From contig NC_091094.1 in NCBI RefSeq assembly GCF_024713975.1, positions 24,700,501-24,764,500 on the forward strand: a DNA stretch of 64,000 bases, read 5' to 3'. Shown piece after piece: positions 1 through 64,000 of this stretch. A model generated the notes under the pieces. It was not told the DNA's origin. It ran no database searches and was given only the letters and a program-made list of their open reading frames with translations. Made by a program: the position numbers and the translations under genes. The DNA is from Paralichthys olivaceus (lineage: Eukaryota; Chordata; Actinopteri; Pleuronectiformes; Paralichthyidae). Position 1 is the first letter of the stretch. Each line of letters starts with the position of its first letter.

Positions 1-462
1 AGAATCGATCCATTGTTGTGTTGGTTTATAAACTCTATATTATTTTTACAAATCTGAGTACTCCTCCCACCATCGACCCAAGAATGCTTCACTAATCAAG
101 TTAAGTGTCTTTAAATAGCGCAAAAAACTAATAGGCGGCCGATTGTGTCGATAATATTTATCATAGAGAATAAATGTTGCTATTAGTTAGAGCAGAAAGA
201 GCTTTCCCTTTGAAGTAAGTAATTTGTGATATGGTCCTCATCTGTGAATGGTATATTTCAGTGGAGAATAAGGAAGCAACTTGTAGTATTAAAATACAAA
301 TAGTCCTCTCGATGAGGTAGTTAATTAATGCAGTTCGGTTCTTCTCACAGAACAGCAAACATGTCGACCACACAAAAGCAGAATCTGTCGAATTTATGAG
401 GCAGCTTCATGCTCAAAAGACTTTTCTGATGATCTTGTCCTTCTCATCTCAAAACAGTCACG
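1..462. other. Upstream flank of the bpi gene
   Basis: No gene is supported here. The stretch is AT-rich and lies directly upstream of the bpi start codon at 463, so it probably holds the bpi promoter and 5' UTR. I see no convincing TATA box or further exon. Confidence 0.5.
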
Positions 463-3400
463 ATGTCCCTGCACTGTCAGCTCATGCTGGTGCTTTTCAT
501 CGCTGTGGCCTCAGCCACCAATCCTGGAGTAAAGGTCAAGCTAACAGAAAAAGGCCTTGAATATGGTAAGGTCTGCAAACGTTAACTGTTTTTTAGTTTG
601 TTTTTAAAGCACAGATCCGCTCAGTTTCATCGTTAAAAATGTTCTTTTTATAGGCAGACAACTGGGCATGGCTTCAATCCAGCAGAAACTCAAGACCATC
701 AAAGTCCCAGATATTTCAGGGAAGGAGAGAGTGCCTCCCATCGGCAAAGTCGAGTACAGCTTGTCACAGTAAGCTCCTCTCAACACTCAGCACGCCTGGA
801 AATTCTGTTAGAAAATGTTTTTTGAAGCCAGGCGCCTTCACAAACCAGCGTTTTGTTGATTCCAGTATGCAGATAGTGAAGTTGGGATTACCCAAGTCTG
901 CAGTGGATCTTGTGCCGGGGACTGGCATCAAACTGTCCATCAGTAACGCTTACATCAGTCTGCATGGAAACTGGAGGGTCAAGTATCTCCGGATAATGTA
1001 AGTGAGAAAACATCTCCTCCTTAAACGGATAAATCTGTTCTGTGATATTTCTGCTGCAACAGTGTCTCCTTCCTCTCGCTCTCAACAGAAAGGACAGCGG
1101 CTCATTTGACCTGAATGTGAATGGACTCACCATCACTTCAAGCCTCGCCATCAAGAGTGACGAGACAGGCCGACCGACAGTCAGCAGTGTCTCCTGTGTG
1201 GCCACTGTGGGCAGCGTGAGCATCAAATTCCATGGTGGCGCCAGGTAAAACGAACCCTGACGTGCAGTACTGTTGGAACCGTGTGAGGGAATGACTGTGA
1301 TTGATCATTTTCCAGTTTTAGCTGTCGGGCTTTGTGCACTGCACACATAACTCCTGTGGTGGCTGTTTCTTTCAGTTGGCTGTACAATCTTTTCAAGAAC
1401 TTCATCGATAAGGCTTTGAGAAATGCACTGCAGAAACAGGTGAGGGGACACCAGCCTTTATTATTCCCACTGGAAGGCCACCCTCTTTCTCTGAGGTCAT
1501 ATTCAGTATCTCATTCCACCACTAGATGTCCTCATGACAGCGGCTAAAAGGTCCTAACTAGGAAACTCCAGTGAAGACTTGTTATTAAAGCTGCTCAGAG
1601 CAGAGTTTGCTGCCAAATTCCTTAAGCACAAACCCAGCCAGTAGTGTTGACTCAGACCCGAACTTTAACAGCCACTTTAACACAAAGTCAACATATTACC
1701 ACCTTAAGAACATATCAGGATAAGAGGACTTTTGTCTCAGCAGAATTCAGAACAGAATTCAGAACTTATCCATGCATTTATCTTCAGCTGACCTGACTAT
1801 TGTAATGGTCTCTTTAAAAAGTAGACCATAAAGCTGCAGCTCCAGTCCTCAATAACATCAATAAAAGTGGATCATATCACTCCAGTTCTGAGATCTTTAC
1901 ACTGGCTCCCTGTCTGTGAAATAACTGACTTCAAAATACTGCTGTTTAGGGTCAGAATGAATTCTGGGTCTCCTGCTACTTTATGAACCATCCAGACTCT
2001 GTCAGGTTGTCTGGAACAGGTCTGCTTTCTCTCCCCAGTCCAAACTAAATATGGAGAAGAAGCATTCAGTTTTTACACACCAGATACGTGGAAGAGAACT
2101 GGAGCTGCAAATGTTAGTTCTTTTAAATGAAGGCTGAAGACTACGGCCTTATACTAAATCAAGTAATTACTCACTTCTTACACTGCACCGTTACTTTTAT
2201 TTCTTATTTTATATATTTCATTCTTTAATTCAATTTTGAATAGGTTTTTTAGTCATTTGTTGCTTTTACAATTTGTCATGACGCCTTTATTATTTTATGC
2301 AGAGCGCTTTGAATTGCTTTGTTGAACTATGCTCTACAAATAACCCTGAAAGAGAATTGACGTCGACACTGTTGCTATGGATGACATCATGCTTTATGAC
2401 TGGACCTACTCAGTATGTCTACAATGAAAGTACAAATACATTCATGTGGAAATACAAGTGAAAGTCCTGCATTCATAATACTATACAAATTGGATAAATG
2501 TGCGTTAAGTATTGGGCGTAACAGAAAGGTTTCTGCAGTGTGAGTGACACATTATCATACCTCGACATGAGAGTGTTACTACTGATGCATTGATGAGTAA
2601 TCTGCATTCTTCTGTTCTCTCTTGTTGCAGATCTGCCCTCTGGTGGCTGATGCAGTAAATGACTTGAACCCTCATTTGAAAACACTCAATGGTAAAGCAC
2701 TCCATGAGAAAACGACTTGCACCAAAACCCATTGATGTCAATAAATGACACGTTTCATCAATGCTGAATAAACCAGTGACTCTCTTCTCCACTGCAGTTC
2801 TGGCCAAGGTGGACCAGTATGCAGAGATCGAATACTCCATGGTGTCATCGCCCACAGTTTCAAAGTCTTCAATAGACTTGAACTTGAAGGTAAAGCCTTT
2901 TAATGACCCCCAGTTTCTGCACACTAATATCGTTTGACATTTTACAGTCTGAACATCATTAATATTAAGAAAACAAAAGTGCTTTGTATATATTTTTTTC
3001 AATATTCTTTCTACAAAAAAGGCCACATATATTATCAGTAGGTTTGGCAACCTTGATCACACACATTTATTGTTTATAAATTCCAATGCAATGGATTTTA
3101 AAGAATTAGTTCCGATAAAATAATGCAAATGATGTTTAAAGTGAAATCAAAATCACTCCCAGACTGCATATAAAATATTTTCCATACAAGAGAGCAAATA
3201 TGATCACTGTACAAAAGGCCAAAATAGGGAAAAAGAGAGATGTTAAACCTCGACTGCAATTGTTTGTGTTCTTCTTCTTTCCTTTAGGGGGAGTTTTACA
3301 ACATAGGGAAGCATCAGGAGGCTCCGTTCTCCCCCACAGCCTTTTCCCTGCCTCCCCAGAACGACGACATGTTGTACATGGGCATGTCTGCCTACTCTGT

Positions 3401-5174
3401 CAACTCTGCTGCCTTCGTCTACAACAAAGCTGGAGCCCTCAGTCTGTACATCACTGACGACATGGTGAGCGGAGCCCTCAGGTCTCCTGATGGTGTAATG
3501 AATTCACATTCTAAAGCCTCCCACTGACTTTAAATCCTCTCCCTCTGTCACAACAGATCCCGCAAAGCTCTCCCATCCGACTCAACACCCGGACGTTTGG
3601 AACCTTCATCCCTGAGGTGGCAACACACTCCACTGCATTGTAAAGAGACACAACCTTCCCTGGCTATTTGTCAACTGTGTCTCTTTATTTTTTTTTTTAG
3701 ATTTCCAAGCGTTTCCCTGGTCTGATGATGAAACTGCTGGTTCAGACTGTGAAAACTCCCGTAATCACCTTTCAACCTAACAACGCCACCACTCAGGCCA
3801 GCTGCACGGTGACAGCCTACGCCATCCAACCCAACAGCACACTTTCCCCTCTCTTCATCCTGAACTTGGTAAGTTATGTTCTTTTTTCCTTATCTCATTT
3901 AAGAGCGTGGTGTTTCAGTTTGAGAGCAGGACTTCACGTTTCGATTTTGTAAGGCTTGCACTCGTACTCACATAGCCCCTGCTTGTGCTTGGATTTGCTC
4001 TCGCACTCAGATATTTGGTGCTTGGATAGATTTCCTGTGGTACATTTTCCCCTCTTCTCACGTTCACGGTGCTTCTGACAAATGAAATCATCTGAGGGCA
4101 AGCGCACAGTTTGAGCACAAGCAGAGAAAATCTAGACACGAGCAGGGGCTATTTGAGCATGAGGGTTTTGAATTAAATACATACGACATTTGAACTTGAA
4201 ATCCATTCATCCTGCTCTAAAATGTAAAGACAACGCTCTACATAGCAGGTTACACAGCTGGCATGAAAAGCCGTGTTGGGGTTCAGAAAAACACTGACGC
4301 TCGACTCACCACATTGTGTTTTCCAGGAGACCAGTGTCAGCGCCCAGGTGTTTATCAGTGGCATGAGGGTGGCTGGAGCTGTCTCCCTCAACAAGTGAGT
4401 TAATGAAAAAACAGAACGTGTTCTCAGAAGAGAGAGACGGGGCCAAAAGGTCCTTGTAGAGATGAACATCACATTCTAATTGTGCCTCATTTGCACAGAA
4501 TGGATCTGACCCTGAGGACCAGTTACGTGGGAGAGTTTAAGGTGAGAGATGCATAGTAACACGAGTCACAGTGTGAACCGTCAGTGCCTACTTTACAAAC
4601 TAACCCTCACCCTGACCCTGCAGGTCAGATCCCTCGACAACATCCTGCAGATGGTCCTCAAAGTCGTAGTGATACCCAAACTGAATGGTGAGTTTTAGCA
4701 TTTTCAGTCTGTGCTCTAAATGAACTTGAGGCCACATCAAGTACTTGGGCTATTGAATGCAGATCAGTCCCGAGCACAGAGTTCAGGGGTCATATTTGAG
4801 ACTTTTAAGAGTCTACTCCAACATCTACTTAATACCTTTATGTTATGATGAATATATCAGTGGGTTCAGACCTTTTTGTCTTTGCCAACACCAGCCCTCA
4901 TCTTCCTAATCTGTTCTTTTCACAGTTCTAGATGTTAGAACGGCAAACTCAGTTACCTTCTTTAAACAAATATTTGTTTTTGTAGAAAAGCTTTGCACAC
5001 TGACAAGGTCTTTAGACTTATTTTCAACATTTTTACTGTAATTATTTAGCACTAGTTTAAAACTAATTAATACTCAAATATTTTCTTATTATCCTCTTAT
5101 GTAAAGCACTGAGCTGTATTTATTGTATGAATTTTATACTGTATTATAAATGCAACATAATATAGATCATATCT

Positions 5175-5232
<58 letters not shown>

Positions 5233-5602
5233 TGTAGAATCATAATAATGCTCGTCACATTGGAGTTCTGTGACTTCTTTATATAAATGTTGAAATGTTT
5301 CTCCACAGTTCAACTTGCGAAGGGATATCCACTTCCTGCGATTGGAAAGATGAAGCTGGTGAAAACTCAGCTTAAGGTCCTGAAGGTCAGAGACGTGATG
5401 TTTTCTATAAAACTGTACCGTAATGTATTATATGACAGGAAATGAATGAGAGCTGGTGTGAGATTAAGGACTTGAGAGAAAACCACTTAAATATCTAAGT
5501 GATCAACAGAAAAGCTGTCAATGACTGCTGCTGCTGCTGCTGTGTTTTATTTTCCTGCAGGACTACATGCTGATTGGGACAGACGTTCAGTTTACAGGTT
5601 AA
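463..5602 (+). CDS. bpi: BPI/LBP-family lipopolysaccharide-binding protein, 15 coding exons
   Basis: Secreted innate-immune protein of the BPI/LBP/PLTP/CETP family, which binds lipid A of Gram-negative bacteria. Exons: 463-565, 654-768, 866-997, 1089-1244, 1376-1439, 2631-2691, 2798-2889, 3288-3464, 3557-3616, 3701-3868, 4327-4394, 4499-4541, 4624-4687, 5309-5385, 5561-5602. They join in frame to 473 codons, the usual family length. Residues 1-19 form a signal peptide (MSLHCQLMLVLFIAVASA) followed by NPGVKVKLTEKGLEYG, a typical mature N-terminus. Two cysteines near residues 153 and 191 (VSSVSCVATV and QICPLV) match the conserved disulphide that pins the N-terminal barrel. The start is the ATG opening the signal peptide. 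Introns 5 and 10 hold repeats. Teleost genes of this type are called bpi, lbp or lbp/bpi; the sequence alone does not settle which. Confidence 0.93.
1700..2350 (+). mobile_element. Truncated LINE 3' end (L2/CR1-like) in bpi intron 5
   Basis: Translation in shifting frames gives the C-terminal motifs of fish L2/CR1-type reverse transcriptases: HAFIFS near 1770, then DHITPVLRSLHWLPV near 1870-1910, then DFKILLF. The stretch ends in the usual 3' UTR with AGCGCTTTGAATTGC near 2302 and a terminal ACAAATAA. Stops and frame shifts break it, so it is an old fragment lacking its 5' part. Confidence 0.75.
3940..4175. mobile_element. Foldback (MITE-like) element in bpi intron 10
   Basis: Two arms are near reverse complements of each other. 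The left arm carries CATAGCCCCTGCTTGTG at 3970-3986. The right arm carries CACGAGCAGGGGCTAT at 4136-4151. Similarity continues inward for roughly 40 more bases with mismatches. The short length, absence of coding sequence and intron position fit a non-autonomous DNA transposon. The outer ends and target duplication are not clear. Confidence 0.55.
5177..5232. repeat. (CA)n followed by (TA)n microsatellite in bpi intron 13
   Basis: An uninterrupted CA run of about 20 units passes directly into a short TA run. It lies in the intron before bpi exon 14. Confidence 0.95.
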
Positions 5603-6629
5603 ACTGCATTCTTCAAAACTCCCACGATTGCTTCCTGAACTGGAGCACACCACAGGAAAGACTACAACCAACTCACTGACATTTTTGAAGAAAGAATTTC
5701 TCTCACTAACCTGAGAAATGTTGTCACTCAGGTTTTTTAAATCTTTGTATTATTTTTTAATTTTAAATAATTCTGCACAGTGTTTCCCTCATGAGAGCAG
5801 TGAATATTTTCCACCACTGCAGTCCTGTCACAACAGGCAACATTCTGCAGGAAGACAGTGTCCCCTTATTGAAATGCTCCTTCACAGCACTTTCTGTTGC
5901 TGACAAATTCAATCTCAAAGTTTCTCTGTGACTCACAGAGCGATTGTACAAATGTGCTGATCCATGATGTTTTTTTAAACCGGTTAAAGGTCCAGTGTGT
6001 AAGATTTAGGTGAAAGGGATCTATTGGTAGAAATGTAATGCAGAATAATTCTCATGATGTTTTCACTAGTTCGTTTCATCTAAATTGTATGAATTGTAGT
6101 TTTCTTTACCCCAGAAAAGACCTTTTATATTTAAATACTTTATACATAGAGGGGACCCTCTCTACAGAGGCCGACATGTTTTTTACATTAGTCCAGACTG
6201 AACAAACTAAACACCTTTTGAGTTTTTATGACAATTAAATACTACCACAGGTTCTTCTTCATGTTTGGAAGGAGAGGGTGAGGTGAGGGGTGTTCAGCTG
6301 CAACATGACATTTCAACACTAAATATCACTAAATTCTACACACTGAACCTTTAAGAGAACCAAAAAAGATAAAAGTCCATGACATCAATCAAACTTTTGT
6401 TTTAATTCACATGGTCCAGAAAGTTTCAGTATCCTGTGCAGTTCAATATGTACATACACATAGACGCACTGACTGTATAAATAACACCTTACAAGTTTTA
6501 GTAGCTCATCAGAGCAGTCCGGTGTGACTGTAGGATGAGCAAAATGTCTGTGATGTCCTCAAACGAGAGAAGGAGAATCATGTCTACTAAAAAAGAAGAG
6601 TAGGTTTCCTGTGGCATCACCTGAGTCGA
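5603..6629. other. bpi 3' flank and convergent cdk5rap1 3' flank
   Basis: This holds the probable 3' UTR of bpi (plus strand), an inverted-repeat element at 5984-6354, and then the 3' side of cdk5rap1 (minus strand). The two genes converge here. No separate gene is supported. Confidence 0.6.
5984..6354. mobile_element. Inverted-repeat element, 'AAGGTCCAGTGTGTA' family, full-length copy
   Basis: About 370 bases with terminal inverted repeats: TTAAAGGTCCAGTGTGTAAG at the left end and the complement of TTAAAGGTTCAGTGTGTAGA at the right end. It has no coding capacity. Both ends read TTAA, which could be a piggyBac-style target or simply part of the repeat. Related pieces lie at 53047-53090 and 54577-54787, so it is a dispersed non-autonomous DNA transposon family. 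Confidence 0.75.
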
Positions 6630-9600
6630 TCAGCGGCAGGTTTCAATCATGGCCGTGTCCGAGGCCACGTGTTCATGGACCTGGTGCCTCGTCAGAGTCT
6701 CACACTGCTTCGCTGAGCCTCTCAGGGAGCTGAGACTGAGGGCTCGGCCTCTCAGGCTCTGGGAGTTGGCCGACGATATCTACATCATTAAAAACACATA
6801 TCGTCCAAACGTAAGTGACAGAATAATGAAATCTGTAAAAACACAACATAACACATTCAGACTGTCAACATGATGTCACCCTGCCACTGACAGAAAGTAT
6901 TTTTATTTTCACCTGTCCCTTTGATTTCATGGTTGATATATTTCCCAGATAGACATGGATTCTATATGATTCTAATAAAGATGTGCTTGGAACTGAACAC
7001 CTGGATTTCCAGATATGATTCATTTTACCATACCAACATTTTTCACCTTCAACTCATACTAACAGAAATTATTTTAAAAACAATATAAACAATATCAACA
7101 TAAACTCATTATATACACAATCTTATTAAGTTATTAAGTGAAATCTTGGCTTTAAATCTGAAGTATTTTTGCAAAATAATTAATTAAATACTCATGACTA
7201 AATAGGCAACAATCAAAGTTTTGAAAATTATAATTACATTATTATGGTGGTGGCTTCAGTTTGATCAGTTTTCTGAGTGGTTCTCATGAAGTGATTATTA
7301 ATTTCAAAACATTTACTGACAATTAAACTCCTTTTTGAACGTGTAACATTAAAGTTTACATTACATTTTAAAATGTTTTTAATTATGTCATGTACAGATA
7401 CATGAAACTCTGAAATAATCCATATTTTTAAATAAACATGTGTATTTAATTTTTACAGATTTCTCTCATTAACATAACCATTTCCACAATCTGCAACCAA
7501 TCAGGTGTCAGGACTGGATCCTGATTGGTGCACAGAAGTGCAAGTAGCCACGTCCACTAACCAGGAAAACAGGAAGAAATGAGATACATTTCAGTGGATC
7601 ATTTTCTGCCACTTATTAGGCAGCATGTACACCACTGTTGATACGTATGTGATCATTTAATATCCATCACGCTCTAATCTGGAGAACACCTAAAAATATC
7701 CATACGAATCAAACCCTACCTTCACGAGCACATAGTCTCCAGCGTTGATCGGTGCAGCGCTGGATTCTGCAGCCTGAACAGACACATCCTCTTTGGGGAA
7801 GATCACCTTCACGTTGCCCTCAGTTCTCCCACACAGGTCCTCGGCTGATCTTTTACTTTCCTGCATCAAAGTGGAACACAGAGATGAGCAGTGTTGCCTG
7901 GTAACAGGTTACAGTGGTACACTACAGTGGTAGTGGATGACTACTTCTACCTATGAGCAGTGTTAATTCCAATTTCTGTATTAGATGTTCAAATATTTAA
8001 CATAGGTATAATATCCATAAATACAGTAGGTATGCTATATCTAAAGCAACATATTAAAGGGTGAACTTTGCACTGCTGTGTTGAACCCCCGCTATGGTTG
8101 AACCCTGTGAGCTGATCATGTGTGCAGTACTCACTCCCTCCACCAGGACCAGCTTTGTGCTGCCGACGAGAGCAGCGTTGACCCTGGCAGCTTCCTCCCT
8201 GAACACACTGATACACTCCTCCAGCCTCCGCCGCTTTACCTCTGCTGGCACGTCATCTTCCAGCCGATGGTGGGCGTGGGTTTTCTGAGTGGGACAGTGG
8301 AGACTTGACACTAAATCTTTTCTGGTGTAAGTTTACATCACAAGGTTACAGGAGCTCACCTTCCTCATGCTGTAGGCAAAGAGGAATCCCACGTTGTAGC
8401 CCACCTCTCTGATCAGAGACAGAGTCTGCTGGTGGTCATCCTCCGTTTCACCACAGAAGCCCGAGATGAAGTCGCTGCTGAGACCCACCTCTGACAAACG
8501 CATTTTAAAGTTATTACTCGCCAGGAAAACATCAGGCTCTTGTTGGGAATGCAAGGATTATTTTACCAATACAATTTCAGGGAAAAAAAGAATCAGAAAT
8601 CTGTGTCAGTTAGTCTTCACGCTGCCAGTTGAAACCCACCTATGACATGTATATGTAGGGTGATTGGGGTTTTATTTAGAGTTAATAATTAATACCAGGA
8701 TCTTAATTCCAGCAAACAAGTCTAAAGTATTATACCTAGGTACAGTGCATTTTCTCTTTTAATGGTAAACTGCATACTTTAACATCTGGAGGGGCAACTC
8801 TGACCAAGTTATGTACAGATCTTTACTAAGTGCAGGACAGCTTCATCATCCTGCCTCCAAACCGGCGATAGGCAGTGGCCGGAGGCAGAATGTTTTTGGG
8901 TTTTCTTTCCATCTGTATATACATCCTCAATATCCCAAGAATATCTCAAGAGAATTTCATTAAATTTGGTACAAACTTGGTCTCAAGGATGAACTGATTA
9001 GATCTTTGTATTCAAAGGTCAAAGGACACTGTGACCTTGTGAATGTGATATTTAGAGAATTCTTTCAAACTTGGCACACAAGTTCACTTTTGATGGTCAA
9101 AAGTCACATGTCTGGATGACCCTTTAATTTATTAAATGCTGATTTATAAATCAATAAAAATAAGAGGTGGAACACATAAAAGAAAAAAGATAACCTACCT
9201 GGGATAATTCTCTTAATGTTCTTCACCAGATCAAGATAAGCTTCTCTTGTGTAGCTGTAATTTGATTTAAAGAAAGACACTTTATTGGAGTGCTTTTTTA
9301 AGAGGTTTTACAAACGGCTTCACAAACTGAATTGCTTTGAGTTCAGTAAAGGTGTAGTGGTCTCTTACCCACGTCGCATTGCTTTCAGGACCCGGCTGCT
9401 CCCGCTCTGGGCTGGAAGGTGAATCTGATTACAAATGTTCTCTCGCTCCGCAATCAGGTGCAACACCTACAGCAGCACAGAAAACAGTAAGTGAGCTCCA
9501 ATCAGCCAAGTTAATATGGGAAATCTACACAGAAACAGGCGATGAAATGAATCTTGTTTTTTTGTCACGTGGGCTTTAGAGAATGTGTTTCCAGCAGCAA

Positions 9601-12168
9601 AAAAGTGCACCTCATCAGGAAAATCCTTGGGATGAGGGGAGGTGAATCTGATCCTCATGTCCGGATCGATGCGTGACACTAGGTCCAACAGGTCGGAGAA
9701 GCGCAGGCCTCCCTGTTTTGTGCGATAAACGGTCTTAAAGCCCCGGCTGAGCGTGGTCAGGTCAGAGCCGCAGAACTGCTCCTCTGACGTGTCTCTGTAG
9801 CTGTTCACATTCTGACCAAGCAATGTCACCTCCTTCACACCCTGAGGAAAACATCCACCACACGAAAACTGGTCAGGACAAACTGTAAACCAATCCTAAA
9901 ACATTACGGTTATGATACTGAACTTTTAATCAAAGCTTGTACTGTGCAGACAACAGATTTTTATAGAACGTGTTGAAGATATAAGTCTTAGACCATTACT
10001 CAAAAATATAATCTACTTCTCTCTTTTAGAAAGATAGAGTAAGGTGCCTTATATTACTGTGTTGATGTTGGAAGTGATGCAAGGACAATTGTTCAAACAA
10101 AACTTTATTTCTGAGGACATTCATTTCTAAATAGCATTTCAGTGTTCCCTAAAATATAATGTTATTAATATCTAATAGTCTTTAGACCTTAGTTATAATT
10201 GAGGAGTTTTACTTAAAACACCATCCTGACTCGCCCGCCTATATTAATATTACTATCATACTTATCATCTTACTTTTTTAAATCAAGTGTAGGGACACGT
10301 GACAGTAGCACTGAGGTAATAACTTACCTGGTCAGAGAGCATTCGAACTTCCTCAAGGATGGAACTAACAGGTCGACTCCTCTCTCTGCCCCGAGTGAAG
10401 GGAACAATGCAGTAACTGCACATGTTGTCACAGCCTCGCATGATGGACCTGATCAGCAGAGGTGACATGATATAAACACAGTGTTGCCTTAGAGAATGAG
10501 ACCAACTTCCTCCCAAAGCATTGTTGTTCTGTAGTAAAAAAAAAATAAAATCCATATACTCACACAAAAGCACTGTATCCTTGAGGAGCCACGTGGACAG
10601 GCATGATGTCAGCGTAGGTCTCCTCTAAGGACAGCAGCACGTTGCTCGCCTGATGACCTCCATCAGCTACCGTCAAGAGGCGGGGAAGGTCCCGGTAGGC
10701 GTCCGGGCCGGCGAGAACATCTACCAGTTTCTCCCGCTCCAAAAGCTCGGTCTTCAGCCTCTCTGCCATGCAACCTGGAGACACATACCTATTACTATGT
10801 CTTTGTAGCAGCTGCAGGACGTGAACACGAGTGTTTATCTGTGGACTCGCTTACCTAAAATACCGATTTTCATCGGTGTGTGGCTCTTCAACCGTCTCCT
10901 CTTCATAGCTGTGAGTTGTTGTAATCGATTCCAAATGGTTTGTTCAGCTTTTTCTCTGAAGAAGAAAAGAGTTTTAGTATCTCTGTTAATGAATGCATCA
11001 AGATAGATTCTTTATTGTCACTGTATATTCAATGAGTTTAGACGCACATGAAATAAATAGTAAGAGACAATAGAATATATCATTTATATAAGGTCCAGGT
11101 CCTTTCTCCCACAGTCCATAGATCTGATGTTTAGTTCATTAGAGACTAAATTGCCCATGAGTATGAATGGTTGTTTGTCTCTGTATGTTGGCCCTGACAT
11201 GCAGGCGACCTGCTCAGGTTGTACCCCACCTCTAGCCCAATGTTGCCTGGGTTTGGCTCCAGCTCGGCCCTGACCCTCAAAAGGATCAGTAGTATAGATG
11301 TTGGATGGATGGCTACAGATATAACGTGTTTAACTACAAAGAATCTATTGCAGTTCATTGAACTTGAGTTGTCAGAAGTTAAACAGCATGTCCGCAGCTC
11401 TAGGTCGGTTTTCAGATGGTACAGGTTGGGTAGTAGTTTCTGGGGGACACTGATGAACCTCAGAGTTCTCAAGAAGAAGAGAAGCTGTATTCATTCATTT
11501 ATTCATCCATCCATCCATGACATGAGTCATGAGTTAGGTCTTGACTTACCTTATAGAGCACGTCACCAGAAGCACCACATCTGCCTGCAAACACAATCCC
11601 AACTTAGTCAACCTGTGCGGATCACAGTGATATTACTGTAAAGAATAGATTTTAAGATGATTCAAGTTGTACGATTACAACCTGAGCTCTTTTACCTGGT
11701 TTAAATCCACCGTGCGTTGATATCCCTTCCTCTGCAGAATGGACCAGGCTATCTCTGTGTCGTTCACGTTCATCTGACAGCCATAGGTTTCAAAATACAC
11801 TGGAACAAAGCAAAAGCCCAGATTATCATCGGTCCCACAGACGATCAAAATGAACCTGGCTCCAAATGAGACTCACCTTTCCTGGAATCCCCCCCCACCA
11901 GGTCCTCAGAGAGATACCCAGAGGAGACTGAGAGCTCTCCACGTGCAGCACGGGTCTGGTTCACAGAGGCTGCTCTGATGAAATCATGGAGACTGGGACC
12001 AGAGGACAGCTGGGTCCTGGACGTGTCTCCGGTGGCTGTCCCCCTGTCTCTGGAGGTGACGCTGGGTTTAGCTCGACCAGAGCAGCTCCTGTGTTGGGAG
12101 CAGCTGACAGGTCTCCAGCGTTGTGGAGAAGTGAACAAGGGTCTTACAGTCCTGAGGAAGAGCTCCAT
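6630..12168 (-). CDS. cdk5rap1: CDK5RAP1, mitochondrial tRNA methylthiotransferase, 13 coding exons
   Basis: Radical-SAM enzyme that converts i6A37 to ms2i6A37 in mitochondrial tRNAs. Exons: 12168-11877, 11799-11696, 11584-11550, 10955-10855, 10774-10564, 10448-10328, 9841-9611, 9466-9369, 9254-9199, 8490-8360, 8284-8135, 7860-7720, 6779-6630. They sum to 606 codons in frame; human is about 600. The first exon encodes an Arg/Ser-rich, acid-poor leader that fits mitochondrial import. The methylthiotransferase domain shows its three cysteines in YGCQMN (about residue 103), TCSIR (about 142) and GCMAERL. The radical-SAM cluster motif CDNMCSYC lies near residue 253. [12 protein letters not shown] and [12 protein letters not shown] are family hallmarks. 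A C-terminal TRAM-like segment ([16 protein letters not shown]) follows. The last exon ends in about 35 residues that I cannot match to the human tail. Confidence 0.95.
8780..9130. repeat. Dispersed teleost repeat in a cdk5rap1 intron
   Basis: The phrases AATTTGGTACAAACTTGG, CTCAAGGATGAACTGATTAG and GGTCAAAGGACACTGTGACC belong to a familiar repeat of percomorph genomes, recognised from memory. It is non-coding and no clear ends are visible. Confidence 0.55.
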
Positions 12169-12469
12169 GGTGAGTTAGCTTTAGCACAACGAGCTACAGC
12201 TGTCAGCTCTAACAACCCAGCGGGTAGCTGCAGCACAGGTCTGCCATAGTGTCCCGTGTTGTCCCAAACTGTAGGAGTTACTGTGTGTGAGCTGCATGTC
12301 ACACTGTGAGCATGTCTCAATGTCAAGAGGACTACCTGCCTTCTGCTTCTTCTTCTGCTGCTGCTGCTGCTGCTTCTTCTTCTGGTGTTTATTGGTGGTA
12401 AACCAGCTTATAGGCGCATTACTGCCACCGTCTGGACTGGAGTGTGGAGCAGTAAATTGGCAAACTAAA
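12169..12469. promoter_or_regulatory. cdk5rap1 upstream region with a pyrimidine triplet tract
   Basis: This lies immediately 5' of the cdk5rap1 start (minus strand). It contains CT-rich triplet repeats (CTT/CTG) at about 12344-12384. I see no TATA box, so the promoter would be of the housekeeping type. No gene is supported. Confidence 0.4.
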
Positions 12470-13461
12470 TGAAAATGTAATTCTTTTCTTCTTTTCTGTT
12501 TCTCTTAAGTAGTTCATTAGAAGAGTGTGTATATTCCTTGATGTCCATCCGAAGAGATGTTCTAATGTAATATTTTGCTTCTTTTTTTTTAAGTCCTAAT
12601 ATTAATTCCCTTCTTTGTTCATTATAATTGCTACACTCAGCCAATACCATAGACAGAAGAGGAGAATCTCCCCTTTTCTGCAACGTATGGTGCATAACTG
12701 AATGGGGTTGTGGATCCGGAAAATCTAATTTCTTCTTATTAACCCAGTTGCCCTGAAAAAACAAAAACTTTTAAAACACACATCTCCTGATTTCCTCAGT
12801 AAAAGGTAAAATGACCTGCATCAGTGTGAGCTGGAACCCAAACATGATGTTGATACCTGACTCCTGCAGACTGTTTACAAATTGAACATTATCCAAGACA
12901 ATATCCTGTCTACATTCAGATTGAATGTTCTTAATACTCTTCCACATTGCACCATCACCAGCAAATAGAGTTACTCTAATATATATATCTTTTTATATTC
13001 CTGACTACATCGTTTATCATATTAAAAAATAATAATGGGCTACTAACACTGCCCTAAGGAACACCACTTTCTACTTTATAACATCACCTAAAACCCCATT
13101 GATTTTAATTATTCGTTTCCTATCAAATAAAAACTCTTTCACCCACTGATACACTCTTGTCTTTATTCCCAGTTGATGTCATTTAATAAATAGCCCTGCT
13201 TTCCACATCGTGTCATATGCCTTTTCTATGTTAAAGAAAAGTGCTAACACAGTTTCCTTTTTAATCTTGGCTTTTCTCCTAACATCTATGAGGCACACTA
13301 TAGGGTCCACGATACCTCTGCCTCTTCTGATCCACTTTGTTAATTATGTATCAAACCTTTAGTGTCTAAATTAGTCTGTCATTTACAATTCTGTTCAAAG
13401 CAATTGGTCTATAATTACTACAGGTACTCCACTGTCTATAATTACTACAGGTACTCCACTG
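12470..13461 (-). mobile_element. Decayed minus-strand LINE, 3' half
   Basis: On the minus strand this reads, with stops and shifts, SNYRPIALNRIVNDRL (near 13420-13380), then IEKAYDTMWKAGLF, WVKEFLFDRKRIIKING and LFAGDGAMWKS. The last is a decayed form of the LFADDGA reverse-transcriptase active site of fish I-like LINEs. A C-terminal segment at 12765-12468 (NYNEQRRELILGL) follows. The 5' continuation lies beyond a younger insertion, at 15831-16146. Confidence 0.75.
13408..13461. repeat. 27-bp perfect tandem duplication at the 5' junction of the inserted LINE
   Basis: The unit starting GTCTATAATTACTACAGG and ending TACTCCACT occurs at 13408-13434 and again directly at 13435-13461. It is part of the older LINE (the antisense of SNYRP). 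It sits exactly where the younger LINE begins. Confidence 0.9.
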
Positions 13462-15830
13462 CCTCTACTGCTTCTCAGAGCAACAACCCCCCACCTCCCC
13501 CCACCACCCTCTGCCCCACACCACACCCGTCACCATCTCCCCCCACCCCTCCGCTGGCTTTCACCACAGACTTTTTCACACCTTCCACCCCCGGGACATC
13601 CTCACATCACCCACAGTCCCCCACCACCACCACCTCCTGCAACACACACCTCTTTGCATCACCCTCAAACCCACCACTGACATCCCCTACCCTCCAGTCT
13701 GGACTACACATCACAGCCAGCCAGGTGAGGAGAGAGCTGGAGAGGCTCAAACAGAGGAAAGCTGCTGGACCGGACCTCATCAGCCCTCGTGTGCTGAAGG
13801 CATGTTCCAGCCAGCTCTGTGGAGTCCTCCAGCACCTCTTCAACCTGAGCCTACACCTTCAGAGAGTGCCAGTGCTCTGGAAAACATCCTGCCTGGTCCC
13901 AGTGCCCAAAAAAGGACGTCCTGCTGCACTGGAGGACTACAGGCCGGTGGCACTGACCTCTCACATCATGAAGGTCATGGAGAGACTGGTATTGGCACAC
14001 CTCAGACCGCTGGTGTGCCCATCACAAGACCCCCTGCAGTTTGCATATCAGCCCCATGTTGGGGTTGATGATGCAATCATCTACCTGCTGCAGAAGGCCT
14101 ACTCCTCTCTGGACAGACCCAACACCTCAGTCCGGATCATGTTTTTTGATTTCTCCAGCGCCTTCAACACCATCCAGCCCAGACTGCTGAAGGCCAAACT
14201 GGAGGGCACGCGGGTGAGTGCTCCCCTCATCACTTGGGTCGATGACTATCTGACGGGCAGACCACAGTTTGTGAGATTACAGAACTGTGTGTCTGATCGT
14301 CTGATCAGTAACATCGGGGCCCCCCAGGGAACTGTACTGTCCCCCTTCCTCTTCACCACATACACTGCTGACTTTAAGCACTGCACTGAGTCGTGTCATC
14401 TGCAGAAGTTCTCTGATGACACGGCCATTGTGGGGTGTGTTGAGGGCGGGGGGGAGGCTGAGTACAGGGACCTGGTTGACCGCTTTGTGAAGTGGTGTGG
14501 GGAGAACCGCCTGCAGCTCAACGTGGAGAAGACGAAGGAGATGGTGGTGGATTTCAGGAGGAACAAGCCCGTGCCCTCTCCTGTCTGCATCGGTGGGACG
14601 GATGTGGAGGTGGTACCTGCATACAAGTACCTGGGTATCACACTGGATAATAAACTGGACTGGTCCACTCACACAGAGGCCGTCTACAAGAAGGGCCTGA
14701 GCCGGCTTTACTTCCTGAGGAGGCTCGGGTCTTTCAATGTCTGCAACAAGATGCTGCAGATGTTCTATCAGTCTGTTGTGGCGAGCACCATCTTCTTTGC
14801 TGTGGTGTCCTGGGGTGCGGGCATCAAGGCAAAGGACGCCAACAGACTGAACAAAATCATCAGGAAAGCCGAGTCTGTGGTTGGCTCTAAGCTTGTCACC
14901 CTGGAGGAGGTGGTGGAGAACAGGATGCTGGCAAAACTGCTGGCAATCATGGACAATCCCTCTCACCCCCTCCACAAAACACTGGACAAGTTAAAGAGCA
15001 GCTTCAGCCACAGGCTCATCCAACCCCGCTGCTCTAAGGAGCGATACAGGAAATCGTTCATTCCAACCGCAATAAGACTCTATAACTCATCTACCTCTGT
15101 CAGAGCCACCATTACAGAACTGCACTAATATACCTGTCACCTTTCCACCATGTACCCTGCACTACACTACGTGTGTTAATTTAAACCACTTTAATATTAC
15201 AGACCTTTTTATACAATAATATTGTCTTTTGCACATCCAGTCCACGTATTCTTACACTGCCAGTATATTGTATAGTCAAGTACTTATAATTATACCCTAC
15301 TATATATTATATATCATATCATATTATATCATACTCTGCATATTCTCTGTATATTCTTCGGATTTACAAGTCTAGATACACATATTTATACATGTGTACA
15401 TGCTATTATTATATTATTATTATCACTACTACTACTACTATTATTATTATTATATATACTATTGCTGCCATTATTACTATATACTGCTATTATATTGGTA
15501 TAATTACTGTCTATATAAATATATATTATGTTATATTGTATACTATATATATATATATAAATATATACTGTACTAATATTCTTATATACTGTCTAACAAT
15601 AACATTACCATCATATCATTATTACTATTATCATCATATTGCCACTGCACTACTTGTCTGCCTATTCATCTTGTGTTTCTGTTTCTGTTCTTTTTACCTA
15701 AATGTTTTGTTTTGTTTTGTTCTATTGCATTGTGTTTTGTTGTGTTCCGATACACAAGCTGCTATGACACCTTAATTTCCCTCCGGGGATGAATAAAGTA
15801 CTCTATCTATCTATCTATCTATCTATCTTA
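13462..15830 (+). mobile_element. L2/CR1-group LINE, 5'-truncated, with intact reverse transcriptase frame
   Basis: An open frame runs to the stop at 15126-15128. It holds a proline-rich linker, then a full reverse transcriptase: KAAGPDLISPRVLK, EDYRPVALTSHIMKVMERL, FFDFSSAFNTIQP, GAPQGTVLSPFLFT, the active site KFSDDTAIVGC near 14406-14438, and NVEKTKEMVVDFRR. C-terminal motifs DNPSHPLHKTL and RYRKSFIPTAIRLYNS follow. The upstream endonuclease domain is missing, so the copy is truncated at its 5' end and cannot move on its own. The 3' UTR is AT-rich and ends in GATGAATAAAGTA plus a (TCTA)n tail, typical of fish L2-like elements. The undisturbed frame argues for a recent insertion. Confidence 0.92.
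15380..15830. repeat. AT-rich simple sequence and (TCTA)n tail of the LINE
   Basis: Runs of TAT/TAC triplets, TATA tracts and a final block of about seven TCTA units (15803-15830) make up the 3' end of the L2-type LINE. Open frames here are rich in Y and I only because of this composition. Confidence 0.85.
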
Positions 15831-16150
15831 TGATCTTCCCAGGTTTCTGACTAGAAATAATTATCAACTCTTTCCACGCCCTTGGGATTAACCCATCAGA
15901 TGATCTCTTATTGTATAGATTTAAAAGTATATCCTTTGTCACTAAGATTCTCTCACTTAAATCAAAGTGTGAAATGAAAGATTTTCCACATTTTAAATCC
16001 AACAAACTTGTCCTCAGAAATATTGACTGATCAGACCAATCGCAAGGAAATGTGTCTTCAACTGATTTTAATAAATCATTGATGACTCTAAACATCCATG
16101 AACAACAGGCATCGGATCGTGTATCATCATTAATAAACACCAACACACGA
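15831..16150 (-). mobile_element. Decayed minus-strand LINE, 5' continuation
   Basis: The minus strand from 16146 reads SDACCSWMFRVINDLLKSVEDTF, then ILVTKDILLNLYNKRSSDGLIPRAWKELIIISSQKPGK in one frame. This is the region just before the NYRPIAL motif in LINE polymerases. The text resumes at 13461 on the far side of the inserted L2-type LINE, so both pieces belong to one older element. Confidence 0.75.
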
Positions 16151-17224
16151 GGTTGTACAGTTTATAAACAGAACATTACTGTAGAGATGATTTCGCCTCT
16201 TTGGGAACAGTGACACAAACTCTACTTTATAATAACTCATGTATAACCTGCACCAATATAACGAATGATGTGTGTTTTTGCATGAGTTCAAATTTCAGCT
16301 GCAAACTGAAAAAGAAAATGTAAGTTATTTATCGAAACCAATTCAGCATCTGACTCTGACTTTTTCTAATCAAACTGATAGTCCTAGGTATCCTGTACAG
16401 CGAAGATGGACGCAAACGACACGGAACTATCTTGTATCGCAGCGGTCCGTTCGCCAAACCTGTCCCCTGGTACGTCAAACTTCTCGGTCCGCCCGAAAAT
16501 AACCCGTCACGGAAATCAGGGTTCCGGATGGCGAGGGATTCGAAGTGACCGTTAAGCAGAAGAAACCTTCCCCCATAAAACACTGAATGAAAGAGCGACA
16601 CTTATTTATTCCAATCGATTAATTCGATTGATACTACAAACACTTTCAAAACAACAAAAACTCCGTCATTATCTGAAGAAATCAAAAACCTTTACAACAA
16701 TATAACCTGTATCCCTGCAGCAAATAACTGTTAGTGACACATTATGTTCACATGTTGAAAATAAATGTGTCCGGGAGCTGTTCGTTCAAATCTATTCAGG
16801 TTTTGAAGCTACAATAGATGAAATTACACGTTTTACTGTTTGCATGAATGGATCTTTTCATTGTGTTCAATAACAGACCTTTGAAATGTGCTTCTGTTTT
16901 TTTTGGTTTGTGTGTGTTGTTGTGTTTCCTTACACTTTAGGGAAATATTTGCATAATGACTGTATGATATGAAGATATAACGATTAACGTCAACACTGCA
17001 ATGATTTGCAAACTTTAAATTATTTCTCTTCCTATCACATTAATATTTGTTTTTTTTTATTTAATTGATTCACTTTTTGTTTTTAATATTTTTTCCATTG
17101 TAGTATACAAGGCTATTTTTAGTATTAGATTATGGTCACACCAAAAAGCACAACATTTATTTGAGAAAGTAAAAGTTGGACAAATAGAAAGAGTGAGAGA
17201 GCATGTAGATAGCTCAGCTCGAGG

Positions 17225-17255
<31 letters not shown>

Positions 17256-17300
17256 GAGTATGATGTGTGATGTGGGAGTGACTGGGAGCTACAGGTTCAG
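16151..17300. other. Gene-free stretch upstream of ghrh
   Basis: AT-rich sequence with no supported exon. A (GA)n tract lies at 17220-17258, about 45 bases before the ghrh TATA box. The short open frames near 16270-16600 show no family resemblance. Confidence 0.6.
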
Positions 17301-17306
17301 TATAAA
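17301..17306 (+). promoter_or_regulatory. ghrh: TATA box of the ghrh promoter
   Basis: TATAAA lies about 30 bases before the likely transcription start near 17330. The transcript would begin with a non-coding exon ending at a donor near 17450 (TTGAG|GTAACT). It would splice to an acceptor at 17650 (TTTATTCTAG), 30 bases before the start codon. A perfect CACGTG E-box lies at 17437-17442 inside the non-coding exon. Confidence 0.6.
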
Positions 17307-17679
17307 CTCTCCATGGCTGCAGGAGTAACGCAGAGTACTGTTCCAGTGACCCTGTTGTCCAGTGTTTCCTGGCAGTAAGCGATGATGAGAGAGGAGGGCA
17401 GCGAGTAAAGAGGAGCTGCAGGGACCCTCGGAATTCACGTGAAAAATTGAGGTAACTCTAGAAATGCATCGTGCGTTTGCGCATCAATTTAAAATGTGTG
17501 ATTTGATCATTCAGTGTTGATTATATTTCCCATCGCAGCATGTTTCTCCTCCTGCTGCACCTTCAGTGGCTTCAGCAGAGCGATGATGAGCCTGGTTGAG
17601 GGAAACTGTGGTTTCAGCATATTTGTTTTTTCGTCTGTCATTTATTCTAGCTGTCCACTCTTCTCCAGGACGAGCTGTG

Positions 17680-19388
17680 ATGATGGAGAAAGCTGCACTG
17701 CTGCTGTTCTGCTGCCTGGTCATGTCTCTATCAGGCTCCCCACTCTACCCATCCATTAGGTAGGTCCTCACTGATTCACTGGAACTACTCCCCTCTCCCT
17801 CTGTCATTACTGCTTTTTATGAGGGTCTTCAAAGTTATTGAAATGTTTATGACAGGTCACCACAGCCGTTCAGATTCATACACACCAGACATATTCTGGT
17901 TGTTTTCCTCCACTAGCTATGGAAGAATAAAGGATTTTTTTTTAATTCTCTCAATCCACTCTGTGGATTATGTTTATCATTAACTGTGGCTAAGCTTTAC
18001 AGAGCAGCTGACTGCTTTACATCAAATGGAAAAGTTGACGTTATCTTTACGACTAAAAGATGAGCCCATGCAACCTGACACAGAAAATGACAGTGACGTG
18101 AGGTCCAGGTTCAAACACATTAATAAGCATAAAGAAAACCACGTATGATTCCCTGTGTTCCCCTGTCGGAGCTGTGCCCTCTGCACTTGTTATGCTTGCA
18201 GGGGTCAAGCACACAGCGTGGGTCACATTAGTGTCACATTTGCAGTTCACCTCGATCACACTGTCCTGAGTCAAAGCAGCAGAATGTGTCGCTGCACACC
18301 AGCATGTTGGAGTTAGACTGAGGATATTTTCTTTTGTCTAAAATCTGTCATCATCAAAACTCTCACAGCTTTGGGGGAAAATAAATGGAATACATTGTTA
18401 AGTTAATGGAGCTGTTTCTCAGGTTCGGTCAGAGGGACATGTCCATCCTGATGACGTCGTCTATCAATGATCCAGCAGAGAAGCTGCCGGGCGACATGAG
18501 TCATCCCAGAGAGCGAGCAGAGTTACGGTCAGTATGTTCATATGGACTGAGAGGCTGATGTAAAAGATGGGCTCAAAGGAAACTTTATCAATTTATAACA
18601 TTTCCGGTGTGATGCAGACACACTTGGTTTTTGAGGCAAATGCCTCTAAGACGTCTGTCTCTGCCCCAATACAACAAAAGACAATTCTTCTTTTTTTTTT
18701 GTTGTTCATATCATTTACATTTAAAGTTACATTTTCATTAAACTGAATTTAAATTTACACCAGTGTTTATTCACTCAAATGTAGTTTGCAATAAAACATT
18801 TCTGAAAAAGATCTGACAATAAAACAAATAAAACCAAAAATATCTCAATGCCAAGTGAAGAAATATGCTTTTTATTTTTTCTTTCTGAAAAGTGTTCCAG
18901 AATATACTGCTGTGTAATGACACGACTGAATTCATTCATTCCCTTTCTGATTTTAGCTCCGGACGTCACGCTGATGCCATCTTTACAAACAGTTACAGGA
19001 AAGTTCTGGGCCAGATCTCTGCCAGGAAGTTCCTACAGACCGTCATGGGTAAACGGCTGGGGTAGGTAGGACCACTGGAGTGACGTCAGTGATGTGTGAT
19101 TTCAGAAACACTGTGAAACATGACCTGTTGGTTGTTTTGTCGTTTTGCAGTGATGCAAGTGAGAGCTACATGAAGCGTCAGTCAGACATCTACGAGGGGA
19201 CCTATAAAGAAGATCTTACATCCATCCACAGCGACCAGAGATACAAAGGAGTGCACGGGAAAGCTGTGGGCTCCAGGTTAGTCAGTGCCATCAAACCTAG
19301 AACACCATATGCAACCATAATATGATTCTAGCAACATGTCAGTTCTTCACTAACCTGAGCTTCTCCTCTTGACAGACTGCTGAGCTGA
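17680..19388 (+). CDS. ghrh: Prepro-growth-hormone-releasing hormone, 5 coding exons
   Basis: Hypothalamic neuropeptide precursor of the glucagon/PACAP superfamily that stimulates pituitary growth hormone release. Exons: 17680-17759, 18423-18527, 18957-19061, 19151-19276, 19376-19388, giving 142 codons. A hydrophobic signal peptide (KAALLLFCCLVMSLSGS) opens the protein. The hormone begins HADAIFTNSYRKVLGQ after a single arginine and ends QTVM before GKR, an amidation-plus-cleavage signal. The mature peptide should therefore be 27 residues with an amidated methionine. Human GHRH begins YADAIFTNSYRKVLGQLSAR, so identity is strong; the N-terminal His is the usual fish form. The C-terminal peptide (DASESYMKRQSDIYEGTYKE...) has no known role to me. 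Two ATG codons open the frame in tandem; I give the first. The gene converges on rpn2. Confidence 0.96.
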
Positions 19389-19528
19389 GATCAGAGGACC
19401 AGACTGCCAGTGCTCAACAACACTCTTCTTCTCATGATGACCATCATCGCTTGGTTTCTTATTCTTCCTCCAACATTTTCTGTCCAAATGAAAACAATAA
19501 TGTCATTTTTTTTTTTTTAATCATTGTC

Positions 19529-19534
19529 ATTAAA
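19529..19534 (+). terminator. ghrh: ghrh polyadenylation signal
   Basis: ATTAAA lies 141 bases after the ghrh stop codon and is followed by GT-rich sequence. It is the first good signal downstream. Confidence 0.6.
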
Positions 19535-21174
19535 AGCTGTGAAGAAAACTGTCCAGTGTTTCTACAATGCTTATTAGGATGTGGCTCATGCTGAAGAAAC
19601 AGAATTAAAACATTTCTGACGGATTAGTGCTTAAGTTGAGTGTTAAGGTTTTGTATTACTTGATATATCTGTTTCATTTCTGAGAAAATCTTTGCATTTT
19701 TCATAAAAGGTTATGTACAAAATCTACTGCAGCAGATCAGATGAACTAAACCAGTTAGTTGTCCAACCTTAAAAACATGTGATCAGTGCATGAAACACAA
19801 TGCATTGAACTTCATTTAGATTTAGCTCCAGCTTCACCTGCGACATTAAAAAGCTGTTGTTCGCTCCAGTAATAATCATCCAGTGATATATGTGTGTAAT
19901 AATATAACACTGACAGGAGCCATTCTGCAGAAGTACTTCAGACTCTTATAACTTCTGCACATGTACCACAAGCAGGACGTGCTTGATCAACATTTCCTGT
20001 CGAGTTTCGAGTCCTTTCAGGTGCTTGATCACTTGGTTTAATGAGATGTTTGAATGGAATGAAACCATCAGTGTTATTTATCACACATGATCTGTGACTT
20101 TCCTGCTGCGGTGATTAAAACTGTCTCACTCGTGTGGCGTTACATCAAGACCGTGTGGCCTTAAATGAAGAAAAAACATTTTTTGCTCTAATCAATAAAA
20201 AGACACATTCTTAAATAATAAAAAGTTGCAGTGGATCAAACCAAATCTTTTAATTATGAGAATCATTTTGTTACCATCTACCAGCACAGCTCAGCAAGAG
20301 AACACGCAGATGGTAAGGTATCATGTAGTGTTTTGGTTCCTTACTGATATCTTCACCTCAGGTCATAATGACATACTCTCTCTGGGTCTGTGATTAGATT
20401 GCAACAGATTCTCCTTTATCTCCCTCTCAAGTTTTACTTTTTCAATCCATTCAGTAAATATATTGAAGATGTAATAAGTCTTATTCAAATATTCTCTGGG
20501 GGATAAAACAAAGACAGAGACTTTGATTCACCTCAATATCTTTATTTCCTTCTCATCATTACAAAAACATCACATCCTCGAATGGCCCATTTATTTATTA
20601 ACATTTTTTCAGGGGGACATCAACTCAGTATCAAATGGGACACTACTGCTCCTCCGACATGTCTGATCCAGCAAACAGGCAAAGACACTGGCAAAGTTAG
20701 CAATGATCCAAGTGTCAGTGCTGCCGCTGTTTAAATCAGCCAAAACACGTTGACTGAACTGGTGTGAGGTGAAATGGGCACTGAGCGACAAAAAAGAGGA
20801 ATGTACAAAAAAAAAAAAAAAAACACAGATGAACCCAAATTCAATGAAGAAAACCCACAAATAAAAAAAAACCCAGCTCACGTAGAAAACTCTGGTACGT
20901 TGGACGATAAGAAAACAAATCTCACAGGAAGATGAAGTGCAATGATCAGTAGCTTTACAGTCCTCAGAAGGAGAATCTGTCAGTGAGCGTTTGTCCTCAA
21001 GAGACGCCGTCGTATCTCAAATTCTTCTGTTTGGCAACACAGACAAACTGCATGTTTTAACGGTTGATTGGACTCTTGAATTGCTGTGCCGGTCTTAAGT
21101 CTGATTTTGTTGAACAACTCCTTGGAATTAAAACATTATCTTCGTCAGTGTCTTCTTTTTATTTATTTTCTTCT
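19535..21174. other. Intergenic stretch and probable rpn2 3' UTR
   Basis: No coding exon is supported. A minus-strand AATAAA (TTTATT at about 20549-20554) could end a long rpn2 3' UTR. Poly-A and poly-T tracts near 20805-20823 and 19507-19518 are simple sequence. Confidence 0.5.
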
Positions 21175-29335
<8,161 letters not shown>

Positions 29336-31572
29336 GTCTTCCAGTCTAATGCAGCGTCACCAAAACCGACGAGTGCTTCCGGTGTCTCAGAGAATGAGCT
29401 GTCAGCAGAGGTCAAACATCCGGTTACACCTTTACATTTCATAATAAGAGCACGACACTAGCTTGATGTTATTTATGCATGATAGCCATGGGTTACATTT
29501 GAACTTGTTATTGACAAATAGAAGATGAAAAAATAACATTATAATAATATTCATAACCATAATCACAATAATAATATAATGAAGATCATAGAAGAAGAAC
29601 ATACGAGCAAATATATACAAAAATTAAAAGTGTCACAGATGAGAGATGAGTAAAAACAAGATCAAATAAAACCTTGAGAGATGATTTTAAAGTTGGTAAT
29701 ATCAGAACTGGGAGATAGCACACATATGAAAACGTGTCTGTAAGAAAGATTTAAAAGAAGATAATTGGTTCTTCAGACGGATCTCCTCAGGGAGATTGTT
29801 CCAGAGTGGGAGGTATTATTATTATGATCAATAGTAGTATTAGTTGTAGTAGAATTTATCTGTGATTTGGTAGACAATATAGTTTATAATCAAAAGAAAG
29901 TGATAGCTGACAGTTGCTTTTGTATGACTTGGGTTCCTGGAAAGAACCACCAACCACACTGGTTAAATAGTCCAGAAGTTCCAGTTTGAACACTTTTATT
30001 CTTTAGCCTTTCAATGTGCCTAAACTGTTGCTTTTTATAATGATTGTTGTTTTTATTGATATCCCTACATTTCTGTTATCACGTATTTGCTGTGAAGCAC
30101 TTTAGATCAACAATGTTGTGTTTAAAGTGCTTTATAAATAAAGTTGAAGTTATAATTTGGCAGGTGTCAAGTGTATGTGGGTCTGTGTGGGGTTTTTTGT
30201 GTGGTTTCTGAGAAGGGAAGAATGACACAACGTAAAAAATCACACTCAACATCACACATTGGATGATAAGTGGGTGTCTGACTTGAACTACCACTATACA
30301 CAGCACAGCCGCAAGGTGGCCCAGTTACACCACCAGGATCAAGAATTACTTTCAACAAGTGCAGGCAAATCACTGAGGCTGAAGTGTGTGTATGCTATGG
30401 GCACATTTGTAATAGCATTTAAAAAAAGGCTCCAAATATAGAGTTCTGAATTTTGTTGTGGTTTTAAGCAGATAAAAATAAGACTGAATATGCATCAAGT
30501 GAAAAATATAAACATTCTTTATAAAGTTATTTTCCCAATTCATTCTTTTGTCTTATTTTGAATGGCAAACTAAAACCTGTAATCAGCTTCTACCATGTGA
30601 CAAACTGCACAAAACTCTTAAACATATCATTACATTGAGCTTAACAGTTAAAAACGTGACTCTCCTTCACCTGAACCTGTTAGAAAACCACTCACATGTT
30701 AAATGACAGGTTTACGTCACATCATGAAGTAGACGCAATAGCATTTGTTTTATTGCATTTCTCAGCAAAAGGTTGTATGATGAAGTAAAAGCATACAACA
30801 CTATATATTTACATGCAGTGCCAAATTACATAATCGCCATCGAAGGTCAGTACAGCTTCCATTCCCCCATCACATCTCAATCTTTCAATATTGCATAAAA
30901 AACAAACATCTCACTTTGTTGAATCTTAATGACCTTGATGTGGGCTCCAGTCTCTGAATTTTTCAGCAGGCATCAAATTTCCCCCTGATGAGGTGACTGA
31001 TAATGTTTTTCATAAATCTATACATTAGCTTAACAGATCCGAACAAGAAAATCTTCAATTAACACTTTCAACAAGAACTGCATCACAAGTCAACCTGTCT
31101 GAATTTTCTCCACAATCAAACCTACATTATGTTATATTACAAATATAGACAGGGAAACCCAACCTGAGTGTTTTTACTGGTCACAATTTTAAAACACTGT
31201 TAAATTACAGATCATCACCAATGTAAAACCATGTCTTTTCAGATAGCGACGGCACAGAGTCGTGATTTTTCTTTTTTACATTCATTGTTCTTCTGAAACA
31301 CGTTTCAACGGACAACACAATGAAATATGATTCTAACTTCCAGTCCTATACAAGGTCACTAGAGTGAGACTAAATCTAAAAGTATAGTTCTCTCTCAAAT
31401 TATTGATTGAGCTATATACTGTTAAGGTTTTGATTGCTAATGACTTGTTCAAAATTTCTGCTAAACCTACACATGACATGGTTTTTTCCTCCAACATTAA
31501 AAATGGCAGTAACAAACAGCAACAGGAACATTGCAAACTGTGTAACATGTCGGTGGAAAGATGAGAGACGTC
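29336..31572. other. Intergenic region between rpn2 and mybl2
   Basis: The first about 100 bases are the rpn2 promoter side. A LINE 3' tail lies near 29990-30157 (GAAGCACTTTAGATCAACAA, ending TATAAATAAAGTTGAAGTT). A minus-strand AATAAA (TTTATT at about 30749) is a candidate mybl2 poly(A) signal, implying a 3' UTR of roughly 0.8 kb. No gene is supported. Confidence 0.55.
29990..30157 (+). mobile_element. LINE 3' tail fragment
   Basis: GTGAAGCACTTTAGATCAAC followed by GTGCTTTATAAATAAAG is the 3' UTR signature shared by several fish LINE families. Only the tail is recognisable. Confidence 0.55.
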
Positions 31573-34500
31573 TCAGGACAGAATCAGAGCCCGGTTGGGT
31601 GCGTGGGATCTTAAAGATCGAAGGTAGCGCCTGGCTTTCTCTGTCATTATGAGCTGGTCTTTAGTTTGTCCACAAACAACCTTCTCCCATTCTTTTGACA
31701 TCTGAAAGGAGAGAAAATATGTCCCGTTAGAATTAGGTCAAAGTAGAAAAGCAATTTTCCACTGATGAGGATATTTGTTCCTTTTAAGGTTAAAGCTTAA
31801 ACTTACAGGAACTGGGGGTGCCGTGCTGGGAAATATGGCACTGTCACCTGGTCCCAAAAGGAAGCCTTGATCCAAAATATTTTCATGCCTCTTACTGCAT
31901 GATGACGAGGAGTTCATAGAAACTAACATAGGTTCTTCCTGTGGCCAAAAAAGAAGAAAAAGCCAAGAGTTAGAACTCATCAAACCTGCGAATAGAGAAA
32001 CTAAATTTGCACACTTTTTTTTTTTTACCTTGATGCTGCGTTTGAATTCAGTCTTGATGGATTTGCGTTTTGTCACTTGGCAGTCCATGACATCTAGGGC
32101 CAACGACTTCCGCACTTTCTTCATAGGACGATGCTTGGAATAAAAACAACAAAAAGCGCCAAGACATGAACAAAAATTTTCTGCATGAATGTTTATGAGA
32201 TTTTTAGTCTAAAATATAGGCAATAACAGGAATTACATAATCAGCAAATAATGTGGCAGCAGAGCAATTCATTAAAAAGTCCTGCGCCGAGATTACATAC
32301 AATGTCAATGAAAAGTGGCGCCTAGACACAAATGTGTCTCTCGTCCTGGGTGTTAACATATAGAACACCTTTGTGTTGGCAGAAGTGTTGAATGTGCAGC
32401 TGACAAATCTGTTGAAGTGATGTTGATCAATGTCTAGGTGAACAGAGAGAGAGCATAGAGAGGCTCTACATAGTAATAGTGTGGTGTTCCTAGTAAGACG
32501 CTTGCACTGTGGGGGTTAACCGAAAGCATTCTTGCATGGTGGTGGTAAATGTTTTTCTGGTTGGGGGAACTGAATGGACAAGTGTTTTCACAGTCAGTTG
32601 CTCCTGTGCAGCGGCCTGTTGACAAACAATGGAGGACTGTCACTGTAATGTACTGCTCCAAGGTGTGAACTTGTCCGTATGTCAACAGACCATTCTAGCG
32701 ACTGCAGAACAAACAGATGTGGGAAGGGTAGAGCGAGGTGAGATTGTCCACCAGTGTTTCTCTCGGGCAGATGGATGGAATAATAAAATAAAATAAAAAA
32801 CACTCATACATGGTAAAGGTTGACTCATAGTTACCATTGTTTTGCGTCTTTGCTCGGGTGGAGAGTAACGTACAGCCAAGTCAATTCCAGCGTCTCTTAG
32901 GATGACCTCGTTTATGTCGTCCTCGAGGTTTGGAGTCTGAGGCTGAGATAACGCAGCAGAAAACAGAGTTAATGCGGTGTTGATAAATAACAATAAACCC
33001 ACTGACAGTCACAGACAGACACTGACCAGAGGCTGCAGAGGGCCGTACTTCTCCATGGCATTTTTGAACGGCGTTGGAGTTCGTGGAGTCTCGCAGAGAT
33101 TGGACTTGTGGTTGGGTGTCACAAACCTACACAAAAACCAAACGTGAACACTGAGGCTCAAAATCAAAAAGCAAAGTGACGGAACACTTAACACCAGATG
33201 AGGTTTTAGAGAGCACGTACACCGAGTTCTCCTTTTGAGTGAGGGGCGTCTTGTCTCGCTGCAGCGGTGTAGTAACAATGGCTTTCTGGCTGCACACAGG
33301 CGTGGACGTGAGGGAAGGGTTCTCCAGGTCGTGACTATCCAGTTTGGTCCACATGTTGAGGAACTGAAACGAGACATTAGTCAACTTCACATGACAAAAG
33401 AGGGAGCAGAACAGTCTGTAGTAAAGAGTTAAAGTCTAAGATCTCACTTGAGATGGAGAAAAGGGCAAGATTTTGACAGGAGTGCTCTTCGGAGTCATGG
33501 AGTTGTTGGCATCGGGAGACAAGGCGATGTATCTCCGGCTTCTGCGGTGCAGTGTGGAGGGCGGTGTCACCCCTCCTGGAGAGATGGGGATGAGTTCCCC
33601 CCTGCTGCCTTTGCTCAACTCCTGCAATGCGCTGCCCTCCAGACGAAACTGGTGGCGCTCGGGGCTCGGACTCTCCTCGGGCAGGTCAAAGGCTGCAAGG
33701 TTGCACCAGCCATCCAGGTCCTGAGAGGAGAGGACACATTTTAAATTGATAGTAATGCTTCCAGAAAACCCCAACATCTGTTTATATTTACTCTCTAGAA
33801 CGCCATTCTCCATCAGTAGATTAAAGCAGTCATTAAACAGTAGCTCAGAGGACTGTGTGCTATTACATATACATGTAAATTATATGTTATGCTGTTGGAG
33901 GTGTGACTGTGGCCCTTTTCACGTCTGGTATTAAAATGAATCCTGAAAGCGCCTCATTCTTGTCTGGTTTTTGTGATCGGATCTCCCTTCCCCATCTTTA
34001 TGTAGATAATTTGTCATTTTTGAAGATCAAATTATGTTGCTTTTACCCAATCTAAAGTAACAGATGTGTCGGATGTCCCCGTGTTTGTGTGCATGTATCT
34101 CTGTGTCAACATCAGCAGAGAAAGAGAGAGAGAGACAGTGGCAGAGGACTGGGAATGAATATCTAAAGATCTGCTTTGATATAAGCTATTACCAATTTAA
34201 TAAAAGTATCAATCATAATGTGTTGATCAATCAATGTTAAGATTACAGCCACACACAAATCAACATATGGGCACTGAGAATAGTAAAAATATGTTTGATT
34301 CATTGGGAAACAGTTGCGGATTGGAGGTCGTCAGCTTAGAAGGCGGTCCTTCATATGTGGCCCATGGCGCATTTGTGTTGATGCCACGTCTGAACGGGGT
34401 CTGTTTCGAGTGCTGGGGATTCTTACCCCATCCACCATGTCCATCACCTCCTTCAGGCCCGGGCCAGCAGGGGAGAGGAAGCCAGAGCTGTCCACCACCC

Positions 34501-36607
34501 AGTTGGTGCAGGTTACTTCTCCTGAGGTATCCACTTCTGTCTTAATGTAAGAGCTGCCCTTTGGAGAGAGGACAGCCTTAGACGGCCCTGCTTCGCTGAG
34601 GCTGGCTTCATCGAGGGTGGGGAACGGCCTCTCCTGCACCAGGTGACAAAAGTAGACAACTTTATCAACCATGTCGCTAAAAAAATAAAATAACTATTGA
34701 GTAACGCAGATATTATTTCAGTTAACTAAAATCTAAAATCTTGTTGTATTTAAAACCTGTTTTAAGTGGTCACGTACTGGAGGATGCGTGTTCTGCTCTG
34801 GGTCGTGGTCATCGCCATCCTGAGAGACACCAGGAATCTGTGTAATCAGAGAGCAACGTTTTCATTGGACCTAATAAAACCAGCATCATGCTGCCACATG
34901 TGTGATTTTCTTTCACATGACAGTATTTCAAATTCATAGTGGTGACAAGTAACACAATAGCATCTGCATCTGTACCACGTCCCATTTTTGTTGACTCAGC
35001 TATGTGACTTCCTCTGTTGCCAGCATCAAGGCAAAACAACAATGTCCCCCATTCTATGTTTGTAACTTTGATAAAGAACCGAAGGATAAAGGCTCAACAA
35101 TCCCCAGCTTGCGTTCTACTGGATGCATCTCCCTGGAGAGCATCATGTAAAGAAAACCCACCTGCAAATCCTTATTCACACAGGCCCACATCTCTGCAAG
35201 TTCATCTGGCTTGATGACCTCCCCGGCATAGAAGCCCATCTCCAACTTCCGTTTGATGGTCGAATTCCAGTGATTCTTCACTGCGTTGTCTGTTCTGTGA
35301 ATAAATGTTATGGCATGAATCCTATCAAGATAGAAAGGATTCATTTCTCTGCAAAAACTGGGTTAACAATTTAACCCCTGAGCTTCAACCAGAACATGGA
35401 GAGTCTTTTACCTTCCAGGGAGCAGCTTGGCAATTTCAGCCCAGCGGTTTCCCATCAGACTGTGAGCTTTGTAAATGATGAGATCCTCCTCGGCTGTCCA
35501 CGATGACTTCTTCACGTCCGGATTGAGGTGGTTGATCCAGCGTTCTCTGCACTGCTTCCCCAGTCTGCCTTTCAGATGCCTGGCTACAATTGCCCACTGT
35601 TTGTTGCCGTAGAGATTTACAAGCTCTATGACCTGAGGAGTGTGCATATGTATTACAACTCACTCACAAATCACACTGGATATAAGTATAAGTATACTAT
35701 AAGTATATAGTATATAGTTACCTACCTTATCATCCTCCTCTTTGGTCCAAGGCCCTTTAATTAATTCTGGGTCCAGGACCTTAAACCAGCGATGCTGACA
35801 CTGGAGTTCAGTGTGATTCTAAGCCAAACAAAAAAAAAATCTGTTAAAAATCACACCGCCAAGAGGCCCTCCTGTTCACTATAATAACCAACAGGAAGTT
35901 AAACTCACTGGGATGTAGCTGGCAACATATTTCCAATCAGTTGGTCCCAGTTTCTGAACCAGAGCCTTGAGCTTGTCATCCTGTCAAAATGGACACAATA
36001 GCATCATTCACGTTCTGTTGAATCAGACACTGAGAGATCGTGCAAACCGCAGGGACATGTTCAGACAATCACCTCCTCTTGTGTCCACTTCACCTTGACC
36101 CTGCCACCGTCCCTCTGCTCGGCCACATCAGAGTCGGTGTCTTGGACCATGGCTTCCTCCCCATCCTCACTGAAAGAGCAACACAGCGCTGAGTGCATGA
36201 AGCCAAGTGACCGTGATGCAGGAACCAGCCGCCGCTTGGCCCGCCCTGGCGGGGGAACTCGATTATCAGGTTCATAAGTGCAAACAGCTACACCACTGCC
36301 ACACAGTTTTATATCAAAGTGACCGGATGAGCACATTATTAGGTTCATTAAACCAATGTAATCTGATGGGAAGTGTGTCTGGCGCTGTTTATGGGAAAGG
36401 GCGGCACACACTCACACAACAGTCCATGAACTACTCATAGGTTAAGGCCACTAAACTAATATATATATATATATATTTATATATATATGACTGAAGGTTT
36501 TAATGCTGTTAATTACACAGAAGCGTTGAATTCACATGAGATCAAATAAAAGTTGTATTGAAGGTTCAAGACAAACAAACAACCTACCAGCGCGGCCACC
36601 AGGACAT
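31573..36607 (-). CDS. mybl2: B-Myb transcription factor, 15 coding exons
   Basis: Cell-cycle transcription factor that joins the MuvB complex to switch on G2/M genes. Exons: 36607-36588, 36169-36073, 35980-35909, 35818-35726, 35632-35412, 35294-35162, 34837-34778, 34633-34427, 33720-33448, 33363-33221, 33126-33027, 32942-32835, 32133-32029, 31938-31807, 31701-31573; 630 codons in frame, against 700 in human. The start MSWWPRC resembles human MSRRTRC. Three Myb repeats occupy about residues 30-185, with tryptophans in [50 protein letters not shown] and [13 protein letters not shown]. An acidic region follows, then [30 protein letters not shown] and [13 protein letters not shown], proline-directed phosphosite clusters. 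[17 protein letters not shown] is the basic C-terminal motif. The end ARRYLRSL...NRALILS matches the family terminus. Confidence 0.96.
33909..34404. mobile_element. Inverted-repeat element, 'GGCCCTGTTCACACCTGG' family, copy in mybl2 intron 8
   Basis: The left end reads GGCCCTTTTCACGTCTGGTA. The complement of the right end reads ACCCCGTTCAGACGTGGCAT, so the ends are inverted repeats. Internal landmarks include GATCGGATCTCCCTTCC, AGATCAAATTATGTTGC and CAACATATGGGCACTGAGAA. The same order appears at 44078-44572 and 39283-39720. It has no coding capacity and ends about 23 bases from the splice donor of exon 8. Confidence 0.75.
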
Positions 36608-38139
36608 TTCCCTCTGTTTCTGTTGTTAGCGCTGCGACGGTGGATAGTCCTGCTGCCGTTACACGTCATGTATGTCCTCCGTCGTGTGAAGTGTTTATAC
36701 GGTGTGTAACCCGTTGAGAGGCGGTGCCGGAGGCTGGTTGTCGGTGAGTTGTCGGTGAGCTGTCGTTGTTTTGGCCGGTGGAGGCAGCGGTGCAGCCCGG
36801 GTTCTCCTCCGCGCTCTTGGATTCCTATCTCGCGCTCTTCTCTGTCGTCCTAACCAGGAAGTGACGTAGAGGAAATTCCGCTAAGGGGTTGGTCTTCAAA
36901 ATAAAGCTTTAACGCAAGGATTTGTGAAAGTAAAGTAAAAACCACACAAAAAAAACCACCAAACTTGAACCAAACTTCTTGGACGGGTTCTGGTATCGAC
37001 GAAAAAATCCTGTTTACTGCCAAGTTTAAACAGCCCTACAATGGACATAAGGATAATGACAATATGTCCTTATAATAAAAATAAAGACAAACACAGGGCC
37101 TAATGACTGAAAGTCTACGATTCAAAGTTGTGCTTAAGGTGAGTAGTCCAATCTGCCTTAAATTTCAAATGTATGACAAAGGTCCCACCCTGAACGGATC
37201 TATATGATAATATGTAATAATGGTCATAGTGCCCCCTTGCTGTAACAGGAAATATCATGTTTTACATTTTGGTGTCCTGCGGCTTGCCCGTTTACCCGAT
37301 GCATGTGACATTTGGTCAGGAGAGCCTAAAGGAGTTCATGATGCCATACAATAAAACTTGTAAAAATTTTGTCAGGGAGCTACGTCTTGCTTTTTCATTT
37401 CATCTACCTCAGTTGGTCAGGGAAGCCTAGAGACATTGGTGATGACATGTTGTGACACTTATACCTTTACATTGAACTCTTCGATGGAAAACCAACAAAC
37501 AGGAAGTGGTTGTAATGTCACTGCACATGCTCCGATGTCCCTTAAATTGATAAGTGCTGTACCTGTCTTTACAAACACCTGGTGGATGCTGGTAGATACA
37601 GTATTTTCAAGTCTGGCTGTTTTCTGTCTCTCTGTGAGTGTGTCACAACTTCAGCTCAAGGAAAGCAACATAAGAGACAAAACTAATGATTGGGATTGAT
37701 GAACATTTATTTGAAACCCACAGAAACATGCAAACAGTACATTGAGAGACACTTGGCTCCTGCAGGGTCTGGGTTAGAGCCTGGCTGGTTTCTTACTGTC
37801 AGGTATGCAGCAGGTGGCACACAATAAAATAATAGTGACATGTTCACAAACTTATCCACAATGTAATATATAATTAATAAACTCCAACTATCCACAGTCA
37901 CATCCGACAACCTTTTCATACTTTACTCTGTACTTTATCCATATTAATAATGCTGTCAAATATATATAAAAAATACACATATTATTAACAATACACAATT
38001 TGGCCGTTTGGAATCCCACCTGCCCTCTAAAAGGAAAATAAAACACCATAGTTCCTTTAAAGACAGTAACAATAACATCAAATGTCCTCATATCCACAAA
38101 TTCTGAAACTCTAGACATAGACAGATCCATGAGTGAGTA
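36608..38139. other. mybl2 promoter side and intergenic DNA
   Basis: The 250 bases next to the mybl2 start are GC-rich and lack TATA. They hold GGAAGTGACGTA at about 36858-36869, which combines ETS-like and CRE-like cores. TCTCGCGC near 36826 is weakly E2F-like. From about 36900 to 38139 the sequence is AT-rich without a supported gene. Two similar phrases, GGTCAGGAGAGCCTAAAGGA (37314) and GGTCAGGGAAGCCTAGAGAC (37416), hint at an old repeat. Confidence 0.5.
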
Positions 38140-38469
38140 CTCAGAATATTTAAATAAAAGTGTCAATAACTTCAGTTTATTTTCACAATATGGTTTTTCC
38201 AAAGTTGAATACAAAAGAGAGACTATTCATTTCATATATAAGTATTTATTTTAAATCACAAAAGGAGCATGTTGTTGAACTATGTTAAAATCTTTTGAGA
38301 TGCGCCTGTATGTTGAAAAGGTAGAGTTGAATATGATGAACATGTTGCCTGTATCCACTCACACCGGAGTGTATCATGCCTGAGTGACGATGCTGTGCTC
38401 CTGCAAAGGAACTCTTCAACCTGGAGGAAGATCTGTTCCAGGATGTGCTTGGCAACCCTCTGATCTTTA

Positions 38470-39215
38470 TCCAACTTTGGAGCCACAAGAAAATATCCCG
38501 CACACCATTACACAACCACCACCAGCCTGAACCGTTGATACAAGGCAGGATGGATCCATGCTTTCATGTTGTTTATGCAAAATTCTGATCCTACCATCTG
38601 AATGTCGCAGCTGAATTTGAGACTCATCAGACCAGGCAACATTTTTCCAATCTTCTATTGTCCAAATCTGGTGAGCCTGTGAGAATTGTAGCCTCAGTTT
38701 CCTGTTCTTAGCTGACAGGAGTGGCACCTGGTGTGGTCTTCTGCTGCTGTAGCCCATCTGCTTCAAGGTTCCACGTGTTGTGTGTTCAGAGATGGTATTC
38801 TGCATACATGGTTGTAACGAGTTGTTATTTGAATTACTGTTGCCTTTCTATCATCTCGAACCACTCTGCCCATTCTCCTCTGACATCTACAAGGAATTTT
38901 TGTCCACACAACTGCCTCTCACTGGATATTTTCTCTTTTTCTGACCATTCCCTGTAAACCCTAGAGATGGTTGTGCGTGAAAATCCCAGTAGATCAGCAG
39001 TTTTGGAAAAACTCAGACCAACAACCATGTCACATTCAAAGTCACTTAAATCCCCTTTATTTGCCATTCTGATCCTCGGTTTGAACTTCAGCAAGTCGTC
39101 TTCACCACGTCTAGATGCCTAAATACATTGAGTTGCTGCCATGTGATTGGCTGATTAGCTATTTGTGTTAACAAGCAATTGAACAGGCGTGCCTAATAAA
39201 GTGGCCGTGAATGTA
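38470..39215 (-). mobile_element. Truncated Tc1-like DNA transposon inside the ift52 copy
   Basis: The minus strand reads a DNA-binding N-terminus (MANKGDLSDFECDMVVGLSF, then KTADLLGFSRTTISRVYREW) and, in another frame, catalytic-core pieces TIEDWKNVAWSDESQIQLR and GGGCVMVCGIFS. The right end (complement) reads TACATTCACGGCCACTTTAT, the terminal repeat of a common fish Tc1-like family. The other terminal repeat and the transposase C-terminus are missing; the element joins ift52 exon sequence near 38470. It is not functional. Confidence 0.85.
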
Positions 39216-39282
39216 GAACTCAAGATTTACTGCTGCACCTGTGAACAGAAGCAGTTAGATTAGAACATATTGTAGTCTTACT

Positions 39283-39720
39283 GTGGCCCTGTTGTTTGAA
39301 CATCGGTCCTGACTCCTGAGAGATTGATCACATGTGGACAGTGTTAAGTACATGTGTTCACACCAGACATTAAAACTCATCCTGAATGTGTCATCTGTGG
39401 CAGATTTCACTTCCCCGCTCTATATGCAAATTATTATGTATGTAATTTGTGTTAGATGACCAAATTATATTATATAATATTACTTATTATACAGATGCGT
39501 CCGATGACAATGTTTGTTTGGGTCCATGAGAGGAAAAAAGGGGGCAAGCGGAGTCATGAAGGGCTGACTGAATGAATGCGCAGCTTGGTCTATGAAGAAA
39601 GATTTTATCCATTGAAAAAAAAAAAATATTATTTGGTTGCTAATGATGATATTGTGACCACAAGTTAAAAAAAACGCATGGTCACTGAGAAGAGTATAAA
39701 ACACTTCTGCTAATAGGCAG
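39283..39720. mobile_element. Inverted-repeat element, 'GGCCCTGTTCACACCTGG' family, copy in the ift52 pseudogene
   Basis: This occupies the same intron position as the copy at 44078-44572 in the intact gene, so it was present before the duplication. Its inner end has been lost with the neighbouring exons. Confidence 0.7.
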
Positions 39721-41375
39721 TCCTATTATGTCATAATAATAAGAGCTGTAATGATGGAATAATGTTGTCAGCTACATTTTGCAGTCACCTGATGACTTGG
39801 GGTAAGGTGTCAGTGGAAAATTTTAACAAAGACATGTCAAAGAGAGAGGTGATGTCCCTAAGGTATACATCATCTTCTTGTAAACACACTCTGAGCTGCT
39901 CTGACAAGAACCCTGTGTCTGGCAACATGGTGTAATCTGTTATCTAGAGGAGAAACGGGTAAGATGGAGATCAGTTAATGTGAAAGACAATAATAATGAG
40001 GCCATTCTCCTCTCGAGTGTACATCCTCACCTCTGGGTCTTCTGCATCAATCTGATTCAGCTGTATATTGTCAGTCATGAGCCACTGCAGCACCATATCC
40101 TGGAATGAAAATAATAAAACTGACTGAACTGACTTGAAGTCCACAGGAGAGCAAAACAATTCTTAACATCTGATGTGTTCATTAACAAATCTTTGAATGT
40201 CAACTGGACTCACCAGGATTTTACTGTTCTCTTCTTTGTCGATGTATTGGTCACTGAACATGTGGCAAGAACCCAACACAACCAGTTTGCCAGCCTCCTT
40301 CATAACATACAAGACATCTTTGAATATCACCTCACAAGAATAAATTCATAACTATTATAGAGTATAAAAGGTACTTGAAGCCTCTAACCTTTCCTTGATA
40401 GAAGGCCAAGACAGGCCTGTTAAGGGGGAAGCAGACTGAGCCAGTAGAAAGAACAGGGATGGCCGGCTTCATCACACTCAGTGTGGCACCGTACGGGTAC
40501 ACGAAGGTCAGAGCTCTACACAAACAAACGGAAACACCTTCAAAACCAGCTCCCAAATCCTAGTGCGAAATGGTTCAGGCTAAGAAGTATATATAGACAA
40601 ATCATTTACTGTGCATTGTTCCCAACATTTTCATCTTCAATGATTCCTGTGACCACTTTGCCAGCAGCCCGACTGATCTCTCTAGAAAAGAGGAAAGCAG
40701 AAAACTTAGATGTACATCAACAATTTCATTTGAATAGGCTCTGCAGGTTACAAACAAACAGGGATTGATTGGAATATGTTTGCAAAAGAAAAACAATATG
40801 CTGCTGCAGCAAACCTGTTCAATACACCATTAGACACAAGCGCCTCCTTAGGATGGAAGTATTTGCAATATGCATTCCTCACAACAGCATCTGCAGCAGA
40901 CACGGAGGGAAAGATAATACATGATTCCATGAAATGACAATAAAAACACTTCTGACTGATCTTATCTGTCCTTTCAGTCATTTTAATACACACCATTGTT
41001 GACCAGTATTCCAAACTCCTCCAGGAGGAAGTTGATGTTGGTGTCATATTTGACTTCTCCTCCTTCACCGAGCATGACCAGGACGTTTCCTCCTCCATCC
41101 AGGTAGTGCTTCAGCACCTCTAGCTGGAAACACATGGGGACAGTGTCAAATACATGCTGGTGTGAAAACCAGCGGGCAAGTGTTTCACTTCCGCCTCTTT
41201 TGTTGAATCACATGAGTTATAAATCACATCAAATAAACTAAACTGATACAAGACATCGTGTGATTATTCATCACCTCTGATGCTGTGAACATCTCTCTCG
41301 GACCTGCAGAGATCCACAACTTGACGTCCTCCAGCTTCTTCGAGGACAGCTCATGTTTCATGCTGTGGAACATCG

Positions 41376-42471
41376 TCGTTTAAGTTAAATATAATCATAT
41401 GTTCTGCATCAAAGGAGAGCCCATATTAGAAGGACGGATGCTGCTATGATGATATTATTGTAGTTTTTAGTACAGTATACTCACCCACACACATACACAC
41501 ACACATATATATAAATATATACACACACATACATACATACCTTGTAGAGAAGCTTCTGACAGTTTTACTGTACCCGAGTGTGATGACAATAAAGCATAAA
41601 GCATAAAACATTTGAATCTTGAAACAGCCCTGTAATGGAAATAATAATAAAATATAATAATTCAAAACAACAAACAAATGAAACAGATAATAATAATCAC
41701 AACAATAATGGGGGATGAAAATACACAAATATCCTCCTGTACCTTCGAACGGATCACACGTTGCAAAATATGTTTTTATTTTCTAAGGCACAAACGCTTT
41801 TTAATTTTGTTATTTTTTCAGAAAATATACATCTTAGAACTTTGTTGCCTCATTAATCACTGTCTAAGAAAGCTACAGGTGCAAACAAAATATATGAAAC
41901 TCAACGTTACATTTAAAAAAATCACTGGATCTCTACATCCAATAGCTTGAGGTCTAGTAATTATTTATGTTATTGACAGAAAATAAACTATCACTTAAGT
42001 CAAGTATCACAAGATTTACTAGTTTCAATCTCTCAAATGTAAATATTTGCAGCTTTACTCTTTGTAATATTATTATAAATTAAACATATTTGGGTTGTGA
42101 ACCACTGGTTGTACAAAGTGAGCAGTTAAAAGTATTTTTAGACTTTCAGGCAATAAATTAATATTAGTTAATAAGCTTGTTTTGTTTGTTCGGTTTTCTT
42201 AACACATTTCTTAATTAGAATATTCTTCAGACATAAATTTCAAAAATAAATTCGAATAATACATGAAAATATGAAAAAATGTCAAACAAACGTCTCAAAC
42301 ATGTCCGTGCCTGATCTGCCTATTGCTTGAGAGGCTTGCATCCCCCCCCCTCCCCCCTTCCTCCTTCAGACTGATGACCTGTTCATTCTCCAGCTGAGTC
42401 AATTAACATGCAGCCTCAGATGTTTAAAAGCCACCTGGACCTCAGCTGACACTCACAGGCCCAGGGAAACA
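41376..42471. other. Spacer between the ift52 pseudogene and the small plus-strand gene
   Basis: AT-rich, with an ACAC/ATAC simple tract at 41485-41540. No exon is supported. The last 60 bases look like a promoter: TTTAAAAG at 42422-42429 followed by CCACCTGG, which contains the E-box CACCTG at 42432-42437, 35-40 bases before the start codon. Confidence 0.5.
42422..42440 (+). promoter_or_regulatory. TATA-like element with adjacent E-box
   Basis: TTTAAAAG sits next to CACCTG, 35-50 bases before the ATG of the small gene at 42472. The close spacing to the ATG implies a very short 5' UTR if this is the TATA box. Confidence 0.4.
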
Positions 42472-43063
42472 ATGGAGAAAGCTTTTGTCATTACAGGTAA
42501 GAATATAGGTTTTATTCTGCAAATGGATTTATTTAAATCTGATCAGGTGATATGTGACATTTTACTTCCTAGATATGAAAAGCTTTGAGTGTTCATCTCC
42601 ATCAGAGCTTGACAAGAAGTTCTTTGGTGAACAGAGTTTGATGTCAGCTTTGTCGCTGGAGCAGCTATCCATGTCAAGGGCATCAAATGAAACTATGGCT
42701 GATGGATCTGACACCAGGCTGTCGGGCCTGGCTTTCCTCTGCCTGTCATCAGACCCCATTTCTCCCACTGTGACGATTTCAGTGAACAACATGAATAATC
42801 AAGAAAAAGACAACTGTCACCTGACTGTTCCTTTACAGGGAAAGTCCTCCACTCCCTACGTGCTCCTTCAGAAAAGACAAAAAGTTGCTTTGTCCGACCA
42901 GTCGTTCAGTGATCTCACTGCCTCTCAAATGTCCTGGGATGTGTCTCTGATTAAATCGGAGAGCAACAGCCCCAAATCTTGCATCGAGTCCAGCGCTCTG
43001 GAGTCAACGTGGAGTCCGAAACCTCCGTCGAGAAAACCTTCACTGGCTGGAGTTTCCCCCTGA
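42472..43063 (+). CDS. Uncharacterised Ser-rich protein, two exons, 171 codons
   Basis: I do not recognise this protein. Exons 42472-42496 and 42573-43063 join in frame through a 76-base intron (ACAG|GTAAGA ... TTCCTAG). The product starts MEKAFVITDMKSFECSS and ends SRKPSLAGVSP. It is about 19 percent serine, with no signal peptide, membrane segment or zinc-binding pattern. Its C-terminal third carries proline-directed Ser sites (SESNSPKSC, STWSPKPP, AGVSP) and a short basic patch (QKRQK). An AATAAA at 43359-43364 gives a full transcription unit with TATA-like box and intron. It sits tail-to-tail with ift52, their poly(A) signals 27 bases apart. Human GTSF1L lies near this position but this lacks its zinc fingers. 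A real gene is likely; its function is unknown. Confidence 0.7.
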
Positions 43064-43765
43064 TTACATCCACCCTCAGACACTTAACAATTCGGAGGCT
43101 GAAAAGTAAAAATAGTTTTCTATGGCTGTACATTGTCTTCTCTGAACCCACCATGTATCTAAGATGACTCAGTGTGAATCTTAAAGGACTGGCTGATAAT
43201 ATAAAAGGTACAATGGTCAAGTTTAAAAGTTAAAGATTCATTATTGTTTGTGATGCCAACATCATTTCATCTTATTGGTTTTACCACAGGGGCCATGTGT
43301 GAGGACTCGTGCAGAGCTGTTTGTCTACAACAATGTTTTTAAAGATTTGAATATTTAAAATAAAAGTGTCAATAACTTTATTTGTGTCAGTTTATTTTAA
43401 CAATGATTTATTTTATTCCATGATTGCATACAAAAGAGGTATAAAGATTACTAACTTAATATACAGTCTGTAAACACAAAAGTACCATGTTGGGAAAGTC
43501 CATGATCATATCTATGTTAGAATCTACCTATCAGCTTGGTCATGGAACAGGTGTGTTAAAATCCTGGGAAAGATAAATATAATTTTAATTCAAAAAGAGA
43601 AACTTTGTATATTCTAGATTCATTACAGGGTGTGAAATATATCACGCCTCTTTGTTTTGATATGAAAGTTCACTTTTTGAAAAACATTACCTTCATGATA
43701 TTAAATTATTTTAAGCAGCACCTGTCTATTGAAAAGGCAGAGTTGAAAAGGTTGCTTAAATCCAC
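43064..43765. other. Overlapping 3' ends of the small gene and ift52
   Basis: The plus-strand AATAAA at 43359-43364 and minus-strand AATAAA (TTTATT at 43391-43396) face each other. Cleavage downstream of each would make the two mRNAs overlap by some tens of bases. The same pair of signals is copied at about 38150-38190 in the pseudogene block. Confidence 0.6.
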
Positions 43766-46700
43766 TCAGACCGGAGTGAATCGTGCCTCAGTGTCGATGT
43801 CGTGCTCCTGCAAAAGGGAAGTTAACTTTTAGACAAGTCCTTCAAGATGGAAATAAAGTTGCTTGGAGAAGATGAAAAGGTTCTCTCACCTGATTGAGTT
43901 TCTTGAACTCTACGACCTGAAAGAAAATGTGTTCCAAGATGTGCTTGGCGTCCCTCTGCTCTTTATCCAACTTAGGCGTCACACCCAGAATTTCACCACA
44001 TTTACGCACATAGAACTCAAGATCGTCGTCCGTACCTGTGACCAGAACCAGTTTGATTAGAACAGATTATGTTACTGTGGCCCTGTTCACACCTGGTATT
44101 AACATCTGTCCTGAGATACTGATTAGAAGTGGACAGCATTAAGTTCAGTTTGTTCACACCTGACATCAAAATGCATCCTGAGTATGTGTCTCATTGCCAC
44201 TTGTGATTGGATCTCACTTTCCTGCTCTAGAGGCCAATGATTTTACATAATGTGTTCGAAGACCAAATTATGTTTTTACCGTCTTACTGTATAGATGTGC
44301 CCGATGACTGCATTTGTGTCGCATGAGAGCAGAGTCGGGACTTAGGAGGGGCTAAATGAATGAATGCGCAGTCTGAAGAAAGATTTTACCCATTAAAATA
44401 AAATCATGTGGTTAAAAAAAATGTGACCACAAACAACTCAACATATGGTCACCAAGAAGAGTAAAAACATGTCTGGATAGTAGACGTCCCTCATGTGGCC
44501 TAACATTCATGGACACATTTGGGTATGTTTGTGCCTGCACTTAGTGCTGACCACTTGTGAACAGGGTGTAAATCATCAAACTGACCAGATCATTTTTTGT
44601 TTTCAGTAACAAACTCACATTTATTGGTGAGCTGTGCTAGCCGCACTTTCTCAGAAGAGAACGTTTCATCCAGATCAAACAGGTCCAACATGGGTGGAGG
44701 TAGATCACTTAAGGCAGGTGGAAAGACCTTAAATGAGGCAAGATCCACTTGTGAGTTTGGACTGGTGGGGCTTTGACTTGCAGATGACTAGAATGTGAGT
44801 GATAAGTGTGTAAAACACTGGAACACAAACGCAGGATTGAAACTTACAGCAGGTTGAAGCTGAGGCAGTGGAGTCTCAAACTGTGGTGTGATCAGCTGAA
44901 GTGGCTCGTCTTTGACATTAAGCTGTTTGTAAGCACTGCAGAAAAAAAATATTCTTAGACATAAAGAGAAAAAGTGCTGTAATGATGGAATAATGTTGTC
45001 AGGTACATTTTGCAGTCTCACCTGATGACTTGGGGTAAGGTGTCAGTGGACAAATTGAACAAAGACATGTCAAAGAGAGAGGTGAAGTCCCTGGGGTTTT
45101 CATCACCCTCTTGTAAACACACTCTGAGCTGCTCTGACAAACACCCTGTGTCTGGCAACATGGTGTAATCTGTTATCTAGGGGAGAAGAGGGTAAGATGG
45201 AGATCAGGGGCCTGAACCACCACAATGTAAAGTGATCTGTATAAACACTTAGCATTACAGTTTTCCTAAATTGCTGAGTTAATCTTATTGGAACTGAATC
45301 AGCATGATCTTCCTCATCACCTTCATTACAGCAAACGTTCTCTTAAACTTTTTCATTGGGTTCACACATTTACACACATTTACATCTAAGTTGCACATTG
45401 TATAATTCCTGATTCCTTCTGTATGAATCTAATGCACCTGTGTGAAGCTCCTTATTCAGTTATCAGTCATAATACACCCATATGAAGTATCACCTCTGTG
45501 TTAATCTTCACAAACATGGATTTGCATTGTTTGCATATTTTGGCACAAACTATAATTTATAAAGTTCACATCTCTGTCTTATGAACAGTTCAGGGGGAAA
45601 CTTGAGCATAAAACAAAGCCAAACATCTCATTACATGCTGATATTTAAATAAAGACAGGAGACATTTAGGGACACAATAAAGTCATAACAGTTATGATAT
45701 GATATGATAAAATACATTGATGCTGGAGCTATGATTGATGATCACATAATCTGCCTCATGTTCTCATGGGGCTTTAATGACATCTATCCAATAGAAAAAT
45801 ATGTTCTGTATGTAGGTCTGCTACTATACATACTATATTATAGACCACCTTTTTTTTTTTTTACAGTAGATCACCTGCAATTGCATGAAAAACATCTTCA
45901 GAAAACGTTAACGTGACATATGCATCCAGCAGTTTAGTGACAATAACTATCACCTATGAACTAAAGTGGATCAAGCTTCTCATAATCCTTCAATAGCTAC
46001 TGGGTTTTAAGATTGTGTGGGGTGGGCGGTGCTTCTATAGGACAACAGAGTTGACCATGAACAAAACTGCTCAGAGCAGTTTGAAGTTGCAGCGAACGTT
46101 GCCATGGCTGCATACATTTGGTTCAACCTAACCTCCTTCTTTCAGTTAAGCATGAAGGTACTTATGATGTCACAAAGTTTCCCCTGAACTTACAATGATA
46201 AGCCAGTTCCCTTGCTTTGTACTACAGATCACAGCTAATGTGAAAGAAAATAATAATGAGGCCATTCTCCTCTCGAGTGTACATCCTCACCTCTGGGTCT
46301 TCTGCATCAATCTGATTGAGCTGAATATTGTCAGTCATGAGCCACTGCAGCACGACATCCTGGAATGAAAATAATAAAACTGACTGAACTGACTTGAAGT
46401 CCACAGGAGAGCAAAACAACTCTTAACATCTGATGTGTTCATTAACAAATCTTTGAATGTCAACTGGACTCACCAGGATTTTACTGTTCTCTTCTTTGTC
46501 GATGTATTGGTCACTGAACATGTGGCAAGAACCCAACACAACCAGCTTGCCAGCCTCCTTCATAACATACAAGACATCTTTGAATATCACCTCACAAGAA
46601 TAAATTCATAACTATTATAGAGTATGAAAGGTACTTGAAGCCTCTAACCTTTCCTTGATAGAAGGCCAAGACAGGCCTGTTGAGGGGGAAGCAGACTGAG

Positions 46701-47880
46701 CCAGTAGAAAGAACAGGGATGGCCGGCTTCATCACACTCAGTGTGGCACCGTACGGGTACACGAAGGTCAGAGCTCTACACAAACAAACAGAATCATGTT
46801 CAAAACCAGCTCCCAAATCCTAGTGCGAAATGGTTCAGGCTAAGAAGTATATATAGACAAATCATTTACTGTGCATTGTTCCCAACATTTTCATCTTCAA
46901 TGATTCCTGTGACCACTTTGCCAGCAGCCCGACTGATCTCTCTAGAAAAGAGGAAAGCAGAAAACTAGATGTACATCAACAATTTCATTTGAATAGGCTC
47001 TGCAGGTTACAAACAAACAGGGATTGATTGGAATATTTTTGCATAAGAAAAACAATATGCTGCTGCAGCAAACCTGTTCAATACACCATTAGACACAAGC
47101 GCCTCCTTAGGATGGAAGTATTTGTAATACACATTCCTCACAACAGCATCTGCAGCGGACACGGAGAGAAAGATAATACATAATTCCATGAAATTATAAT
47201 AAAAACACTTCTGACTGATCTTATCTGTCCTTTCAGTCATTTCAATACACACCATTGTTGACCAGTATTCCAAACTCCTCCAGGAGGAAGTTGATGTTGG
47301 TGTCATATTTGACTTCTCCTCCTTCACCGAGCATGACCAGGACGTTTCCTCCTCCATCCAGGTAGTGCTTCAGCACCTCCAGCTGGAAACACATGGGGAC
47401 AGTGTCAAATACATGCTGGTGTGAAAACCAGCGGGCAAGTGTTTCACTTCCGCCTCTTTTGTTGAGTCACGAGTTATAAATCACATCAAACAAACGAATT
47501 ATTATAATTACAATAAACTGATATAAGACATCCTGTCATCACCTCTGATGCTGTGAACTTCTCTCTCGGACCTGCAGAGATCCACAACTTGACGCCATGT
47601 AGCTTCTCCATGGACAGCTCATCTTTCATGCTGTGGAACACGTGGTTTATTTGTATCTTTTGTTTTCTGAAACAGACGCTTCAGACGCTGTTCGACCTGA
47701 AGCACGTAGACTAACACAGCAGACAGAGGTTAATGTTCCAGCCCAAACCTTTCCTTACCTCTGGATTTTCCACTGAGCTCGTAGTCTCTTCTGCATTGCT
47801 TTGTATCCATTGCTGGCCGTGAACACTTCTCTTTTAGAAGCGTTGAACACCACGCAGTTGTGCGATTCCCTCTCCATCAT
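43766..47880 (-). CDS. ift52: Intraflagellar transport protein IFT52, 13 coding exons
   Basis: Core subunit of the IFT-B complex, needed to build cilia. Exons: 47880-47759, 47630-47543, 47382-47253, 47149-47074, 46941-46870, 46775-46649, 46557-46474, 46359-46291, 45176-45022, 44935-44848, 44727-44619, 44035-43890, 43807-43766. They give 435 codons in frame; human has 437. The N-terminal GIFT domain contains LWISAGPREKFTASE, NVLVMLGEGGEVKYDTNINFL (split here as family hallmark), ALTFVYPYGATLSVMKPAIP and VVLGSCHMFSDQYIDKEE. The middle reads QLNQIDAEDPE, and the C-terminal part LFDLDETFSSEKVRLAQL, then LEFYVRKCGEILGVTPKL and EHDIDTEARFTPV. In the family the C-terminal part holds IFT46 and IFT88/70 contacts. 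Two ATGs open the frame (MMERES); either could start. A partial copy lies downstream. Confidence 0.96.
44078..44572. mobile_element. Inverted-repeat element, 'GGCCCTGTTCACACCTGG' family, copy in ift52 intron 11
   Basis: The left end is GGCCCTGTTCACACCTGGTA; the complement of the right end is ATTTACACCCTGTTCACAAG. Inner landmarks match the copies at 33909 and 39283. It is about 495 bases and non-coding. Confidence 0.75.
45205..46225. other. Intron 8 block of ift52 absent from the pseudogene
   Basis: About 1 kb of AT-rich sequence lies between exons 9 and 8 of ift52. It is missing in the copy, where the flanks join directly. The six bases AGATCA stand at both edges (about 45200 and 46226) and once in the copy. 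This fits either a microhomology deletion in the copy or an insertion with a 6-bp target duplication here. No coding sequence is seen in it. Confidence 0.65.
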
Positions 47881-49702
47881 TTATTATGTTTAGTCCATAC
47901 ACCTAGAAACAGGTTTAACCCCAATTTACAGTAGATCCCACATATTAGCTGCGGACTCTACTTGATACATTACACCTTTATTAGCTAGCTATGGGCTGAG
48001 TTAGCTTGACTATTATGATAAACCAAACAATTACAAAAGGACAAATTACAAACATAAGCAGAAGTGTCCACCGTGGTGTGCTCGAATTGTGTTAGCAAAC
48101 ACAGCTAATAAGCTAGTAGCATTAGCGGTGTAGCTAATAGCTTGACGTCGTTACCTTATACGTTCAGTCTTTTCTGTTCATCGATTCTAGACATAGTGAA
48201 GACAACTAAGCGATGATAGCACCCACTAACACCTGCGACACTGCGCTACGTTACACTGACAGGTTCACTTTGCTCAAGTTACCTCAAAGGCTCCATGAGA
48301 AGTGATGCATTATGGGGCGGAATGGTAACCAGCGACGCTAACCGCTTAGCAACCAGGAAGCGCAGCGGTGAGGCAGGATGAACTCCCCTCACTGTTTTCA
48401 CCCCGATCTCATCGTGTTCATCAGTGGAGGAAATGATTACACCCCACAGATTTCAGGCTCATAAAGTTCCACGTGAGCCTCCTCGGAGAGAAAATGGATG
48501 GGAAAACAATAGAAGGATATTCTATAACACAGCAGAAAAAGAATGAGATAAATTCTGTTGGAGATTATGTGGCACAAACCGAGAGCCAATCATGCGTATG
48601 GTTTCTGGGAGCACCCCTTTGTTAGGTACAGATAAGGTTTAAAAATATATGAAGTGTTTATTTTCATGGGACTTGCGTAATGGTATAGGTGTATAATGGA
48701 GTAAATATGTGAGAATGTAAAGGGAATGCATGATGGATGTTAGACGGATCATTTACTTTAATATACACCTTTAAACTAAATAAATAAGTGAAATATGGTG
48801 ATTAAAAAACAACTACTCCTATAATGCTATTACTTTTATATGAAACTTGAAATTTCCAAAGTGAGGAATGAACATCAATATTACATGATCCATGTTTGTG
48901 ACTCATTCCAGTGAAGTGGTAGTAGTTGCCAAAGCAACCATTAACTTTTGTCAAATGTCTTATTCAGTGTAAGGTTAATGGCCATTTCATCACAGAAATG
49001 TGTCTAATACATATAGATTCTTGTACTTGTTTGCTGCCATCATGAATAGCCATGGACAACTTATCTCCTAATAGTATTAGATAACATTTCTCTTATCTGT
49101 AGGGATGAATACAAAAAAGAAATCACAATATTATTGTGATCTATACATTGTCAAAGAATGTTCATGGTCATGAAATAAATAAAGAGGCTTTACTTTAAAT
49201 GCTTTATTTTATTCCAATATGACAGAGCTAAATGTTGTAGATGGCTTCCAAATATAACTCACACAGGAGGAGGATCAGGGGTATTAAAAGTCAAACAGGT
49301 AAAAACAATCATCACGGAACATGCAAATTGTGAATTATATTTGTTAGAACGTTTACATCTTTCTATTTGGACTTGGTACATATCATATATGTTATCAAAA
49401 TATGAAGTAACTGATGCCCCTGCTGTCTGCTGCTGGATTCAAATGGTACATTTAGACTAAATTAAAACAAGAGAAATACAACAACCTTCTGATCACCATT
49501 TCACAGAAAAACAAAACCAAAAGATCAAGAAAATATATTGATAAAATGACTTCCCAATTTGTTCCAAAAGGTACAAATCATTTTTGACCTGAAAACATCT
49601 CAAAGCACATCAGATACAGGGCTGGGATGTGTACTACTACTACTAAACTTTGTTCAATACATTGTAACAGAAGTCGTCAGGTCTTGGGAGGCTGACCCAG
49701 GA
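47881..49702. other. ift52 promoter side and srsf6 3' UTR
   Basis: The first about 450 bases adjoin the ift52 start and hold a non-coding 5' exon at most. A minus-strand AATAAA (TTTATT near 49205) would end an srsf6 3' UTR of about 0.5 kb. No other gene is supported. Confidence 0.5.
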
Positions 49703-50138
49703 TCAAGAGCGAGACCTAGAGCGGGACACAGAGCGCTTTTCTGGGGACTTGGAGAGCTGGCGGTTGTTGCCAAGAGGAGATTTTGAGCCGCGTTTTTCAT
49801 TTCTGCTCTCTGAGTGGGAACTCGAGCGGCTTCGAGACCTCTTGCTAGAAGACTTCTCCTTGGAACGACTTCGGGACTCGCGTTCCACTTTAGCTTTGGA
49901 TCTGCTCTTGGAGCGTGACTTGCGCGTGTCTGAGCGAGAGCGGGACTTTTTGCTGTTGTAGGGGCTGCGTGATTTGCGGGTGCGTGAACGAGACTTCTCT
50001 GGGGATTTAGAGTGGCTAGACTTTCTCTTTGATCTCGAGTGAGACTTCCGTCCTGACCTGGAGTGAGACCTGCGCTTGCTGCGAGACTGAGATCTGCAAA
50101 AGAGAAAGAAAATTACGTTTTTGAATTATATGACTTTT

Positions 50139-50174
<36 letters not shown>

Positions 50175-52666
50175 AGACTTCCCTAGTTTACCTTACTCCT
50201 CGTCTCTGATTTAAGACTGCTTAGTATAATTCCCACTCACAGAAGCTAAGTAAAATCACTTTCAACTAAATATCCACGTTGCGATCTACACTGGAAGCCA
50301 ATGTTAATACTGTTTTCTCCCAGAAGAGGGTGATATGATAGGAGCCTCACGTATCAGTAAAGGCAATGTTGTGACCAACGAGACGATCAATGGTGAGTGT
50401 TTACATCATTGTTTTCAAACACCTCCGACTCAAACGGAAAATGTAGTATTTTGAAAGTAGACAAAGACAAATATCCCCATGACACCTGTAGCTGCTTGTA
50501 TCCTTGTCACATGAACGCCTTGACATCATTTGAACACATCTTGCATTTTCAAAAATTTTCCGGGGAGCATGGGAGCCCAGTATTTGACTTACCGTGAGCG
50601 AGACCTGGAATGGCTGCGAGAACTCCTGCTTCTTCGGCTGCGGCTGCGAGAGCGCCTCCTGCTGCGAGATCTGTGTGTTCAACATGACATCCTTGAATAT
50701 GAACAATAGGAGAAAGAACGACAACAACAAATGCACACAAATGCTTCATGAGGGATTCTATCTGGCTTTGAGCTTCACCTACCTGGATCTACTGCCAGAA
50801 TATGAGCGCTTGCGCCGAGGTTTGTCTTCCACCAGACGAATCTTCCTCCCGTTAACATCAGTACCATCTAGCTTTTCTATGGCTCGCTTCATTTCTGAGC
50901 GGGTCCGGTACTCAATGATGCCCTCATTGGCACGGCCTTTATGTGCATCAGCATAGGTCACTTCACCTGCTTGCCGCATAAAATCCTACGAAGAAACAAA
51001 AAATTACTATGAGGTTTGTGTACAGATTTAGTTGTTCCAGAACTAAAGTGCTTGTTTGTCTTGGCTGTACGTTTAAGATCAGTGTCATGCTACAGTCAGT
51101 GCATATTAAAACGGAAATACTTGAATTATTTAGAGACTAGCTCCCACATTTTTACTCCATCAAATCTGTTAAGAACTGGTTGGGAGTCCATACACTGTTT
51201 AATTGTGGATTATCTCTCACCTTGAGGTCCTGCCAGCTGCATCTACTGGACAGGTTCTCCACAATGAGGCGGTGTTCAGTGCGCACAGGCGGCCCATACT
51301 TGTCCCTGCCAGTGCGATTCCAGCTGCTGTGGCCGCCACCTTTAAAGACGACAGGAGGATAAAAGTTTTCCACTAATTTGTGGAATGGTGAGGAGTCCGA
51401 AATGGCATAAACTATATAAGAAACCACCACTACAGACTGGTCTTGGTTGCCTAGAATTAATACTGGGCCCAAGCCTCCTAACTATTTCTCTTAATAGACT
51501 GCTAAGTAGCTGTCAGATTTCAGAAACAGGGTAATTAAAGATAAACAATGCTTTACACATCCTCTGGACCCAGGAGCTGTCGGATTTCGGTACAGCAGTT
51601 AGGGATTACTGAAATTTGATGAGAAACAGCATTTTTTTACTTAACTTGTGTGTATAAGTTGTTTCTTTAAAGCACCATAGTAAAACCTGTGACCATAGCT
51701 GCAAAGGAATGACTATAGAATCAGCTTTACTTAACATAGGATCCAGAAAATCAAGATGTTGAGTTGTGTTGTTATGGATAAATACATAGTGCCTATATTT
51801 TGTACTTTTAAAAACTTTTTTTAAGGATTTACAGTAAAATATATACGTTTTTACTACTTTGCTGGTGCCAATTATTGCAGGGAACTTGCAACAATCCCTC
51901 TCATAGAAGCTGTTTACGTGAAATACTTTTTTCCCCCTCACCCAAATTAATAGGTCTAAAATTATTTGATTCTCTTTGCTTTCAACATTTTCATCGTATT
52001 TCTTCAATTCAGTCGAACAGCCAGAAAATATCTCCCAACTATTAAGCATAGATTTTGTTTTACCGAACAATACAGTATTCCTTGTTTTGCTCACAATACA
52101 TTTGAAAAGTAATAACACAAAGATGACGCCTACCAAAAACTCTTTGTTTTACTAGAGTATTTGGGAGCCAAATCAGTGGCTGACGTGTGCTGGCTTGGTC
52201 CTCTGCAATATGTCTTGCAAGAGTAAAACCAACAGGATTCCTCACCATCACCCTGGTCTATTGGAAAAGGATGCTGTCATCATGGCTTCCGGTTATGTCA
52301 ACCAATGGTCAAATGGCAAAGGTCACACACACATTGTAAGGGGAAAGCCCAGGCCAAACAGGTCAGTCATCTTTACCCTCATTGGACTCGGACTCAGCCC
52401 GCAGTGGACTCTTTCAAATTGAGACATCAAGCACTTTGTTAATGTTGATTTCAAACTGAATACATTGTTGCTTCACAAGTCTTACCTTTTCTTTAATAAC
52501 TGTTACTCATGGGATTTTAACACACTTCTTTTTCACTGTATTAAGTCTTTATTTCTACCTGCCGTCAGGCACTGTGTCAACTCCATTAGATGGCAGTGGA
52601 TATAAGCCTCTTGTAAAAAACAAACTACCAGATGCTAAAAACTGATTTATAATTACCAAGGTGTGA

Positions 52667-52711
<45 letters not shown>

Positions 52712-54142
52712 TACCGACAGCTTAATTTAAATTATTGTAATTGTTACATGAGCAGTCAGTCTAAGGTTATGATAGTAAACAGAGAGTGATTAGAGACCCA
52801 AATGTAAATTAACTTGGACGCACTGGACTTACTGCGTCCTCCAAAGCCAGATCCGTCTCTCCTTGGTCCTCGGGCATGCTCGATGACAACTCGCTCCCCA
52901 CACAGCTCTTTTCCATTCAGTTCATACACAGCATCGTCAGCATCCCGCATGTCCTCAAACTCCACAAAGCCGTACCTGTGTGGGATCGATGTGCATGAGT
53001 CATAGCAGGTACTGATCATTATGTTCATCATGTGTTAATCTATGCATTAAAGGTCCAGTGTGTAAGATTTAAGTGAAGGGGTACTGATGATTTAAATAAA
53101 AAGAGGATTACTCTTGATCACCTGATGGTATCCCTCAAGGTTCTAGTTTGGTCCACCTTTACTCTCTCTTTACATGCTTCCCCTTGACTCCAGTTTTCTA
53201 TTACTTAGTATTTTTTACCACTGTGCAGAAATGACGTTCAGATGTATCTAGCAGTTTCACATAATTAACACTTCCTCAATTTAAAATATTTTCAACTAAT
53301 TGGATGACATCAAATTCGAATGTCAAGGAACGTCTCTCAACTTAAGGAAAACAAAACTGAAGCCATTTTAACTGGCTCCTCTACCTTTGACACAAGCTTG
53401 AATAATACTCTTGGTGCCTTATCCAACGACTCACAGTCTATAGTTAAACATCTCGGGGTCATCCAAAACACTTTTCTTAAATTGGATAAATACTAACTAA
53501 CTTAGTACTACGACTACTTACTAACGCTGTTAGAATCCACATCGAGGTTTCATGCTAGTTACGTGGGCCTACGCAATACACTGCACGGCTTACGAGCTAC
53601 ATGGGACATTTAACTGCGCTGCGATTTAGCTTTAGAAGATTCTCGAGTTCCGGGGTCTCTCATTATAATTGAACAAATAGTAATAATATAAGATTTGCAC
53701 AAATTGCTAATCACATCTCTTTTTAGCAAAGTTGCTCATTAAAAACCAGAGGGACTCTGAACAACGACAGTGAGGGTAACGTTAACAGTTAGCTTACATG
53801 CGACTGAGATAACGTTAATGTTAGCTTATAAACAACAGCGGCCTGTTCTGGTAAACATTGAGTGACTTTAAACATAATACAATCAAATATGTGGGGGTTA
53901 TCTAATTATTAAGTCTAGCCCACAAACATCAGGCTGATTAATGCTGTATAACCGAACAATTACACCCGGTCCGCCTCGAGTGGAACATTAGCATTTAGCT
54001 AACCAAGGCTATTAAACATGACGAGGTGGTCTTACCCATTTTTCAGGTCGATCTCCAACAATTTACCATAACCGCTGAAAAACCTTTGGATGTCCTTCTC
54101 TCGAACATGGTAGCTGAGCTTGCCGACATAGACCCGCGGCAT
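49703..54142 (-). CDS. srsf6: Serine/arginine-rich splicing factor 6, 6 coding exons
   Basis: Nuclear SR protein that binds exonic enhancers and controls splice-site choice. Exons: 54142-54036, 52975-52833, 51339-51221, 50985-50783, 50670-50593, 50093-49703, giving 346 codons; human has 344. RRM1 spans about residues 1-72 ([45 protein letters not shown]). A glycine/arginine hinge follows, then the pseudo-RRM with its SR-family signature SWQDLKD near residue 122 and [10 protein letters not shown]. From about residue 190 the protein is an RS domain with long SR/RS dipeptide runs, ending [13 protein letters not shown]4 and SRSF5 are close relatives. [20 protein letters not shown] and [14 protein letters not shown] favour SRSF6, as does the neighbouring ift52. 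Intron 2 (1.5 kb) may hold a poison exon. Confidence 0.94.
50141..50169. repeat. (AT)n microsatellite in the last srsf6 intron
   Basis: An uninterrupted AT run of about 14 units, close to the acceptor of the last coding exon. Confidence 0.9.
52134..52257 (-). other. srsf6: Candidate poison exon in srsf6 intron 2
   Basis: The minus strand has a good acceptor (CATCCTTTTCCAATAG) and donor (TTTTTG|GTAGGCGT), 124 bases apart. The length is not a multiple of three. Inclusion would shift the frame and give a stop early in exon 3. SR-protein genes, SRSF6 included, are known to carry such exons at this place for autoregulation through nonsense-mediated decay. Its exact boundaries are inferred from splice signals alone. 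Confidence 0.35.
52664..52709. repeat. (TA)n microsatellite in srsf6 intron 2
   Basis: An uninterrupted TA run of more than 20 units. Confidence 0.95.
53047..53090 (+). mobile_element. End fragment of the 'AAGGTCCAGTGTGTA' element in srsf6 intron 1
   Basis: AAAGGTCCAGTGTGTAAGAT followed by TTAAGTGAAGGGG matches the left end of the full copy at 5984. It breaks off after about 45 bases, at the start of LINE-like sequence. Confidence 0.6.
53100..53490 (+). mobile_element. LINE reverse-transcriptase fragment in srsf6 intron 1
   Basis: Broken frames recall L2/CR1-type polymerases: GIPQGSSL near 53125 (for GVPQGSVLGPLLFS), a decayed active-site region near 53230, then [12 protein letters not shown] near 53348-53384 and [15 protein letters not shown] near 53424-53468. 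It is old and lacks both ends. Confidence 0.65.
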
Positions 54143-55235
54143 CTCCGATCGAATGTGAGCGTTGATTCCAGAAGTTAGAAAACAACTAGTGTTGGTGTTG
54201 GGCCGCAGCAGTGAGGCCGAGCAGAGGACGCGCAGGGGTCTGTCCGTTTCCGGCAGAACACTACAAAATAAAAGCGTGCTGTCCAAAAGAAGGACAATTA
54301 CGTAAATAGTAAACACATGTAAAATTACACAGCCTTTAATCTACTCAGCCACTTCGTCAACAAACAAATAAACAAAAATGACTCCACATAAATGTGTCAG
54401 TAGATTTTAAGACACTATTGCAGGTGGATGACTCTGTACATCATTCCATCATGTCACTTTGTATCATCTCCTTGAGGATCAGTCAGTATATTTTCAATGG
54501 TCGTCCTGTCTCAGGTCCTCACTGTATTCAGTTTGTGTCTCGACTTCAGATCATGCAGATTGCTGCTGTTTGCAATTTGAAGGTTCAGTGTGTAGAATTT
54601 TGTGATATCTAGTGTTGAAGTTTCATGTTGCAGCTGAATATGGAGAGGGTGAGGTGAGGGGTGTTCAGCGTTTAAATATAAAGTATTTAAATATAAAGGG
54701 CCTTTTCTGGAGTAAAGAAAACTACAATTCATACAATTTAGATGAAACGAACTAGTGAAAACATCATGAGAATTATTCTACATTAAATGTCTGTTTGTTT
54801 TCCACCTCTAATCACAACTAAGATCTGTCCACTATTAGCACACTGATAGAGTCAATGCTGCTCTTATGTTTGTGTGATGCCTTTCCAAAAGCTTGATGAA
54901 ACAAACCTCTGTGCTTTGTATTTCTTATGTTAAATAGAAAATGATGTGTCAAATCAATGACACTTCAAAAAGTATAAGCAGATCCTTGCAGTAGAATATG
55001 GTCTCGACATTGATGAATTTCAAATATAAGTATGTGACGATGAGCAGCTCATAGAATAAATCTCATTGAACAAATGACAAGCATGCCTCTATTAGAACCT
55101 CTCATTCTTTATTGACTGTCAACATGTTCTTCATACAGAAATCATAAACCTCATAATCAATATATTTATATTATATTAATCTATTTTAAAAATGGACAAC
55201 ATGGAGCTATACATAAATTAGACTGAGGAATGTTT
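54143..55235. other. srsf6 promoter side and acot8 3' flank
   Basis: The first 150 bases are the srsf6 5' side. A repeat copy sits at 54577-54787. A minus-strand AATAAA (TTTATT near 55109) is a plausible acot8 poly(A) signal, about 125 bases after its stop. No gene is supported. Confidence 0.5.
54577..54787. mobile_element. 'AAGGTCCAGTGTGTA' element, internally deleted copy
   Basis: This is in reverse orientation to the copy at 5984. It keeps one end (GAAGGTTCAGTGTGTAGAAT), the GGAGAGGGTGAGGTGAGGGG block and the GATGAAACGAACTAGTGAAA block. The sequence between them is missing, and so are the last about 50 bases. Confidence 0.75.
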
Positions 55236-58200
55236 TTATAGTTTGCTGGGCTCTGTGAGAGATTTCACTCTCAAGACTCCCTCCTGGGAACAGGACACAG
55301 CCAGGACCCCATCTCTTCGCCACAATCTGCCTTGAACCAGTCCTCTACTGCCCCCTGCAGGACACAACACAAACCACGTTAGACAAAAGCATGATGCACA
55401 GGAGTGATCTGTCTCCAGGATTTTGACAAGGTCGGCTGACACAAGCTGCAGCAGTTGCATTCAGGTCGAGTATTGCCACTGATTTGGAATCGCTTCCATA
55501 CTGAATCACAAGGTTATACACTGATTTGTAACTCAATTCAGTTCAAGATTATCAGAGAACACAGGGTGTTAATTGTACAAGGAACCCTTTAAACTGATGC
55601 ATTATAAAATATTAATGTTAGTATTGATATTCTGCAATAAACTCACATTGGGTGATATACTATACTGGCAGATTTGTTTGTGTAGCTCTTAGCAAAATTA
55701 ACAATGTACAACAGACCTCTCTGAAAGTTACTGTGGTTTGGAGACCCTTGTTAAATTTTAAATATACAGAAACCATTATACATTCTTTTATCTAATCACG
55801 CCTGGAAAACTCTAACAGCTGTTTTATATGCCTAAATAGAAAATGTGTACAGCTTCTTCAGACAGAACTCAGCTGCCAGGCTTTTCACCAGAGTTAACAG
55901 GTTGGAACACATCATTCTGGTTATAGCCTCTTTACACTGGCTTGTAATACATTATATGAATTGATTTCAAGGTTCTTTCAAGTACTTACAAGGCACTTAA
56001 TAGTCTGGCTCCTCAGTATATTATGGCTCTTTCATCCCCTTACAACCATGATTCCACTTCTAGATCCTCGGGCAGGGGCCCTTAAACTGGATTGTCGGCG
56101 AAAGACTACGGGGGCATAGAGCTTTTGAAATAAGAGCTCATTGGCTCCTGGACACCCTGCCTGAGGAAATATGGTAGGTCAGTAACTTCCCTTAAATCAA
56201 AGCTTAAAACGTACTTGTATCGTACCGGATTCCCTGATTTACCCTGATACCTCATTCTAGTTTTTACTATCGTAATGGGTGCATACTTAAATATTTGTCA
56301 CACTATCTAAATGTCTATTCAATTTATAGTGTTTTTTGAAATGTATTTCTGAAGCATTCTGTATTGAGAAATGCTATATAAATAAAGATATTATTATTAT
56401 TTCAAAACTGCCTGGCTGCAGTACTGTGATGCAGACAGACACAACAAATGAACCCCAACAGATGAGCAGCACACACAACACTGACCTGCCCATGGGCTGT
56501 CACACTCGTACAACATCCACTCGTCGCTGCGGAAAGTGGTGTGGAACCACATAGCGTGGTCCAGAGAGGCCACGAACTGGGCCTTGTAGCTGGGGTAAGG
56601 CAACAGTGCAGTGCCCAGGAATGCATAATCTGACACATATGCAGCCACACAGCAATGCAGCTTCATGTTGCCTTCACCTACATAAACACACATATAAAAT
56701 ATATCATCAAATTCAGCTTATAGTGTCTTAAAAGTCTCACAATTTCATTTATTTTCACATAAAAAATGTTTCCAACATGTATGGAGTGTTGCAACATTTT
56801 TCTTGTGCATGCCTTCAACTGCTAAGTTTGCTGTATCATTAAATATTGATACTATCTACTACTAGCTACTACTGTTTTAGCTGCAGCAAAGCACTTAAAA
56901 AAACACTTAAAAAATTGGACACTGTAGAATTTCAGGATGTAGCTTCAAATTCTATTCCACATATGTAACACATTTTTGCAAACAGCAGAATAATTAATTA
57001 AGCTAATTTTACCAATGTATCCATGTGCTCGCACCCAGAACAGCTTCTTCGGCTCACAGGCAGCAGGTCTGTAAGAGGGTAGTGGCTGGACTGGCTTTAT
57101 CTCAATGGGGATCTCATTAGCCAGCAGTTTGTTAAGGCCTTGTCTTAATTTCTCCGACAGGTCTGGTTTACTGTAAAATAACAGAAGATCGTGATTGAGA
57201 AACACCATCTGCAGGGCAGTTCAAGGACTTTTATAGCAAATATATTTCTGTTAAAGAGTCACTGTGTCTGCTGTTAGTGGAACTGCTTCAGATAGCACCT
57301 CTGTAAGATTCTACTGGGATACTCATAGACCAGATGTTTCAAATAAAATGAACAAGTGATCATGGAATAAATAAAGAACTTAGATATTTGAATGATGAAT
57401 TGACTTTTCCAGTAACCTCATTCTTCTATGTTACTTCACTTTTCATCTTCTCAATCATTTCACAGCTTTTTTCCCTCTTTGTCCCCGTCATGCACTTTTC
57501 ATGGAAAAACAGCAGACGCTGTTTAAAAAAAATTAAAGCTTGAAACTACTGATGGTAACTTCTAATGTAATACTGTAATCTAACCAATTGAGAATAAAAG
57601 CTCCACATATGCCTTGCTATACGTGTGCTTTGTCTGTATGAGTCCCTTGTGAATGTTGCTTTTTTTTCCATAAACAAAACAAATGGTTGTTCTACTTGAG
57701 ATAAAGATGAATAAGCTCCTCCACATTGAGGAGGTCTTCGGGCGGAGGGACCACAGGCATGGTAAACTGATGCTGCACAGGGCTCGGCTGCAGCTTGTGG
57801 AAGGACGCTTGGCAGATCAGTATTGGCTGTCCGTGCTGGATGGCCCTCACGGAGCGCACTGTGAAACTACGACCATCTCTTGTGCGGTCCACCTGGTACA
57901 GCACTGGAACCTTAGGATCCCCTGAAAAACATCCAGAAGACATCTGAAGAGAAACAGTAACTGGGACTCTCTCTGTGCACAATTATCTGGACCTTTCTAT
58001 CGATTATGATATGATTATGGTTGGTAGATGAGGAACTGTTCAATGGAGAACTCTGTGAAACTGTTTCTTTTCAGTTCTTCTTTTGAAATCTTGCTATTAT
58101 CAATTAACACTCTCTAATATCACATGTTCAGTTCACGTCTTATGGAGTCAGCTCATCTTACCTGCTCGCACAAAGTAGCAGTGAAGCGAATGGGCATAGA

Positions 58201-59359
58201 AGTTGTCAGCGACAGATTTCGCCGCGGCAACAAGGGCCTGACCGATTATTTGACCCCCAAACAAACGCTGGGAGCGCGGTACCCAGTGATGCGTCCCTCT
58301 GTAGAAAATTTGAAAAACAAATATAGTCTAATAAAACATTCCTCCAACAACAGATACCTCTATGATGGCTCTGATGTTCAGTCTACTCATTGATTTGAAT
58401 GAGAGTAAGTTCATTAAAGCCAACACCTGTTGATTTACAGGTGTACTCTTAACTTTGAGATACAAATGATACAGTGTTTTGTATTTTGCATTCATAAACA
58501 AAGCAGCAGGGTGGGGATGTACTGCAACGTAAGCGTTTCTGCACTTCCGGTTCCTTTCTCCCAAAGTTGGAAACTTGGAATAAGGTCTGTGGTTCACACG
58601 AGCTCAGTTAAAACAGTATCATGTTCTATTCCATGACATAAAACACACCAGTTAATTCATCTCTGGTGCTGTATATGTTAAGAAAGGGCTACATGAGACT
58701 ACACAGGTTGTCAACAACATTTTATCATCAAGCTGAACAGGAAAACTACTGAATAACAGTCCGCCTTTACATCCTTGTTGTGTTTATACTCACTTCCTTC
58801 CTAAACAACATCAACTGTCCTCTGCAGAACACGTGGGAGAGATGGCTCAACTAGAAATAGGAACATTTATGGTGGTGACGCATAAGTCCGCGCTGTAGTC
58901 CGTGTGGTTCAGACTAATGTTAGCACACTTTAAAACACACAGACGTTGTGTTCATTTGTTGTTCTTGTGTTGCTGAACAAAACGTGTCATAAAGCTTAGA
59001 TGGCTAAAGAGTATATTTCCTGCAGGAATACAAACGCCAAGGAAAAAGAGACAAGGGAACAGTTTAGGTGTGGAACCCATAAAGTCAATTCCTGCAGTAC
59101 TCTGTTGTTTCTATACGCCCAGGTGATGTCGTCACAGCGGTGCACGGTGACCTCACCTGTACAAGTCTACGTCCAGCTTCTCTAAGTTCAAAACGCTGGT
59201 GACCAGGACGCTTTTCAGGTCCTTGGTGGACTGGGCTTCCGCTCCATGCTCAGGCCTGTCCGGGCTCTCATCCTCTGGGGACCCAGCGCTCCCTGAACCA
59301 TCGCAACTCTGTGTTAGACCGCTAACATCGTTGACAGTGTCCGCCTCTCTGTCTGCCAT
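55236..59359 (-). CDS. acot8: Acyl-CoA thioesterase 8 (peroxisomal), 6 coding exons
   Basis: Hydrolyses acyl-CoAs, including bile-acid intermediates, inside peroxisomes. Exons: 59359-59157, 58298-58162, 57921-57696, 57170-57013, 56677-56486, 55354-55236, giving 344 codons; human has 319, the extra length lying mainly in an acidic N-terminus (residues 1-45). The fold is a TesB-type double hotdog: LFGGQIIGQALVAAAKS and HSLHCYFVRAGDPKVPVLYQV in the first half, HCCVAAYVSDYAFLGTALLP and VASLDHAMWFH in the second. By analogy with bacterial TesB, the likely catalytic set is the Asp of SLDHAMW (about residue 281), the Ser/Gly turn of SPWAGGSRG and the Gln of SQEGVLR. The last three residues are SKL, a perfect PTS1 peroxisomal import signal. 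Intron 5 holds a LINE fragment. Confidence 0.96.
55790..56402 (+). mobile_element. LINE 3' end fragment in acot8 intron 5
   Basis: Broken frames match the C-terminal part of L2/CR1-type LINEs: LQNSAARLFTRVNR-like text near 55855-55900, a HWLVIHY-like step near 55940, and FKVLSSTYKALNSLAPQYIM near 55965-56025. It closes with a GCTATATAAATAAAG tail and ATT repeats at 56376-56402. Confidence 0.7.
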
Positions 59360-59479
59360 GTTTCTCTGCAGACTTCTTCTCGATCTTCAGAGTCTGGACG
59401 CAGCGAAAACACATTGCTGCCCTCTTCAGGCCAAGCACAGAACTCCACTGATCATCGTAAACCAGTGACTGTGTATTTA

Positions 59480-59815
59480 TTTACTTAAATGTATCTTTAT
59501 AAACAGAACATATATCTTCATATAAAACAGAGAATGTATCTTCATATTTTTATATGCATATATATATATATATATATATCTTCATTAACATTGTATGTGT
59601 ATCTATTTATCTTTCTAATCAGAGAATGTATCTTCGTATTTGTACATACATGTATATATCTTCATATACAGTGTATGTCTCTATTACTCTTTAGAAACAG
59701 AGAATATATCTTCATATCTTTAGTGTATATATCTTTATATACCGTCAATAGATCTTTGTATCTTTGTATATAGCGAATATATTTTATATATCCTATATGC
59801 AGTGTATATATCTTT
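59480..59815. repeat. Degenerate tandem array around a 'GTATCTTCATAT' core
   Basis: The phrase TATCTTCATAT or TATCTTTATAT recurs at irregular steps of about 20-40 bases, often after CAGAGAATG or CAGTG, with (TA)n at 59559-59578. It is a decayed minisatellite just upstream of acot8. Confidence 0.8.
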
Positions 59816-61234
59816 ATGTGCAGTGTCATTGTTTTCACATCTTCATATAGCCTATTCAGTCACCCATCCTGCATAGTATGTTCTGCTTGTGAGATGTTAC
59901 AGAAAGAGTTACCTTCTCTGTGATAGTAGCTGCAGTGGATTAAAACCAGTGTAACAGTCTCAGCACTTGCCATCTGTTTTGAAGCACAGTTTACCTCTTT
60001 CAGCCTAGTTTAGTATGGCTTCACCTCTTCTGCCTCTTCTGAAGATCAAATTATGTTTCACACTTGGCTGTACATAGAAACAGAAGCAGTCTGTGACTAA
60101 CCTTTCTCTATTCTAAGTGCTTAAGTCAGAGGAAGCTATTGCACCCAACGTCAGATTCTGCTAGATATTTTCTCAAATCTTGTACTTTTTCCACATGTTC
60201 CCCTCATGTCATTCTGTACTCTAACTAGACCCCCCCAGGAATCTATAATCATTTTAACCCTTTTAAATTGACATGATATAACTTGAGCTTGTGCTTGTGT
60301 TGTTTTCTTTTTAAAACCAAATGCCTCATACTTGAAATACATTTATTCTTCCTATATATCTACTTTGTCTTACCCCTGCAGAAACTGCCTGAAATATAAT
60401 CCATATTACAAACATTATTCCATATGGCGCCATCATCAGCAAAAAAAACACTTAATGTGGATTGCAGGACTGTCACCTCATTACCACATCATTTTCCATT
60501 CGGGTGCACCCAGTAATGGTTGTTCCAACTGCCTGAGCTTCTGCGATCACGCCCACCACAAACAACATGTCTTAAGCATCTACTGCAGATGAACATGTTC
60601 GAGCTCAAGCTGGTTTTCATGGTTTACAGTATGTTGACACATGCACAGTGATACATGGAAGGAATTGATGTACCATTATGACTTCCCCTGCCATATCTGT
60701 ATGTAGCAGGATGAATAAATCATCAAATGGGAGTGAAGGTGTAGTAGAAAGCCTCTGAGCATGTAATGAGGCTCTAAGCCCATGGGTATCAGTCTCTGTT
60801 CATACAATTTCCCTTCACTATTACTGGTGTTGTTGGGGGACATTCAGTTCTAAAGTGTTCCCACTGCTCCTGCAGGTCATCAGTAAACATGGCGACCACT
60901 GTCAGTGTTTTTATTGTGTAGGTTTTCCATTCAAATGCTTCTAATTCCTCGTTACTGCTCTGATCCACTTGAAATAAATGAAGCACCCAGAAAGAAGCAA
61001 TAGAGTAATCTGTCATGGAATAACCAACACTGTTCCGACATTGTGTCGGGTTTTAAGGACGACCATGAATTTTGTCAAATTTTAAAATCTGTCCCTCTCT
61101 CTGCTGCTGTCAGCTCAGTGTCCAGAACATGAACATAACAGGAAACACAAAACCATGTAATGACGCTGGTGCACACTAACAATGCATTCAGGATATACCT
61201 CTGTCAAGGATGCTGTGTTTTCACCCTGGTCAGT

Positions 61235-61560
61235 TTGTTTGTTTGCTTGTAAGCAAGATTACACAAAACAACTGGACAGATTACAATGGAACCTGATGGA
61301 AGGTTGTAGAGTGTGTCAAGGAAGAACCCATTACAGTTTTGTGTGGATCCAGATCAGGGGATGGATCCAGATTTGTTTCTCCCTTTCTTAAACATAATGA
61401 GATAGCAAGCTTTTCAAAATCTTACATTTTTCCCCGGGATGGCATGTTAAGAGAACTGATATATAAGTGTGTGAAACTGGATGCAGCTTTAGGATTTAGA
61501 ATTTAAGGAGACTGTTGGTGGGGCATGCGCTCCACTAAGGGTCAGTCTAGTTTTGAAAGC
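61235..61560 (+). repeat. Dispersed teleost repeat, 'AAGATTACACAAA' family, copy 2
   Basis: GCAAGATTACACAAAACAAC, CAAGGAAGAACCCATTACAG, GGATCCAGATCAGGGGATGG, GAACTGATATATAAGTGTGT and ATTTAAGGAGACTGTTGGTG parallel the copy at 23230-23580 in the same order and orientation. Confidence 0.7.
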
Positions 61561-61964
61561 CCGAAGACAGCACCATAGAGTATATGAATATTAATTAGTC
61601 CGGTAGACATATGTATATATCAGTGGTATATTAAAATTTAATGTTTAAAGCTAAAACATGTGCTTATAGTGACTTCACATGGATGTCTGAGCTTCACTGT
61701 TTCTTTTGTATTTCTCTCAGGTATTTCTCACAGGCCACAGCAGAGTGTGACTGAGATTTATCATCGGCATATTCATCCTAGTGCAGAACGTTTAGATCAT
61801 GTAAGCATGTTAGAAAATAAAGTGTGAAAAGATTTCTGTAGTAGAGTGCTGACAAATGTTAAATCATATCTTTGTGAATGTAACCATACATTTACAAAAC
61901 ACACTTTATGCTTGATTTAGCACATTATTGGATCAGTGACATTTGTATGTAATGGCTTCGTTTC

Positions 61965-62205
61965 TCCAGTGATGCAGGAGCCACTGCTCTGGCAGAGGGG
62001 AGATCTGTGCTGACAGCTGGGGGCTGTATGAAGCTGGGGTGGTCTGTCGACAGCTGGGCTGCGTCTGCACCACGCAGGGTATTCGGGCAGGCCAGTGGAC
62101 CAATGTGGTTGGACAATGTTCAGTGTGCAGGATATGAGTCAGCAATAACAGACTGTGCACATTTAGGGTTTGGATTCAACAACTGTGGTCACACAGAGCA
62201 AGGTA
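61965..62205 (+). pseudogene. Decayed scavenger receptor cysteine-rich (SRCR) exon
   Basis: The exon is framed by CTCCAG and a donor AGCAAG|GTACAT. One frame reads ICADSWGLYEAGVVCRQLGC; another reads FGQASGPMWLDNVQCAGYES and then ITDCAHLGFGFNNCGHTEQ. Together these are the body of an SRCR domain, as in scavenger receptors and DMBT1-like proteins. The family normally has about ten more residues (NGQWGTVC-like) after CSGRVEV; here CSGRGEI runs straight to CADSW. A frameshift lies between RQLGC and FGQASG. No neighbouring SRCR exons are seen in the window. Confidence 0.7.
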
Positions 62206-62619
62206 CATGTCTACTGTGTCTACCGTCTACATGTCACATTCCCATTTTAGATGGTTGGTTTTAGTATTTGGAATGGTTTGATATAATGCAGTCAAATCAA
62301 AGTGTATTCATATTTCTGCTGCTCACTTTCTTTTCTTGTCTCTGCTCTTCAGACAAACAACGGCTACTCCAGGCCTATCATCCTGTTTGCTCCTGTAATC
62401 AGCTGGAAACTGGTGTATTGTCTACTTTAAACACATTCTCTGGTCACCTGGCAGCCTCTGACTCCTTCCACTACCAGCTGTGTGATTACACTGTTTATAA
62501 TCAAGTGCCATGCTGGGCTGGCCTTCTTGGAAATGAACTGATCACTTCATTATAACGTGAAGTTATATATATTTATTTATTCATTCCCTGGTAGGATTGT
62601 TAACTGTTGCTTTTCTTGT

Positions 62620-62790
62620 CTTGATGAACACTCAAAGCACTTCACAGTACAGGTTTACATTCACCTATACATTTATATATTCATATGTGCAGCACCTTTT
62701 TCTATTAGAAGGTTTAAGGATCTTGCCTCGATAAGGGGAAAACTGGGATTGAACCACCAACCTTCAGGATGGAGGAGGAGCCACAGCCGC
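62620..62790 (+). repeat. Teleost repeat 'AAGCACTTCACAGTACAGG', copy 1
   Basis: Steps in order: AAAGCACTTCACAGTACAGG, ACATTCACCTATACATTTAT, GCAGCACCTTTTTCTATTAG, ACTGGGATTGAACCACCAAC and GAGCCACAGCCGCCTGCCAG. The same skeleton recurs at 63385-63600. Confidence 0.75.
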
Positions 62791-63384
62791 CTGCCAGATA
62801 GACAGCAAAAAAAATGTTGGGCCTCATCAAATTTGACCACTCGAACATTGTGTGTGTGTGTCAGCTCAGTGTTTGAACTCCCAGACTCCAGTTCTTAATG
62901 TTTCCTCTCTCATCTCTGTATGTATTTAATATGTATTTATTAAGAGAGATTCATGTAGTTGTATAAATTATACAATTTATGCAGTGGTCAACTGGCACTC
63001 CCATACAGTATTTCCCGACAGAGCTGTCCCATTAAAGTTATGATATAGTCAACTGCATTTATCTTTTCATACTACTTTAAATACAAAAAGACACAGAATG
63101 TGTGTTTGTGTCTGCATTTCTGGATTTGGAACATATTTCCCATACCTGCTTGCATTCAGTTTTTTTCTTAGCTGTAGTGTTTTTGTTAGCTATGCACTAA
63201 GCCGAGTATTCTTAGTCCTCACTGTGTGACAGAGCCTGGGATCATTCTTTTATTTGTAAGGCAACATCAGACCTGACTTAAACATTGCTTTCCTAACTTC
63301 GTAAAACAAAACATAACAAATAAGCACGGCAGAGTATTCCATAGTAGTACATGGTCTGTATCCTAATAATGCTTTTTCTTCATG

Positions 63385-63600
63385 ACCACTCAAAACTCTA
63401 TATAGCAATTCATGTACACATTCATTCTGTGCATCTCTGTGCAGCACTTTCTCTATTTCTATCTACCATCAGGGGCAATTTGGAGTTCAGTACCTTGCCC
63501 ACGGGCACTGCGGCATGCGGAATGGAGGAGACAGGGATCACACCGCCATCCTTCTGGTTAGTGGATGATCCACTCTATCTCCTGAGCCACAGGAGTAACA
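63385..63600 (+). repeat. Teleost repeat 'AAGCACTTCACAGTACAGG', copy 2
   Basis: Steps in order: ATGTACACATTCATTCTGTG, GCAGCACTTTCTCTATTTCT, ACCATCAGGGGCAATTTGGA, CCTTGCCCACGGGCACTGCG, CACCGCCATCCTTCTGGTTA and TCCTGAGCCACAG. It is more complete in the middle than copy 1. Confidence 0.75.
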
Positions 63601-64000
63601 CTGAACTTGTTGTTGTATAGAAAGGATAAAATAAACTGCGGACCCGTTGCTTTTTAACGTCCCTTCACACTGTCGGAGGCAATGAAAATATATCTAATTG
63701 TCATTCTTTCTTTACCCATACAATCATGGCCTTGACAGGTACAAAGCCAAAGACTACATCTTTGCGGTCCTGTAAATGTTCATGTTAGTGAGCCAAGCTC
63801 TGTGGTTTCAGATGACTGCTTTACCACTCGCGTGTCAAACCCTGATGAACAGTATATGATGCTTCCTCATTCTTTCCAGGTGTGTGTCTCAAAAGGCTTG
63901 TGGATAAAAATTGTCGAGTCGTCCTAGTGACTCAGCCTGACATGTCTGCCAGCTATCCTCCTGACCCTCAATGTCTGCCATCGTGCAGCTCATTCCTGTG

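Follow-up and report, generated by a model that had tools for sequence, protein, structure and literature searches.

A partial ift52 copy in Paralichthys olivaceus with a 5' part probably overwritten from its parent gene by gene conversion

Introduction

The cilium gene ift52 is accompanied by a second, broken copy in the window of the Paralichthys olivaceus genome analyzed here, which comprises 64,000 nucleotides (NC_091094.1, positions 24,700,501 to 24,764,500 of the forward strand; all coordinates below are counted from the first letter of this window). One half of the broken copy is nearly identical to the parent gene, introns included, and the other half is decayed; the locus raises the question of how a single duplicate came to carry such different amounts of divergence side by side. 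Among the papers listed on ift52 duplication in fish and on ift52 pseudogenes, none stood out by its title as describing an ift52 duplicate. The question also has a practical side: short-read mapping and expression counts can go wrong where a cilium gene has a nearly identical broken neighbor, and so can ages estimated from identity over the whole copy.

Results

An intact parent gene and a partial, non-processed copy

The parent gene (copy B) occupies 43342..47880 on the reverse strand. Its 13 coding exons fall within 43766-47880, and a 3' untranslated region makes up the remainder. The exon model and its translation give an intact frame of 455 amino acids with GT/AG at the internal splice sites. 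Its assignment as ift52 is further based on the Pfam domains IFT52_GIFT, IFT52_central, and Itf52_C, all matched above the cut-off, and on matches of the translation to the solved IFT52 chains 5fms and 8bd7, which we take to be from mouse and from an alga, respectively. With the B peptide as the query, no relatives were confirmed in the viral and prokaryote collections.

The partial copy (copy A) lies about 2 kb beyond the 3' end of B, in the same orientation, and spans approximately 38074-41382 as delimited by self-comparison, affine-gap alignment, and exon mapping. Its left end is firm from 38143 and uncertain to about 38074: within a narrow comparison, 2 of 2000 shuffles equalled the score of the extension to the latter position, whereas a wider comparison picked another place, whose score of 28.5 was not distinct from the shuffles (mean, 27.0). 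No homology was seen to the right of 41382, where 929 of 2000 shuffles were as good. Copy A retains exons 2 to 9 with every GT/AG site, as well as exon 13; exons 1, 10, and 11 and parts of the 3' region are gone, and exon 12 is split by an insert of about 720 bases (38488..39212, reverse strand, edges approximate), so that the coding capacity of the parent has been lost. The insert is absent from B and is the remnant of a transposase, a reverse-strand frame in it matching Pfam HTH_Tnp_Tc3_2 (E 1.2e-11), presumably of the Tc1/mariner family.

Introns 2 to 7 of A align with those of B, and introns 8, 9, and 11 align in part; A is a non-processed copy. Retroposition had been considered when the homology seemed to stop near the poly(A) site, and it is rejected because the introns are retained, which a usual retrocopy would not show. 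Intron 11 of both copies shares a common stretch (A 39240-39735, B 44036-44510) that in our view resembles a fish non-autonomous DNA transposon; if so, the element would predate the duplication.

Identity to the parent changes abruptly along the copy

Self-comparison yielded a series of collinear matches in direct orientation, from 95.2% identity at A 39972-41382 (B 46232-47649) and 91.6% at A 39738-39974 (B 44969-45207) to 68% at A 39214-39709 (B 44011-44475), 83.5% at A 38409-38487 (B 43905-43983), and 75% at A 38282-38407 (B 43698-43814). A MAFFT global alignment was discarded, as its kilobase gaps forced the left part into spurious columns, and mismatches were counted on an affine-gap alignment instead; the columns of the insert (38488-39212), inside which the aligner had put some 20 spurious ones, were removed beforehand. 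The remaining 2419 ungapped columns contain 232 mismatches. The best cut into two segments falls in intron 9, at A 39744/39745 (B 44975/44976), with a 95% support range of A 39734-39756; the 3' half of A has 176 mismatches in 792 columns (22%) and the 5' half has 56 in 1627 (3.4%), and the Bayesian information criterion (BIC) is 1349.8 for two segments compared with 1536.6 for one.

A sequence-only reading of this locus had judged the divergence too uneven for a single duplication followed by decay, and had proposed aligning the two blocks and applying a conversion test such as GENECONV. In its place we combined the change-point fit with a permutation of mismatches within the exonic and noncoding classes. 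The two-segment gain of 101.2 log units was reached by 0 of 10,000 permutations (maximum, 16.6), and the longest identical run, of 238 bases, likewise by 0 of 10,000. The step is real, and A contains a patch significantly more similar to B than the homology flanking it.

Four zones could be described within A, all on the reverse strand. The old zone (38143..39744) is the 3' half given above, with many indels, and its mismatches amount to 147/644 in noncoding and 29/148 in exonic columns. The intermediate zone (39745..39988) consists of exon 9 and adjoining parts of introns 9 and 8 and has 18/244 mismatches (12/155 in exon 9, 6/89 noncoding). The young core (39989..41326) matches B 46249-47594 and differs from it by 29 substitutions in 1328 columns, introns included, and by 4 indels, all of them in introns. 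The right edge (41327..41382), where some 20 bases of intron 1 adjoin the 5' part of exon 2, has 9/55. The K80 distances are 0.264, 0.078, 0.022, and 0.185 for the old zone, intermediate zone, core, and right edge, respectively; within one 3.3-kb pseudogene, one half is about 12 times more diverged than the core.

BIC values for two, three, and four segments (1349.8, 1349.6, and 1350.3) are not separated. Support for the intermediate zone and for the right edge is thus post hoc, and the finer three- or four-segment structure is suggestive only. In post hoc Fisher tests, the intermediate zone differs from the old zone (3.4e-8) and from the core (9.8e-5); the right edge differs from the core (8.6e-6) but is not distinguished from the old zone (0.40), which it resembles, or from the intermediate zone (0.06). 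The zone around exon 9 also lies far under the old-zone rates (binomial P of 3.5e-5 for exonic and 4.9e-5 for noncoding sites), the boundaries having been taken from the same data. Viewed as flanks of the patch, the older-looking homology comprises 792 aligned bases on the left (176 mismatches) and, by a post hoc test, only 55 on the right (9 mismatches). Clustering inside the core is ambiguous, with P values of 0.09 for the 238-base identical run and 0.009 for the variance among 50-base bins.

These zones sharpen what the letters had first suggested. Near-identity from exon 8 to exon 2 holds for the core, but the young part is uneven, and exon 2 (9/88 mismatches) is more diverged than the core; decay from exon 9 onward holds for the old zone, but exon 9 itself falls on the younger side, with more divergence than the core; and the boundary is sharp, but its edge lies about 235 bases to the left of 39980, where it had been placed. 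Within the core, noncoding columns (18/718) are about as similar to B as exonic ones (11/610). Intronic sites have been homogenized about as well as coding sites, and selection on the protein therefore does not explain the identity steps.

Both steps lie close to large gaps

Ten aligned columns separate the main step from a site (39735..39736) at which A lacks 464 bases of B (44503-44966), including exons 10 and 11. The second step is 18 aligned columns from a site (39971..39972) at which 1027 bases of B intron 8 are absent; its support range is wide (A 39910-40162), and because the step is so poorly located, its closeness to the gap is a hint that may be luck. In B, GATCA stands at both ends of the 1027-base stretch, and A retains one of the two, which fits a deletion in A between short repeats, the alternative being an insertion in B.

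According to a review (PMC3924837), conversion goes on until substitutions, transposable elements, or other large indels disrupt pairing. The locus is similar to this model of the end of concerted evolution in that the insert and the big deletions lie in the diverged half of A and both changes in identity occur near big gaps, and an escape of the half with these heterologies while the other half was refreshed would fit it; it differs from the model in that the order of insertion, deletion, and conversion in A carries no dates.

Discussion

Gene conversion from the parent as the probable cause

The reading we favor, with a probability of roughly 0.8, is an old duplication followed by interlocus gene conversion from B over the 5' part of A, probably in more than one round. 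It is the best supported because the young stretch sits in collinear register with older homology, its introns are about as similar as its exons, and the steps lie near heterologies; underlying it is a comparison of two DNA sequences. From the identity steps, their closeness to the two gaps, the core introns, and the intact B, we infer a conversion process, the direction in which it ran, and how many rounds and deletions there were, and in what order, as follows. Copy A, which lies about 2 kb downstream from its parent, would be a non-processed partial copy of old origin. Its 3' half would have decayed, lost exons 10 and 11, and gained the Tc1-like insert in exon 12, and these large heterologies may then have barred it from later exchange, while the still alignable 5' half was overwritten from B. 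At least two rounds are probable. The earlier would have extended to exon 9, and the later would have covered only exons 8 to 3 and most of exon 2.

B is the likelier donor and A the likelier recipient. At the 9 replacement codons in exons 2 to 8, the mouse chain agrees with B in 7, with A in 1, and with neither in 1. Identity between B and mouse is 75 to 96% in each of exons 3 to 8 (exon 1, 57%; exon 2, 76%), giving no sign of imported damage in the core of B; both observations point to B as the source. The differing sites of exon 9 fall outside the mouse match, and at its 9 replacement codons the algal chain, compared by eye, agrees with B in 2, with A in 2, and with neither in 5, which polarizes nothing.

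The size of the patch and the divergence of the old zone count against conversion. The core and the intermediate zone together make up about 1.6 kb of A, which exceeds most of the tract estimates (50 to several hundred bases) given in a review (PMC3924818), and the 78% identity of the old zone is under the 80% level above which, in the same review, conversion is mainly seen. Since the patch is longer than usual tracts, several overlapping rounds are likelier than one, and the graded edges also suit them.

CYP21A2 and its pseudogene are a familiar human case of interlocus gene conversion. As there, the ift52 copies are close paralogues in direct orientation with an intact copy as the likely donor, and a high-identity patch that includes introns lies inside older-looking homology; unlike the disease direction (conversion disease data for CYP21A2 are listed in PMC3924818), the direction proposed for ift52 is from gene to pseudogene, and the patch exceeds most tract estimates in length. 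The pattern is ordinary in kind and its mechanism is textbook; the locus is a compact illustration of how gene conversion may be bounded by large heterologies.

Other explanations of the young half

The sequence-only reading had left two choices, conversion over the 5' part or a second, younger copying event. Register, introns, and gaps support the former. The latter, in which a younger partial duplication of exons 2 to 9 landed against the remnant of an older copy, we consider unlikely. In its favor, the young part reaches nearly to the end of homology at 41382, only 55 older-looking bases remain to its right, and the length of the patch poses no difficulty. Against this, the new piece must hit the right place, orientation, and register and replace exons rather than add them, and the zone around exon 9, like the right edge, has a divergence level of its own, as defined post hoc. 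Because the older-looking flank on the right is so short (55 aligned bases), a second copying event is disfavored only. A fault of assembly or polishing, which would have placed sequence from B or from another allele in A or joined on a haplotype copy, is a shade less probable again; against it, the core carries the 29 substitutions and 4 indels relative to B, with a graded rise to 7% and 16% mismatch on its two sides, where a plain haplotype copy would be even.

Slow divergence of the 5' half under purifying selection, with A as a gene of its own, appears the least probable of all. Its appeal lies in the coding sequence: exons 2 to 9 of A are open, all GT/AG sites are kept, no exonic indel is found compared with 4 in the core introns, and dN and dS in exons 3 to 8 are 0.008 and 0.053, values drawn from 10 nucleotide differences only. 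However, introns in the core match B about as well as exons do, the differences fall mostly in residue-changing codons at both ends (8 against 1 silent in exon 2, 11 against 1 in exon 9), and when 33 random substitutions were simulated (31 were observed), 32% of the copies had no stop.

The open frame of A runs on the reverse strand from an in-frame ATG in exon 2 to a stop one codon into intron 9 (41361-39785), for 267 codons with splice sites kept, and its Pfam GIFT match spans profile positions 35-246 of 246, most of the domain. In exons 3 to 8, 5 differences lie in residue-changing codons and 5 are silent, too few to decide, and the substitution pattern of exons 2 and 9 is as expected without constraint. 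An open frame would in any case be expected in a copy converted recently. That A is alive, with repeated conversion from B keeping the frame for a putative shortened, GIFT-only IFT52 whose ends change freely, seems very improbable.

The interval between the copies and the remainder of the window

Between A and B, a two-exon gene of 171 amino acids is predicted from the sequence on the forward strand (42472..43063); it has no Pfam match at E 0.1. When the sequence left of A was compared with the A-B interval, no second copy of this predicted gene was seen beside A, and the 1.9-kb interval showed no long homology there. A collinear 32-base stretch (37025-37056 and 41619-41650) is identical at 26 of 32 positions by eye; of 1000 dinucleotide shuffles, 5 did as well, and under three scorings 2, 2, and 51 of 300 shuffles did. 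Chance, a dispersed element, or a remnant of a tandem unit may account for it, and A may have originated in a tandem unit that later lost most of the A-B interval. A reverse-complement comparison gave a score of 102, where shuffles averaged 82 and reached at most 109.

Elsewhere in the window, a long frame on the forward strand (13344-15128) matches Pfam RVT_1 (E 5.5e-25) and represents a LINE-like element. Two inverted repeats about 48 kb apart (6029-6354 and 54577-54792), which match in two blocks at 95% and 92% identity, are probably a dispersed element.
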